Assembly (NCBI GenBank): GCA_945881885.1
Contig: CAMCVI010000005.1
Span: forward strand, 62,001 to 126,000
DNA length: 64,000 nt
Source of the DNA: Chryseobacterium gleum
GTDB taxonomy: Bacteria > Bacteroidota > Bacteroidia > Flavobacteriales > Flavobacteriaceae
Reading direction: 5' to 3'
Part shown: one piece after another, positions 1 through 64,000 of the stretch
Position numbering within the stretch: position 1 is the stretch's first letter
How the letters are laid out: each line of letters starts with the position of its first letter
Program-made: the position numbers and the translations under genes
Notes under the pieces: model-generated
Told to the model about the DNA's origin: nothing
What the model saw: only the letters and a program-made list of their open reading frames with translations
Database searches by the model: none

Positions 1-438
1 ACTAAAATCAAAAGGCATAAATTCTTGTCCTAATAATTCGTAAACAGGTTGTTTTAAACCTGCCATTTTTAAACCAATAATAGTTTCTTTTTTTTGGCCT
101 TTTTCGATAGAAATTGTGGCTACTTTTTCGGTTTGATAAATGTGTTGTTTGGCAATAATTTTCTTAAATTTATAACTAGAAGAATCTATAATAAATTTCG
201 TTTTTTGCTTGTTTTTAAAAACCGTATCTATTGACGCAGAAATAGAATCTGGATAAGCTGAAACAATTGATTTCTCGTAAAAAGTATAACTAAAATCAGG
301 AGTTTTAAATTGGTTATTTGTTAAAACACCAATAACATTGCGAACTAATTTTTCTGAGTTTTCATTCTGTTTTACAGCAAACTTTTGAGCATGCGCTCCA
401 AAAGAAAGTAAAAAAATAATCCACAACAGTATTCTCAT
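1..438 (-). CDS. DUF5686 / CarboxypepD_reg-like family protein, partial (C-terminus runs off left edge)
   Basis: Minus-strand ORF starting at CAT 436-438 and open to the window edge: MRILLWIIFLLSFGAHAQKFAVKQNEN...IIGLKMAGLKQPVYELLGQEFMPFDF; signal peptide; resembles flavobacterial DUF5686 N-terminal region. Confidence 0.65.
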   Translation of the reverse strand, partial: MRILLWIIFLLSFGAHAQKFAVKQNENSEKLVRNVIGVLTNNQFKTPDFSYTFYEKSIVSAYPDSISASIDTVFKNKQKTKFIIDSSSYKFKKIIAKQHIYQTEKVATISIEKGQKKETIIGLKMAGLKQPVYELLGQEFMPFDFS

Positions 439-471
439 TTAGAATAAATTAAAAGCAAATATACAGATAAT

Positions 472-507
472 AAAAAAGCGTCCAATTACTTGCACGCTTT
501 TATTTTA
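472..507 (-). terminator. Intrinsic terminator downstream of superoxide dismutase
   Basis: Inverted repeat AAAAGCGT ... ACGCTTTT with T-tract on the minus strand just after the SOD stop. Confidence 0.6.
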
Positions 508-520
508 TTTTTGAGAAAAT

Positions 521-1129
521 TTATTTCGATTCGTTAAAACGTTTAGTTACCTCGTCCCAGTTTATTACATTAAAAAAAGCTTCAATATAATCAGGTCTTC
601 TGTTTTGGTAGTTTAAATAATAGGCGTGTTCCCAAACGTCTAATCCTAAAATAGGTGTTCCGCCACAACCAATACCTGGCATTAAAGGATTATCTTGATT
701 TGGTGAAGAACAAACTTCAACTTTTCCGCCTTTTTGCACACAAAGCCAAGCCCATCCAGAACCAAAACGAGTAGCTGCAGCTTTAGCAAATTCTGCTTTA
801 AAAGCATCAAATGAACCATAAGCTGTGTCAATTGCAGCTGCTAATTCGCCTGTTGGTAAACCACCACCATTTGGTGACATAACGGTCCAAAATAAATTAT
901 GATTGTAAAAACCACCACCGTTATTTCTAACAGGCATATTATTCATATCCAAATTGGCCATAATGGCTTCAATAGATTTTCCTTCTAAATCTGTTCCTGC
1001 AATAGCAGCATTTAAATTTGTTGTGTAAGCATTATGATGTTTTGTATGGTGAATTTCCATAGTTCTTGCATCAACATGTGGTTCTAATGCATCATATGCA
1101 TATGGTAATTGCGGGAGTTCAAAAGCCAT
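521..1129 (-). CDS. sodB: Superoxide dismutase (Fe/Mn family)
   Basis: [40 protein letters not shown] and [22 protein letters not shown] are classic Fe/Mn-SOD signatures; metal preference not determinable, symbol tentative. Confidence 0.95.
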
Positions 1130-1234
1130 AATTTACTATTTTTAATTGATTAATTATTTTTTTCAAATTTATAACTTTAACTTTGAAAATAAAATTTTTC
1201 GGTCTTAATACTTTCTTAAAAGTTTATTTATAAT

Positions 1235-4200
1235 ATGGCATTTCAACTATATAACGCTTCAGCTGGTTCTGGCAAAACTTATACCTTAACAAAAGAGTAT
1301 TTAAAAATTTTATTGGTAGCTCCTGCCAACGATACTTATAAAAAAATTCTAGCCATTACTTTTACCAATAAAGCGGTTGAAGAAATGAAGAGCCGTATTA
1401 TTGATAGTTTAATTGCGTTTACAAAAAATGAAGTTACTGAAAAAACCGCTAATTTTATGCAAGAAATTGCTACTGAAATAAAATTAGATGTGCCTACAAT
1501 CCAACAAAAATCCAGAAAAATTTTAAAGAATTTAATTCATAATTACGCGGCGTTTGATATTTCAACTATTGATAAATTCACACACAGAATAATTAGAACA
1601 TTTACGCACGATTTAAATTTACCTACTAATTTTGATGTTACTTTAGATACAGATGAACTATTAAAAAACGCCATTGATGTAGTGGTTGCCAAAGCAGGCG
1701 AAGACGAAGAATTGACTCAAATATTAATCGATTTTGCAAAGAGCAAAACAGATAATGATAAAAGTTGGGATGTAACATTAGATTTATATGAAGTTTCAAG
1801 ATTAATATTAAACGAAGAGCATTTTTTCAATTTTGGAAAATTAAGTGATAAATCAGTTGATGATTTTTCTAAAATTGCTGAAAAAATTAAGTTAAAAGTT
1901 GAAGCGAATACCAAAAAAATAAAGGAAAACGCGAAATTAATTTTAGAGGATTTTACCTCAAATAATTTAACAGATGCTGATTTTGACCGCAAAACATTTT
2001 ACAATCACGTTGTCAATTTGTTTCACGAAAAAGCAACCGATTACGATTTTGTAAATGAAAAAGAAATATTGGTTCCTAAAAAATCTAATAATTTAGAAGT
2101 TATTACACGTTTTTTACCTTCTTGGAAATTAAAATTGACTACAATCTACAAAGCAAAAAACGAAAATGCATTATTTGATTTGGTTCTTAAAAATATGATT
2201 CCGTTGTCGCTAATCAATGTAATTTACAAAGAATACAAGCAATTACAAGAAGACCAAAATGTATTGTCTATTTCCGATTTTAATACGATAATTCACAACG
2301 AAATTAAAGACCAACCCGCTCCTTTTATCTATGAGAGATTAGGCGATAGATATCGTCATTATTTTATAGATGAGTTTCAGGACACTTCACAGTTACAATG
2401 GGAAAATTTTATACCGCTTATTGATAATGCCTTGGCAAGTGAAGATTTAGACGGCACAAAAGGGTCGTTAATGATTGTAGGAGACCCAAAACAATCTATT
2501 TACCGATGGCGTGGCGGAAAAGCAGAACAATTTATCGATTTAAGTACGAATGCAAATCCGTTTTCCAATAAAGAAAAATCTGTAAAAAATTTACCAAAAA
2601 ATTACAGAAGTTATTCGGAAGTTATCGATTTTAATAATCAATTTTTTCAATTCCTTTCGGAAGAATTTACCAATGAAGCGTATCAAAAATTATATAAGGA
2701 AACCGCTGGTCAGGAAACAAATGAAAAAACAGGCGGTTTTGTATCGGTTACTTTTTTAGATGATACCATTGAAATTAACGAGGAAATTTCCGATGATGAA
2801 ACCATTACCGAAAAAGACAAACAATATTTGTCTAAAACTTTAGAAATTATTCAGCAATCTCTTGCAAATGGATTTGACTATTCAGACATTGTTTTATTAA
2901 CTCGAAAAACTAAAAATGGCGTTTTATTGGCTAATTTTTTAACCGAAAATAATATTCCAATTATTTCATCGGAAACATTGCTAATTCAAAATGCTTCGGA
3001 AGTAAAATTTATTATCAATTTTTTAGAATATTTGGATAGTGCCAACAATCAAGAATCAAAAATAAATTGGTTGTATTTTGTAGCAACTACAAAGGTTGAT
3101 AAAGATAAAATTCATGACTTCATAGTAGGCGCAAAAGACTTATCGGAAGCGGATTTGCAAAAATATTTAGCGTCATTTAATTGTGAAATATCCTTTGAAA
3201 ATTGTAGAAAAAAATCACTTTACGAAGCTGTTGAAAATATTGTAAATGTGTTTTTAAAAGAAAAAACTACCATTTCCTATGTGCAGTATTTTTTAGATTT
3301 AGTTTTAGAACGAAACGTAAAATACCAAACCAGTATTGCTGATTTTTTAGAATATTGGAAAAAATCAGGATTCAAGCAAAGCATTCCCTCGCCAGAAGGA
3401 GAAAAAGCCATCCGAATTATGACCATTCATAAATCGAAAGGATTAGAATTTCCGGTGGTAATTTATCCGTTTGCCGATGACAGTTTGAATCCAAGAAGCA
3501 ATAATATTTGGATTCCAATGGAAGTCGAAAGTGTAGATATGCCACAAGCTTTGGTGAAAAACAATAAGATTTTAGAGAAATATAGTGGTCAAACTAAAGA
3601 AATTTATCAAACCAAATCGCAAGAAGAAATTTTAGACACCATAAATGTTTTATATGTTGCTTTAACGCGAGCGGAAGAACAATTACATATTATTAGTAGT
3701 TATAAAACAACCACAAAAGGCGAAATTTCAACTTCCAAAACGTTGGCTTCTTATTTCATAAATTTTTTGTCGCAAAAAGCAAATTTTTCAGTCGAACAAA
3801 AAGAATATACTTTCGGCAATCCAAAAAGACAATCGCAACCGAAATTATTTGACAAAAATAAAGCAGAAATTCAGGCTGTAAACAATGCATTAGATTTTTC
3901 TTCGATAAAAATAGCAAAAAAAGAGGCTTTAATGTGGGGCACTTTACAGCAAGATGCTATTGAGTTCGGAAATATAATTCATCAAATTTTATCTTATATT
4001 ACAACGAAAAATGATTTGCAACCTGCATTAATAAAAAGCTTAGATGAAGGTTTAATTCAACAATCGCAAAAAAGCATTTTTGAAGATAAAATAACACAAA
4101 TAATGAATCATCCAGAATTAGAAGCTTTTTTTAATCCTAATTACACCGTTTTTACAGAGCACAATATTATTTCGCCAAACGAAATCAATTTAAAACCAGA

Positions 4201-4378
4201 CAGGTTAGTAATTCACAATTCGGAAGCTTTTCTTATTGATTACAAAACAGGTGCGCAAGATGAAAAACACAAAATACAAGTAGAAAATTACGCCCGCGTT
4301 ATTGAAAAAATGAATTTAAAAGTTACTAAAAAAGTGTTACTATATATAGGAGATGAATTAAAAATTATACATTTGTAG
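1235..4378 (+). CDS. UvrD-like helicase / exonuclease (AddA/RecB-like)
   Basis: Walker A ASAGSGKT, YFIDEFQDTSQLQW (Walker B), GDPKQSIYRWRGG, MTIHKSKGLEFPVV, C-terminal nuclease-like FLIDYKTG. Confidence 0.9.
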   Translation: MAFQLYNASAGSGKTYTLTKEYLKILLVAPANDTYKKILAITFTNKAVEEMKSRIIDSLIAFTKNEVTEKTANFMQEIATEIKLDVPTIQQKSRKILKNLIHNYAAFDISTIDKFTHRIIRTFTHDLNLPTNFDVTLDTDELLKNAIDVVVAKAGEDEELTQILIDFAKSKTDNDKSWDVTLDLYEVSRLILNEEHFFNFGKLSDKSVDDFSKIAEKIKLKVEANTKKIKENAKLILEDFTSNNLTDADFDRKTFYNHVVNLFHEKATDYDFVNEKEILVPKKSNNLEVITRFLPSWKLKLTTIYKAKNENALFDLVLKNMIPLSLINVIYKEYKQLQEDQNVLSISDFNTIIHNEIKDQPAPFIYERLGDRYRHYFIDEFQDTSQLQWENFIPLIDNALASEDLDGTKGSLMIVGDPKQSIYRWRGGKAEQFIDLSTNANPFSNKEKSVKNLPKNYRSYSEVIDFNNQFFQFLSEEFTNEAYQKLYKETAGQETNEKTGGFVSVTFLDDTIEINEEISDDETITEKDKQYLSKTLEIIQQSLANGFDYSDIVLLTRKTKNGVLLANFLTENNIPIISSETLLIQNASEVKFIINFLEYLDSANNQESKINWLYFVATTKVDKDKIHDFIVGAKDLSEADLQKYLASFNCEISFENCRKKSLYEAVENIVNVFLKEKTTISYVQYFLDLVLERNVKYQTSIADFLEYWKKSGFKQSIPSPEGEKAIRIMTIHKSKGLEFPVVIYPFADDSLNPRSNNIWIPMEVESVDMPQALVKNNKILEKYSGQTKEIYQTKSQEEILDTINVLYVALTRAEEQLHIISSYKTTTKGEISTSKTLASYFINFLSQKANFSVEQKEYTFGNPKRQSQPKLFDKNKAEIQAVNNALDFSSIKIAKKEALMWGTLQQDAIEFGNIIHQILSYITTKNDLQPALIKSLDEGLIQQSQKSIFEDKITQIMNHPELEAFFNPNYTVFTEHNIISPNEINLKPDRLVIHNSEAFLIDYKTGAQDEKHKIQVENYARVIEKMNLKVTKKVLLYIGDELKIIHL

Positions 4379-4407
4379 AAAATTAAACAACCAACAATAT
4401 TAAAAAA

Positions 4408-5601
4408 ATGTACGGAAAAATTCAAGCACACTTACAAAATGAATTAAATACAATTCAAGAAAACGGGTTGTATAAAAAAGAACGCATTATCACTTCGCCT
4501 CAAGGTGCAGAAATAGTTGTAAATGGTGAAACCGTTTTAAATTTTTGTTCCAATAATTATTTAGGATTGTCTTCTCATCCAGAAGTAGTTCAAGCTGCAA
4601 AAGACGCTTTAGATTCTCACGGCTTTGGTATGTCATCTGTTCGTTTTATTTGTGGTACGCAAGATATTCATAAACAATTAGAAGCAGCAATAGCGGATTT
4701 TTATGGAACCGAGGATACCATTTTATATGCAGCCGCTTTCGATGCAAATGGCGGTGTTTTCGAACCTTTGTTAGGAGAAGAAGATTGTATTATTTCTGAT
4801 AGTTTAAATCACGCTTCAATTATTGATGGCGTGCGTTTGTGTAAAGCAGCACGTTATCGTTATGAAAATTCTAATATGCAGGATTTAGAAGCACAATTAA
4901 TAAAAGCCACAGAAGCAGGTCATCGTTTTAAGTTAATTGTAACAGATGGCGTTTTCTCAATGGATGGGCTAGTAGCACCTTTGGATAAAATTTGCGATTT
5001 AGCCGATAAATATGATGCATTAGTAATGGTAGACGAATGTCACGCCGCTGGATTTATTGGCGCAACTGGTATTGGAACTATAGAAGCAAAAAATGTTTTG
5101 GGCCGTGTAGATATTATTACTGGAACTTTAGGAAAAGCTTTAGGTGGCGCTATGGGTGGTTATACTACTGCAAAAAAAGAAGTAATTGAAATATTACGCC
5201 AACGTTCACGTCCTTATTTATTTTCAAATTCATTAGCACCATCAATTGTTGGAGCTTCTTTAAAAGTTTTTGAAATATTAAAAAAAGACACTTCATTAAG
5301 AGATCAATTAGAATGGAATACCAATTATTTTAAAGAAGGCATTAAAAAAGCAGGTTTAGATTTTATAGATGGCGATTCAGCAATTGTACCAATTATGTTA
5401 TACGATGCAAAATTATCTCAAGAAATGGCAGATGAATTGCTAAAACTAGGCATATATGTGATTGGATTTTTCTACCCTGTGGTTCCAAAAGACAAAGCCA
5501 GAATCAGGGTGCAATTATCTGCAGCTCACACAAAAGAACATTTAGACAAAGCCATTTCAGCTTTTACAAATGTGGGAAAAAAGTTAAACATTATTCAATA
5601 A
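4408..5601 (+). CDS. kbl: Glycine C-acetyltransferase (2-amino-3-ketobutyrate CoA ligase)
   Basis: PLP aminotransferase class [34 protein letters not shown]. Confidence 0.93.
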
Positions 5602-5668
5602 ACATAATTTGTTTAACATTTAATTATGAAAAAACAAACAAAAGTTTTGTGAATTACAAAAAACATAT

Positions 5669-5676
5669 TACTTTTG
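5669..5676 (+). promoter_or_regulatory. Putative Bacteroidota -7 element TACTTTTG upstream of ompA-family gene (TTG at 5647-5649)
   Basis: TTG-N19-TACTTTTG matches the TTG/TAnnTTTG Bacteroidota sigma consensus. Confidence 0.55.
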
Positions 5677-5719
5677 CTCTTAAATATATAATGAATTGTA
5701 ATTAAATTAAATAAAAAGT

Positions 5720-7147
5720 ATGAAACATTTTAACAAATTATTTGCTACTACTTTGCTGTTTGTTGGACTAGCGTCTCAAGCACAAGATAATGTTAATCCT
5801 TGGGCGGTGTCTTTTGGAGCAAATGCAGTAGACACTAGAGTAAGTGCTAGTAGAGGTGGATTAGGATTTTTTGAAAAAACCTTTTCTCAAGGATTGGATA
5901 TGAAAGATAATTGGAACTTAGTTCCTGCAGTATCTTACTTAAGCGTATCTAAATATGTTGGAGATGGTTTTTCTTTCGGAATGACAGGATCTTTCAACAA
6001 AATTACCAAATTTGTTGACTTTAAACCAACTGTTAAAGGTGCAGATGGAAGAGGAATGGTTGTTAGTAACCCAGGTGATTTAAACTATTATGGTTTAGAT
6101 GCTGCAGTTTCTTACAGCTTTAAAACTTTATTAAAATCTAAATGGTTTGATCCATCTTTAAATTTAGGTGGAGGTTATGTTTTTATGGGTGATGCTTCAG
6201 CAGGTACAGTTAACTTCGGTTGGGGATTAAACTTATGGTTTGCTAAAAATGTAGCTTTTACAATAGCTTCAACATACAAATCTAGTTTTGATGACAATAG
6301 AGCGCCTAACGCTGATATTCCAAAGCATTTCTTTCACCAAGCAGGTTTAAGATTCCAATTTGGTGCTAAAGATAGAGACGATGATGGAGTTATTGATTCT
6401 GAAGATACTTGTCCAGACGTTAAAGGATTAGAAGCTTTCCAAGGTTGTCCTGATACTGATGGAGATGGAATCCAAGATTCAACTGATGCTTGTCCAGAAG
6501 AAGCAGGTACTCCAGAAATGAATGGATGTCCTGACCAAGATGGTGATACTGTTGCTGATAAAGATGATGCTTGTATTGATGTAGCTGGTTTACCAGTTTT
6601 AAAAGGTTGTCCAGATGCTGATGGCGATGGAATTGCTGATCAAAATGACAAATGTCCTACTGTAAAAGGTGATAAAGCTAACGGTGGATGCCCATGGCCT
6701 GATACTGATGGTGATAAAGTTTTAGATAAAGATGACAAATGTCCTACTGTAGCAGGAACTGTTGCAAACAATGGATGTCCAGAAGTATCTGAAGACACAA
6801 TGAAAAAATTAAATGATTATGCAAAAACAATCTTATTTGATTCTGCAAAATCATCTTTCCAAGCACAAACATTACCTGTATTGCAAGCAATTGTTGCTAT
6901 CTTAAAAGAATATCCAACTGCTAAATTTGCTTTAGAAGGACATACTGATTCAGATGGAAAAGATGCAGCTAACTTAATGTTATCTCAAAATAGAGCTGCC
7001 GCTGTAAAATCATTCTTAATTGAAAACGGTGTTACTGCAGACAGATTAACTTCTGAAGGTTTTGGAGAAGCTAAACCAGTTGCTACAAATGCAACGAAAG
7101 CTGGAAAAGCGCAAAACAGAAGAGTAGAAGTTAAATTAATTAAATAA
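5720..7147 (+). CDS. OmpA family outer membrane protein with thrombospondin type 3 repeats
   Basis: Signal peptide; repeated DxDGDGxxDxxDxCPxxxG units; C-terminal OmpA domain [30 protein letters not shown]...[10 protein letters not shown]. Confidence 0.93.
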
Positions 7148-7167
7148 TTTTTCTCTCATAATATTTT

Positions 7168-7200
7168 AAAAAGGTCTCAATTTATTGAGACCTTTTTTTT
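7168..7200 (+). terminator. Intrinsic terminator after ompA-family gene
   Basis: AAAAAGGTCTCAAT-tt-ATTGAGACCTTTTTTTT. Confidence 0.85.
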
Positions 7201-7212
7201 ATCTTTATTGCC

Positions 7213-9999
7213 ATGGATGCATCATTTTTATCTAAATTGGCAAAAGAATTATTAATTAATAATTCTTCTTTACCAAAAACTATCATTGTTTTACCAAACA
7301 AAAGAGCCAAAATTTTTTTAATCGAAGCATTAAAAAAACAATCAACTAGTACTTTTTTAGCACCTAAAATAATAAGTATTGAAATGCTTATTGAGGAAAT
7401 TGCTCAGTTAAGATCTTTGGATAATATCGAACTTTTGTTTGAGTTTTATATGGTATATATAGATAATACTGAAAAGTCCAAACAACAAGATTTTGAAAAA
7501 TTTTCTGGTTGGGCGGTTACGCTAATTCAAGATTTTAATGAAATTGACAGGTATCTAATCAATCAGAATGAAATTTTTTCTTATTTATTAGATATTGAAC
7601 GCATCAAACATTGGACTCCAAATGTAAATAATCAATCTAAGTTAATTGAAAACCATTTAGAGTTTTGGAAATTAATGCCATTGTACTATCAAAAATTTAC
7701 CGAACATTTAATAAGTAAAAAAGTAGGCTATCAAGGTTTGTTATACAGAAGAGCAGCCGAAAATTGTGTTGCTTTTGCAAAAAAAACAGCCGACAATACT
7801 TTTGTATTTGCAGGTTTTAACGCCCTAAATGCTTCAGAAGAATCAATAATTAAATGTTTGTTAGAACATAATATTGCAACTGTGTTTTGGGATATTGACG
7901 GTGTTTTTTTAAAAGACGAATTCCACGATGCCGGTTTGTTTTTGCGTCGAATAAAAAAATCTTGGAAACATTTTGAAACGCATCCTTTTAATTGGATTAC
8001 AGACAGTTTTTCAAATGACAAAAATATTCAAGTAATTGGAACCCCGAAGTCTATTGGCCAGGCAAAAATTGCTGGAAAAATCATTGAAAAAATTGCAGCG
8101 GAAAACAATTCTTTAGAAAATACAGCAATTGTTTTAAGCGAAGAAAACATCTTACTTCCCATTTTAAATGCTTTGCCTGTTGAGGTTGAAAATTTGAATA
8201 TTACGATGGGATATTCTAGTAAAAATAATCCAGCACAAATTTTAATTTTTAAGATATTTCAGCTGCATTTAAACGCGCAAAATAGAAACAAAAAACAAAG
8301 TGTTTTTTATTATAAAGAACTATTAGAAATTTTAAATAACCCATTAATAGTTTCATGTATCAATGCGAATGAAGTAGTAAAAATCATCAAAAATTCTAAT
8401 TTAACTTTTATAACAAGCAATCGACTTGGCGAATTATACTCAAAATACGATTTATTAAATAATGAATTAGTTGCTCACTTGTTTTTCAATTGGAATGTAT
8501 CGGTGCCTGAAATTTTAGAGAAGTTAAAAGCTATTCTTATTTATATTAAAACACATTTAAGTAATCAAAATGAACAAGATAAAGTTACTAAAGCGTTTGT
8601 TTTTTCAATCTATAATGTGGTTTTAAAAATTACAAATTATTATGAAACCTATCAAAATATTGCAAATTTAGAAGTATTATTTTCTATTTATAAGCAGGTA
8701 ATAAATCAAGCGCAAGTTTCCTTTGAAGGCGAACCGCTAAAAGGCTTGCAAATAATGGGAATTTTGGAAAGTAGGGTTTTAGATTTTGAAAACGTAATTA
8801 TTACTTCTCTTAACGAAGGCAAATTACCAGGTGGAAAATCGAACTCTTCCTTTATTCCATACGATGTAAAATTAGAAAAAGGCTTACCAACTTACAAAGA
8901 GCGCGATGCCATTTTTACCTATCACTTTTATCGTTTGTTGCAACGTGCGAAGAACATTTATTTATTGTACAACACCCATTCAGAAGGCATTGATGCTGGC
9001 GAAAAAAGTCGTTTTATAACTCAGTTGGAAATAGAACATTTGCCAAATCACAACTTCAAAAAAGTGTTTTATAATGCCATAAAACCAGATACAATTTATC
9101 AACCAATTGAGATTATAAAAACGCAACCAATTTTAGATAGATTAAAAGAAATTGCAACAATTAAAGGGTTTTCTCCTTCGGCTTTGACCAATTATTTACG
9201 TAATCCGATTCAGTTTTATTACCAACGTATTTTAGGTGTTCGTGAAAATGAAGAAGTAGAAGAAAACGTCGCGGCCAATACTTTAGGAACTATAATTCAT
9301 GAAGTATTAGAAAAAATGTACCAACCTTTTGAAGCCAAAAATATTCAAATTAAATCTTCAGATATCGATGTAATGATTCAGAATATTGAAACATTTACTC
9401 TAGAAAAATTTGTAGAAGTGTACAAAGAAGGCGACATTAAAAAAGGCAAAAATTTGATAGCTTTTGAAGTGGCCAAACGCAATATTTATAACTTCTTAGT
9501 GCAAGAAAAACTAAATATTGAAAGCGGTGACCAACTGTTTATTTTGTCTCTAGAAAAACCACATGAAACCATAATTGAACACTTAAATATACCATTTCCA
9601 ATAAAAATTGCTGGAAAAGTAGATAGAATTGAGTTGCGAAATAACACCATCAGAATCATCGATTATAAAACCGGAAAAGTAGAAGCAAACAAGCTTAAAA
9701 TAACAGCTTTTGATGGTTTGACTTTAGATGTTGCTAATGATAAAATTATTCAATTGTTGTGTTATGCCTTGATGTTTCAAAATAATCCATCTAAAGGAAA
9801 CTACAATATGGAAGTTGGGATTTTTTCTTTTAAAAACATGAAAGCTGGATTTTTACCTTTTACATTTGGCAAAGGAAGAGGCGTTATTGGCGAAACAATT
9901 ATTACAACAGAATTTTTGAATCAATTTACGGAAGAATTGGTGATTTTAATTCAAGAAATTTTAAATCCAGAAATTTCTTTTAAAGAAGTGATTAAATAA
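7213..9999 (+). CDS. PD-(D/E)XK nuclease family protein (AddB-like)
   Basis: IIVLPNKRAKIFLIEAL N-terminus, ITSLNEGKLPGGK, GFSPSALTNYLRNPIQFYYQRILGVRE, RIIDYKTGKVE nuclease motif. Confidence 0.85.
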   Translation: MDASFLSKLAKELLINNSSLPKTIIVLPNKRAKIFLIEALKKQSTSTFLAPKIISIEMLIEEIAQLRSLDNIELLFEFYMVYIDNTEKSKQQDFEKFSGWAVTLIQDFNEIDRYLINQNEIFSYLLDIERIKHWTPNVNNQSKLIENHLEFWKLMPLYYQKFTEHLISKKVGYQGLLYRRAAENCVAFAKKTADNTFVFAGFNALNASEESIIKCLLEHNIATVFWDIDGVFLKDEFHDAGLFLRRIKKSWKHFETHPFNWITDSFSNDKNIQVIGTPKSIGQAKIAGKIIEKIAAENNSLENTAIVLSEENILLPILNALPVEVENLNITMGYSSKNNPAQILIFKIFQLHLNAQNRNKKQSVFYYKELLEILNNPLIVSCINANEVVKIIKNSNLTFITSNRLGELYSKYDLLNNELVAHLFFNWNVSVPEILEKLKAILIYIKTHLSNQNEQDKVTKAFVFSIYNVVLKITNYYETYQNIANLEVLFSIYKQVINQAQVSFEGEPLKGLQIMGILESRVLDFENVIITSLNEGKLPGGKSNSSFIPYDVKLEKGLPTYKERDAIFTYHFYRLLQRAKNIYLLYNTHSEGIDAGEKSRFITQLEIEHLPNHNFKKVFYNAIKPDTIYQPIEIIKTQPILDRLKEIATIKGFSPSALTNYLRNPIQFYYQRILGVRENEEVEENVAANTLGTIIHEVLEKMYQPFEAKNIQIKSSDIDVMIQNIETFTLEKFVEVYKEGDIKKGKNLIAFEVAKRNIYNFLVQEKLNIESGDQLFILSLEKPHETIIEHLNIPFPIKIAGKVDRIELRNNTIRIIDYKTGKVEANKLKITAFDGLTLDVANDKIIQLLCYALMFQNNPSKGNYNMEVGIFSFKNMKAGFLPFTFGKGRGVIGETIITTEFLNQFTEELVILIQEILNPEISFKEVIK

Positions 10000-10004
10000 A
10001 TTTT

Positions 10005-10116
10005 AGCCACGAATTCTCGAATTTCCAATTTTGTTAGTTGTGATTCGTATCGTCTTTGTCGATAATTATTCGAATAAAAATTATTAAGTTTTAAGGTTCA
10101 TTCGGCAATTCGAGGC
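10005..10116. repeat. MITE-like dispersed repeat, copy 1
   Basis: GCCACGAATTCTCGAATT...GTATCG..GTCGATAATTA-TTCGAAT...ATTCGGCAATTCGAGGC: imperfect terminal inverted repeats and blocks shared with 56641-56736. Confidence 0.6.
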
Positions 10117-10173
10117 AAAATATAAAAACAATATAATTTGCGAGCTTTGCGAAAACCATTGCGTCCCTTACGG

Positions 10174-10953
10174 TTAGGTTTTCAAAAACCCAACTATAAC
10201 TTTTTCCAATTCCGCTTGGTTTTCAAGATGACTCATATGTCCGTCGTTGAAAGTAACTAATTTGACATCTGTGCCTTCAATTTGTCCTACATTTTCTTCG
10301 TAATTTAAAACAGGATCTTTTTTCCCTAATATCAATAAAATTGGATAGGTTGCAAAATGTAAAATTACCTCTCGGTCTTTTCTGAGTTTCATGCCTTCTT
10401 GAGCTGCAATAATTCCTTGTAAAGGTGTTTGCAGTGCTTCTTCCCGAACCCATTCAATTTGTGCAATCAATTTTTCTCTATTTTCTTCTGAAAATAAATT
10501 GGAAATACTCATCCTAACAGCAGCCACATAATTTTGTTTTACGGCTTTTATGGCACGCGTTCTATTTGCAATTCTTTCCTCGCTATCAGCCCGCGAAGTG
10601 GAATTTAATAATACCATACCTTTCATCATTTCAGGATATAATGCTGCAAAAGCTAAAGCCACATAACCACCCATAGAATGACCTACTATTATTGCTTTTC
10701 TGATTTTTAATTCGGAGATAACATGATGAACGGCATCCGCCATGTCTTCCATACTGTGAATATATCCTAAACAATCGGTTTGCCCGTGACCCAATAAATC
10801 TATACAAATCACTCGGTTTTTTTGAGTAATAACTGGCGCCAAATACTTCCACATCGTACTATTTTCCAAAAAACCGTGTAATAAAATAACCGCATTGCCT
10901 TTTCCTTGGTCGGTATAACTGATTTTAGTATTTTTGAAGTGGGTGGTTTTCAT
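10174..10953 (-). CDS. Alpha/beta fold hydrolase
   Basis: VILLHGFLENSTMW, GHSMGGYVALAFA; start moved to MKTTHFKNTK (10953) because the 18-aa upstream extension is encoded by a repeat. Confidence 0.88.
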   Translation of the reverse strand: MKTTHFKNTKISYTDQGKGNAVILLHGFLENSTMWKYLAPVITQKNRVICIDLLGHGQTDCLGYIHSMEDMADAVHHVISELKIRKAIIVGHSMGGYVALAFAALYPEMMKGMVLLNSTSRADSEERIANRTRAIKAVKQNYVAAVRMSISNLFSEENREKLIAQIEWVREEALQTPLQGIIAAQEGMKLRKDREVILHFATYPILLILGKKDPVLNYEENVGQIEGTDVKLVTFNDGHMSHLENQAELEKVIVGFLKT

Positions 10954-11058
10954 AAATACAAATGTAGAATTTAAACGCAAAGAGCGCAAAGTTTTTTCGC
11001 AAAGCACACAAAGTTTTTTGTGTTCAAAAAAAACGGCTCACTTTCGTAAACCGTCTAT

Positions 11059-11100
11059 ATTCTATTTTCTTTTCTCTATTTTCTTTTCTCTATTTTCTTA
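11059..11100. repeat. Short tandem repeat, ~14-bp unit CTCTATTTTCTTTT
   Basis: tctattttctttt|ctctattttctttt|ctctattttctta. Confidence 0.7.
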
Positions 11101-11102
11101 AA

Positions 11103-12395
11103 CTAAGAATTCATTATCGATTCAATTTCATCTGCTTCAATAGGAATATTTTTCATTAAATTAAATGGCTCTCCATTTGGTTGAATGACTACATCGTCTT
11201 CTAAACGAATTCCAAAACCTTCAGCTGGAATATAAATTCCTGGTTCTACGGTAAAAACCATGTTGGCTTGCATTGGCTCGTGAAGTAAACCATAATCGTG
11301 CGTATCTAAACCTAAATGGTGTGACGTGCCATGCATGAAATATTTTTTGTACGCAGGCCATTCTGGATTTTCATTCTGAACTTCAGTTTTAGTAATTAAA
11401 CCCAAACCTAGTAATTCTGAGGTCATAATTTTTCCAACTTCTACATGATATTGTTTCCATAAAGTACCAGGTAACAACATTTTTGTAGCTTCGTTTTTTA
11501 CATTTAAAACGGCGTTGTAAACCTCTTTTTGTCTGTCTGTAAAACGACCTGAAACAGGAATGACACGAGTTAAATCTGAAGAATAATTGGCATATTCTGC
11601 ACCAACATCTAACAATATTAAATCGCCGGCATTACAAACTTGGTTGTTTTCTATATAATGTAATACATTGGCATTATTTCCAGATGCAATAATTGGCGTG
11701 TAAGCAAATCCTTTCGAACGATTACGTAAAAATTCGTGCGCCAATTCGGCTTCAATTTCATATTCAGTTACGCCAGGTTTTACGAAGTTAAATACTCTTC
11801 GCACTCCTTTTTCTGTAATATTACATGCATTTTGAATTACATCCAACTCAATTTGGTCTTTCACTGAACGCAAGCGTTGTAAAATTGGATTTGATTTTTC
11901 TACTTTATGTGCAGGATATTCGTTTTTCCACCATTTTATAAAACGGGCTTCACGTGTTTCTGTTTCTACTGTTGCTCTGTAATGTTCGTTGGTGTTGATG
12001 TACATCGTATCGGCATACATCATCACTTCTTTTAACACTTTATGAAAATCTTGTAACCAATATACGGATTTGATTCCTGCAACTTCAAATGCCCGTTCTT
12101 TAGTAAGTTTTTCGCCTTCCCAAATGGCGATGTGCTCGTTGGTTTCTTTTAAAAATAAAACTTCTTTTAAATGTTCGTATGGTGCGCCAGGAAACAACAA
12201 TAAAATGCTTTCCTCTTGATCTACACCTGACAAGTAAAAAATATCACGATGTTGTGCAAATGGTAACGTACTGTCTGCAGAAACAGGATATATATCGTTC
12301 GAATTAAAAACAGCTACTCCATTTGGCTGCATTTGCGCCATAAAGTTTTTACGATTTTTAATAAAAAGCTCGCGATTTATTGGTAAATATTTCAT
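11103..12395 (-). CDS. pepP: Aminopeptidase P family (Xaa-Pro aminopeptidase)
   Basis: M24 metallopeptidase motifs: ILLDVGAEYANYSSDLTRVIP, HGTSHHLGLDTHD, VEPGIYI. Confidence 0.92.
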   Translation of the reverse strand: MKYLPINRELFIKNRKNFMAQMQPNGVAVFNSNDIYPVSADSTLPFAQHRDIFYLSGVDQEESILLLFPGAPYEHLKEVLFLKETNEHIAIWEGEKLTKERAFEVAGIKSVYWLQDFHKVLKEVMMYADTMYINTNEHYRATVETETREARFIKWWKNEYPAHKVEKSNPILQRLRSVKDQIELDVIQNACNITEKGVRRVFNFVKPGVTEYEIEAELAHEFLRNRSKGFAYTPIIASGNNANVLHYIENNQVCNAGDLILLDVGAEYANYSSDLTRVIPVSGRFTDRQKEVYNAVLNVKNEATKMLLPGTLWKQYHVEVGKIMTSELLGLGLITKTEVQNENPEWPAYKKYFMHGTSHHLGLDTHDYGLLHEPMQANMVFTVEPGIYIPAEGFGIRLEDDVVIQPNGEPFNLMKNIPIEADEIESIMNS

Positions 12396-12494
12396 TTTTT
12401 AAAAATGTTAGTAAAGTTTCCAAAAATAATAACTTTCAAACAAATAGTTGTCAAATAATTCTTTTAATTTTGAAACAAATCAAATTATATCAAA

Positions 12495-15113
12495 ATGAAA
12501 AATATCGTTTTCTTAGTTTCGCTTTTTAGCTCTTTATTTTCAATAGCTCAGGATTCTAATTTCCAAGCTGTTGCCTTTCAAAATATTGGACCAACAATTA
12601 TGAGTGGTAGGGTCGTAGATTTGGCAGTAAACAATCAAAACCCTTCAGAATTTTATGCTGCATACGCGTCTGGTGGTTTATGGTATACCAATAATAACGG
12701 AACAAGTTTTGAACCCGTAATGGATACCGCGCCAACTCAAAATATTGGTTGTGTTGCAGTCGACTGGAATTCAGGATTAATTTTGGTTGGAACTGGAGAA
12801 GTAAATTCTTCGCGATCTTCTTATGCTGGAATTGGCGTGCTAAAATCTACAGATAAAGGAAAAACTTGGACCAACATTGGCTTGCCAGACAGCCATCATA
12901 TTTCTAAAATTTGGATAAATCCTACTGATAATAATGAAATTGTAGTTGGTGTTTTAGGGCATTTATATTCAAAAAATGAAGAACGTGGCGTTTTTAAAAC
13001 CACAAACGGTGGAAAATCATGGACAAAAACATTATACATTAATGATGAAACAGGAATTGTAGACATTAGTTTTGCGCCAAATAACCCAAAAATTATGTTT
13101 GCATCAGCTTGGGAACGAGAACGTAAAGCAAATAATTTTAAGGGAAACGGAATCCATTCTGGTATTTATAAAAGTGAAGATGCGGGAACTACTTGGGCAA
13201 AAATCAAAGCCAATTCGGGTTTTCCATCTAATATTGGAATTGGTAGAATTGGTGTAACTTCTTTTAATGAAAATATTACTTATGCAATTGTTGACAATCA
13301 GAATTTACGCCCAAATGCCTCTAACGAAAAGCCGAAAGTTGCCAATGCGGCTTTATTTGAAGTAGAAGTAATAGGTGCAGAAATTTACAAAACTACAGAT
13401 TCTGGAAAAACATGGAAAAAAACCAATGATACGTTTATTGATGATGCCTTTTATTCTTATGGATATTATTTTGCAGATATTACTGTTGATGAATCCAATG
13501 AAAATCGACTGTATATTTCTGCCGTTCCGTTACTGTTTTCTAATGATGGAGGAATATCTTTCGAATCAATTAGCAAAGATAATGTTCATGCTGATCATCA
13601 CGTTTGTTGGGTGAATCCAAAAAATTCAAATCACATTATAAATGGAAACGATGGCGGCGTAAATATCACTTTTGATAACGGAAAACATTGGGTAAAATGC
13701 AACAACCAAGCTGTCGGACAATTTTATAGTGTAAATGTAGATGATAAAGAAAATTACGAAGTATATGGCGGATTGCAAGACAACGGCGTTTGGGCTGGAC
13801 CAAATAATTATGAACCTAGTGTAGAATGGTTACAAGACGGAAAATATCCGTACGAATTTTTAAGCGGTGGCGATGGCATGCAAGTTCAGATAGATACTAG
13901 AACAAATAATTTGGTTTACACTGGATATCAGTTTGGAAATTATACTAAAATTAATAGAATTTCAGGAGAAAGAAGTTACATTACGCCTCAAGCAGATAAA
14001 AAAGAAGCGCCTTACAGATTCAACTGGCAAACGCCTATTTTATTGTCATCGCACAACCAAGATGTTGTTTATTTTGCCGGACAATATGTGTTTCGATCAA
14101 TGAATCAGGGAAAAAATTGGGAAAAAATTTCTATCGATTTAACCAATGGAAAAGCGGAAGGAAATGTGCCTTTTGGAACCATAACTTCCATAGCAGAAAG
14201 TAAGTTTAAATTCGGAAAATTAGTTGTTGGAACAGATGATGGAAATGTTTATATAACTAAAGATAGCGGCGAAAATTGGGTAAAGATTTCAAGTAGTTTG
14301 CCTCAAAATTTATGGGTTTCTCGTGTGCGATTTTCAACGTTCAAATCCGATAGAATTTATATTACGTTAAACGGATATAGAAATGACAATTTCACTACTT
14401 ATGCCTACGTGTCCGAAGATTTAGGTGCAAATTGGAAATTGTTAACCGCAAATCTTAATCAGAATGCAGCGAATGTAATTTTAGAAGATTCAGAAAACGA
14501 AAATATTTTATATTTAGGAACAGATAATGGTTTGTACATTTCGTTGGATAAAGGAATGAATTGGCAAGATTTTTCAAGTGAAATTCCTAATGTTGCGGTA
14601 CACGATTTGGTTATCCAAAAAAGAGAAAAAGATTTAATTGTAGCCACTCACGGGCGCTCTTTATACAAGTTAAATGTAGCGAATATTCAGCAAATTAATG
14701 AAAAAACAATTGCTAATGGTGTGGCTTTATTCCCAACTAAAAACATTCCATTTTCTAAAAATTGGGGCAATAAGCGTTCTGCTTGGGGAACTGAAAGCAC
14801 ACCAAATGTGTCAATTTGGTATTATGCGAAAGAGCTTTCAACATCGGTTTTAACTATAAAAAATAAAGATGGAATTGTAGTTTTCACCCGTCAAAATAAA
14901 GCAGAAAAAGGAATGCACAAAATTGAGTTTGATTTAAGTCTTGATGAAAAAATTAAAACAGCACTAGAAAAGAAAGATAGCAAAATAAAAATCAACCAAT
15001 CTGCTAATAAAAAATACTATTTACCTTCAGGAAAATATACAATTGAATTAGAAATTAACGGAAAAAAAGAAACGCAATCTTTAGTGGTAACTGAAAAAAA
15101 CCAAATGAGATAA
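12495..15113 (+). CDS. Secreted BNR/sortilin-type beta-propeller repeat protein (glycosyl hydrolase-like)
   Basis: Signal peptide; repeated SxDxGxxW (STDKGKTWTN, TTNGGKSWTK, SEDAGTTWAK, TTDSGKTWKK, TKDSGENWVK). Confidence 0.85.
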   Translation: MKNIVFLVSLFSSLFSIAQDSNFQAVAFQNIGPTIMSGRVVDLAVNNQNPSEFYAAYASGGLWYTNNNGTSFEPVMDTAPTQNIGCVAVDWNSGLILVGTGEVNSSRSSYAGIGVLKSTDKGKTWTNIGLPDSHHISKIWINPTDNNEIVVGVLGHLYSKNEERGVFKTTNGGKSWTKTLYINDETGIVDISFAPNNPKIMFASAWERERKANNFKGNGIHSGIYKSEDAGTTWAKIKANSGFPSNIGIGRIGVTSFNENITYAIVDNQNLRPNASNEKPKVANAALFEVEVIGAEIYKTTDSGKTWKKTNDTFIDDAFYSYGYYFADITVDESNENRLYISAVPLLFSNDGGISFESISKDNVHADHHVCWVNPKNSNHIINGNDGGVNITFDNGKHWVKCNNQAVGQFYSVNVDDKENYEVYGGLQDNGVWAGPNNYEPSVEWLQDGKYPYEFLSGGDGMQVQIDTRTNNLVYTGYQFGNYTKINRISGERSYITPQADKKEAPYRFNWQTPILLSSHNQDVVYFAGQYVFRSMNQGKNWEKISIDLTNGKAEGNVPFGTITSIAESKFKFGKLVVGTDDGNVYITKDSGENWVKISSSLPQNLWVSRVRFSTFKSDRIYITLNGYRNDNFTTYAYVSEDLGANWKLLTANLNQNAANVILEDSENENILYLGTDNGLYISLDKGMNWQDFSSEIPNVAVHDLVIQKREKDLIVATHGRSLYKLNVANIQQINEKTIANGVALFPTKNIPFSKNWGNKRSAWGTESTPNVSIWYYAKELSTSVLTIKNKDGIVVFTRQNKAEKGMHKIEFDLSLDEKIKTALEKKDSKIKINQSANKKYYLPSGKYTIELEINGKKETQSLVVTEKNQMR

Positions 15114-15223
15114 GATTTGAGGGAAAAATCCATTCTTAAGATGTTGATATTCAACAAATGTTAAACTCATTTAAAATGATTATAAATTAACTTTTAAAGG
15201 TTGTAAGTCTTACTTATAACCTT

Positions 15224-15231
15224 TATTTTTG
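15224..15231 (+). promoter_or_regulatory. Putative -7 element TATTTTTG for sdhCAB (TTG at 15201-15203)
   Basis: TTG-N20-TATTTTTG upstream of first sdh gene. Confidence 0.5.
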
Positions 15232-15269
15232 CTTACATTAAAATATTCAAATTAACATTAACTATAATT

Positions 15270-15935
15270 ATGGCAAAATCTTCTGTTTTGAGTTCGTCTA
15301 TTGCAAAAAAAGTCGCCATGGCACTTTCTGGACTATTCTTAATTTCTTTCTTATCGCTTCACTTTGGTATAAATTTAACCTCTGTATTTAGCGAAGAAAT
15401 TTTTAATGCTTGTTCACACTTTATGGGATATAATCCTCTAATTCAGTATGTAATGCAACCTGTATTGGTTGCGGGCGTTGTTTTTCATTTTATCATGGGA
15501 TTTGTTTTAAATTTTAAAAATAGAGCGGCAAGACCAATATCTTATGCCAAAAACAATGACGCAGCAAACGCATCATGGGCATCTAGAAACATGATTATTT
15601 CTGGCGCAGTGGTTTTGGCCTTTTTAGGTCTTCATTTTTATGATTTTTGGTTTCCAGAAATGGTTTATAAATATGTTGAATCAAACCCTGAAGCGCCAAC
15701 AAGATATTATGACGAATTAGCACACAAATTTGAAAGCCCAATAAGAACTGGAATTTATTGTGTTTCTTTTTTATTATTGTCTTTACACTTGTGGCACGGC
15801 TTTAACTCTTCCTTTCAATCTGTTGGATTTAACAACAAGTTTTCGAAAGCACTACATAAATTAGGATATGCATTTGCAATTATAGTCCCTTTCGGATTTA
15901 TTTTTATTGCATTGTTTCATCATTTTAATCATTAA
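15270..15935 (+). CDS. sdhC: Succinate dehydrogenase cytochrome b subunit
   Basis: Five-TM cytochrome b558-type subunit (FLSLHFGINL, LSLHLWHGFNSSFQSVG) immediately upstream of sdhA. Confidence 0.9.
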   Translation: MAKSSVLSSSIAKKVAMALSGLFLISFLSLHFGINLTSVFSEEIFNACSHFMGYNPLIQYVMQPVLVAGVVFHFIMGFVLNFKNRAARPISYAKNNDAANASWASRNMIISGAVVLAFLGLHFYDFWFPEMVYKYVESNPEAPTRYYDELAHKFESPIRTGIYCVSFLLLSLHLWHGFNSSFQSVGFNNKFSKALHKLGYAFAIIVPFGFIFIALFHHFNH

Positions 15936-15948
15936 TTTCACTTTATAA

Positions 15949-17958
15949 ATGAAACTAGATTCTAAAATTCCTCAAGGTCATATTTCAGAAAAATGGACCA
16001 ACCATAAGAACAATCTTAAACTGGTGGCTCCAAACAATAGACCAAAAATCGATGTAATCGTTGTAGGAACTGGTTTAGCAGGTGCTTCGGCTGCTGCTTC
16101 ATTTGGAGAAATGGGGTACAACGTAAAAGCATTTTGTTTTCAAGATTCACCACGTAGAGCACACTCAATTGCTGCTCAAGGTGGTATAAACGCTGCAAAA
16201 AACTATCAAAATGATGGCGACAGTACGTACAGATTATTTTATGATACGATTAAAGGTGGTGACTACCGTGCGCGTGAAGCAAACGTACACCGTTTAGCAG
16301 AAGTATCTTCAAATATTATCGACCAATGTGTGGCGCAAGGGGTGCCTTTCGCTAGAGATTATGGTGGATTATTAGACAACCGCTCATTTGGTGGTACGCA
16401 AGTACAACGTACTTTTTATGCCGCCGGACAAACGGGACAACAATTATTATTAGGTGCTTATTCTGCATTGTCTAGACAAATTGGTTTAGGTAATGTAAAA
16501 ATGTTTAGCCGTCATGAAATGCTTGACATTGTTAAAGTAGATGGTAAAGCCCGAGGAATTATAGCTCGTAACTCAATTACTGGCGAATTAGAACGCCATT
16601 CCGCTCATGCGGTAATTATTGCTTCTGGTGGTTATGGAAATGTATATTTCTTATCTACAAACGCAATGGGAAGTAACGTTACTGCTTCTTGGAAAGTGCA
16701 CAAAAAAGGAGCGCATTTTGCCAATCCTTGTTTTGTACAAATTCATCCAACTTGTATTCCAGTTCATGGAACTAACCAAGCTAAATTGACTTTGATGTCA
16801 GAATCGCTTCGTAATTCAGGTCGTATTTGGGTGCCTGCAAAAAAAGAAGACGCCGAAGCCATTCGTGTTGGAAAATTAAAAGCTACTAATCTAAAAGAAG
16901 AAGATAGAGATTATTACTTAGAACGAAAATATCCTTCTTATGGAAATCTTGCTCCTCGAGATATTTCTTCAAGAGCAGCAAAAGAAGTATGTGATGCTGG
17001 CCATGGTATTGAATCAAATGACACCAATGAAGGTGTGTATTTAGATTTTTCTTCTGAAATACAAACAAAAGGAAAACAGTCTGCTTATGCCAAAGGAAAT
17101 CACAATCCAACTCAGGAAGAAATAACGGAATTAGGAAAACAATGGTTGGAAGAAAAATATGGAAATCTTTTCACGATGTATGAAAAAATTACAGATGAAA
17201 ACCCATATGAAACGCCAATGAAAATTTATCCAGCGGTGCATTATACTATGGGTGGCGTTTGGGTTGATTATAACTTAATGTCGTCTATTCCTGGATGTTT
17301 CGTTGCTGGAGAAGCCAATTTCTCAGATCACGGAGCCAACCGATTAGGTGCTTCCGCTTTAATGCAAGGTTTGGCAGATGGTTATTTCGTATTACCTTAC
17401 ACGGTTTCCAATTATTTAGCTGACGAAATTAGAACAGGTAAAATCGCTACTGATACACCAGAATTTTTAGAAGCTGAGAATGCAGTGCGTCAATCTATCG
17501 AGCAATTAATTGATAATAACGGTACAAAATCTGTTGACTATTTCCACAAAAAATTAGGATTAATTATGTGGAATAAAGTTGGAATGTCAAGAAATGAAAA
17601 AGGTTTAAAAGAAGCCATTGAAGAAATTAGACAATTAAGAGAAGATTTCTACGCAGATGTTAGCGTTCCTGGCGCTGCCAACGAATTAAACCAAGAATTA
17701 GAAAAGGCACTTCGTGTAGCAGATTTTATTGAATTGGGACAATTAATGGCAAAAGATGCTTTAGATCGTGAAGAATCATGTGGTGGGCATTTCCGTGAAG
17801 AATACCAAGATGCTGAAGGCGAAACGCTTCGTGATGATGAAAAATTTGGGTATGTTGCCGCTTGGGAATATAACGGAAGCGATGCAAGTAAATCGGTACT
17901 TCATAAAGAAGAATTGAAATATGAGTTTATCAAAATTGCAGCTAGAAACTATAAATAA
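15949..17958 (+). CDS. sdhA: Succinate dehydrogenase/fumarate reductase flavoprotein subunit
   Basis: [60 protein letters not shown]. Confidence 0.97.
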
Positions 17959-17964
17959 GATATC

Positions 17965-18726
17965 ATGAGTGCTAAAAAAAATATAAATATCAACCTTAAA
18001 ATCTGGCGTCAAAAAAATGCTGGTGCAAAAGGTAAAATGGAAACATATAAATTAGATAATGTTTCTACAGACAGTTCTTTCTTAGAAATGTTAGACCAAT
18101 TAAACGAGCAATTAATCAATACAAAAAACGAACCAGTGGCTTTTGATCACGACTGTCGTGAAGGTATTTGCGGAATGTGTTCGTTGTATATCAATGGTCG
18201 CGCACATGGCCCAGATACAGGCACAACAACTTGTCAGCTGCATATGCGTAAATTTAAAGATGGAGAAACAATTTTTATTGAACCATGGAGAAGTAAAGCT
18301 TTCCCAGTTGTAAAAGACTTAATGGTAGATAGAAGTGCTTTTGACAGAATCCAACAAGCTGGCGGATTTGTATCTGTAAATACTTCTGGTAGAACTATAG
18401 ATGCCAACGCAACTCCAATTAACAAACAAGATGCAGATAAAGCGTTTATGGCAGCCGCATGTATTGGTTGTGGCGCTTGTGTGGCGACTTGTAAAAACGG
18501 TTCGGCTATGTTATTTGTTGGCGCAAAAGTATCTCAATATGCTTTGTTGCCTCAAGGAAAAGTAGAAGCTACAGAAAGAGTATTAAACATGGTGCGTCAA
18601 ATGGACGAAGAAGGTTTCGGAAATTGTACCAATACAGGCGCATGTGAAGTGGAATGTCCGAAAGGAATTTCTTTAGAAAACATCGCTCGTATGAATAGAG
18701 AATATTTAAAAGCAAGTGTACTTTAA
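17965..18726 (+). CDS. sdhB: Succinate dehydrogenase/fumarate reductase iron-sulfur subunit
   Basis: [55 protein letters not shown]. Confidence 0.97.
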
Positions 18727-18749
18727 TTAGAACACAACTTTATTAAAAT

Positions 18750-18783
18750 AAAAAACGCATTCAGTAATTGAATGCGTTTTTTA
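18750..18783. terminator. Bidirectional intrinsic terminator between sdhB and convergent gene
   Basis: AAAAAACGCATTC-agtaatt-GAATGCGTTTTTT. Confidence 0.85.
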
Positions 18784-18786
18784 TTT

Positions 18787-20388
18787 TTAAAGTTTTAACT
18801 CCAATTCCTGATCTACATCCCAATTGGCTCTTACGTCAATTAGTACTGGAAAATATATCATTTCTTCGGGTTGCAATTTGGCTTTAAAGTTTCCAGAATC
18901 CCAAATTTTATTTTGGTTATCATCATAAAATAAACGCACTTGGTAGTTGCTTGGCTGAATGGCCTCAAAATACATTTCGGTTTCTTTTGAGCAATATTTT
19001 TCGCTAACAATATCTCCTGAAGTATTTAAAATTTGAACGACATAAGGAAATCTATTGATGTTTTTCATACGTAATTTTAAATTTCCGAAGTCACTTATGG
19101 CACCTTTATCAAAAGCAAATTTTAAACTATCAGATTTTGAATTGTATGCATCCTCTATAGCGCCGGGCAATAATTGAAGTTCGTATTTTTCGTTTTCTTC
19201 TTGCTTAAAATCAAATGAAATTAGCTGCTCAAAATCATTAATTTCGGTTGTAAAAGAAACTAAAGTACTGTCTTTTTTTCTCAAAAATATTTTCTCAGCA
19301 TTGATTTTTTTAATTGGCGTTGCGGTTTCTAAATATAGTTTTTCGTTAAATTGGAATTTTTTACTAGCAAAAAGGGTTATTTTCAAGGAATCTGCTTCTT
19401 TAAGTTTTTTCAATTTCACCATATAATTTTTCAAATAGTTTTCAGATTTTACAACCATTTGTATGGAATCTTTGGCTTCTTTAGGCATAAAAACCTGTAA
19501 AGTATCTGATTTTTTATTCGCTGATTTTGCAAAGCGTAAAGGCGTTTCAATGTTGTTCTTTTTATAAAATAATTTCACATTACTAGCATTGCCTTCGTAC
19601 CCTAAAAATAATTTATTATTACTTTCAAGTGTAGGCGAATAGGTTTTGATTTCGTTTTTTTCTGCAAATAATTTTAAGGTAAAACTACTGTCTGTAGGAA
19701 TTTTTATTTTTTCTTTCTTAAAGGCAATTTTTTCTGTTTTAGCTTGAAAATTGTAATTGTTGTTTTTGTCTTTTAAAGCCACTAAATAATAGTTGCCTTC
19801 TTTTATGTTTTCAATGGTAAACTTTGTATTTTTTTCTAAAGTATTAGTAATATAAACGGGTTTGTTTTTATAAACCAATGAATCATTATAAGTTTCGGCA
19901 TCATACAACATTACCGTTACAAATTCATCTGTTTCTTTTTCAAATGCGTCTTCAATTTCACCAGAAACTTTTAAAGAATCAACAAATGCACCCGTTGAAA
20001 ATACATATTTAAATTGCGAATACGGAATACCTTCATTATAATCTGTAATACTTTGTCCAAAATTAAAACTGTAAGTTGTATTAGGTTTTAAATCTTCATT
20101 TAAAGTGATCGAAATAAATTTACTGGCACTTCCTTGCGGCACAATTGTTGGGGTTTTAGCCATAGGTGGCGAAATTATCAATTGTTTGTTAATGTCTTTT
20201 ACTTTTATGTATTCGCTAAAATCAATTTTGATTGTTTTTCCAGAAAAATTAGTCTCGTAATTTTTTGGAATACTTTTAACAATAACAGGCGCAATACTGT
20301 CTTTTGGACCACCAGAAATCATGCCTCTTTTGGCACAACTGATAGAAAAAGCAACAACTAGGGAAAGTATAAATAGGATTTTTTTCAT
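18787..20388 (-). CDS. Ig-like (Big_5-type) domain lipoprotein
   Basis: Lipoprotein-type N-terminus (SISCAKRG), SGGPKDSIAPVIVKSIPKNYETNFSGKTIKIDFSEYI typical of Bacteroidota Ig-like domain proteins. Confidence 0.75.
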   Translation of the reverse strand: MKKILFILSLVVAFSISCAKRGMISGGPKDSIAPVIVKSIPKNYETNFSGKTIKIDFSEYIKVKDINKQLIISPPMAKTPTIVPQGSASKFISITLNEDLKPNTTYSFNFGQSITDYNEGIPYSQFKYVFSTGAFVDSLKVSGEIEDAFEKETDEFVTVMLYDAETYNDSLVYKNKPVYITNTLEKNTKFTIENIKEGNYYLVALKDKNNNYNFQAKTEKIAFKKEKIKIPTDSSFTLKLFAEKNEIKTYSPTLESNNKLFLGYEGNASNVKLFYKKNNIETPLRFAKSANKKSDTLQVFMPKEAKDSIQMVVKSENYLKNYMVKLKKLKEADSLKITLFASKKFQFNEKLYLETATPIKKINAEKIFLRKKDSTLVSFTTEINDFEQLISFDFKQEENEKYELQLLPGAIEDAYNSKSDSLKFAFDKGAISDFGNLKLRMKNINRFPYVVQILNTSGDIVSEKYCSKETEMYFEAIQPSNYQVRLFYDDNQNKIWDSGNFKAKLQPEEMIYFPVLIDVRANWDVDQELELKL

Positions 20389-20458
20389 TAATTTTTTTGC
20401 TATTTAGTCACGCAAAGTAACAATTATATTCACTTGCATCATAATATTTAAATAAATT

Positions 20459-21163
20459 TTATGATTGTGTGTACGCCATGGTTAGGATACTAATTTTAGT
20501 GTTCTTTATTTTTAATATTTCTTTTGCACAAGTCTCAATAGTTGCGCCCGTTGTAAAAATATCGTCAACAAGTAATAGGTGTTTTCCTTCAATTTTGTAC
20601 GCGTTTTCAATTGTAAACACATTTTTTATAGTTTCTAATCTAGTAGCTTTAGATTTTTGAATTTGAGATTTTAGATCAACCGATTTTACTAAAACATCAT
20701 CGATTATAGGAATAACTAAGTTTTTTTCAAGAGATTCGCAAAAAGTTGTTACTTGGTTGTAACCTCTTTCATGTAATCTTTTTTTGTGTAATGGTACGGG
20801 TATTATTCCGTCAATGTCTTTAAAAATTGATAATTCTAATAGATTTTTAGAAAAATAATCACCTAAAAAAGTTCCTATTTCTTGCTGATTTTTGTATTTT
20901 AAATTGTGCATCAATTGTTGTGCAATTCCTTTTTTTCTGAAATATAACAACGAGGCCGCAAATTCAAAAGGGACCAATCCATAAAAAATTTTATGAATTT
21001 CTGTCTCATTTGAAAGATGGTGATGGGTAAGCGGTAAATCATGAATACAAGCGGTGCAAATTGTTTTTTCGTTTCTCAGAAGTACATTCGAACAACCATT
21101 ACAAAACGCAGGAAACACCACGTTTAACAGATTTTTATGTATTTTGTCGAAAAACTTTATCAT
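20459..21163 (-). CDS. comF: ComF family protein / amidophosphoribosyltransferase-like
   Basis: N-terminal CxxC zinc-ribbon (CNGCSNVLLRNEKTICTAC), KKRLHERGYNQ, PRPP loop LLLVDDIFTTGATIE. Confidence 0.9.
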   Translation of the reverse strand: MIKFFDKIHKNLLNVVFPAFCNGCSNVLLRNEKTICTACIHDLPLTHHHLSNETEIHKIFYGLVPFEFAASLLYFRKKGIAQQLMHNLKYKNQQEIGTFLGDYFSKNLLELSIFKDIDGIIPVPLHKKRLHERGYNQVTTFCESLEKNLVIPIIDDVLVKSVDLKSQIQKSKATRLETIKNVFTIENAYKIEGKHLLLVDDIFTTGATIETCAKEILKIKNTKISILTMAYTQS

Positions 21164-21201
21164 ATTAAAACATTAGTTTTACTTTAGTAAAAATATTTAA
21201 A

Positions 21202-22017
21202 ATGTCTTCAAAAAGAAACAATAACTATAAGATTGCTATACTTCTATTATCATTTTTTTTAGTGATAGTATTATTTAAAAGTTATAAAGATAATAAATCC
21301 GCCAAAGAACTACAAGATACTTTGAAACAAGAAACTTTGATTACTCAAAATCAATTATCTGAAATTCTATCTAAATATGATTCCGTTTCAAATTTATATA
21401 ATAATTTTGATGAAAATTTTCAAGATTTATCTTTAAAAGTAACCGATTTAAAAGATCCAAAAAAGAATATTAAATTCAAGAATTTAGCAGAATTGAATAA
21501 AGAAATTGACCAAATAAAAGATTCCATAAAAATATTAAAAGAGAAATTAAAGCAAATTGAAAAACTTAAAACTTTAATTAAACCAGAAGTAAAAGCACCA
21601 AAAATTACTGAAAACACAATTTTAAAAGATGCTAAATTTGAAGTAACTAATTTACAAGTAAAAGGGGTTAAGTTTCTTACAGATAATAAAACGCCAAATA
21701 AAGTAAAACCAATTGAACAAATTAGAGTATGCTTTACAGTTGATAAAAATAAATCCATTTCTTCTGGTGAAAAAGAAATTTTTGTTCAAATTGTTAATCC
21801 TAAAAACGACATTGTTTCAGTAGATCAACTAACTTTTGAAAACGATAATATTACTTTAAAATATAGTAAATTAGTAAACTTTGAATACCAACAACAAGTA
21901 ACGGATGTTTGCAGTTATGTAGATTTAGAAAAGAACAAAACTGTAAAAGGAAGGTATATTGTAAACTTATATTCAGGCACTAAAAAAATTAGTTCAACCA
22001 TTTTCAATTATAATTAA
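21202..22017 (+). CDS. Conserved membrane-anchored coiled-coil protein, unknown function
   Basis: N-terminal TM IAILLLSFFLVIVLF, long predicted coiled coil, beta-rich C-terminal domain. Confidence 0.6.
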   Translation: MSSKRNNNYKIAILLLSFFLVIVLFKSYKDNKSAKELQDTLKQETLITQNQLSEILSKYDSVSNLYNNFDENFQDLSLKVTDLKDPKKNIKFKNLAELNKEIDQIKDSIKILKEKLKQIEKLKTLIKPEVKAPKITENTILKDAKFEVTNLQVKGVKFLTDNKTPNKVKPIEQIRVCFTVDKNKSISSGEKEIFVQIVNPKNDIVSVDQLTFENDNITLKYSKLVNFEYQQQVTDVCSYVDLEKNKTVKGRYIVNLYSGTKKISSTIFNYN

Positions 22018-22059
22018 AAATTCCTTTTTTAATTCCTTTCCTATTTTTACTTTTGCAAC

Positions 22060-23601
22060 ATGGCAAAACAAGAAGACTTATTTAAGAATGTAGTTTCGCA
22101 TGCAAAAGAATACGGATTTATTTTCCCTTCTAGCGAAATATACGATGGTTTAAGTGCAGTATATGACTACGCACAAAACGGAGTAGAATTAAAGAAAAAC
22201 ATAAGAGAATATTGGTGGAAATCCATGGTGCAAATGCATGAAAATATTGTTGGTTTAGACGCTGCAATATTAATGCATCCAACTACCTGGAAGGCTTCCG
22301 GACATGTTGATGCGTTTAACGACCCATTAATTGACAACAAAGACTCTAAAAAAAGATACCGTGCAGATGTTTTAATTGAAGATTATGCCGAAAAATTAAA
22401 CATCAAAGCACAAAAAGAAATTGAAAAAGCAAAAGAACGTTTTGGCGCTGCTTTTAACGAACAAGAATTTATTACAACCAATCCAAGAGTTGTAGAATAC
22501 CTATCTAAAAAGAACGAAATTTTAGCCAGAATGGCAAAAAGTTTAGATGCTGGAGATTTAGACGATGTAAAACTTTTAATTGAAGAATTAGAAATCGCTT
22601 GCCCGGATTCAGGATCTCGTAATTGGACAGAAGTACGCCAGTTCAACTTAATGTTTGGTACAAAATTAGGCGCTTCGGCTGACACGGCTATGGATTTGTA
22701 CTTGCGTCCAGAAACGGCTCAAGGTATTTTTGTAAACTTTTTAAATGTTCAAAAAACAGGCCGAATGAAAATTCCTTTCGGAATTGCACAAACCGGGAAA
22801 GCCTTTAGAAATGAAATTGTTGCCAGACAGTTTATTTTCCGCATGCGCGAATTTGAACAAATGGAAATGCAATTTTTCGTAAAACCAGGTGAAGAAATGA
22901 AATGGTACGAATATTGGAAAATTACGCGATTAAACTGGCACAAATCATTAGGTTTAGGCGTTGAAAATTACCGTTTTCACGACCATGAAAAATTAGCACA
23001 CTATGCAAATGCTGCGGCTGATATTGAATTTAATTTCCCTTTCGGATTTAAAGAATTAGAAGGCATTCACTCTCGTACAGATTTTGATTTAAAAGCACAC
23101 GAACAATTTTCTGGCAAAAAATTACAATATTTTGACACCGAAGAAAATAAAAACTACGTGCCTTATGTAGTAGAAACCTCTGTTGGTTTAGACAGAATGT
23201 TTTTAGCCGTATTTTCAAAAGCATTACAAGAAGAAACATTAGAAGATGGTTCTACTAGAACCGTGTTGCGATTGCCCTCTGTTTTGGCACCTACAAAAGC
23301 AGCGGTTTTACCTTTGGTTAAAAAAGATGGATTGCCAGAAATTGCCAAAGAAATTATGGAAGAATTAAAATGGGATTTTAATATGGCATACGATGAAAAA
23401 GATGCTGTTGGCCGTCGATACAGACGCCAAGATGCTTTGGGAACGCCATTTTGTATTACTGTTGACCACCAAACTGTGGAAGACAAAACGGTTACAATAC
23501 GTTACAGAGACACCATGCTTCAAGAACGTGTAGCCATTACAGATTTAAAAAACATCATTGACAAAGAAGTTTCCGTAAGGAATTGGTTAATGAAAATGTA
23601 A
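22060..23601 (+). CDS. glyS: Glycine--tRNA ligase
   Basis: Class II aaRS motifs: YLRPETAQGIFVNF, GIAQTGKAFRNEI, VVETSVGLDRMFLAV. Confidence 0.95.
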   Translation: MAKQEDLFKNVVSHAKEYGFIFPSSEIYDGLSAVYDYAQNGVELKKNIREYWWKSMVQMHENIVGLDAAILMHPTTWKASGHVDAFNDPLIDNKDSKKRYRADVLIEDYAEKLNIKAQKEIEKAKERFGAAFNEQEFITTNPRVVEYLSKKNEILARMAKSLDAGDLDDVKLLIEELEIACPDSGSRNWTEVRQFNLMFGTKLGASADTAMDLYLRPETAQGIFVNFLNVQKTGRMKIPFGIAQTGKAFRNEIVARQFIFRMREFEQMEMQFFVKPGEEMKWYEYWKITRLNWHKSLGLGVENYRFHDHEKLAHYANAAADIEFNFPFGFKELEGIHSRTDFDLKAHEQFSGKKLQYFDTEENKNYVPYVVETSVGLDRMFLAVFSKALQEETLEDGSTRTVLRLPSVLAPTKAAVLPLVKKDGLPEIAKEIMEELKWDFNMAYDEKDAVGRRYRRQDALGTPFCITVDHQTVEDKTVTIRYRDTMLQERVAITDLKNIIDKEVSVRNWLMKM

Positions 23602-23617
23602 TACGTTCAGCACAAAT

Positions 23618-23656
23618 AAAAAAAACGCCAAATTCATTTGAATTTGGCGTTTTTTT
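23618..23656. terminator. Bidirectional intrinsic terminator
   Basis: AAAAAAAACGCCAAATTC-attt-GAATTTGGCGTTTTTTT. Confidence 0.85.
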
Positions 23657-23984
23657 ATTTTTTAGGATTTTGGTTTTTTTCAAGTCGTGCTAAAATGCGT
23701 TTTTGCATTTCTTTATACTTGTTAACATCTGCAGCATAGTATCTGTTGTTTTGGCGGTAGGTAGTGCTGTCTATTTTGTACTTTTTGTAAATGTAGTTTT
23801 TGGCATCAATTTTATTGGCTTGTAAAATATCTGGCGAATTTATTTTTACTGCTTGTAAAATGGCAGCATCGTACAAAATATTTTCCATTGTGGCTTCGTC
23901 CAAAAGTTTTTTTGGTGGTTTCACAGGATTTTCGTTACACGCAAATAATCCAAAAAAAACAGTTAAAAAAAATATTTTTTTCAT
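23655..23984 (-). CDS. DUF4296 domain-containing lipoprotein
   Basis: Lipobox FGLFACNEN; MENILYDAAILQAVK...YKKYKIDSTTYRQNNRYYAADVNKYKEM typical DUF4296. Confidence 0.8.
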   Translation of the reverse strand: MKKIFFLTVFFGLFACNENPVKPPKKLLDEATMENILYDAAILQAVKINSPDILQANKIDAKNYIYKKYKIDSTTYRQNNRYYAADVNKYKEMQKRILARLEKNQNPKK

Positions 23985-23989
23985 CGTTA

Positions 23990-25330
23990 TTATCTATCAA
24001 AAGTTAGTCTTTCTCCTGCAATAATATCTTTTACTTTTCCATTGGCATAAACCAATTTTCCATTCACAAAAGTATGCGTTACTCTCGATTTAAAACTGAC
24101 ACCTTCAAATGGCGACCAGCCGCATTTTGCAATGATATTCTCCTTTTTTACACTCCAAGGCATGTGTGGATTCACCAAAACCAAATCGGCAAAATAACCT
24201 TCTTTAATAAATCCACGATTTTCAATTTTGAAAATTTTTGCCGGATTATGACACATTTTTTCAACAATTTTTTCCATGGAAATTTTATCTTTATTATAGG
24301 CTTCCATCATGGCTACTAAAGCGTGCTGCACTAGCGGCCCACCTGAAGGACAAGTAGTATATGGATTTGATTTTTCTTCTAAAGTATGCGGCGCATGATC
24401 TGTGGCAATAACGTCTATTCTATCATCTAAAAGGGCTTTCCAAAGCGCGTCTTTATCTTCTTGCGATTTAACTGCCGGATTCCATTTAATCAAAGAACCC
24501 TTAGTTTCATAATCTGCATCAGTGAACCATAAGTGATGGATGCAAACTTCAGCAGTAATTTGTTTTTTTTCAAGCGGCATTTTATTGGTGAACAAGTCTA
24601 ATTCTTTAGCCGTTGAAATATGAAAAACATGCAGTCGAGCACCAGTTTTTTTCGCTAAAGCAATTACTCTAACTGTAGATTCATAACAAGCAGCTACGCT
24701 TCTAATTTCTGGGTGTTTCGTTACTGGAATGTCGTCACCGTAAATTTCTTTGTATTTCGCTAAATTATTTTTTACAATGGTTTCGTCTTCGCTGTGCACG
24801 GCAATCAAAAGCTTCGTACTTGAAAATATTTTTTCTAACGATTCAGAACTGTCAACTAACATATTCCCCGTAGAGGAGCCTAAAAACAGTTTTAAACCGG
24901 CTACATTTTTAGGATTGGTTTTTAATATTTCTTCTAAATTATCATTGGTACCACCCATCATAAAAGAATAGTTGGCGTAAGATGTTTTGGAAGCAATTTG
25001 ATATTTTTCTTCTAAAAGTTCCTGCGTTACCGCATTTGGAACCGTGTTAGGTTGTTCGATGTAAGAGGTAATTCCACCGGCAACAGCAGCTTTACTTTCT
25101 GATGCAATGTCGCCTTTATGAGTAAGTCCTGGCTCTCTAAAATGAACTTGATCATCAATAACACCAGGTATTAAAAAATTGCCTTCCGCATCAATAATTA
25201 CACTTTCCGAAGATTTCGCACTAATACTTTCTGCAATTTGACGGATTATATTATTTTCAATTAATACATCTCCTTCAAAGATGCTCCCTTCATTAACAAT
25301 TTTTGCATTTTTAATTAAAAATGTACTCAT
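23990..25330 (-). CDS. pyrC: Dihydroorotase
   Basis: Amidohydrolase motifs GVIDDQVHFREPGLTHKGDI, VIATDHAPHTLEEK. Confidence 0.92.
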   Translation of the reverse strand: MSTFLIKNAKIVNEGSIFEGDVLIENNIIRQIAESISAKSSESVIIDAEGNFLIPGVIDDQVHFREPGLTHKGDIASESKAAVAGGITSYIEQPNTVPNAVTQELLEEKYQIASKTSYANYSFMMGGTNDNLEEILKTNPKNVAGLKLFLGSSTGNMLVDSSESLEKIFSSTKLLIAVHSEDETIVKNNLAKYKEIYGDDIPVTKHPEIRSVAACYESTVRVIALAKKTGARLHVFHISTAKELDLFTNKMPLEKKQITAEVCIHHLWFTDADYETKGSLIKWNPAVKSQEDKDALWKALLDDRIDVIATDHAPHTLEEKSNPYTTCPSGGPLVQHALVAMMEAYNKDKISMEKIVEKMCHNPAKIFKIENRGFIKEGYFADLVLVNPHMPWSVKKENIIAKCGWSPFEGVSFKSRVTHTFVNGKLVYANGKVKDIIAGERLTFDR

Positions 25331-26053
25331 TTATAGTTTTTTAAATATTTTTCTAATTCGTAACATGATAACGCCAAGAACTGCTTCGCGAATAATTGCG
25401 CCACTCATTTTGGATTCGCCCAAAGTTCTGTCAGTAAAAATAATGGGCACTTCTTCAATTTTAAATTTATGTACATAGGCACGGTATTTCATTTCTATTT
25501 GAAATGCGTAACCCACAAATTTAATTTTGTCAACATTTATGGTTTCTAAAACCTTTCTTTTGTAACAAATAAAGCCTGCAGTGGCATCATGAATTTGCAT
25601 TCCTGTAATAAATTTCACATAAACGGAAGCAAAATAGGACATTAAAACCCGGCTTAAAGGCCAGTTAACCACGTTTACGCCTTTCGAATATCTTGAACCA
25701 ATTGCCACATCGGCACCGTTTTGACAAGCTAAATATAATTTTTCTAAATCGTTGGGATTATGAGAAAAATCGGCATCCATTTCATAAATAAATGGATAAT
25801 TATGAGTCAACGCCCATTTGAAACCGTGCACGTAAGCAGTTCCTAAACCTGATTTTTTATTTCTAACTTCTAAAAATAATTTTCCAGCATATTGTTGTTG
25901 TAATTCGGTAACTTTTTGAAAAGTTCCATCTGGCGAATTGTCATCTACAATTAAAACGTGAAATTGGGAAGGCAACTGAAAAACAGCGTGGATAATACGC
26001 TCTATATTTTCAATTTCGTTATATGTAGGTATAATTACTATTCCTGCTGACAT
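25331..26053 (-). CDS. Polyprenol monophosphomannose synthase-like glycosyltransferase (GT2)
   Basis: IIPTYNEIENIERII, VLIVDDNSPDGT, YEMDADFSHNP. Confidence 0.9.
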   Translation of the reverse strand: MSAGIVIIPTYNEIENIERIIHAVFQLPSQFHVLIVDDNSPDGTFQKVTELQQQYAGKLFLEVRNKKSGLGTAYVHGFKWALTHNYPFIYEMDADFSHNPNDLEKLYLACQNGADVAIGSRYSKGVNVVNWPLSRVLMSYFASVYVKFITGMQIHDATAGFICYKRKVLETINVDKIKFVGYAFQIEMKYRAYVHKFKIEEVPIIFTDRTLGESKMSGAIIREAVLGVIMLRIRKIFKKL

Positions 26054-26150
26054 GTGATTTTATTTTCTTTACAAAAATAAGTTATTTTTATATTTATTAT
26101 CTTAATAATTTTATAATTAATTGAGTTATTTTTTTTGTTACTTTTGTGTT

Positions 26151-26816
26151 ATGAAAATCATACTACTATCTGAGCGAATTTTAGTTAACAAAGATTGGGC
26201 AACCTTACTATTTGTATTAGCAATTGCTATTGTGGCACTCAATAAAACAATTTTTTCAGTAAGATTTAATGAATTTATTAAATTAGGTTATTCAGAAAAG
26301 TACAATAAAATTTATAAAGACACCAATAATATATTGAGTTGGTTTTCCATTTCAATGTTTGTCATTCAATTAATTTCCTTTTCCTTTTTTATTTTATTGT
26401 TTTTAAGTTATTTTAATTATTCAAAAACAGAAAATTATATAGCATACATACAAATCATAACATTTTTATTTGTTTTTATTTTATCTAAGTTTTTGATAGA
26501 AAAAATTATAGCGACAGTTATAAATTCTGAAAGTTTAGTGGATAAGTTTAATCTTATAAAATTGAATTATCGCGCTTTTATTGGTTTTGTTTTACTGCCT
26601 ATAAATATTGTTTTGTACTATAATTCTTGGCCTGTTAAAGAGGTTTTTTACATTATATTAACAATTTTTTTACTGTTTAATGTTTTCACTTATTATTTTT
26701 TAGTAAAAAACTATCAAAAGACAATATTAAGCAAATTATTTTATTTTATTTTGTATCTTTGCACCCTTGAAATAGCACCGTATTATTTCATGTATTATTG
26801 GGTAACGAAAAATTAG
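26151..26816 (+). CDS. DUF4271 domain-containing membrane protein
   Basis: Multi-TM; position directly upstream of hemD; start at MKIILLSERILVNKDW. Confidence 0.75.
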   Translation: MKIILLSERILVNKDWATLLFVLAIAIVALNKTIFSVRFNEFIKLGYSEKYNKIYKDTNNILSWFSISMFVIQLISFSFFILLFLSYFNYSKTENYIAYIQIITFLFVFILSKFLIEKIIATVINSESLVDKFNLIKLNYRAFIGFVLLPINIVLYYNSWPVKEVFYIILTIFLLFNVFTYYFLVKNYQKTILSKLFYFILYLCTLEIAPYYFMYYWVTKN

Positions 26817-26829
26817 GAATTTGTTAGAT

Positions 26830-27588
26830 ATGTCAAATTTGAAAGTAAAAACGATTTTGGTTTCTCAACCAGAACCAAAAGTGGATAATTCTCCATATCA
26901 CGATTTGCAAAATAAATTTAAGGTAAAAATTGATTTTAGACCTTTTATTCATGTTGAGGGTGTTTCAGCTAAGGAAGTAAGAGCGCAAAAAATTGATTTA
27001 AACAATTTTACGGCTATAATTTTCACTAGTAAAAACGCTATTGACCACTTTTTTAGAGTTGCAGAAGAAATGAGATACAAAATCCCAGAGGATTTAAAAT
27101 ATTTTTGTCAATCGGAAGCTGTTGCATTTTATTTACAAAAATATGTGGTGTACAGAAAGCGAAAAATTTATGTAGGTCAGAAAGATTTTTCGGATTTAAC
27201 GGCACTTATAAAAAAGTACAAAGACGAGAAATTTTTATTACCAAATACAGACCAATTAAATCATGATGTTCCTCAAACACTTGATGGTTTAAAAGTAGAT
27301 TGGAAACAAGGTATTTTCTATAAAACAGTAATGAGCGATTTGTCTGATTTAAAAGATGTTTATTACGATGTGTTGGCCTTTTTTAGTCCAACAGGAATTA
27401 AATCGTTATTTATGAATTTCCCAAATTTTGAGCAAAATAACACAAGAATTGCCGTATTTGGACCAACGACTCAAAAAGAAGCTTTAGATCACGGATTACG
27501 AGTTGATATTTTAGCCCCTACACCAGGAACACCATCCATGACAGGTGCTTTGGAAAAATATGTTGCAGAAGCAAATAAAGGAAAATAA
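26830..27588 (+). CDS. hemD: Uroporphyrinogen-III synthase
   Basis: KTILVSQPEPKV, AIIFTSKNAIDHF, LAFFSPTGIKSLF, AVFGPTTQKEA; start at MSNLKVKT chosen over ORF-track start. Confidence 0.85.
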   Translation: MSNLKVKTILVSQPEPKVDNSPYHDLQNKFKVKIDFRPFIHVEGVSAKEVRAQKIDLNNFTAIIFTSKNAIDHFFRVAEEMRYKIPEDLKYFCQSEAVAFYLQKYVVYRKRKIYVGQKDFSDLTALIKKYKDEKFLLPNTDQLNHDVPQTLDGLKVDWKQGIFYKTVMSDLSDLKDVYYDVLAFFSPTGIKSLFMNFPNFEQNNTRIAVFGPTTQKEALDHGLRVDILAPTPGTPSMTGALEKYVAEANKGK

Positions 27589-27602
27589 TTTTTTTATAAA
27601 TT

Positions 27603-27634
27603 AAAAAAAGCGTTCAGAAATGAACGCTTTTTTT
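27603..27634. terminator. Intrinsic terminator 1 between hemD and pckA
   Basis: AAAAAAAGCGTTC-agaaat-GAACGCTTTTTTT. Confidence 0.85.
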
Positions 27635-27639
27635 GTGCA

Positions 27640-27670
27640 AAAAAAACGCCTTGATTTTCAAGACGTTTTA
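27640..27670. terminator. Intrinsic terminator 2 between hemD and pckA
   Basis: AAAACGcCTTG-atttt-CAAGaCGTTTT with flanking A/T tracts. Confidence 0.7.
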
Positions 27671-27695
27671 GATGTAAGTTTTAATTTGTTAAGTT

Positions 27696-29321
27696 TTATA
27701 ATTTTGGACCCGCTTTTACTAAAGCAGCGCCTTCTTCATTATCAGTATATTGTACAAAGTTTTTAATAAAACGAGCTGCTAAATCTGCAGCTTTTGTGTC
27801 CCACTCTGAAGCATCCGCATAAGTATTTCTTGGATCCAAAATAGTATCATCAACATCATGTAATGAGGTAGGGACTTCAAAATTAAAAACCGGTACAATT
27901 GTAGTAGCTGCTTTTTCAATTGAACCATCTAAAATAGCATCAATTATAGCTCTTGTGTTTTTTATTGATATTCTTTTTCCAGTGCCATTCCAACCGGTGT
28001 TTACCATGTATGCGGTAGCTTGATGTTCTTCCATTTTTTTCACTAACTCTTCCCCATATTTTGTTGGATGTAAAGTTAAAAAAGCTTTTCCAAAACACGC
28101 CGAAAACGTTGGCTCTGGTTGTGTAACACCTCTTTCAGTTCCAGCTAATTTAGCCGTAAATCCTGATAAAAAATAATATTTTGTTTGTTCAGGAGTTAAT
28201 TTAGAAACTGGTGGCATCACCCCAAAAGCATCCGCAGTTAAAAAGATAACTTTATTAGCATGACCTGCCTTAGAAATAGGTTTTACAATATTGTCAATAT
28301 GATAAATAGGGTAGGAAACACGAGTATTTTGAGTAACCGAACCATCTTTAAAATCTATTTTGCCATTTGCGTCAACGGTAACATTTTCTAATAAGGCATC
28401 TTTTCGGATGGCTTTAAAAATATCTGGTTCGTTCTCGGCACTTAAATCAATAGTTTTTGCATAGCAACCACCTTCAAAATTAAATACACCGTCATTGTCC
28501 CAACCATGTTCGTCATCACCAATTAATTCGCGTTTTGGATCTGTTGATAAAGTTGTTTTTCCGGTTCCAGAAAGACCAAAGAAAACGGCTACATCACCAT
28601 TTGATCCTTTATTTGCTGAACAATGCATCGATGAAATTCCTTGTAAAGGCAAGTAATAATTCATTAAGGCAAAAAGACCTTTTTTCATTTCGCCACCATA
28701 CCAAGTACCACCAATTAACTGAATTTTTTCTGTTAAGTTAAAGGCAACATACACTTCCGAATTTAATCCGTGAGCAGCGTAATCTTTAAATGATGTTTTA
28801 GAACCGTTCATCACCACAAAATCTGGTTCGCCAAAGTTGGCTAATTCTTCTTTTGTTGGTCTGATAAACATATTTGTCACAAAATGTGCTTGCCAGGCCA
28901 CTTCCATAATAAATCGCACTTTTAATCGTGTATTTTCGTTGGCACCACAAAATGCATCTATTACAAAAAGTCTTTTTCCAGATAATTCGGAAGCTGTAGT
29001 TTCTTTTAATGCATTCCAAGTTTCGGTTGAAATGGGTTTGTTATCGTTAACCGCTTTTTCAGAATTCCACCAAATGGTATTTTCTGTGGTACTGTCTTTT
29101 ACAATATATTTGTCTTTAGGAGAGCGACCTGTAAATTCACCTGTCATCACATTAACAGCACCAAGCTCTGTTAATTGTCCTTTTTCATAACCTTGTAAGT
29201 TGTCATTTAATTCTTCGTTGTAAAGTAAATCGTATGAGGGGTTATATACGATTTCTGAAACATCTTTAATTCCATATTTTTCTAACGAAATCGATTTCGT
29301 AAATTGAGCGTAGGTATCCAT
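27696..29321 (-). CDS. pckA: Phosphoenolpyruvate carboxykinase (ATP)
   Basis: [36 protein letters not shown]. Confidence 0.97.
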
Positions 29322-29390
29322 AAAATTATTAGTTATGTTGCTTTTATTTAAAGTGCAAAATTAAACAATAATTTGACAAATAAACGTTTT

Positions 29391-29777
29391 CTAATATTTT
29401 TTCGTCAAAATTGCGTAAAATAAATATCCCCAAGAGAGTATAAGAAGTAGTCCGCCTATTGGTGTTATAGGGCCAATTAGTTTTGATTTAATACCTGTTA
29501 AACCATTAGTTGTTAACGCGTAAATGGAACCTGAAAACATTAATACACCCGTTAAAGTCAAATAAAATACGACCGTTTTTTCTTTTAGTGTAATGATTTG
29601 TGTTGCTCCAATAAATAATAAAAATAACGCATGATACATTTGATATTTTACGCCTGTTTCAAAAGAATTTAATTGTTCAACAGTAAGCGTTTTTTTTAAT
29701 GCATGCGCTCCAAAAGCTCCAAATATAATAGCCAAAAAGCCTAAAGTACATGCAACAAGTAGTATTTTCTTTTCCAT
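29391..29777 (-). CDS. DUF423 domain-containing membrane protein
   Basis: GFLAIIFGAFGAHALKKTL, GTGVKYQMYHAL-like, ITPIGGLLLILSW. Confidence 0.88.
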   Translation of the reverse strand: MEKKILLVACTLGFLAIIFGAFGAHALKKTLTVEQLNSFETGVKYQMYHALFLLFIGATQIITLKEKTVVFYLTLTGVLMFSGSIYALTTNGLTGIKSKLIGPITPIGGLLLILSWGYLFYAILTKKY

Positions 29778-29898
29778 GGATTATTTTTAATTTCAATACA
29801 AAGATATTAAACTTCAATTCAAGTTTTTTTATAAATGCTGGTTTTTATTTTTTAGAAATATAACATTTCATTACCTTCGTGTGATATTTTAGTAAAAA

Positions 29899-31260
29899 AT
29901 GAGAAAGATTTTAATTATAGGAGCAGGTCGATCTGCCTCTTCACTTATAAAATATTTATTAGATAAATCAGATGCCGAAAAATTATTGGTTACCATTGCC
30001 GATTTATCTGAAGATTTGGCCCAAAAGAAAACTGGAAATCATAAAAATGCTCGTGCCATTTCTTTTGATGTGTGTAATGACGAACAACGTAAACATGAAA
30101 TTCAACAAGCTGATATTGTAATTTCAATGTTGCCTGCTCATCTTCATATAGAAGTTGCTAAAGATTGTATTATTTATAAAAAAAACATGATAACCGCATC
30201 GTACATTAGTGAAGAAATGAAAAGTTTGGATTTTCAAGCTAAAGAAAGTCAAATTGTATTGATGAACGAGATTGGTTTAGATCCGGGAATAGACCACATG
30301 AGTGCCATGAAAATTATGGACGAAATTAAAAGTAATGGCGGAAAAATTATTCTTTTTGAATCTTTTTGCGGCGGATTGGTTGCGCCTGAAAGCGATACCA
30401 ATTTATGGAATTATAAATTTACATGGAATCCAAGAAACGTAGTATTAGCAGGTCAAGGCGGAGCAGCAAAATTCATACAAGAAGGCACTTATAAGTACAT
30501 TCCTTATCATAAATTATTTAGAAGAACCGAATTTTTAGAAGTAGAAGGATTTGGACGATTTGAAGCCTACGCCAACAGAGATTCATTAAAATACAGAGAA
30601 ATTTATGGGTTACAAAATGTAGACACTTGTTATCGAGGCACCATAAGAAGAGTAGGTTTTTCAAAGGCTTGGGACGTTTTTGTGCAATTAGGCATGACAG
30701 ACGACACCTATATTATTGATGATTCCGAACACATGAGTAACCGCGATTTTGTGAATTTATTTTTACCTTATCATCCAACAGACTCTGTAGAAATTAAATT
30801 CAGACATCAATTAAAAATCGATCAAGACGATGTAATTTGGGACAAACTTTTGGAATTAGATTTATTTAATAAATCGGTAGTTACGGGTTTAAAGAATGCG
30901 ACTCCAGCTCAAATGTTAGAAAAAATATTGTCGCACAATTGGACCTTACAACCTGAAGATAAAGACATGATTGTGATGTATCATAAAATTGGTTATGAAA
31001 TAAATGGAGAACAAAAACAAATTGATTCCACAATGGTTTGTTTAGGAGACGATCAGACTTTTACTGCGATGTCAAAAACTGTGGGATTACCAGTAGCCAT
31101 TGCCACTTTGAAAATATTAAACGGAGAAATATCAACTACTGGCGTACAATTACCAACCGCAAAAGAAGTATATCTGCCAATTTTAGAAGAATTAGAAAAG
31201 TATGGTGTAGTTTTTAAAGAATTTGATGTGCCGTATTTTGGATATAATTATTACGTTTAA
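29899..31260 (+). CDS. Saccharopine dehydrogenase family protein
   Basis: IIGAGRSASSLIKYLL N-terminal Rossmann fold, NEIGLDPGIDHMSAMKIMD. Confidence 0.9.
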   Translation: MRKILIIGAGRSASSLIKYLLDKSDAEKLLVTIADLSEDLAQKKTGNHKNARAISFDVCNDEQRKHEIQQADIVISMLPAHLHIEVAKDCIIYKKNMITASYISEEMKSLDFQAKESQIVLMNEIGLDPGIDHMSAMKIMDEIKSNGGKIILFESFCGGLVAPESDTNLWNYKFTWNPRNVVLAGQGGAAKFIQEGTYKYIPYHKLFRRTEFLEVEGFGRFEAYANRDSLKYREIYGLQNVDTCYRGTIRRVGFSKAWDVFVQLGMTDDTYIIDDSEHMSNRDFVNLFLPYHPTDSVEIKFRHQLKIDQDDVIWDKLLELDLFNKSVVTGLKNATPAQMLEKILSHNWTLQPEDKDMIVMYHKIGYEINGEQKQIDSTMVCLGDDQTFTAMSKTVGLPVAIATLKILNGEISTTGVQLPTAKEVYLPILEELEKYGVVFKEFDVPYFGYNYYV

Positions 31261-31264
31261 ATAA

Positions 31265-31305
31265 AAAATCCAAATTCCGAAATAAACTTTTAGAATTTGG
31301 ATTTT
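31265..31305. terminator. Inverted repeat / probable bidirectional terminator, also a repeat-family member
   Basis: AAAATCCAAATTC ... GAATTTGGATTTT between convergent genes. Confidence 0.55.
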
Positions 31306-31325
31306 ATATTTTGGAATTTTAAGAA

Positions 31326-32015
31326 TTAATCTCTTGTTGCGCCCATGTAACGCATTATATAATATAATAACGTTGCTATTGACCCTAAAGCAGCAACTAA
31401 ATAAGTTCTGGCAGCCCATTTTAATGAATCTTCGGCGCCAGCATATTCTTCTTGACCTAACATATTTTTGTTTTTCAACCAAGCCAAAGCACGATTACTT
31501 GCATCGTATTCTACGGGTAATGTAATTATTGAAAAAACAGTAGTGGCTGCAAATAAAATAATTCCGACTAATAATAAAGAAGGGAATGTGTTAATCATTA
31601 AAATACCAGCTAACAACACCCATTGCATGTAATTTGAAGCAATTTCAACAACAGGAACTAGTTTAGAACGCATCGTTAGCCATTCGTAAGCCTGTGCATG
31701 TTGTACCGCGTGTCCGCATTCATGAGCGGCTACCGCTGCTGCTGCTGCATTTCTTTGGTTATATACGGCTTCTGATAAATTTACAGTTTTATCTGCAGGA
31801 TTGTAATGGTCTGTTAATCTTCCGGGTGTAGAAATGACTTTTACATCACTTATGCCATTATCGGCAAGCATTTTTTCTGCAATTTCAGCACCAGACATGC
31901 CGTTTCTTAAAGTAAGTTTTGAGTAATGTTCAAATTTTGATTTTAATCTATTTGAAACCAACCAGCTAAATAGCATTATTACTCCTCCAATTATCATTGA
32001 ACCTGTATCAAACAT
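31326..32015 (-). CDS. Zinc metallopeptidase (membrane, Zn_pept_2-like)
   Basis: HECGHAVQHA zinc motif, AEKMLADNGISDVKV, TMs. Confidence 0.88.
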   Translation of the reverse strand: MFDTGSMIIGGVIMLFSWLVSNRLKSKFEHYSKLTLRNGMSGAEIAEKMLADNGISDVKVISTPGRLTDHYNPADKTVNLSEAVYNQRNAAAAAVAAHECGHAVQHAQAYEWLTMRSKLVPVVEIASNYMQWVLLAGILMINTFPSLLLVGIILFAATTVFSIITLPVEYDASNRALAWLKNKNMLGQEEYAGAEDSLKWAARTYLVAALGSIATLLYYIMRYMGATRD

Positions 32016-32115
32016 AATATTTAATTTTAAAATTTAAAGTTACAAATTTATTATCAAATTTTGAGCCAAATTTTAAAAATGACAGTTTGACATTATTAAA
32101 AAAAACACACAAAAT

Positions 32116-35016
32116 CTATCCCACCAAATTAATAATTTTACCCGGAACGATAATCACTTTATTTGGCGTTCTTCCTTGCAATTGTGCTTGTGTGCGCTCA
32201 TCTGCCATTACGATTTCTTCAATTTGAGCAGCAGTTAAATCTAAAGGTAATTTAATCGTAAAACGCATTTTACCATTGAATGAAACCGGATATTCTTTTT
32301 CAGACTCTACCAAATATTTTGCTTCAAATTTTGGAAAAGGTTGTTTTGAAATTCCTTCATAATCATTCAATTTTTCAATTTTTAAATCTTTCAATCCCAA
32401 CCATAATTCTTCCGCAATATGCGGCGCATAAGGCGAAACCAAAATAGCTAAAGGTTCTAAAATAGCTCTGTGATTGCATTTTAATTGTTGCAATTCGTTC
32501 ACGCAAATCATAAATTGAGAAACCGAGGTATTAAATGAAAAATTCTCAATGTCTTCCGTAACTTTTTTGATGCTTTTATGTAACGATTTGTACATTTCTG
32601 CAGTTGGTTCATCATTTACGATAACCGAACCATTATCATCAAAATACAAACGCCATAATTTTTTCAAGAAACCAGAAACACCTGTAATTCCTGCCGTATT
32701 CCAAGGTTTAGATTGCTCTAATGGGCCTAAAAACATTTCATACAAACGCAGCGTATCGGCTCCGTATTCTTCACAAATATCATCTGGTGAAACCACATTG
32801 TACTTTGATTTAGACATTTTTTCGACTTCGCGCCCCACAATGTATTTGCCATTTTCTAAAATAAAATCAGCATTGGCATAATCAACATATAATGGATGTG
32901 CCTTGAATTTTTCAATATCTAATTCATTTGTAATATCATTGATACAAGATAAATCAACGTGGATTGATTGAACATTTTTATCTTTTATCAAACCTTTTGA
33001 ATATAAAGTTTTTGAATCTTCACTTCTATACACAAAAGCACTCATTCCCAAAATCATTCCCTGATTGATCAGTTTTTTGAAAGGTTCTTCGGTGGGTGCG
33101 TAGCCTCTGTCTTTTAAGAATTTATTCCAAAAACGAGCATACAATAAATGTCCTGTAGCGTGTTCGCTTCCACCAATATATAAATCTACACTTTCCCAGT
33201 ATTTTAAGGCGTCTTCGCTTGCAAATTCGTTTATATTTTGCGCATCCATATAACGCATCCAATACCAAGAAGAACCTGCCCAACCTGGCATGGTGTTCAA
33301 TTCTAACTGAAAAACATTCACGTTATCAATCAACTGATTACTAACCACTGAACACTGAACACTATCCCAAGCCCAAACTGTTGCATTTCCCAAAGGTGGT
33401 TGCCCGTCTTCGGTTGGTAAGTATTTTTCTACTTCTGGCAACACAATTGGCAAGTGTTTTTTGTCAATCATTTGTGGCAAGCCATTCACATAATATACTG
33501 GGAAAGGTTCACCCCAATATCTTTGGCGAGAGAAAACGGCATCACGTAAACGATAATTTACTTTGGCATTTCCTGCACCAATTTTTTCTAAAGCTTCGAT
33601 GGCTTTTTTCGTTCCATTTTTGTAATCTAATCCGTTTAAGAAATCAGAATGTACCAATTCGTATCCGCCTTTTTCCCCAAAAGCCGTTTCAGAAATATCT
33701 TGATTGAAAATATTTTTTATTTCTGGCATTCCGTGCGTTCCTTTGAAGAAATTCGCGAAAGCATAATCACGTTCATCGCCACAAGGAACAGCCATAACTG
33801 CACCTGTTCCATAACCCGCCAACACATAATCGCCAATCCAAATCGGAATGGGAGCACCCGTGAAAGGATGTTCTGCATAAGCTCCAGTAAACACACCTGA
33901 AATGGTTTTTATATCTGCCATACGCTCTCTTTCAGAACGTTTTGCTGTGGCTTCTACATAAGCTTCCACCGCTGCTTTTTGGTCTGGAGTGGTAATTTTT
34001 GCCACCAATTCGTGCTCGGGTGCCAATGTCATAAAGGTAACACCAAAAATCGTATCAGGTCTGGTCGTAAAAACTTCAACTTGAAACTTGGAACCTGAAA
34101 CTTGAAACTTAACTGTAGCTCCGACTGATTTTCCAATCCAATTTCGTTGCGATTCTTTGATAGATTCACTCCAATCGATATCGTTCAAACCTTGTAATAA
34201 TCGTTCCGCGAAAGCTGAAATTCGCATACTCCATTGTGTCATTTTCTTACGAACTACTGGATGTCCGCCACGCTCTGAAACGCCGTTTACAATTTCGTCA
34301 TTCGCTAACACAGTTCCTAAAGCGGCACACCAATTGACTTCGGTTTCCGCTAAATAAGTTAATCTATATTGTAAAAGTATTTTTTGTTGTTGTTCTGATG
34401 AAAAAGCATTCCATTCAGCTGCAGAAAACGGCACAATATTTTCATCAGAAACAGCATTAACATTTGTATTTCCGTTTTTTTCAAATTCTTGCATTAAGGT
34501 GCAAATGCTTTCTGCTTTATCGGTCGTTTTATTGTACCAAGATTCAAATAGTTGGATGAAAATCCATTGCGTATGTTTGTAATAATCTGGGTTTGATGTG
34601 CGAACTTCTCTGCTCCAATCGAAAGAAAATCCAATTCTGTCCAATTGATTTCTGTATCCTTGAATTGTATTTCCTGATTTATCAATGCCACCTTCAATAT
34701 TCATGCGTGTGGTGTCTGCAGGATGCTGCCCCGTTTGAATAGCATATTGTTCAGCCGGCAGACCAAATGAATCGTACCCTTGCGGATGCAACACATTAAA
34801 ACCTTGATGTCTTTTATAACGTGCCACAATATCAGAAGCAATGTAACCCAGCGGATGTCCCACGTGTAACCCAGCTCCAGAAGGATAAGGAAACATGTCT
34901 AATACATAGTATTTAGGCAAAGGGTTTTGTGCATTTGGTTCTTGGGCTTTAAATGTTTCGTTTTTTGCCCAATAGTGTTGCCATTTGGCTTCTATTTTTT
35001 CGTGGAAATATTTCAT
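32116..35016 (-). CDS. leuS: Leucine--tRNA ligase
   Basis: YVLDMFPYPSGAGLHVGHPLGYIASD, FTTRPDTIFGVTFM, ELNTMPGWAGSSWYW, EKMSKSKYNVVSPDD; start moved to MKYFHEKIEAKWQ (35016). Confidence 0.95.
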   Translation of the reverse strand: MKYFHEKIEAKWQHYWAKNETFKAQEPNAQNPLPKYYVLDMFPYPSGAGLHVGHPLGYIASDIVARYKRHQGFNVLHPQGYDSFGLPAEQYAIQTGQHPADTTRMNIEGGIDKSGNTIQGYRNQLDRIGFSFDWSREVRTSNPDYYKHTQWIFIQLFESWYNKTTDKAESICTLMQEFEKNGNTNVNAVSDENIVPFSAAEWNAFSSEQQQKILLQYRLTYLAETEVNWCAALGTVLANDEIVNGVSERGGHPVVRKKMTQWSMRISAFAERLLQGLNDIDWSESIKESQRNWIGKSVGATVKFQVSGSKFQVEVFTTRPDTIFGVTFMTLAPEHELVAKITTPDQKAAVEAYVEATAKRSERERMADIKTISGVFTGAYAEHPFTGAPIPIWIGDYVLAGYGTGAVMAVPCGDERDYAFANFFKGTHGMPEIKNIFNQDISETAFGEKGGYELVHSDFLNGLDYKNGTKKAIEALEKIGAGNAKVNYRLRDAVFSRQRYWGEPFPVYYVNGLPQMIDKKHLPIVLPEVEKYLPTEDGQPPLGNATVWAWDSVQCSVVSNQLIDNVNVFQLELNTMPGWAGSSWYWMRYMDAQNINEFASEDALKYWESVDLYIGGSEHATGHLLYARFWNKFLKDRGYAPTEEPFKKLINQGMILGMSAFVYRSEDSKTLYSKGLIKDKNVQSIHVDLSCINDITNELDIEKFKAHPLYVDYANADFILENGKYIVGREVEKMSKSKYNVVSPDDICEEYGADTLRLYEMFLGPLEQSKPWNTAGITGVSGFLKKLWRLYFDDNGSVIVNDEPTAEMYKSLHKSIKKVTEDIENFSFNTSVSQFMICVNELQQLKCNHRAILEPLAILVSPYAPHIAEELWLGLKDLKIEKLNDYEGISKQPFPKFEAKYLVESEKEYPVSFNGKMRFTIKLPLDLTAAQIEEIVMADERTQAQLQGRTPNKVIIVPGKIINLVG
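33334..33363 (-). repeat. Word-like repeat (AGTGTTCAGTGTTCAGTGGTTAGTAATCAG) read in frame within leuS
   Basis: Minus strand encodes SVQCSVVSNQ; AGTGTTC duplicated in tandem. Confidence 0.6.
34078..34110 (-). repeat. Word-like repeat (AAGTTTCAAGTTTCAGGTTCCAAGTTTCAAGTT) read in frame within leuS
   Basis: Minus strand encodes KFQVSGSKFQV; AAGTTTCAAGTT occurs twice within 33 nt. Confidence 0.7.
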
Positions 35017-35167
35017 TTCAATTTTCAATTTTCTGATTTCAATTATCGGTTTTAACCGAAAAATCAAGTGCAAATTTACATTTTTATATACTAATGTTAA
35101 AACTTTGTTGTTATATTCTGTGTAAACAAAATTTCTTTACTATTTTTACAGCATAATTAGTAAACTT

Positions 35168-36043
35168 ATGGCACAATCATTTGAGCAATATCAGCGCAGA
35201 AGATTAATTTCTTCCTATTTTTCAGTAGTTTTCAGTATTTTTTTAGTGCTTTTTTTATTAGGCGCTTTAGGATTATTTGTAATTAATTCTGAAAAAATTT
35301 CTAACGACTTTAAAGAAAACATTCCTATGAGTGTTTATTTTAAAGATGAAGCGAATGATACGATTCTAAATGCTTTTGATACAGAATTGAAAAATTCAAA
35401 ATTTATTAAATCTTATGATTTTGTTACAAAAGCTGAAGCGGCTAAAAACAACCCAGATATTGTAGGTAAAGATTTTATGGAGTTTTTAGGATTCAATCCG
35501 TTACAAAATTCTTTTGATATTCATTTAAAAAGTGAATATGTAACCAAAGAAGAAATAAAAAAAATTGAAAATAATTTTAAAAGAAACAGCGATATTTCTG
35601 ACATTATTTACGATAAAGAATTGGTAGAATTAGTAAATGAAAATGTTTCTGAAATTAGTTTTTGGATTTTAATTATAAGTACGGTTTTAACTTTTGTTGC
35701 CATGTTGTTAATTAATGGTTCTATTCGTTTGTCGGTTTACTCACATCGATTTACTATTAAAACCATGCAAATGGTTGGCGCTACAAAAACATTTATTAGA
35801 AAGCCATTTATTAAAACAAGTATTTTGTTGGGAATAATTGGTGCTGTTTTGGCCATTATTGGTTTAGTGTTTTTAGCGTTTTATATTGATGGATTATTCC
35901 CAACTTTAGGCATTGCTAAAGATTATGCGTCCATCGCCATCGTTGCTTTTGGTGTATTGTTAATTGGGATTATTATTACTTGGTTAAGCACCTATTTTGC
36001 AACCACTCGTTTCTTAAATTTAAGAACTGACGATTTGTATTAG
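35168..36043 (+). CDS. ftsX: Cell division protein FtsX-like permease
   Basis: Four TM, YVTKEEIKKIENNFK ECD, YSHRFTIKTMQMVGATKTFIRKPF. Confidence 0.9.
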   Translation: MAQSFEQYQRRRLISSYFSVVFSIFLVLFLLGALGLFVINSEKISNDFKENIPMSVYFKDEANDTILNAFDTELKNSKFIKSYDFVTKAEAAKNNPDIVGKDFMEFLGFNPLQNSFDIHLKSEYVTKEEIKKIENNFKRNSDISDIIYDKELVELVNENVSEISFWILIISTVLTFVAMLLINGSIRLSVYSHRFTIKTMQMVGATKTFIRKPFIKTSILLGIIGAVLAIIGLVFLAFYIDGLFPTLGIAKDYASIAIVAFGVLLIGIIITWLSTYFATTRFLNLRTDDLY

Positions 36044-36094
36044 TCTAGTGAAAAGTGAATGGTAATTAGTGAATAGCATTTTTATAAAAAAATT

Positions 36095-36334
36095 ATGAAA
36101 GAAAATACAAAAAAGTTAGAATTTTTATTCGGAGCTACCAATTATAAAATATTAATTATCGGATTAGTTGTGATTGCTTTAGGATTCATTTTAATGAGCG
36201 GTGGTGCAAACGAAAATCCAAATGTTTTCAATGAAGATGTATATAGTTTCAGAAGAATAAGATTGGCGCCAACTGTTGTTTTAATCGGTTTCGGAATTAC
36301 AATTTATTCGATTTTAGTAAAGAGTAAAAAGTAA
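36095..36334 (+). CDS. DUF3098 domain-containing protein
   Basis: LEFLFGATNYKILIIGLVVIALGFILMSGGANENPNVFNEDVYSFRRIRLAPTVVLIGF. Confidence 0.9.
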   Translation: MKENTKKLEFLFGATNYKILIIGLVVIALGFILMSGGANENPNVFNEDVYSFRRIRLAPTVVLIGFGITIYSILVKSKK

Positions 36335-36357
36335 TTATCTTACAAATCATTAAATAA

Positions 36358-37167
36358 ATGGATTTACTACAAGCTATTATTATTGCTATAATTGAAGGCA
36401 TAACAGAATATTTACCGGTTTCTTCTACAGGACATATGATTTTTGCCAGTTCTTATTTCGGTATTGAAAAAGAAGAATTTGTAAAATTATTTCAAGTTTC
36501 TATACAATTTGGAGCCATTTTGGCAGTCGTAGTTTTGTATTGGAAAAAGTTTTTCGATTTCTCGAAGCTGCAGTTCTTCATCAAATTGGCTTGTGCAGTT
36601 GTTCCTGCTTTAATTTTGGGAAAATTGTTTGATGATAAAATCGAAGCTGTTTTAGAACATCCTACACCTATTGCGATTGTATTAATTATTGGAGGAATAA
36701 TTTTACTATTCGTTGATAGATTTTTCAAAAATCCAACTATTTATAAAGAAGAAGATATTACCATTAAAAAAGCGCTTGCAATTGGTTTTTGGCAATGTTT
36801 GGCCATGATGCCTGGCACAAGTAGAAGTGCAGCAAGTATTATTGGAGGCATGCAACAAGGCTTAACTAGACAAGCAGCAGCTGAATTTTCTTTCTTTTTA
36901 GCCGTGCCAACAATGTTAGCGGTTACTTGTTATTCGGTGTTTTTGAAAACATACGATAAAAGTGGTTTAAAAGGTTTCGAATTAATTATGAAAACTGAAG
37001 ACAATACTAAAATGTTTATCATTGGAAATTTAGTTGCGTTTGTGGTAGCGGTTTTAGCCATTAAATTTTTCATTGAAATCATTAAAAAATACGGATTTAA
37101 ACCTTGGGGTTGGTACAGAATTATTGCTGGAATGCTATTGTTAGCGTACTTTAATTTTTACAAATAA
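36358..37167 (+). CDS. uppP: Undecaprenyl-diphosphate phosphatase
   Basis: IIEGITEYLPVSSTGHMI, MPGTSRSAASIIGGM. Confidence 0.96.
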   Translation: MDLLQAIIIAIIEGITEYLPVSSTGHMIFASSYFGIEKEEFVKLFQVSIQFGAILAVVVLYWKKFFDFSKLQFFIKLACAVVPALILGKLFDDKIEAVLEHPTPIAIVLIIGGIILLFVDRFFKNPTIYKEEDITIKKALAIGFWQCLAMMPGTSRSAASIIGGMQQGLTRQAAAEFSFFLAVPTMLAVTCYSVFLKTYDKSGLKGFELIMKTEDNTKMFIIGNLVAFVVAVLAIKFFIEIIKKYGFKPWGWYRIIAGMLLLAYFNFYK

Positions 37168-37871
37168 TGAAAGCAGAAGACTACCAAGAAGGACAAATTT
37201 TACTAATTGATAAACCACTAAAATGGTCGTCTTTTCAAGCTGTAAATAAATTAAAATTCGGGCTAATTAAGGAATTAAAATTACCTAAAAAATTCAAAAT
37301 TGGTCACGCCGGCACATTAGATCCCTTAGCATCTGGTTTATTACTGATTTGTACCGGAAAATTCACCAAAAGAATTGAAGAATTACAAGGTCAAGCTAAA
37401 GAATATACTGGAACAATTACAGTTGGCGCCACAACGCCGTCATACGATTTAGAAACAGAAATCAACGAAAGATTTCCAACAGAACATATTTTAGAAGCTT
37501 TAATTTACGAAACTTTACCGCAATTTATTGGTGAAATTGACCAAAAACCACCTGTTTTTTCAGCCATCAAAAAAGATGGAAAACGATTGTACGAATCGGC
37601 TCGTGCAGGTATTGAAGTGGAAATAAAAACCAGAAAAGTAACAGTTTTCGAATTTGAAATTACCAGAATAGCCTTACCCGAAATAGATTTCAGAATTGTA
37701 TGCAGCAAAGGAACGTACATTCGCTCCATCGCTTACGATTTTGGTTTGGCATTAAATTCAGGGGGACATTTAACCGCGCTTCGTAGAACAAAAATCGGTG
37801 ATTATTCAGTAGAAAATGCTTTAGAACCTGAAGCTTTTATTGAAGGGTTGCAACAATTTCCTTCATTGTAG
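37167..37871 (+). CDS. truB: tRNA pseudouridine(55) synthase
   Basis: LLIDKPLKWSSFQAVN, GHAGTLDPLASGLLLICTGKFTK, KGTYIRSIAYDFG. Confidence 0.95.
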   Translation: MKAEDYQEGQILLIDKPLKWSSFQAVNKLKFGLIKELKLPKKFKIGHAGTLDPLASGLLLICTGKFTKRIEELQGQAKEYTGTITVGATTPSYDLETEINERFPTEHILEALIYETLPQFIGEIDQKPPVFSAIKKDGKRLYESARAGIEVEIKTRKVTVFEFEITRIALPEIDFRIVCSKGTYIRSIAYDFGLALNSGGHLTALRRTKIGDYSVENALEPEAFIEGLQQFPSL

Positions 37872-38427
37872 CAATTCCTTTATCTTCTAAATACCATTTT
37901 TGTAGAGCAATTTTTGCTGTTTCATCTACAATTCCATTTTTAGCTTTGTAATCTAAAATTAGGTTTTTTGCAGCTTCTGGCCGCGGCCCCCAATGATTGA
38001 TTAGATTTAAGTTTTCATCTAAAATCAGTAATTTTGGAATGGATTTTGCACCATTGGTTAAAAACTGGTTCATCAAGACTTCGTTTTCATCACGTAAAAC
38101 TATTTTCAAGTCAATTTTTTCAGATGCATCTGACATTAATTTGATAATTGGTAAAATCTGAGCAGCATCGCCACACCAACCTTCTGAAATTATTAACCAA
38201 GTCTGTTTTGATGCAATATTTTGTAATGTTTTTTCTACTTCGGCATCTAATTTAAGCGTTTTTTCTAAACGTTTCATTCGTATTTCATTCAATTCCGAAT
38301 AGTGTAATAGATCCGCGCTTTGTTCATTTCCTGTCGATTTTCCTTCGCTAATTAATTTCGAAACTAAGGACAGATATTCATAGTAATAAAGACTTTTTTG
38401 TAAGGCAGATTGAATGAGAGTTGACAT
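37837..38427 (-). CDS. Thioredoxin family protein
   Basis: WLIISEGWCGDAAQILPIIKLMSD, SIPKLLILDEN; thioredoxin-like fold with WCGDA. Confidence 0.85.
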   Translation of the reverse strand: MSTLIQSALQKSLYYYEYLSLVSKLISEGKSTGNEQSADLLHYSELNEIRMKRLEKTLKLDAEVEKTLQNIASKQTWLIISEGWCGDAAQILPIIKLMSDASEKIDLKIVLRDENEVLMNQFLTNGAKSIPKLLILDENLNLINHWGPRPEAAKNLILDYKAKNGIVDETAKIALQKWYLEDKGIATMKEIVATLQ

Positions 38428-38538
38428 AACTTAAAAATTTTTACAAATTTAAAAATAAATAATGACCAATTGTAAACTAAAAGTTAAATAGAAATGATGT
38501 TTCTAAATTAATTTGTTTTTTTGATAGCAGATAATAAT

Positions 38539-38546
38539 TATATTTG
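38539..38546 (+). promoter_or_regulatory. Putative -7 element TATATTTG upstream of pyrH
   Basis: Exact TAnnTTTG match shortly upstream of the pyrH ATG (38566). Confidence 0.5.
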
Positions 38547-38565
38547 CAACACTAAAAACATCACC

Positions 38566-39273
38566 ATGAGTTACAAAAGAATCCTTCTTAAATTAAGCGG
38601 AGAAGCCTTAATGGGCGAAAGACAGTACGGAATTGATCCGAAAACTTTAGCAGATTACGCTTTAGAAATCAAACAAATTCACGACCAAGGTGTTGAAATT
38701 GCCATAGTAATTGGCGGTGGAAATATTTTTAGAGGTGTTTCTGGAGCAAGCAACGGTATGGATAGAGTGCAAGGAGATTATATGGGAATGTTAGCCACGG
38801 TAATTAACGGAATGGCGCTTCAAGGCGCACTAGAAGATGCGGGAATGCAAACGCGTTTGCAAACGGCATTAAAAATTGAAGCTATTGCAGAACCATATAT
38901 AAAAAGAAGAGCTACAAGACACTTAGAAAAAGGAAGAATTGTAATTTTTGGTGCTGGAACAGGGAATCCGTATTTTACAACAGATACCGCAGCAGTTTTA
39001 AGAGGAATTGAAGTAGGTTGTGATGTGATTTTAAAAGGAACACGTGTAGATGGAGTATATTCAGCAGATCCTGAAAAAGATGCTAGTGCTGTAAAATACA
39101 ACACCATTACTTTTGATGATGTTTTAGCCAAAGGATTAAATGTAATGGATACTACAGCTTTTACTTTAAGCCAGGAAAATAAATTGCCGATTATTGTTTT
39201 CGATATGAACAAAAAAGGAAATTTACTTAAAATTTGTAACGGAGATACAGTAGGAACAACAGTAACGATATAA
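38566..39273 (+). CDS. pyrH: UMP kinase
   Basis: [38 protein letters not shown]; start at MSYKRILLK, downstream of the -7 element. Confidence 0.96.
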
Positions 39274-39333
39274 TTAGATTATTAGAATTTTAGACTATTA
39301 GAATACATTTTAGTCTAACAATCTTTAATCTAA
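39274..39333. repeat. Imperfect inverted word-repeat between pyrH and frr
   Basis: TTAGATTATTAGAATTTTAGACTA / TAGTCTAACAATCTTTAATCTAA arms. Confidence 0.6.
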
Positions 39334-39353
39334 CCATCTAAAAATCATAAAAA

Positions 39354-39917
39354 ATGACAGAAGAAATTAATTTTATTATCGACAGTGCGAAAGAATCTAT
39401 GAATGGTTCAGTAGCGCATTTAGAAAAAGAATTTTTAAACATTAGAGCAGGAAAAGCCTCTCCGCAAATGTTAGGAAGTGTTTTTGTAGATTATTATGGT
39501 GCACAAACTGCCTTGTCGCAAGTGGCTAATGTTGTAGCTGCAGACGCAAGAACTTTAACAGTTACGCCTTGGGAAAAAGCCATGTTGCAACCTATTGAAA
39601 AAGCGATAATGATTGCTAATTTAGGGTTAAACCCGATGAATAATGGCGATAATATTATCATTAGTATTCCTGCTTTAACAGAAGATAGAAGACGCGAATT
39701 GGTAAAACAAGCTAAAGCAGAAGCTGAAGATGCCAAAGTTGGTATAAGAAACGCCAGAAAAGACGCCAATAGCGACATAAAAAAAGAAGAAAAAGACGGA
39801 ACATCTGAAGATATTTGTAAAATTGCGGAAGATTCCGTACAAAAATTAACGGATGCTTTTATTAAGAAAATTGATGAGGTTTTTACAGCAAAAGAAGCTG
39901 AAATTATGAAAGTTTAA
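39354..39917 (+). CDS. frr: Ribosome recycling factor
   Basis: MNGSVAHLEKEFLNIRAGKASPQML, LTEDRRRELVKQAKAEAEDAKVGIRNARKDAN. Confidence 0.97.
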   Translation: MTEEINFIIDSAKESMNGSVAHLEKEFLNIRAGKASPQMLGSVFVDYYGAQTALSQVANVVAADARTLTVTPWEKAMLQPIEKAIMIANLGLNPMNNGDNIIISIPALTEDRRRELVKQAKAEAEDAKVGIRNARKDANSDIKKEEKDGTSEDICKIAEDSVQKLTDAFIKKIDEVFTAKEAEIMKV

Positions 39918-39960
39918 GTTTTTTTAGAAAACAGAGAATAGAATATAGAATATAGAAAAC

Positions 39961-39990
39961 CCTGCAAATAGTATTTTTGCAGGTTTTTTT
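39961..39990 (+). terminator. Intrinsic terminator after frr
   Basis: CCTGCAAA-tagtat-TTTTGCAGGTTTTTTT. Confidence 0.8.
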
Positions 39991-39998
39991 GTGTTTTA

Positions 39999-40067
39999 TC
40001 ATTCTGAACTTGTTTCAGAATCTTATTGTTTTGAAATTTAGGAATCTGAAACAAGTTCAGATTGACA
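39999..40067. repeat. REP-like doublet: two head-to-head copies of the ATTCTGAACTTGTTTCAGAAT repeat
   Basis: TCATTCTGAACTTGTTTCAGAATCT ... GGAATCTGAAACAAGTTCAGATTGACA. Confidence 0.8.
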
Positions 40068-40088
40068 AATTTAATGAGATTTTTTAAG

Positions 40089-41102
40089 TTACATTTTTCC
40101 AACTAAAGTTTTCAAATACACCTTCATATCTAAAAACTCAAAATCAATGGCGTTTTTAATTTTAATTGTATCATGTGTTTCCAAATTATATAACGCGTTT
40201 ATGTTAGCTTTTGTAAGCATTCTTTTTCTGAAAAACAGGGTTGCGAAAATAAATTCAAAGATTCTAATTATTTGCAATTGCCACTTCTTTATTTCAAATT
40301 TTGGGGTTTTTACTTTTTTGCCATTCTGAACTTGTTTCAGAATCTCTGCAATGCTATCAAATAATTCTTTGTAAGTTACATCTTCGGCAACTAAAATAAA
40401 ACGTTCGCCTGAAATGTTGCTTTTCATCAGAGTTGTCATCGCTTTTATGACATCTTCTACAGCCACAATTCCTAGTTTGCCAATTGTATAAAATAATTGT
40501 CCGTCTTTGATATTTTTGATGAGTAAAGAACTGCCTTCTGTTGGAAATCCATTCCCGAAAATTACACCCGGATTGACAATTACAACATCCAATCCTTCGT
40601 GAAAACCACGCCAAACTTCCATTTCTGCGCCAAACTTTGAAATAGAATAATCGCTTCTTACGGTTTCGTTGTTTCTTACTGTTTCTTCATTAATAATTAA
40701 ATTTTGTTCTGTTCCGTTTCCTAATGCTGAAATAGAACTCACATAGCATAGTTTTTTTACATCAGAAGTTAAACTGCAATTTACCACATTTGCTGTTCCA
40801 ACAATATTATTTTGGTATAGTTTGCCCTCATCTTTTGGATTAAATGAAACTAATGCGGCACAATGATATACATTAGAAACGTTTGTAAAAGCAGTTTCAA
40901 GAGCAGGAATATCTAAAATATCGGCATTAACCCAATCGATTTTTTCAAATTGAGGAAGCTTGTTTTCTTTTTCAAATAAATTTTTAATGTGTTGTAGTTT
41001 TTTCTCCGATCTATATATTGCACGAATGGCATTCTCTTCTTGTGAAAGTTGCAATAATAAATGAAAACCAACTAAACCTGTTCCGCCTGTAACTAATATC
41101 AT
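40089..41102 (-). CDS. NAD-dependent epimerase/dehydratase (SDR) family protein
   Basis: MILVTGGTGLVGFHLL, YSISKFGAEMEVW, VVIVNPGVIFG. Confidence 0.9.
   Translation of the reverse strand: MILVTGGTGLVGFHLLLQLSQEENAIRAIYRSEKKLQHIKNLFEKENKLPQFEKIDWVNADILDIPALETAFTNVSNVYHCAALVSFNPKDEGKLYQNNIVGTANVVNCSLTSDVKKLCYVSSISALGNGTEQNLIINEETVRNNETVRSDYSISKFGAEMEVWRGFHEGLDVVIVNPGVIFGNGFPTEGSSLLIKNIKDGQLFYTIGKLGIVAVEDVIKAMTTLMKSNISGERFILVAEDVTYKELFDSIAEILKQVQNGKKVKTPKFEIKKWQLQIIRIFEFIFATLFFRKRMLTKANINALYNLETHDTIKIKNAIDFEFLDMKVYLKTLVGKM
40322..40345 (-). repeat. REP-like repeat copy inside the epimerase CDS
   Basis: CATTCTGAACTTGTTTCAGAATCT; minus strand encodes ILKQVQN. Confidence 0.75.
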
Positions 41103-41206
41103 TTTGTAAAATTAGTGAAAAATTGAAAAAATAAGTAGCTTCTAATAAAGAAAAAACCAGTATAAATAATCTAAAATTCGCATTTCTAAAACTCAAAAAT
41201 TCGCAC

Positions 41207-41214
41207 TATATTTG
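41207..41214 (+). promoter_or_regulatory. Putative -7 element TATATTTG upstream of asnS
   Basis: Exact TAnnTTTG match 27 nt before ATG. Confidence 0.5.
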
Positions 41215-41241
41215 CAGTATAAATGAATTTTACGAAAAATT

Positions 41242-42690
41242 ATGAAGCACATCAGAATTATAGATTTATTAGAAAACACAAAAACGTTACAAGAAGTCAA
41301 CGCAAAAGGTTGGGTAAGAACTTTTAGAAACAATCAGTTTGTTGCGTTAAATGATGGTTCAACACTTAATAATATTCAGTGTGTGGTTGATTTTGAAAAC
41401 ACACCTGAAGAAACGCTAAAAAGGATTACTACTGGCGCAGCTATTTCTGTGACTGGAACTTTAGTAGAAAGTCAAGGTGCTGGACAAAAAGTTGAAATTC
41501 AAGTAACTAAACTAGAAATTCTAGGGGATTCTGATGCTGAAAAATTCCCAATACAACCCAAAAATAAACCAAGTTTAGACTTTTTAAGAGAAAATGCCCA
41601 CTTGCGTACCAGAACTAATATGTTTGGTGCCATTATGCGAGTGCGTTCTACATTGTCTTTTGCAGTGCATAAATATTTTCAAGAAAAAGGTTTTGTGTAT
41701 GTAAACACACCAATTATTACAGGTTCTGATGCGGAAGGTGCTGGAGAAATGTTTCAAGTTTCGGCTTTGCCTTTTGATAATACGCCAAGAACAGAAGACG
41801 GAAAAGTAAACTATAAAGAAGATTTTTTCGGTAAACAAACCAATCTTACGGTTTCTGGGCAATTAGAAGCAGAAACGTATGCGATGTCTTTAGGTCAAGT
41901 GTATACTTTCGGACCTACTTTTCGTGCGGAGAATTCAAACACATCTCGTCATTTGGCAGAATTTTGGATGATTGAGCCAGAAGTAGCTTTTAATGAATTG
42001 GCTGCGAATATGGATTTAGCGGAAGATTTTATTCAAAATGTAATAAAATATACGTTAGATAAATGTCCTGAAGATTTAAAATTCTTAGAAAATCGTTTAT
42101 TAGAAGAAGAAAAGAACAAACCACAAGCGGAACGTAGTGAAATGGCTTTGTTGGAAAAATTAAATTTCGTTTTAGAAAACAATTTCAAACGTGTTTCATA
42201 TACCGAAGCTATTGATATTCTTAAAAATTCGAAACCAAATAAAAATAAAAAATTCCAATATTTAATAGACGAGTGGGGTGCCGATTTACAATCAGAACAC
42301 GAACGTTTCTTGGTAGAAAAACATTTCAAATGTCCAGTAATTTTGTTTGATTATCCAGCCAAAATTAAAGCATTTTATATGCGATTAAATGACGGAACCG
42401 AACCAGGAAAAGAAACTGTACGTGCTATGGATATTTTATTTCCAGGAATTGGAGAAATTGTTGGAGGTTCGCAACGTGAAGAGCGTTTAGATGTTTTAAT
42501 CGAAAAAATGAAAGCATTAGGTATTGATGAAGAAGAATTATGGTGGTATTTAGATACCAGAAGATTCGGTTCAGCCGTGCATTCAGGTTTCGGATTAGGT
42601 TTTGAAAGATTGGTATTGTTTGTTACGGGGATGACTAACATTCGCGATGTAATTCCGTTCCCAAGAACACCAGATAATGCAGAGTTTTAG
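41242..42690 (+). CDS. asnS: Asparagine--tRNA ligase
   Basis: [68 protein letters not shown]. Confidence 0.96.
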
Positions 42691-42784
42691 AAAGTAGGTT
42701 CGATGTTTAGTTGTTTATTTGTTTAGCAGTTTTTTTCAACGACTTAACAAATAAAAGATTAAACACATAAACCAAAAAGACAAT

Positions 42785-44257
42785 ATGCTTAAACACAGTT
42801 TAAATTTCAAATTATCACAAAAATTATCGCCTCAACAAATACAGTTGATGAAGTTGATTCAATTGCCTACGCAAGCTTTTGAGCAACGTTTGCAAGAGGA
42901 AATGGTTGATAATCCTGCTTTAGAAGGAAGTTTAGACGACAATACAGAATCTTTAGAGGATTATAATGACACTTCAAATGATGAAGACAGTTATGACGAT
43001 TACGACAACGACCAAATTGATACTGGCGACATTAATATTGATGAATATTTAAGCAATGACGATACGCCAGATTATAAATATCAAAGTAATAATTATAGCG
43101 ATGACGATGAAGACCGAACGCTGCCTATGGCTGCACAAATTAGTTTTCATCAAGATTTAATAAACCAATTAAACACTTTTATTCTTTCAGAAAACGACAG
43201 AGAAATTGCTGAATTTTTGGTTGGAAGTATTGAAGATTCTGGTTATATCAGAAGAACCATTCAGGATATAGTTGATGATATGGCTTTTACGCAAGGCGTT
43301 TACACCGATGAAAAAACGGTTGAAAAAGTCTTGCACATTGTACAACAACTAGAACCTTCTGGGGTAGGCGCTAGAGATTTACAAGAATGTTTATTGATTC
43401 AATTAAAACACAAAACCCCAACGGAATCGGTTAATTTAGCAATTACATTAATCGACAAACAATTTGATGCGTTTACCAAAAAACATTACGATAAATTACT
43501 ACAAAAATTTGATTGTTCCAAAGAACAATTAAAAAAAGCCATTGAAGAAATTGAAAAATTAAATCCAAAACCGGGTGGAAGTTATGATAGCAATAGTAGA
43601 ATTGTGGAACATGTAGTGCCAGATTTTACCATTCGTATTGTAAATGGCGAATTAGAATTACTTTTGAACGGCAGAAACGCACCAGAATTACATGTGTCAA
43701 AAGACTATCAAGAAATGTTACAAACGTATAAAGTTTCAAACGATAAATCTAATTCACAGAAAGATGCAGTGCAATTTATCAAACAAAAATTAGATTCTGC
43801 CAAATGGTTCATTGATGCCATCAAACAGCGTCAAGAAACCTTGTTTGTTACCATGAACGCCATAATGTATTTTCAACAAGAATATTTTTTAGAAGGCGAA
43901 GAATCAAAACTAAAACCAATGATTCTAAAGGATATTGCTGAAATGATTGGTTTAGATATTTCAACTATTTCTCGAGTTGCGAATAGTAAATATGTTGATA
44001 CACCATACGGAACAAAATTAATTAAAGAATTCTTTTCTGAAGCAATGAAAAACGATCAAGGAGAAGACGTTTCTACCATTGAAATCAAAAATATTTTAGA
44101 ACGCGTTATTGCAGAAGAAGACAAAAGCAAGCCATTGCCAGATGAGGATTTAGCAGCTATTTTAAAAGAAAAAGGATTTCCTATTGCAAGAAGGACTATT
44201 GCCAAATACCGAGAACAATTAGATATTCCGGTAGCCAGATTGAGAAAAAAAATGTAA
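42785..44257 (+). CDS. rpoN: RNA polymerase sigma-54 factor
   Basis: QKLSPQQIQLMKLIQLPTQAFEQRLQEEMVDNPAL, ARRTIAKYREQLDIP RpoN box. Confidence 0.95.
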   Translation: MLKHSLNFKLSQKLSPQQIQLMKLIQLPTQAFEQRLQEEMVDNPALEGSLDDNTESLEDYNDTSNDEDSYDDYDNDQIDTGDINIDEYLSNDDTPDYKYQSNNYSDDDEDRTLPMAAQISFHQDLINQLNTFILSENDREIAEFLVGSIEDSGYIRRTIQDIVDDMAFTQGVYTDEKTVEKVLHIVQQLEPSGVGARDLQECLLIQLKHKTPTESVNLAITLIDKQFDAFTKKHYDKLLQKFDCSKEQLKKAIEEIEKLNPKPGGSYDSNSRIVEHVVPDFTIRIVNGELELLLNGRNAPELHVSKDYQEMLQTYKVSNDKSNSQKDAVQFIKQKLDSAKWFIDAIKQRQETLFVTMNAIMYFQQEYFLEGEESKLKPMILKDIAEMIGLDISTISRVANSKYVDTPYGTKLIKEFFSEAMKNDQGEDVSTIEIKNILERVIAEEDKSKPLPDEDLAAILKEKGFPIARRTIAKYREQLDIPVARLRKKM

Positions 44258-44286
44258 CTTTTTCAAAACTATTAAATCTGTTTCAA

Positions 44287-44898
44287 TTGTTTGTAAAACA
44301 TCTTTTAAAACCGTTTTCTTATATTTTTCATCCGATATTTATATCAATTTACGGAGCAATATTGTATTTTTTGTTTACAGCAAACACCAATTATTTGTCC
44401 GAAATATATTTGTCGTGTATTCAAATTTTTATTCTTACCGTTCTTTTGCCCTTAAGTTTTTATTCGTTATTAAAAGTTTTTAAAAAAATACAATCATTTA
44501 CAGAAGCCACTCTTGAAGAAAGAAGATTACCAATTTTTATTCAATTAGTATTGGTGTATTTATTATTAAAATTCACGCTTTTAGAAACGCATTTCCCAGA
44601 ATTATTTAAGTTTTTTCAGGCTGGATTTATAAGTGCTTTTTTAGTTTTTATTTCTGTAATGTTAAGGTTTAAAGCTAGTTTGCATATGATAGGTTGTACT
44701 TCATTGGCTGTTTTTGTGTTGATGTTTACTAGTTATTTAGCAATACCAGCACTTAATACTGTAGCTTATTTAATACTTTGTATGGGTTTTGTAGCCTCCT
44801 CAAGATTATATATGAAGGCTCATACACCGATAGAGTTGATTGTAGGAATAGTTATAGGAGGTTTGCCACAAATTTTGGTTTGGTTTTACAATATATAA
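44287..44898 (+). CDS. Integral membrane protein, PAP2-like (degenerate)
   Basis: Five to six predicted TMs; C-terminal SRLYMKAHTPIELIVGIVIGG resembles the SRxxxxxHxxxD PAP2 C3 motif; TTG start. Confidence 0.65.
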   Translation: MFVKHLLKPFSYIFHPIFISIYGAILYFLFTANTNYLSEIYLSCIQIFILTVLLPLSFYSLLKVFKKIQSFTEATLEERRLPIFIQLVLVYLLLKFTLLETHFPELFKFFQAGFISAFLVFISVMLRFKASLHMIGCTSLAVFVLMFTSYLAIPALNTVAYLILCMGFVASSRLYMKAHTPIELIVGIVIGGLPQILVWFYNI

Positions 44899-45524
44899 AA
44901 GATAAAACCAACATTAAAATTACTCATTTTAGAACCTTCTTTAAAAATTGGATTTATACCATAATAAATGTATGGGTTCCAGGTATTAAAACCAACAGAA
45001 ATATAGGCGCCGTATTGCAAACGATTTATTTCATCTAAAATAGATTCTTTTGTATTTTCTGTTGTGGATTCTAATTTTGAATTAAACACATAACTTGTTT
45101 TAAATCCAGTGTAAATTCTCCAAAAACTGTGACTATTTGGGGTAGCATTTCGCCATCTGATTTCTAAAGGAAAATCAATAGTGTGCGATGAAATTATAGT
45201 TCGGATGTTATCAGTCGTATTGTTTTCAGTAGCGCTAACAATTTCTACAGAATTTATAAACTGTTTGATATTATTGTACGAATAGCCAATACCTGGAGCA
45301 ATTGCCCAATGCCTGTTTTTAGAAATGGGAAAATCTCTCAAAAAGCCAAAAGTAATTCCTGGAGAAAATGAAAATTGCTTAAAGCCATCTGGCCGATTTT
45401 GTATTAAATTATAACTTAAAGAGGCATAAAATTGATCTTCTCTGTAAAGCGAATCAATTTCAATTGGTTTTATTTCTTGTGAGAAACAAAAAAAGGGAAT
45501 CCATAAAAAAAATAATATTTTCAT
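44886..45524 (-). CDS. Outer-membrane beta-barrel (PorT-like) protein
   Basis: Signal peptide; alternating beta strands; RDFPISKNRHWAIAPGIGYSYNN, FPLEIRWRNATPNSHSFWRIYTGFKTSYVF. Confidence 0.7.
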   Translation of the reverse strand: MKILFFLWIPFFCFSQEIKPIEIDSLYREDQFYASLSYNLIQNRPDGFKQFSFSPGITFGFLRDFPISKNRHWAIAPGIGYSYNNIKQFINSVEIVSATENNTTDNIRTIISSHTIDFPLEIRWRNATPNSHSFWRIYTGFKTSYVFNSKLESTTENTKESILDEINRLQYGAYISVGFNTWNPYIYYGINPIFKEGSKMSNFNVGFIFYIL

Positions 45525-45571
45525 GTGTAAAAGTAATTGTTCTTTAAGTTTCTAAAACCACAATAGTTTAG

Positions 45572-45656
45572 CAGAGAGGAAGGGATTCGAACCCTCGATA
45601 TGTTGCCATATACACGCTTTCCAAGCGTGCGCCTTCAGCCACTCGGCCACCTCTCT
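45572..45656 (-). tRNA. tRNA-Ser (anticodon GGA), CCA not encoded
   Basis: Minus strand AGAGAGGTGGCCGAGTGGCTGAAGGCGCACGCTTGGAAAGCGTGTATATGGCAACATATCGAGGGTTCGAATCCCTTCCTCTCTG: complete cloverleaf with class II variable arm. Confidence 0.96.
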
Positions 45657-45660
45657 AGTT

Positions 45661-46698
45661 TTAATCGTTCATCTCGCCTCGTAAAGGTGTTTCAAAAATA
45701 GTCTTAAAAACCGAGTTAGCCACGTTTTGTCCTAACAAATACATTAATTTTGTTATTGCTGCTTCAGTTGTGATATTTTTTCCAGAAATTAAACCAATTT
45801 CTTTTAATCTTGTGCTGGTTTCATAGGCACCCATTAAAACATTTCCGCCGCTACATTGTGTTACATTTACAATGTGAACACCACGTTTTATAGCATTTTC
45901 TATTTCATCAATAAACCAATTTTCCATTGGAGCATTTCCCGATCCGTAAGTTTCTAATACAACGCCTTTTAATTTTGGCGTGTGCAAAATTGCATGCAAA
46001 ATGTTTATGTTTATGCCTGGGAATAATTTTAAAATTAAAACATTGTTATCAAAATTAGTATTGACTTTTAATTTATTGGATTTTTTTTGTTTTAATAAAA
46101 CTTCGTTATTTATGTTTAAATGCACGCCAGACTCTACCAGTTCTGGAAAATTTGGTGAAGCAAAGGCGTTAAAATGTTCGGCGCTTATTTTTGTAGTTCG
46201 GTTTCCTCTATATAATTTATACTCGAAATATAGTGAGACTTCCTGAATAACAGGTTGCCCTTTTTCTTGCAAAGAAGCAATTTGAATGGCAGTTATAAGA
46301 TTTTCTTTTGCATCTGTACGCAAATCGCCTATTGGTAATTGCGAGCCAGTAAATACTATTGGTTTATGTAAATTTTCAAACATAAAACTTAATGCTGATG
46401 CGCTGTAAGACATAGTATCCGAACCGTGAAGCACAACAAAACCATCAAATTTTTCGTAATTTTCTTCAATAATTGTAGCGGTCTTTTGCCAATCTGAAAT
46501 TTGCATATTGGACGAATCAATTGGTTTTTCAAATGAAACAGTTTCAATATTGCAATCTAATAATTTAAGTTCTGGAATGCCGTTTAATAATTTTTTGAAA
46601 TCGAAAGCCTTTAGTACTCCAGAATCAGCGTCTTTAATCATACCGATTGTGCCACCAGTATAAATTAATAGGATATTTGCCTTTTGATTTGGTTTCAA
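45661..46698 (-). CDS. ansA: Type I asparaginase
   Basis: ILLIYTGGTIGM, GFVVLHGSDTMSYSASALSFM. Confidence 0.94.
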   Translation of the reverse strand: MKPNQKANILLIYTGGTIGMIKDADSGVLKAFDFKKLLNGIPELKLLDCNIETVSFEKPIDSSNMQISDWQKTATIIEENYEKFDGFVVLHGSDTMSYSASALSFMFENLHKPIVFTGSQLPIGDLRTDAKENLITAIQIASLQEKGQPVIQEVSLYFEYKLYRGNRTTKISAEHFNAFASPNFPELVESGVHLNINNEVLLKQKKSNKLKVNTNFDNNVLILKLFPGININILHAILHTPKLKGVVLETYGSGNAPMENWFIDEIENAIKRGVHIVNVTQCSGGNVLMGAYETSTRLKEIGLISGKNITTEAAITKLMYLLGQNVANSVFKTIFETPLRGEMND

Positions 46699-46699
46699 T

Positions 46700-47827
46700 T
46701 TATTTGTAATTTAATTTATTAATTACTGGATTAGCATACATGGCTAAAAAACTTTCTTTCATTTTATTGTCATCTGCATTTATTCTTAACTCTAATCTAC
46801 GCTCAAATAGTTGCTTTTCTTTTTCTGTATAATTATCTGCATACTTAATTGTTTCATGAAGTAAATCGTATGCAATATAATTTGTAGGCCAAAGTTTGTA
46901 GGACTGCAAAATAGAATCGTCAATAACTTGTGCTAAAGCTGACATTTGCTTGTTTGTATTAGTTGTTTCTTGAGAAATCAAATCTAATTCTTGATCTAAA
47001 ACATCACCAATATGAATATGAATGTGTTTTTTTTGTCCTATAATTCCGCTTAAAAGGGTAATAAAATCTTCATTTTTTTCCTTGGTATAAATTTCGTCGT
47101 TAGCTTCAGCCATTAACTGAGGAATTTTTAAAGCATCAGTTGGGTCATATTCGTAGGAAATAGATACAGGAACAATCTTTATTTTTTTAAAGAAATCCAT
47201 GTTGTTTTTTTCATCGGAAGCCATGGCAATCATTTTTAAAACACCAGAATGTGTGGCGTCATTTCCATCCTTAGTTCTGCCTTCACGATGCGCAATCCAT
47301 ACCGAACGATTTTCTTTCGACACCAAACGATACATGTATTCTGATAGTAATTTAGAGCTTTCTAATAATTCTCGTGGAGATAGATTTCTTTGCACTAAAA
47401 AATTTCTATTCAGTTTGGAAAGCATCAGTAAAAAATCTTTTTTAACTAAATTATCTCCAATAGCAGAGGCAGTCATTACCAAGCCATGTTCGTGTAAGCA
47501 TACGTTTAACAAACAGGTGTCTAAAATAATATCTCTATGGTTTGATATAAAAAAATAAGATGTATTTGGCTCCAATTTTTCAAATCCAGATGTGGTTAGT
47601 CCGTCAGAACTTTTTTCTAATATTTTTTTTATGGCGTGGTACGCAAAATTAATTTGAAAATCTCTTATAGAATGTGTACGAAGCAATTGCTCTTTCCAAA
47701 CGGATTCCTCAGTATTTGGATACGCAAAATCCACCAATGCTTTCATCATAGGATGATGCAGAGAAGCACGAATGGCATCATTTACTTCTGCATCATAATA
47801 AGGACGTATTTTATCAAATTTCGACAT
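46700..47827 (-). CDS. 1-acyl-sn-glycerol-3-phosphate acyltransferase family protein
   Basis: SYFFISNHRDIILDTCLLN, VWIAHREGRTKDGND. Confidence 0.85.
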   Translation of the reverse strand: MSKFDKIRPYYDAEVNDAIRASLHHPMMKALVDFAYPNTEESVWKEQLLRTHSIRDFQINFAYHAIKKILEKSSDGLTTSGFEKLEPNTSYFFISNHRDIILDTCLLNVCLHEHGLVMTASAIGDNLVKKDFLLMLSKLNRNFLVQRNLSPRELLESSKLLSEYMYRLVSKENRSVWIAHREGRTKDGNDATHSGVLKMIAMASDEKNNMDFFKKIKIVPVSISYEYDPTDALKIPQLMAEANDEIYTKEKNEDFITLLSGIIGQKKHIHIHIGDVLDQELDLISQETTNTNKQMSALAQVIDDSILQSYKLWPTNYIAYDLLHETIKYADNYTEKEKQLFERRLELRINADDNKMKESFLAMYANPVINKLNYK

Positions 47828-47883
47828 ACTTTATTTTAAGCTACAAAAAAACGAAAAAAATAGGAATTATACGTTATCAAATT

Positions 47884-48651
47884 TTAAAAACCGAAGACAT
47901 CTTTACTGTTTTGTGTGGTAATTGCCGCTATATCTTCAATTGGCAACTCATAAATTTCTGATAATTTTTCAGCTATTACTTTAATATAACTACTTTCATT
48001 GCGTTTTCCTCTATACGGCACGGGTGCTAAATAGGGCGCATCGGTTTCTAAAACAATATTTTTGAGGTCGATTTCTTTTAAAAATTGATCTATTTTTCCG
48101 TTTTTAAATGTTGCCACACCGCCAATTCCTAATTTCATCCCGCAAGAAATGGCTTGCTTAGCTTGGTTGAAATCGCCAGTAAAACAATGGAAAATTCCCC
48201 ATAATTCTGCCGACTTTTCTTGTTCTAAAATTTCGAATACTTCATCAAAAGCGTCTCTGCAATGAATATTTATGGGTAATTTGTATTGTTTGGCGAGTTG
48301 AATTTGCTTTACAAAAACGTCTTGTTGTTGTTTTAAAAACGATTTTTCCCAAAACAAATCGATGCCAATTTCGCCAATTGCTGCAAATTTTCTTTTTGCC
48401 AATTCGGTGATTACATGCGCCAGTTCCTCTTCGTAATTTTCTTTTACATAACAAGGATGTATTCCCATCATTAAAAACACATTTTCTGGATATTGAGTTT
48501 CTAAACCATACATTTTCTGAGTATAACTACTATCTATTGATGGCACAAAAAGTCTAGAAACGCCTAAATCAATAGCACTTTGAATCATTTTTTCTCTGTC
48601 TTCATCAAATTCTTCAGAATATAAATGAGTATGTGTATCTGTTAAAATCAT
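47884..48651 (-). CDS. tatD: TatD family hydrolase
   Basis: MILTDTHTHLYSEEFDEDR, AIGEIGIDLFW, NIHCRDAFDE, LETDAPYLAP. Confidence 0.95.
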   Translation of the reverse strand: MILTDTHTHLYSEEFDEDREKMIQSAIDLGVSRLFVPSIDSSYTQKMYGLETQYPENVFLMMGIHPCYVKENYEEELAHVITELAKRKFAAIGEIGIDLFWEKSFLKQQQDVFVKQIQLAKQYKLPINIHCRDAFDEVFEILEQEKSAELWGIFHCFTGDFNQAKQAISCGMKLGIGGVATFKNGKIDQFLKEIDLKNIVLETDAPYLAPVPYRGKRNESSYIKVIAEKLSEIYELPIEDIAAITTQNSKDVFGF

Positions 48652-48660
48652 TTTATTTAT

Positions 48661-49641
48661 TTAATAAACCATTAAATTACAACCTCTTATGTCAGAATTG
48701 TCAAATCTTCCTAATACTTCAAAAGTCATATTGTGTTGTTTTTTCCCTAAATCTTGTGTAGCGATAAACGAACAAGAATTAATATTCGCCAAATCAATTA
48801 CATTGATGCCACCTGTTTTTCCGTTTTCAACATATTGTAACGCGTCTTCCGTATCTCTTATCAGTACATCCATCCATAAAGGACATTCAAAAATCCCTTT
48901 TCCTAAAGAGTAAGCTTGCGATAAAAGTTCGGTCATTCCGTATTCTGAATGTATGGTGTTTACTCCAAATCCTTCGCAAAGTGTTTGGTGTAGTTCTTCT
49001 CGAATGATTTCTTTTCGTTTGCCTTTCATGCCACCAGTTTCCATTATGATGGTGTTTTTTAAATTGAATTTTTTGTATTCAATTAGGTCTAATAAAGCAT
49101 AAGTAACCCCAATTAATAACACATTTTGACCTTCATTTTCAAGTTCAATAATTTTATTAGCAAGTTGTTCCAGATTATTTAAATAAAATCCACTGTCTTT
49201 ATGATTACATTTAGTAATCAAATCGTTAACCATATAAATTAAAGAAGAACCGTTTCTTTCTAAATAGGATGGAAGTAACGCTAAAACACAATATTCTTGA
49301 ATATTCCCGTAAAATTGAGCGAAAGCTAAGGTATAGCTATTTTCGTATAAAGAAATATCTGTAACAAAATGTTGGCTAGTAGTTGCTCCAGAAGTTCCGC
49401 TACTAGTAAAAATAGCTTGAGCTTGTTCAAAATTTGAGACAATTGTTTCAGATTTAAAAAATTGTATCGGTAAAAACGGAATGGCATTTATTTGCTTGAC
49501 ATTACTTGTATTTTTCCCTAAATGATTACAAAATGCTTGATACACTTTGTTGTTTTCGTATTGGTAACGAAAAACCTTTAAAGTAATTTTTTCAAATTCT
49601 TTTTTAGAGGAAATAGCAAAAATATCTTCTTGTGAAATCAT
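48661..49641 (-). CDS. LuxE-like acyl-protein synthetase / acyltransferase
   Basis: IPFLPIQFFKSE, IFTSSGTSGATTSQHFVTD, TGGMKGKRKEIIREEL, SEYGMTELLSQAYS; start at MISQEDIF. Confidence 0.85.
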   Translation of the reverse strand: MISQEDIFAISSKKEFEKITLKVFRYQYENNKVYQAFCNHLGKNTSNVKQINAIPFLPIQFFKSETIVSNFEQAQAIFTSSGTSGATTSQHFVTDISLYENSYTLAFAQFYGNIQEYCVLALLPSYLERNGSSLIYMVNDLITKCNHKDSGFYLNNLEQLANKIIELENEGQNVLLIGVTYALLDLIEYKKFNLKNTIIMETGGMKGKRKEIIREELHQTLCEGFGVNTIHSEYGMTELLSQAYSLGKGIFECPLWMDVLIRDTEDALQYVENGKTGGINVIDLANINSCSFIATQDLGKKQHNMTFEVLGRFDNSDIRGCNLMVY

Positions 49642-49698
49642 GATACAAAAGTAGAAAAAGAATATTAGTTGCAAGTATCTTTTCTGATTTTAGGGTAT

Positions 49699-49731
49699 AA
49701 AAAAAGCACCAATATTGATTGGTGCTTTACT
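49699..49731. terminator. Intrinsic terminator downstream of the T9SS protein gene
   Basis: AAAGCACCAAT-attg-ATTGGTGCTTT. Confidence 0.75.
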
Positions 49732-49736
49732 TATTT

Positions 49737-49762
49737 GTCATTCTGAACTTGTTTCAGAAAAT
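49737..49762. repeat. REP-like repeat copy (GTCATTCTGAACTTGTTTCAGAAAAT)
   Basis: Shares CATTCTGAACTTGTTTCAGAA with copies at 39999 and 40322. Confidence 0.75.
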
Positions 49763-49763
49763 A

Positions 49764-50573
49764 TTATTCGATAATTAATTTTTTAGTAGAAGTTTTTCCT
49801 TCTTCAGTAATTTTTACAATATACATACCTGGCGTTAAACCAGAAATATTTACAGCATTATTACTTACTTTTGTATTGATTACTTCTTTTCCTAAAACAT
49901 CGATTATTGATACATTGATATCACTAGTCAAAGCCGTTTCAATAAATAAATTATTTTTCGCTGGATTTGGATACATTTTCAATCCGTCAATTTGTGAGAA
50001 TGAATCAGATCCTAATACTGAAGCCCCAGGACTACTAAAAGAAATATTATCAAAACTAACTGTAGCACCGTTGTAAGCTCTTAGTTGTAATTGAAAAACA
50101 GTTGCTCCAACAGGAACAGTAGAAGAAACAGTTATTTGAGTCCAAGTTGGTGCTTGAGCAAGATATCCATTATTATTTCTTAACGGATCATCACTTGAAC
50201 TTGTTGTTCCAGGAGGATTTATAGGAGTTGTAGGTGTAGCACTAGTTGGGTCAGAAAATACACTCCAAATTCTAGCAGTATTACCTGTTGTTGCTCCGTC
50301 TGTTCTGGCTGCTTTGTACCAAAAAGATACATTTACTGTAGCTCCAGGAACAACACTAAATTTTTGATCCAACCCAGTTGTAGCAGTTGCAATATATTTA
50401 ACAGAAAAGCTGTCATCTTGACCTTCGGTTGTTATGTGTGTTGGTAAAGCATAACCTGTTCCTGTTGACGACCATCCAGTTAATACAGTTGCGAAAGTAG
50501 GATTAACAACTAAATTTTGCGCAATACTTAATGTTGTAAATGCAATTAATAATAAAGAGTAAATTTTTTTCAT
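49764..50573 (-). CDS. T9SS type A sorting domain-containing secreted protein with jelly-roll/CBM-like N-terminal domain
   Basis: Signal peptide; LVVNPTFATVLTGWSSTG; C-terminal GLKMYPNPAKNNLFIE...DVLGKEV...LTPGMYIVKITEEGKTSTKKLIIE. Confidence 0.88.
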   Translation of the reverse strand: MKKIYSLLLIAFTTLSIAQNLVVNPTFATVLTGWSSTGTGYALPTHITTEGQDDSFSVKYIATATTGLDQKFSVVPGATVNVSFWYKAARTDGATTGNTARIWSVFSDPTSATPTTPINPPGTTSSSDDPLRNNNGYLAQAPTWTQITVSSTVPVGATVFQLQLRAYNGATVSFDNISFSSPGASVLGSDSFSQIDGLKMYPNPAKNNLFIETALTSDINVSIIDVLGKEVINTKVSNNAVNISGLTPGMYIVKITEEGKTSTKKLIIE

Positions 50574-50675
50574 ATTTTTAGGGATTAAGTTGAATACAAA
50601 TATACATACAAAATTAATTTTAGGACTTATTGGTCACATAAAATTAATGTAAATTTAATAAAGATAAACTATTAA

Positions 50676-51014
50676 CTAATTAATAATCAGTTTTCTAGTA
50701 GCGGAAGCTTCGCCTTCTCTGATTTTAATGATGTATACACCTGGGTTCAAATTAGAGATGTTTAATTCTTTGGTATACAAAACTGTATCTATAACTTTTT
50801 TTCCTAACACGTCAAAAATTTCAACTTTTTTGTCCAAATTTAATTTGGATGTAATATAAACTTTTCCGGTATTGTTTGGGTTTGGATACAAACTTAATCC
50901 TTCAATAATAGGCTCTTGCGATCTAGAAGAGTTGCTGTTTTTGCTTTCTTGAGCCACAGCACCCATACTAAATGATAAGAATAATAGGGTAATATAAATG
51001 TAATTTTTTGCCAT
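50676..51014 (-). CDS. Minimal T9SS type A sorting-domain protein (signal peptide + CTD, almost no cargo)
   Basis: MAKNYIYITLLFLSFSMGAVAQ ... GLSLYPNPNNTGKVYITSKLNLDKKVEIFDVLGKKVIDTVLYTKELNISNLNPGVYIIKIREGEASATRKLIIN. Confidence 0.85.
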   Translation of the reverse strand: MAKNYIYITLLFLSFSMGAVAQESKNSNSSRSQEPIIEGLSLYPNPNNTGKVYITSKLNLDKKVEIFDVLGKKVIDTVLYTKELNISNLNPGVYIIKIREGEASATRKLIIN

Positions 51015-51212
51015 AATTTCAATATATGAGGTAAATTTATAAAATAAATATCAATTAGCATTCCAAAAGCGAAGAAAATTATTTTAATAAGTATAAAAAT
51101 TATTTTATAGTAGAAATGATTTTGTGCTTTTAAAACTTTAACATAATGTTGTTTTTTTGATGATATCTTATTTTTTTATAGGTTGTTCACTTATAAATTA
51201 AAAAAACACTAA

Positions 51213-52634
<1,422 letters not shown>

Positions 52635-52655
52635 TCTTACTTACTATTATAAATA

Positions 52656-52692
52656 AAAAAGCAGTTTTCATTTTTGAAAACTGTTTTTTTTA
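52656..52692. terminator. Bidirectional terminator after gdhA
   Basis: AAAAAAGCAGTTTTC-attttt-GAAAACTGTTTTTTTT. Confidence 0.8.
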
Positions 52693-52715
52693 TACTTATA
52701 ACTGAATATTACTTA

Positions 52716-53360
52716 CTAAATAATTCCGTTCCATTCATTATAAAATTGCTCTAAATACGATTCCATAAATTCATGTCTTTTTTGGGCGATTTTTTTACCT
52801 GTTTCCGTATTCATTTTGTCTTTTAAAAGCAACAATTTTTCGTAAAAATGATTAATTGTAGGTGCAGTAGAATTTTTATAAGCTTCCTTTGACATGGATA
52901 AATTTGGCAAAATTTCAGGGTTGTAAATTTCTCTATTTTTAAATCCACCGTAATTAAAGGTTCGAGCAATTCCTATAGCTCCGATGGCATCCAATCTGTC
53001 CGCGTCTTGCACAATTTCTAACTCTTTTGAATGAAAGTTTTGTTCAAAATTTCCTCCTTTAAAAGAAATATTTTCAATTATTGACACTACATGAGAAATG
53101 ATTTCTTCAGCAACATTTTCTTTTGTTAAAAAATCACGCGCTACTTTCGGCCCAATAGTTTCATCACCATCATGAAATTTACTGTCAGCAATATCGTGTA
53201 ATAATGCGGCCAATTGAACTACTTCTAAATTACAAATTTCTTCTTTAGCAATAAGCAAAGCATTTTTATAAACACGCTCTATATGAAACCAGTCATGACC
53301 ACTTTCTGCATTTTTTAGTTGCTTTTTTACGAAGTTTTGTGTGTTTTCTATTACTGACAT
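52716..53360 (-). CDS. HD domain-containing phosphohydrolase
   Basis: HDWFHIERVYKNA, LAALLHDIADSKFHDGDE, DADRLDAIGAIGIARTF; start at MSVIENTQNF. Confidence 0.9.
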   Translation of the reverse strand: MSVIENTQNFVKKQLKNAESGHDWFHIERVYKNALLIAKEEICNLEVVQLAALLHDIADSKFHDGDETIGPKVARDFLTKENVAEEIISHVVSIIENISFKGGNFEQNFHSKELEIVQDADRLDAIGAIGIARTFNYGGFKNREIYNPEILPNLSMSKEAYKNSTAPTINHFYEKLLLLKDKMNTETGKKIAQKRHEFMESYLEQFYNEWNGII

Positions 53361-53375
53361 TTTAGTTTTGATAAA

Positions 53376-53418
53376 AAATTCCAAACTCTTTTGGAATTTG
53401 GAATTTTATTTTTGGAAA
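53376..53418. repeat. Word-like intergenic repeat (AATTCCAAA...TTTGGAATTTGGAATTTTATTTTTGGAAATTT)
   Basis: Resembles the inverted repeat at 31265-31320 (AGAATTTGGATTTTATATTTTGGAATTTTAA). Confidence 0.5.
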
Positions 53419-53427
53419 TTTAAAAAA

Positions 53428-54417
53428 TTATCTGATTAAAGCAGGTTCTACCCATTTAAAAATGTGCCCTTCTTCTGGAATAATTAATCTTTCTGAAATT
53501 TTTCTCATTCTTTCTGGTAATTTCATCAAATAGTCTCTAGCTTTTTCAGCTTCAGCTGTCAAACCATTGATATTTCCAATGTCCCATTTTTCATTTAATT
53601 TCTGTAAAATATCTACATAATCAGATGCGGTATATACGCCAATTCTTTGTGCAGAATCTGAAAACGCCTCAAAAGCACTTCCAATTTTATCACCAGATTC
53701 ACGTAAGAAAAGTGCTGGCATCGTAATTTTTTGCTTCATCATATACTGAAAAGCCAACATCATTTCACTTGGATCTACTTTAAAAATCTGATTTACAAAC
53801 TCGCTGTAAGCCAAGTGATGACGCATTTCATCACCAGCAATAAGGTTGCACATTTTAAATAACTTTTTTTCTCCATATTTTTTGGCAATTAACGCAACTC
53901 TGTTATGAGACACAAATGTGGCTAATTCTTGAAAACTGGTATAAACGAAGTTTTTGTAGGGATCTCTTCCTGTTCCAATATCGAAACCATCGTTAATTAA
54001 ATGTTGCGAAGTTTGTTCAACCTCTCTCATATTTACGCGTCCTGACAAGTATAAATATTTGTTTAAAACATCTCCGTGACGGTTTTCTTCACCTGTCCAA
54101 TGACGTACCCATTTGCTCCATCCATTTCTTTCCACGTTATCAACACCTTCCACATCCATTAACCAAGATTCGTAAGTTGGCAAGGCTTCTTCTGTTATAG
54201 TGTCTCCAACTAATGTTACCCAAAAATCATAAGGTAAGTCTTTTGAAATTTCTCTTAATTCTTTAACTTCTTCTAAAAAGTTTTCATGATTAGAATCAGG
54301 TAATAAATCGGTTGGTTGCCATATTTTTTCTACTGGAATTAAAAATTCTTCCATAAAAGAATCAATTTTCTTTTCCAATAATTGCATGACTTCAAGTCGT
54401 ATGTTTTGTATAGACAT
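53428..54417 (-). CDS. Acyl-ACP desaturase (stearoyl-ACP desaturase family)
   Basis: WTGEENRHGDVLNKYLYLSGRVNM and AGDEMRHHLAYSEF di-iron EExxH / ExxxH motifs. Confidence 0.93.
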   Translation of the reverse strand: MSIQNIRLEVMQLLEKKIDSFMEEFLIPVEKIWQPTDLLPDSNHENFLEEVKELREISKDLPYDFWVTLVGDTITEEALPTYESWLMDVEGVDNVERNGWSKWVRHWTGEENRHGDVLNKYLYLSGRVNMREVEQTSQHLINDGFDIGTGRDPYKNFVYTSFQELATFVSHNRVALIAKKYGEKKLFKMCNLIAGDEMRHHLAYSEFVNQIFKVDPSEMMLAFQYMMKQKITMPALFLRESGDKIGSAFEAFSDSAQRIGVYTASDYVDILQKLNEKWDIGNINGLTAEAEKARDYLMKLPERMRKISERLIIPEEGHIFKWVEPALIR

Positions 54418-54422
54418 GTTTT

Positions 54423-55154
54423 TTATTTTATATGTTTTTTTATAATTTTTTCTGTTTTTTCAAAAATTTCATCAAACGAATAATCAGAAATTTTCAAAGG
54501 TTTATGTATTTGAAACGTTATTTTTGTTCCTAATCCTAAAGGAAATTGTCCAAATTTATTCATTTTCCACGAATTGTTTATACTTATTGGAACAAAATAG
54601 GCATCGGGAGCATATTTGTACAACATTTTCAATCCATTTGCAGCAAATTCTTTCGGCACACCTGTTTTGCTTCTAGTTCCTTCAGGAAAAATAACCATTG
54701 TACGATTCATGCTATTAATATATTCTGCTCCTTTTTTAATTTCCACTAAAGCTTGTTTCCCATCTTTTCTATCAATTAATATAGAACCTCCAATTCTTAA
54801 ATTCAAAGAAACACTAGGAATGCCTTTTCCAAGCTCTTTTTTACTGATAAATTTCGGATGCACTTTTCTTGAAAACCAAATTATTGGAATAATATCGTGC
54901 ATGCTTTGATGGTTACAAACTAAAATTAAAGGTTTGTTTTCTGGTAAATTTTCTCTGCCTGTTAAGTTGTATGTTGTGCCCAGAATATGAGAAGTTCTTA
55001 ATAGAAAAAAATTTAAAACCGCTACAGACATTCTATGCGCATTGTACCCAAATAAATGGTAACAAACCAATTGAACAGGGTGAAAGATAAGTAACCAAAA
55101 TAAAAAAACTATCGCATAAAGCACCGATAATGGATACGATATAATTTTTTGCAT
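54423..55154 (-). CDS. Lysophospholipid (1-acylglycerol-3-phosphate) acyltransferase
   Basis: LVCNHQSMHDIIPI, MVIFPEGTRSKTGVPKEFAANGLKM. Confidence 0.9.
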   Translation of the reverse strand: MQKIISYPLSVLYAIVFLFWLLIFHPVQLVCYHLFGYNAHRMSVAVLNFFLLRTSHILGTTYNLTGRENLPENKPLILVCNHQSMHDIIPIIWFSRKVHPKFISKKELGKGIPSVSLNLRIGGSILIDRKDGKQALVEIKKGAEYINSMNRTMVIFPEGTRSKTGVPKEFAANGLKMLYKYAPDAYFVPISINNSWKMNKFGQFPLGLGTKITFQIHKPLKISDYSFDEIFEKTEKIIKKHIK

Positions 55155-55195
55155 ACCTTTTTTATAAACTTTTTACAAATGTACGTGTTAAAAAC

Positions 55196-55223
55196 AAAAA
55201 AAACCACCAATAAGGTGGTTTTT
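55196..55223. terminator. Intrinsic terminator downstream of bacilliredoxin gene
   Basis: AAAAACCACC-aataa-GGTGGTTTTT. Confidence 0.8.
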
Positions 55224-55243
55224 ATAGTATGCTTGCATAGTAG

Positions 55244-55654
55244 TTAGCAATATTCGTTAAACGCGTCTTGTAAGTTTTCTGCAATTAATTCTGCTGGACG
55301 GCCTTCAATGTGATGGCGCTCTAACATGTGAACCAACTCGCCATCTTTAAACAATGCCATGCAAGGCGAAGATGGTGGAAAAGGAAACATGTGTTCTCTG
55401 GCTTTGTCAACCGCTTCTTTGTCAACTCCGGCAAAAACTGTTACCAAATTACTTGGTTTTTTAATGTTTTCCAAACTCATTTTTGCTCCCGGACGTGCAT
55501 TTCTGGCGGCACAACCGCAAACTGAATTGACAACCACTAAAGTTGTTCCTGTTTTACTGATAGCTTGTTCAACAGCTTCAGCTGAATATAAATCTTGAAA
55601 ACCTGCATCAGATAATTCTGCACGCATGGGTTTTACCATTTCTTCTGGATACAT
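55244..55654 (-). CDS. BrxA/BrxB family bacilliredoxin
   Basis: [38 protein letters not shown] (CGC active site), [23 protein letters not shown]. Confidence 0.95.
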
Positions 55655-55780
55655 ATTTTGTTTTTTTTAAATTGCATTTATCATTTACAAATTTACAAAG
55701 TTTTTGGTTCTACACATAAAAACTTTTCATAAAGATTTGTTATCGTTTGTAAATTTAAGCTTATCTTTAAAATAGTATCT

Positions 55781-55788
55781 TATATTTG
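55781..55788 (+). promoter_or_regulatory. Putative -7 element TATATTTG
   Basis: Exact TAnnTTTG match 18 nt before ATG 55806. Confidence 0.45.
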
Positions 55789-55805
55789 TAGTAATCAATT
55801 AAATT

Positions 55806-56633
55806 ATGCGATTTTATATTTTACTTTTATTAAGTGTTACCACATTTAGTTTTGCACAAGAAATAAACGATGCAGAAATTGAACTGGTTAATATTAAAAG
55901 CAAACCAAAAATCGCAACTATTTTAAAAAGATTGAACAAGCAATTGTTAAAAACAACTGATACTACAAGTTTTGAATTCGACTTGCGTCAAATAAATTTA
56001 AAAAATTTTGATACTTTAATTAATAGAAAAGAAGCACAAATTATTAAAATTACTAATTTCAGTAATACTTTTTCAAAAAAAAATTTGATTGAAAATAAAG
56101 ACAATTGGTTTTCAAATTTTAAAGAGATTTTTAAAGCATATAGTTCTGAAGAATCTCCAATTGGATGGCTTTCTGGTTTTCCAATTCGTAAAAATTTAAC
56201 AACTGCCGAATTAGATTTTTTTATTCATCCAAACGGATACGAATTTACCAGAGAATGGTTAGATGATGATGAATTATTGGTAACTTTTGAATCGAAAGGG
56301 TTTTATAAAGGCAATTTTATTGTGGATAAAAATTACAATTTATTGCAATTAAATTATGAAACACAACAACCTTATCCGTTTTTTTATACAAGTGAAGGGA
56401 GTATAGGGAAAAACCATAAATTCACATCAAATTGGATATATCAAAGAGAAAAAGTAGCTATGAATTTTGAAATTGTCAAAAACAAAATGGTTTTAAAATC
56501 CTTAAGTATTGAAGAAAAATTACGCGATTTTACGTTTAAACGATTTGATGAAAAAGGCGTTACTTTCACAGATATCAATCAGTTTTATACGAATATAAAA
56601 TTGGTGAATAAGAAGCTTTCAGAAGAGTATTAA
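55806..56633 (+). CDS. Secreted/periplasmic hypothetical protein
   Basis: Signal peptide MRFYILLLLSVTTFSFAQ; no recognisable domain. Confidence 0.6.
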   Translation: MRFYILLLLSVTTFSFAQEINDAEIELVNIKSKPKIATILKRLNKQLLKTTDTTSFEFDLRQINLKNFDTLINRKEAQIIKITNFSNTFSKKNLIENKDNWFSNFKEIFKAYSSEESPIGWLSGFPIRKNLTTAELDFFIHPNGYEFTREWLDDDELLVTFESKGFYKGNFIVDKNYNLLQLNYETQQPYPFFYTSEGSIGKNHKFTSNWIYQREKVAMNFEIVKNKMVLKSLSIEEKLRDFTFKRFDEKGVTFTDINQFYTNIKLVNKKLSEEY

Positions 56634-56640
56634 AAAGCTA

Positions 56641-56736
56641 ACCACGAATTCTCGAATTAAACGCATTTTTGAAAAATTTGTATCGACCAAGTCGATAATT
56701 AATTCGAATTTACTTTTTTATTTTTTAATTAGTGGC
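56641..56736. repeat. MITE-like dispersed repeat, copy 2
   Basis: ACCACGAATTCTCGAATT...GTATCGACCAAGTCGATAATTAATTCGAATT...AATTAGTGGC. Confidence 0.6.
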
Positions 56737-56745
56737 AATAAAAAA

Positions 56746-57882
56746 TTAAAAAATTCTTTTTATTAACGCTTTAAGAAACAAGCGTTGTGGACACATCCAT
56801 ATGACTTGTAAATCTTCCCAAAAAGTAGTTTCTTCATCTAAAAATTTTAAAATCAATGGTGCTTTTCCGGTTTTAAACATACTTGAAAAAATAGCACTTC
56901 CGTATTGATTTGTTTTAAATAAAATGTCTATCAATAATAAATCGTAAAACCAAAATTTGTTGATTTTATGAAATTTTGTAAAATCATTTTCTGTTCGTAA
57001 AAAAGCTACCAATTTCTTCGATTTTTTTGCCGAATTTTTAAATGTATAGCCTGTACTGGCTTTGCTCCATCCGCCTGCAGAACCAATATTTATAATGTTT
57101 TTGCTGTTGCTTTTCCAGAAAGGAAAACAGGTCATTGGAATATTGCCTTGTTCTTTTTCTACGATTTCATATTCGGTTATGCCTAATTTTTGAATGTAGT
57201 TTTCAATTTCCGTTTCGTAAGCTTCTTTTGAAAGTAAATCTTTTGAAAACAAAGTATATTCTAACAAAGCTTCAGTTGAAGAAGTTGGTAAAATATACAT
57301 AAATCGCGTATTTCCTTTTTGTGCTATTGAAAAATCCATAAAAGTTGGGCAATCTTCAGTAAAAACGGCTTCTTTACTTTTGATAAACCAACCGATAAAA
57401 TGTTGCTGCACCAGCGGAAATTTAGTTTGCGCGTTTACGAGTTCAGACGAGTAAATGCTGTTGAAAACTTGATTGCAAGTAAACAATTTGGTTTTTGTTT
57501 TTACTAAACAATGGTCGGCTAATTCTTTATAATTGAGAACCTCATCTTGAAAAATTTCAATGTTGGATTGTTGGCTTATTTTATCTAAAATTAATTTATA
57601 AAAATCCGCACTTTTTATCATTTTATAGGAGTACGGAAACAATTCTAGTTGATTTGTGAAATTATCGTTTTTAAACCAAGCTTGTTGCCAATTTTTGGTT
57701 GTAATTTCGTCAAATAAATTTTCGGAATCCCAAAAACACCACGTTCTGTCGTTTTTGTTTTTCGCATCTGAATCTATCAACAGTATTTTTTTATCTGAAA
57801 ATCGACCAGATTGAATCATTTCAAAAAGGGTCAATAATGCCGATAAACCGTTTCCGGTAAATATGTAATGATAGTGTTTCAT
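56746..57882 (-). CDS. crtY: Lycopene beta-cyclase
   Basis: HYIFTGNGLSALLTLFEMI, ILLIDSDAKNKNDRTWCFWD, IPMTCFPFW, NIGSAGGWSKASTGYTF. Confidence 0.9.
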   Translation of the reverse strand: MKHYHYIFTGNGLSALLTLFEMIQSGRFSDKKILLIDSDAKNKNDRTWCFWDSENLFDEITTKNWQQAWFKNDNFTNQLELFPYSYKMIKSADFYKLILDKISQQSNIEIFQDEVLNYKELADHCLVKTKTKLFTCNQVFNSIYSSELVNAQTKFPLVQQHFIGWFIKSKEAVFTEDCPTFMDFSIAQKGNTRFMYILPTSSTEALLEYTLFSKDLLSKEAYETEIENYIQKLGITEYEIVEKEQGNIPMTCFPFWKSNSKNIINIGSAGGWSKASTGYTFKNSAKKSKKLVAFLRTENDFTKFHKINKFWFYDLLLIDILFKTNQYGSAIFSSMFKTGKAPLILKFLDEETTFWEDLQVIWMCPQRLFLKALIKRIF

Positions 57883-57885
57883 GTG

Positions 57886-58626
57886 TTACATTCTGATAGA
57901 AAAACCAAAAGCAGCGTAATAGCTTGGTGCATTTTTAGTAACTCCGAATCCTGATGACAAATCTAACATAAAATTATCATTAATCAAATAGGTTATTCCT
58001 CCATCAATAGAATGATTTGCAGTTGCATTTTCAGGCAAAAATCCAAAAACTTCAATATAACTTCCTATTCTTTCTGACATAGAATAACTTGTTGCAATGG
58101 TATAAATAAATGTCGCTTCGGGCGAGTTTCCGTTCCATTCGCTACCTAAATTATAACTAAACGACATTTTTTCTGAAAGGGTGTGTTGCATTACAAAACG
58201 AAATTCGGCCGCTGTAAATTCATTTTTATATTTTGAAGACGCAAAATTTGGTAATCCGATGTGTCCTATAAATGAAGTTTTAGGGAAAATTCCCTTTTCT
58301 TCAGCAATTTTAATTTTACAACCTACAAGCACCGGGTTTAATCCTGAAATTTCAGAATCAAAATTTTTCTCAATTGAAAATTCAGTGATTAATCGCAATT
58401 CAAAATTTTCGTTGACGCCATATTTCCATAAACTAGATGGCAAAGTTATGGTGTTACTGTTAGCATAGTTTTTTTGAAAACTGAATCCGTTTTCTACTTG
58501 AAACATTTTTTTTGGAACTAAATAAGGTGTTTCTGTTTGGTCAGGTCTATCCGTTTGTATGGATTCATTTTCTTGACTGAAACCAAAAAATGGCAACCAA
58601 ATTATAAATGGTATGATTTTTTTCAT
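57886..58626 (-). CDS. Transporter / outer membrane beta-barrel (Phenol_MetA_deg-like)
   Basis: Signal peptide; ESIQTDRPDQTETPYLVPKKMFQVENGFSF; VNENFELRLITEFS; porin-like C-terminus ending in aromatic/hydrophobic strand. Confidence 0.75.
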   Translation of the reverse strand: MKKIIPFIIWLPFFGFSQENESIQTDRPDQTETPYLVPKKMFQVENGFSFQKNYANSNTITLPSSLWKYGVNENFELRLITEFSIEKNFDSEISGLNPVLVGCKIKIAEEKGIFPKTSFIGHIGLPNFASSKYKNEFTAAEFRFVMQHTLSEKMSFSYNLGSEWNGNSPEATFIYTIATSYSMSERIGSYIEVFGFLPENATANHSIDGGITYLINDNFMLDLSSGFGVTKNAPSYYAAFGFSIRM

Positions 58627-58633
58627 ATATATA

Positions 58634-58655
58634 ATTTTTAGACAAATCTAAAAAT
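58634..58655. promoter_or_regulatory. Candidate metalloregulator operator (perfect palindrome)
   Basis: ATTTTTAGA-CAAA-TCTAAAAAT, 9-bp perfect arms, in the divergent promoter region next to a DtxR-family gene. Confidence 0.6.
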
Positions 58656-58681
58656 ATTTTTTTAAATCCGTAAATTTATTT

Positions 58682-58689
58682 TACATTTG
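58682..58689 (+). promoter_or_regulatory. Putative -7 element TACATTTG for DtxR-family regulator
   Basis: Exact TAnnTTTG match 17 nt before ATG 58707. Confidence 0.5.
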
Positions 58690-58706
58690 CTTTTCAAATA
58701 TACAAA

Positions 58707-59354
58707 ATGACCACTTCTGAAGAAAATTATTTAAAAGTTATTTATCATTTGTCAAACCTATCACCAAAGGGCGTGAATACAAATGCTATTGCGGCTATGT
58801 TAGATACAAAAGCTTCGTCAGTAACAGATATGTTAAAAAAATTATCAGAAAAAGAATGTGTAAATTATCAAAAATACCAAGGTGTTTCATTAACGGAGAA
58901 AGGGAAATTAAATGCCAAAATAATTGTTAGAAAACATCGTTTGTGGGAAGTTTTTTTAGTTGAAAAGCTAGGTTTCGCCTGGGACGAAGTGCATGAAGTT
59001 GCGGAAGAATTAGAGCACATACAATCCGAAAAATTAATCAATCAATTGGATCAGTTTTTAAATTTTCCGAGTTTTGATCCTCATGGCGATCCTATTCCGA
59101 ATGCAAAAGGCGAAATAAAAAAAATAGATAAGCAATTGGTTTCTGAAATTGAAATTGGTAAAACCTTTACTTGTGTGGGTGTAAAAGATACTTCAGTTGA
59201 TTTTTTACAATATTTAAACAAACAAAGCATTTCATTAGGTACAAAAATGAAAGTATTAGAAAAAGAACCTTTCGATGGAACACTTAAAATTGAAATTAAC
59301 AATAGCGTTTTGGTCATATCGGATAAAATAGCAAATAATTTATTTGTAAAATAA
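58707..59354 (+). CDS. Metal-dependent transcriptional regulator (DtxR/MntR family)
   Basis: MTTSEENYLKVIYHLS, AAMLDTKASSVTDMLKKLSEKECVNYQKYQGVSLTEKGK, RKHRLWEVFLVEKLGFAWDEVHEVAEELEH, C-terminal FeoA/SH3-like domain. Confidence 0.93.
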   Translation: MTTSEENYLKVIYHLSNLSPKGVNTNAIAAMLDTKASSVTDMLKKLSEKECVNYQKYQGVSLTEKGKLNAKIIVRKHRLWEVFLVEKLGFAWDEVHEVAEELEHIQSEKLINQLDQFLNFPSFDPHGDPIPNAKGEIKKIDKQLVSEIEIGKTFTCVGVKDTSVDFLQYLNKQSISLGTKMKVLEKEPFDGTLKIEINNSVLVISDKIANNLFVK

Positions 59355-59361
59355 TAAAAAT

Positions 59362-59403
59362 ACAGGTTTTAGGAATTTTAATGATTTCTAAAATCTGTGT
59401 TTT
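59362..59403 (+). terminator. Hairpin between regulator and ZIP transporter (terminator or attenuator)
   Basis: ACAGGTTTTAGGAAT...ATGATTTCTAAAATCTGT, ~15 bp stem with G:U wobbles, followed by TTTT. Confidence 0.6.
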
Positions 59404-59418
59404 AAAAATTAAAATTAA

Positions 59419-60237
59419 ATGTACAACGATTTAATAAAATATTTAGAGGGAATTGACCCTATTTTAGCAGCTCTTTACGCTACTACGTTTACTTGGTTAG
59501 TTACTGCCGCTGGTTCATCTTTAGTTTTCTTTTTTAAAACTATGAGCCGTGCTGTTTTAGACGGAATGTTAGGTTTTACTGGCGGTGTGATGGTAGCGGC
59601 AAGTTACTGGAGTTTATTAGCACCAGCTATAGAAATGAGCGAAGGCGAGGGATTTACAAAAGTAATTCCAGCTGCCTCTGGGTTTTTAATGGGTGCTTTG
59701 TTTTTATTTGCTTTAGATAAAACATTACCACATTTGCATATTAATTTTAAAGAAACAGAAGGCATTAAGTCGCCTTGGCAACGAACTACTTTATTAGTGT
59801 TGGCAATTACTTTACACAATATTCCAGAAGGTTTGGCAGTTGGTGTATTGTTTGGGGGTGTAGCAGCTGGTATTCCTGAAGCATCTATTGCTGGTGCGGT
59901 AACTTTAGCGATAGGTATTGGAATTCAAAATTTTCCTGAAGGAATTGCAGTTTCTATGCCTTTACGACGAATGGGAATGAGTCGTAGAAAAAGTTTTATG
60001 TACGGACAATCGTCTGCCATTGTGGAACCTATTGCGGGCGTTTTTGGCGCGCTTGCTGTAACGTTTTTCACACCAATTTTACCTTATGCCTTAGCTTTTG
60101 CAGCTGGTGCCATGATTTTTGTTGTTGTAGAAGAAGTAATCCCGGAAACGCAACAAGATAAAAATACCGATATTGCGACTTTAGGATTTATTGCAGGATT
60201 TATTGTAATGATGAGTTTGGATGTGGCTTTGGGATAA
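59419..60237 (+). CDS. ZIP family metal transporter
   Basis: LAITLHNIPEGLAVGVLFGG and IGIGIQNFPEGIAVSMPLRRMGMS; ZIP TM4/TM5 signatures. Confidence 0.94.
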   Translation: MYNDLIKYLEGIDPILAALYATTFTWLVTAAGSSLVFFFKTMSRAVLDGMLGFTGGVMVAASYWSLLAPAIEMSEGEGFTKVIPAASGFLMGALFLFALDKTLPHLHINFKETEGIKSPWQRTTLLVLAITLHNIPEGLAVGVLFGGVAAGIPEASIAGAVTLAIGIGIQNFPEGIAVSMPLRRMGMSRRKSFMYGQSSAIVEPIAGVFGALAVTFFTPILPYALAFAAGAMIFVVVEEVIPETQQDKNTDIATLGFIAGFIVMMSLDVALG

Positions 60238-60298
60238 TATTGACCACAATCTTTTATTTCAAAACTAGCTAAGTTTAGAAAAAATCTAAATAAAATAG

Positions 60299-62530
60299 TT
60301 ACAGTTTTAAACCTAAAGAGACATAAAAACTTCGTCCTTCTCCCGGAAGAATTCCTGGTCCCGGATATCCCCCTGCTCTTCTTGTAGCGTAGTTTTTATC
60401 CAAAAGATTGTTTACTCCAACTCTAACATTGTAATGTTTTAAGAATTTATATTCTGAGGAAAAATCCATTACTTGGTATTGCTCTAATTGTCCTGTTAAT
60501 CCATTAGAAGACGCTGCAACTGTATTGTTTGCATCAGTAAAAATTTTACCAGACATTCTGTATTGTAATGTAGAAGAAAAATTATTGTTTCCCCAAGAAA
60601 GACCAAAATTATGTATGTATCTAGGGGCATTTTCAACTCTATTTCCCGTAAGATTGGTTTCTTTAATTATTACATTTGGAGCCGTGCCAGTAGCGCTAAA
60701 AACACTAAAATCAGTATAGCGGCTATCAATGAAACTGATGGATGCAAAAAGATCTAGGTTACCATATGGTTTTTCTATTTGGAAGAAACGTGTAATATTC
60801 AAATTAAAAAAGCCTTCAATTCCTTTATTAATGGTTTCTCCTAAATTTGTTCTGAATAAGAAAGTTCCTTGAGTGGGATCATTATTAATAAATTGTCTAA
60901 CACCACCTATTCTATTATTGTAACTTAAATAAAATAAACTAAAATCAAAATTTAAATAGTTTTTATATGTTCCTCTAAAACCCAAATCCGCATTAAAACC
61001 GCTTGCATCTTTTAAGTTAAGGTCAACTACATCAGTAACTGCTGGCGGGGTAAAATCTGAAAATAATACAGGTCTAAATGCTTGAGTAATATTGGCATAA
61101 ATATTAGTAGATATAAATTTATATTCTAATCCTAATCCAAATAAAGGTTGGTTTCTTGCTATAGATTTAACCGGCATGGCAATGTCGTTACCATTGTTAA
61201 TGCCAAATCTTCCTTCTCCAGTATTTTTAATGTATTCATAACGAACTCCCGGAGTAACACTGAATTTTTCAGACACTTTAAACTGATTTTCTGCAAAAAC
61301 AGCTACATTTTCTGTCGTAAAATCTAAATCTCTTGCATATCTTCCTTCAATTGATAAATTAAAATCAGCACCAGTTGTTCCTTTTCCGTCTTGAACTCGT
61401 TGCGTATTGGCTTTATAAAGTCTGGCTCCGAAAGCAAGATTATTATCTATTTTACCTAGTTTGTATTTATAAATATTTCGATTTTCAATACCGAAATTTT
61501 TATAATAATCACGGTCAACACGTCTATTTGCAAAATCATTAGTAGCAGGGTTAATTACATCTTCAATATTGGGAGTAGCAGTAAATCCTGTGCTATTACG
61601 CTCACCTATTAGTCCAAAAAGTTTGTTATTAGATGAAAAACGGTCGTTGACTTTAGTGTCAAAATTGACAGCAAATACATTCCAAGGTGTACCAAACCAA
61701 TTTCTTTCTCTATTTGATTGTTGTGGGTTATTTTCAAATTGATTATCGGTTAGTCCACCAGCTTGTTCCATTTTGTAGTCCATGTTTGTATATTCTGCTG
61801 TAAGTTTGGTTTTTTCTGTAAAATGGTAAGCTATGAAAGCATGTGTATTTCTGACTGAATAATCACTGTTTTCTCTCCAGCCGTCACCACTTCTCGAATG
61901 ATTGTAAATATAGTATGAAAACCGCTTGTGTTTGCCGCCAATGGCATTATAGCTACTCATTAATCCATAGCTACCCGCCGTATTTTGTGTTTCAAATGAA
62001 AACGGTTTTTTGGTTTCTCTTTTGATTACGTAATTTAACATCCCGCCAAATTGTGGTCCAAATTGAAGTGCTGATCCGCCACGTACTAATTCTATTGTTT
62101 CAACGGCCTCTAAAGGTGGATTATAATATGCTTCAGGATACCCAAAAACATCTGAAGAAATATCGTATCCATTTTGTCGGGTATTCAATTCCCAACTTCT
62201 ATTAGGACTTAAACCACGAACACCTACATTAATTTGTATACCAGAACCCTCATTTTCCCAAATAGTAACTCCAGGAATTCTTGAAAAAATTTCTCTAGCG
62301 TTATTAGTTGTGAAATTTCCATTAATATTAGAAAGTCTTAAAACTTCATTTTTTTTACCCGAAAAAAGAACATTTTCTTTTATTTCTGGCATTCTTTCAG
62401 GACTTTGTTGTTTTGCTTTAATGATAACAGGTTCTATTTTGTAGATGGTATCGGTGCTTGTAACTTTTTGGTTTTGGCTTATTGAAACAACACTAATTAA
62501 TGTGGTTAAGATAATTATTATTTTTTTCAT
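60299..62530 (-). CDS. TonB-dependent receptor (iron-complex/FecA-like)
   Basis: Plug EIFSRIPGVTIWENEGSGIQINVGVRGLSPNRSWELNTRQNGYDISSD; C-terminal NLLDKNYATRRAGGYPGPGILPGEGRSFYVSLGLKL; start at MKKIIIIL. Confidence 0.92.
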   Translation of the reverse strand: MKKIIIILTTLISVVSISQNQKVTSTDTIYKIEPVIIKAKQQSPERMPEIKENVLFSGKKNEVLRLSNINGNFTTNNAREIFSRIPGVTIWENEGSGIQINVGVRGLSPNRSWELNTRQNGYDISSDVFGYPEAYYNPPLEAVETIELVRGGSALQFGPQFGGMLNYVIKRETKKPFSFETQNTAGSYGLMSSYNAIGGKHKRFSYYIYNHSRSGDGWRENSDYSVRNTHAFIAYHFTEKTKLTAEYTNMDYKMEQAGGLTDNQFENNPQQSNRERNWFGTPWNVFAVNFDTKVNDRFSSNNKLFGLIGERNSTGFTATPNIEDVINPATNDFANRRVDRDYYKNFGIENRNIYKYKLGKIDNNLAFGARLYKANTQRVQDGKGTTGADFNLSIEGRYARDLDFTTENVAVFAENQFKVSEKFSVTPGVRYEYIKNTGEGRFGINNGNDIAMPVKSIARNQPLFGLGLEYKFISTNIYANITQAFRPVLFSDFTPPAVTDVVDLNLKDASGFNADLGFRGTYKNYLNFDFSLFYLSYNNRIGGVRQFINNDPTQGTFLFRTNLGETINKGIEGFFNLNITRFFQIEKPYGNLDLFASISFIDSRYTDFSVFSATGTAPNVIIKETNLTGNRVENAPRYIHNFGLSWGNNNFSSTLQYRMSGKIFTDANNTVAASSNGLTGQLEQYQVMDFSSEYKFLKHYNVRVGVNNLLDKNYATRRAGGYPGPGILPGEGRSFYVSLGLKL

Positions 62531-62554
62531 TTTATTTAGATTAATTCTACACAA

Positions 62555-62585
62555 CAAAATTAATTACTTAATCTTATTTAGACAA
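62555..62585 (-). promoter_or_regulatory. Putative promoter of TonB-dependent receptor
   Basis: Minus-strand TTG (62583-62585) - N20 - TAATTTTG (62555-62562). Confidence 0.5.
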
Positions 62586-62761
62586 ATTAAAAATAAACTT
62601 TTTTTAAAGATTTTAAACTTTTAAATATTATTAAATATTTGAGGTAAATTGTAGTATAAAATTAAATTTAATTGTTAATATTTATCCAATTAAATTTAAT
62701 TAAGAACACTTTTTTGAATATTAAAAATGTTGCAAATCTTTTTTTTTTTGAATTAAAGCTA

Positions 62762-62896
62762 TCAATGACAATTACAGTCATCACCGCAACCTTTTTTATT
62801 TGCTTTTTTCTTCCAAAAGAATTTTCTAATCAAAAAAACAATAGCTAAAGTTAGACAGGCGTAGGTTAAAATATCTTGTAAACTCATAAATTCCAT
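62762..62896 (-). CDS. FeoB-associated Cys-rich membrane protein (44 aa)
   Basis: Translated directly: MEFMSLQDILTYACLTLAIVFLIRKFFWKKKANKKGCGDDCNCH*; one TM followed by CGDDCNC; adjacent to feoB; absent from the ORF track because of length. Confidence 0.88.
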   Translation of the reverse strand: MEFMSLQDILTYACLTLAIVFLIRKFFWKKKANKKGCGDDCNCH

Positions 62897-62926
62897 TTTT
62901 AAATTTTAAAATCGGTGTTTAAATAA

Positions 62927-64000
62927 CTATTTCAAACTTTGATACGCAATTAACGCCATAAGATAAGCAAATCCAGTCATAAAAACCAATTGAATAATAG
63001 GCCACTTCCAGGAGTTGGTTTCTTTTTTAACTATGGCAAGCGTACTAACACATTGCATGGCAAAAGTATAAAATAAAAGCAACGAAATACCTGTAGCAAA
63101 ATTGAAAATTTTATTACCATTTGCATCAACATCTTCAGCCATTTTCATTTTTATAGTAGCTTCTTCATCATTCTGATTTCCTACACTATAGATGGTGGCA
63201 AGTGTACCAACAAAAACTTCTCTTACTGCGAAAGAACTTAAAACTGCAATTCCAATTTTCCAATCGTATCCTATAGGTTTGATGACAGGTTCGATTGTTT
63301 TACCCATTATCCCAATATAAGAATTTTCTAATTTGTAAGCAGAAACATGATTTTTTAGTACCGATGGATTTATTTTTTGTTGGCTAGAAAACACCTTTTT
63401 TTCAACTATTTCTTGTGCTTTTTCAAAATTTTGTCCAGGGCCATGGGATCCTAAAAACCATAAAACTACAGAAAAAGCTAAAATTATTTTTCCAGCTCCG
63501 GTTACAAACGCTTTGGTTTTTTCTAAAACATTTAGTGTAACGTTTCTAAATTGAGGCACTTTATAACTTGGCATTTCTACTACAAAATACGATTTACATT
63601 TTAATTTTAGTGCTTTATTTAATATATATGCTGACCCAATTGCCACAAAAAACGCCATTAAATACAAGGCCATTAAAGTTAAACCTTGTAAACTGAAACC
63701 TAAAATTCGTTTTTCTGGAATTATTAATGAAATTATAATAGCATAAACTGGTAATCGAGCGGAACAAGTAATAAAAGGTGTAATTAAAATAGTTATTAAT
63801 CGTTCTTTCCAGTTTTCAATATTTCGGGCGCTCATAATAGCAGGAATAGCACACGCCGTTCCAGAAATTAAGGGCACAATACTTTTTCCTGACAATCCGA
63901 ATTTTCGCATGATTTTATCCATCAAAAACACAACACGACTCATATATCCGCTTTCTTCTAAAACAGAAATAAATAAGAACAAAAAGGCAATTTGTGGAAT
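62927..64000 (-). CDS. feoB: Ferrous iron transport protein B, C-terminal part (N-terminus beyond window)
   Basis: FISVLEESGYMSRVVFLMDKIMRKFGLSGKSIVPLISGTACAIPAIMSARNI; FAVREVFVGTLATIYSVG; frame open to window end. Confidence 0.95.
   Translation of the reverse strand: MPQIAFLFLFISVLEESGYMSRVVFLMDKIMRKFGLSGKSIVPLISGTACAIPAIMSARNIENWKERLITILITPFITCSARLPVYAIIISLIIPEKRILGFSLQGLTLMALYLMAFFVAIGSAYILNKALKLKCKSYFVVEMPSYKVPQFRNVTLNVLEKTKAFVTGAGKIILAFSVVLWFLGSHGPGQNFEKAQEIVEKKVFSSQQKINPSVLKNHVSAYKLENSYIGIMGKTIEPVIKPIGYDWKIGIAVLSSFAVREVFVGTLATIYSVGNQNDEEATIKMKMAEDVDANGNKIFNFATGISLLLFYTFAMQCVSTLAIVKKETNSWKWPIIQLVFMTGFAYLMALIAYQSLK

Follow-up and report, generated by a model that had tools for sequence, protein, structure and literature searches.

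The window, a stretch of 64,000 nucleotides of the Chryseobacterium gleum genome, contains two diverging gene pairs separated by a gap of 80 bp with a GC content of 14%. On the minus strand lies the gene of an outer-membrane 12-stranded barrel of the Phenol_MetA_deg family (57886–58626), assigned by domain match and structural model, followed 3 nt 3' by a lycopene cyclase-like gene (56746–57882) that gene context predicts to be on the same transcript. The plus strand carries dtxR, encoding a DtxR/MntR-family metalloregulator (58707–59354), and, 64 nt 3' of it, the gene of a ZIP-family metal transporter (59419–60237), predicted from its context to belong to the same operon. The original prediction placed a palindromic operator in this gap, and the palindrome ATTTTTAGA-CAAA-TCTAAAAAT, whose two perfectly matched 9-bp arms enclose a 4-nt centre, was indeed found exactly at 58634–58655. 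Its conserved core, TTTAGACAAATCTAAA, occupies 58637–58652 and has the invariant part TTTAG-N6-CTAAA.

Profile, structure-homologue and alignment matches assign an HTH domain, a metal-binding/dimerisation domain and a FeoA domain to the regulator (Pfam Fe_dep_repress, 3.9e-16; Fe_dep_repr_C, 1.4e-31; FeoA, 4.4e-12), and it is the single protein with Fe_dep_repr_C in the genome. The ligands H77, E100, E103 and H104 are invariant in the alignment and include the Glu of the MntR type instead of Cys102 of DtxR, as expected of the MntR-type subgroup; D124 and H126 likewise match MntR/SloR-type sites. The N-terminal Asp ligand is missing, since the window protein and its aligned relatives have Asn7 at the position equal to Asp7 in SloR, D8 in Bacillus subtilis MntR and Met in DtxR, and this makes the choice of metal uncertain. 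The score against the MntR equivalog NF047407 was 153 bits versus a cut-off of 350, and the NCBIfam MntR models matched below their cut-offs. Because the Asp is missing and this position varies in the family, we call the protein MntR-like rather than MntR. The closest solved chain was PDB 5zr4, deposited as a "metal-dependent transcriptional regulator," followed by SloR (5cvi); we take 5zr4 to be Xanthomonas MntR. Since the Glu/Glu/His ligands are of the MntR type and the neighbours are Mn/Zn importers, manganese appears likelier than iron as the co-repressor metal, with iron or mixed sensing possible. Nramp was not found in the window's genome. Several other arrangements were observed among relatives: in some marine genera (L048–L050, L052, L062, and L063) a second DtxR-like gene and FeoB-like genes come after dtxR in place of the ZIP gene, an Algoriphagus ABC-3 permease is fused to a C-terminal Fe_dep_repr_C domain (L071:7358-8650), and one Nramp protein is fused to a C-terminal Usp domain (L003:5658-7529).

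The length of the palindrome was rejected as evidence because it was not significant against shuffles of this AT-rich window. The window contained 13 distinct palindromes with arms of at least 9 bp and spacers of 0–8 nt, several of them terminator-like, versus a mean of 7.8 and a maximum of 12 after shuffling. A palindrome with such arms occurred in 5% of shuffled 80-bp gaps, and the core TTTAG-N6-CTAAA in 0.05%. The argument for an operator depends on conservation, not on palindrome length.

Conservation was counted in 81 loci, comprising 80 with relatives of the regulator and the window itself. In 75 of them, the 300 bp upstream of dtxR contained the exact TTTAG-N6-CTAAA, compared to 5 of 1,600 shuffled upstream regions, although its perfect invariance is overstated, as the core also served to pick the sites. 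Among the remaining loci, the core precedes a co-directional mntH (Nramp) gene located before dtxR in L037 and L068–L070 and a barrel gene located before dtxR in L057, and L053 is truncated. In a phylum-wide search, the core was located 40–74 bp upstream of most dtxR relatives with 47%–62% identity, in other genera and families, and palindromes similar to TTTAGGTATACCTAAA or TTTAAGCATGCTTAAA were found at some relatives of about 40% identity. The site is thus kept across Flavobacteriaceae, in Algoriphagus and in several further families of the same class, as the original prediction had demanded of relatives.

Positions flanking the invariant half-sites are A or T depending on the locus, and at the inner pair 6/11 only 34 of 80 sites have complementary bases; arms that match over all 9 bp, as in the window, are therefore a special case. 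Of the operator first proposed, the site stands, while its essential part is TTTAG-N6-CTAAA and not the complete arms. The same counts bear on a role of the palindrome as an RNA hairpin or terminator. A 9-bp hairpin could form with an energy of -4.5 kcal/mol, but the palindrome lies between divergent genes, and with pair 6/11 matched in the sites just counted and pair 7/10 in 17 of 80, the pairing lacks conservation; the region 56000–63500 gave no Rfam match. We consider this explanation highly improbable. A similar sequence, TTTAGA-AAAAA-TCTAAA, occurs at 60274–60290 in the convergent gap 3' of the ZIP gene; its spacer is 5 nt, unlike that of the operator, and it is probably not a site.

The primary sigma factor of Flavobacterium psychrophilum reads TAnnTTTG at -12 to -5, and the median leader there is 24 nt (PMC9723704). 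An element of this type, TAGATTTG, is embedded in the palindrome on the minus strand (58643–58650), as the original prediction pointed out, and comparison of loci supports the overlap. It is the predicted -7 box of the barrel promoter, with a start at about 58638 and a leader of 12 nt; no -33 box was identified for this minus-strand promoter. On the plus strand, TACATTTG (58682–58689) is the predicted -7 box of the dtxR promoter, with a start at about 58694, and a TAnnTTTG box follows the core by 24–32 bp in most Flavobacteriaceae loci. Numbered from these predicted starts, the core would span about -14 to +2 at the barrel gene and about -57 to -42 at dtxR.

Where the divergent gene encodes a receptor or barrel, the CAAA centre formed a -7 box on the minus strand (TAGNTTTG) in 47 of 53 loci, versus none of 23 loci lacking such a gene (Fisher's exact test, 2.8e-14, uncorrected for relatedness, excluding four loci whose neighbours were called with uncertainty). 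All six exceptions carried their -7 box, TATATTTG or TAAATTTG, 8–9 bp past the core on the receptor side. On the regulator tree, the embedded box and the divergent gene each change about 10 times; in six well-supported independent pairs, the box followed the divergent gene in four and the opposite was seen in none, with two ties (sign test, P = 0.125), too few for significance.

This pattern also concerns the possibility that the site regulates dtxR alone and overlaps the barrel promoter incidentally. Loci without a divergent transporter still have the site upstream of dtxR, for example, L011, L017, L018, and those of Algoriphagus; in Algoriphagus, a ZnuA-type/ABC metal importer comes after dtxR. 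However, the -7 box goes along with the presence of the divergent gene, and copies occur directly upstream of TonB receptor genes with no dtxR adjoining the site (e.g., L122, L125, L141, L154, and L164), and we regard pure autoregulation as very unlikely.

In the window's genome, the only zero-mismatch occurrence of TTTAGRCAAAWCTAAA is this palindrome; six other exact matches to TTTAGANNNNTCTAAA are all within genes, and the window's site was unique among the intergenic exact matches examined. A scan allowing up to two mismatches yielded 85 matches in the genome and 69 in the reversed control, a difference that does not allow weaker sites to be called. A genus scan for TTTAGRCAAANCTAAA in 60 genomes and the window's own returned 70 sites, 20 of them intragenic and 50 intergenic. 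By hand count, 45 of the 50 intergenic copies adjoin dtxR, the Nramp gene (MntH), a ZIP gene, or a divergent TonB receptor or barrel gene. Four of the other five are beside an operon for a di-haem oxidoreductase, a Rieske protein and a porin-like protein, and one is unexplained. The operator-like site directly upstream of a di-haem oxidoreductase (DHOR)-Rieske-porin-like operon was seen in four Flavobacterium genomes (L135, L158, L159, and L186).

The divergent gene, described in the original prediction as outer-membrane transporter-like, does encode a barrel here, while in relatives this slot is usually occupied by a TonB receptor with a CxxC plug, often followed by a thioredoxin-like gene. 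The CxxC motif, mostly CNVC or CNIC, was present in 59 of 59 long receptor homologues tested. The window's genome encodes no close homologue of this receptor, the best matches being only 24%–34% identical. On the regulator tree, the barrel label changes six times, and close sisters can differ in having a receptor or a barrel (e.g., L013/L016 and L010/L014). Barrel-like genes point in the same direction as the dtxR and ZIP genes in L056, L057, and L061; the barrels of L056 and L061 are only 26%–27% identical, which makes these cases weak. The structural model of the window protein was a confident 12-stranded barrel (pLDDT 84.6), closest in fold to FapF and COG4313 channels, a generic 12-stranded likeness at 8%–13% identity that gives no clue to a metal. 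The modelled fold says channel, not substrate. The metal role that had been attributed to the Phenol_MetA-like barrel draws its support from gene context, that is, from the operator slot it shares with the TonB receptor.

In about 39 of 45 cases, the lycopene cyclase-like gene came next in the same direction, behind a receptor, thioredoxin-like, barrel or unassigned gene and mostly within 65 nt of it, and in L001, L007, L024, and L056, which lack a slot gene, it is itself the divergent neighbour of dtxR. If co-transcribed, it would be under the same operator.

Control of iron uptake was considered as well, with the palindrome serving as an iron box of Fur. The genome encodes one Fur, the only other FUR/DtxR-type regulator found, and feoAB and an iron-type TonB receptor gene lie close by, with promoters carrying the related half-site TCTAAATAA. 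Nevertheless, the core is associated with dtxR, Nramp, and ZIP genes, it is missing at the neighbouring feoA and at the window's TonB receptor gene, and none of the feoA upstream regions examined in relatives contained TTTAG-N4 to 8-CTAAA; they share instead an element similar to TTAATTNAATCTAAATAA just after the -7 box, with one exact match in the window's genome (G000:C5:127275-127290). Membership of feoAB in the regulon was rejected because of this different element. A near-match upstream of the window's TonB receptor gene (62577–62592) was likewise discarded, as homologous promoters share an element similar to TTATTTNTAATTTGTCTAAATAA instead; the exact core was found upstream of none of 12 homologues, which have a TTTGTCTAAATAA-type element in common. 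Fur binding at the palindrome is accordingly improbable, and the neighbouring iron genes look like they are under separate, possibly Fur, control. The TCTAAATAA-type elements conserved in the TonB receptor and feoA promoters are distinct from the operator and could perhaps be Fur boxes.

We conclude that 58634–58655 is very probably the operator for the MntR-like DtxR-family repressor encoded next to it, which would repress the divergent transporter operon and regulate its own gene. As in the original prediction, the palindrome is assigned to the neighbouring regulator, and this assignment is supported by conservation of the core, the gene associations and the pattern of -7 overlap: a promoter-overlapping palindrome stands at a metal-uptake gene and is conserved together with the regulator. 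From these features we infer binding, the metal and the direction of regulation as follows. When manganese, or possibly iron, is sufficient, the metal-loaded dimer would bind TTTAG-N6-CTAAA. Since the core covers the -7 box of the promoter shared by the barrel and lycopene cyclase-like genes, RNA polymerase would be excluded. At the plus-strand dtxR-ZIP promoter, the core adjoins the -33 region, and binding there would make the regulator control its own gene, again most likely by repression. When metal is limiting, the apo-protein would leave, and both the outer-membrane channel and the inner-membrane ZIP importer would be made.

A wider proposal can be made more tentatively, and we would not yet favour it: the MntR-like repressor may control manganese entry across the outer membrane through interchangeable devices, either the CxxC-plug TonB receptor or a small passive 12-stranded barrel, and the common transcript may tie the lycopene cyclase-like, carotenoid gene to manganese status. 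The barrel, annotated as a phenol degradation protein, thereby offers a testable case of such a protein serving metal uptake, and the locus suggests a tie between manganese status and carotenoid synthesis. For the flavobacterial metal regulon, TTTAG-N6-CTAAA with its embedded -7 box is a concrete, searchable operator.

An operator of a DtxR-family protein beside its regulator gene is known. The operator of TroR, a Mn/Fe-dependent DtxR-family repressor of Treponema, is a palindrome that overlaps the promoter in T. pallidum (PMC2628430); by description, it is of the same palindromic, promoter-overlapping type, with different gene content. In the open literature searched, which leaves most subscription journals and regulon databases outside, the operator sequence described here did not turn up, nor did its embedded -7 box or the gene set, and open papers searched contained no description of the barrel-for-receptor swap or of the downstream co-directional lycopene cyclase-like gene. 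At the protein level, regulators of the MntR/SloR/ScaR type (5zr4 and SloR 5cvi) show the same full-length homology, including the FeoA-type C-terminal domain, and 5zr4 has in common with the window protein the His/Glu/Glu/His ligands and the DPHGDPIP motif. The window protein differs from this type by Asn7, where SloR has Asp, and by the Bacteroidota TAnnTTTG promoters.

In Stenotrophomonas maltophilia, an MntR box is located between the promoter elements of a gene for a CQNC-plug TonB receptor and a thioredoxin-fold gene, near mntR and mntH (PMC13217887). By motif and gene content, this MntR-controlled TBDR-pTFP module resembles the arrangement at the operator in relatives of the window, in which a receptor with a CNVC or CNIC plug is often accompanied by a thioredoxin-like gene, whereas the window species has a small barrel in place of the receptor. 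The CQNC module itself is absent at the window locus, the relatives having CNVC, CNIC, or a similar CxxC rather than CQNC, and the taxa named in the synteny figure of that paper include no Bacteroidota. Within this phylum, the DtxR-family PgMntR of Porphyromonas gingivalis binds the promoter of its own Mn transporter operon, and Mn strengthens the binding (PMC4805248). The portion of that paper's text that was searched defines no palindrome for PgMntR, which differs from the window protein, with its one FeoA domain, by a second FeoA domain and a link to FeoB2. PgMntR is the Bacteroidota precedent for Mn-enhanced binding of such a regulator to its own transporter promoter.
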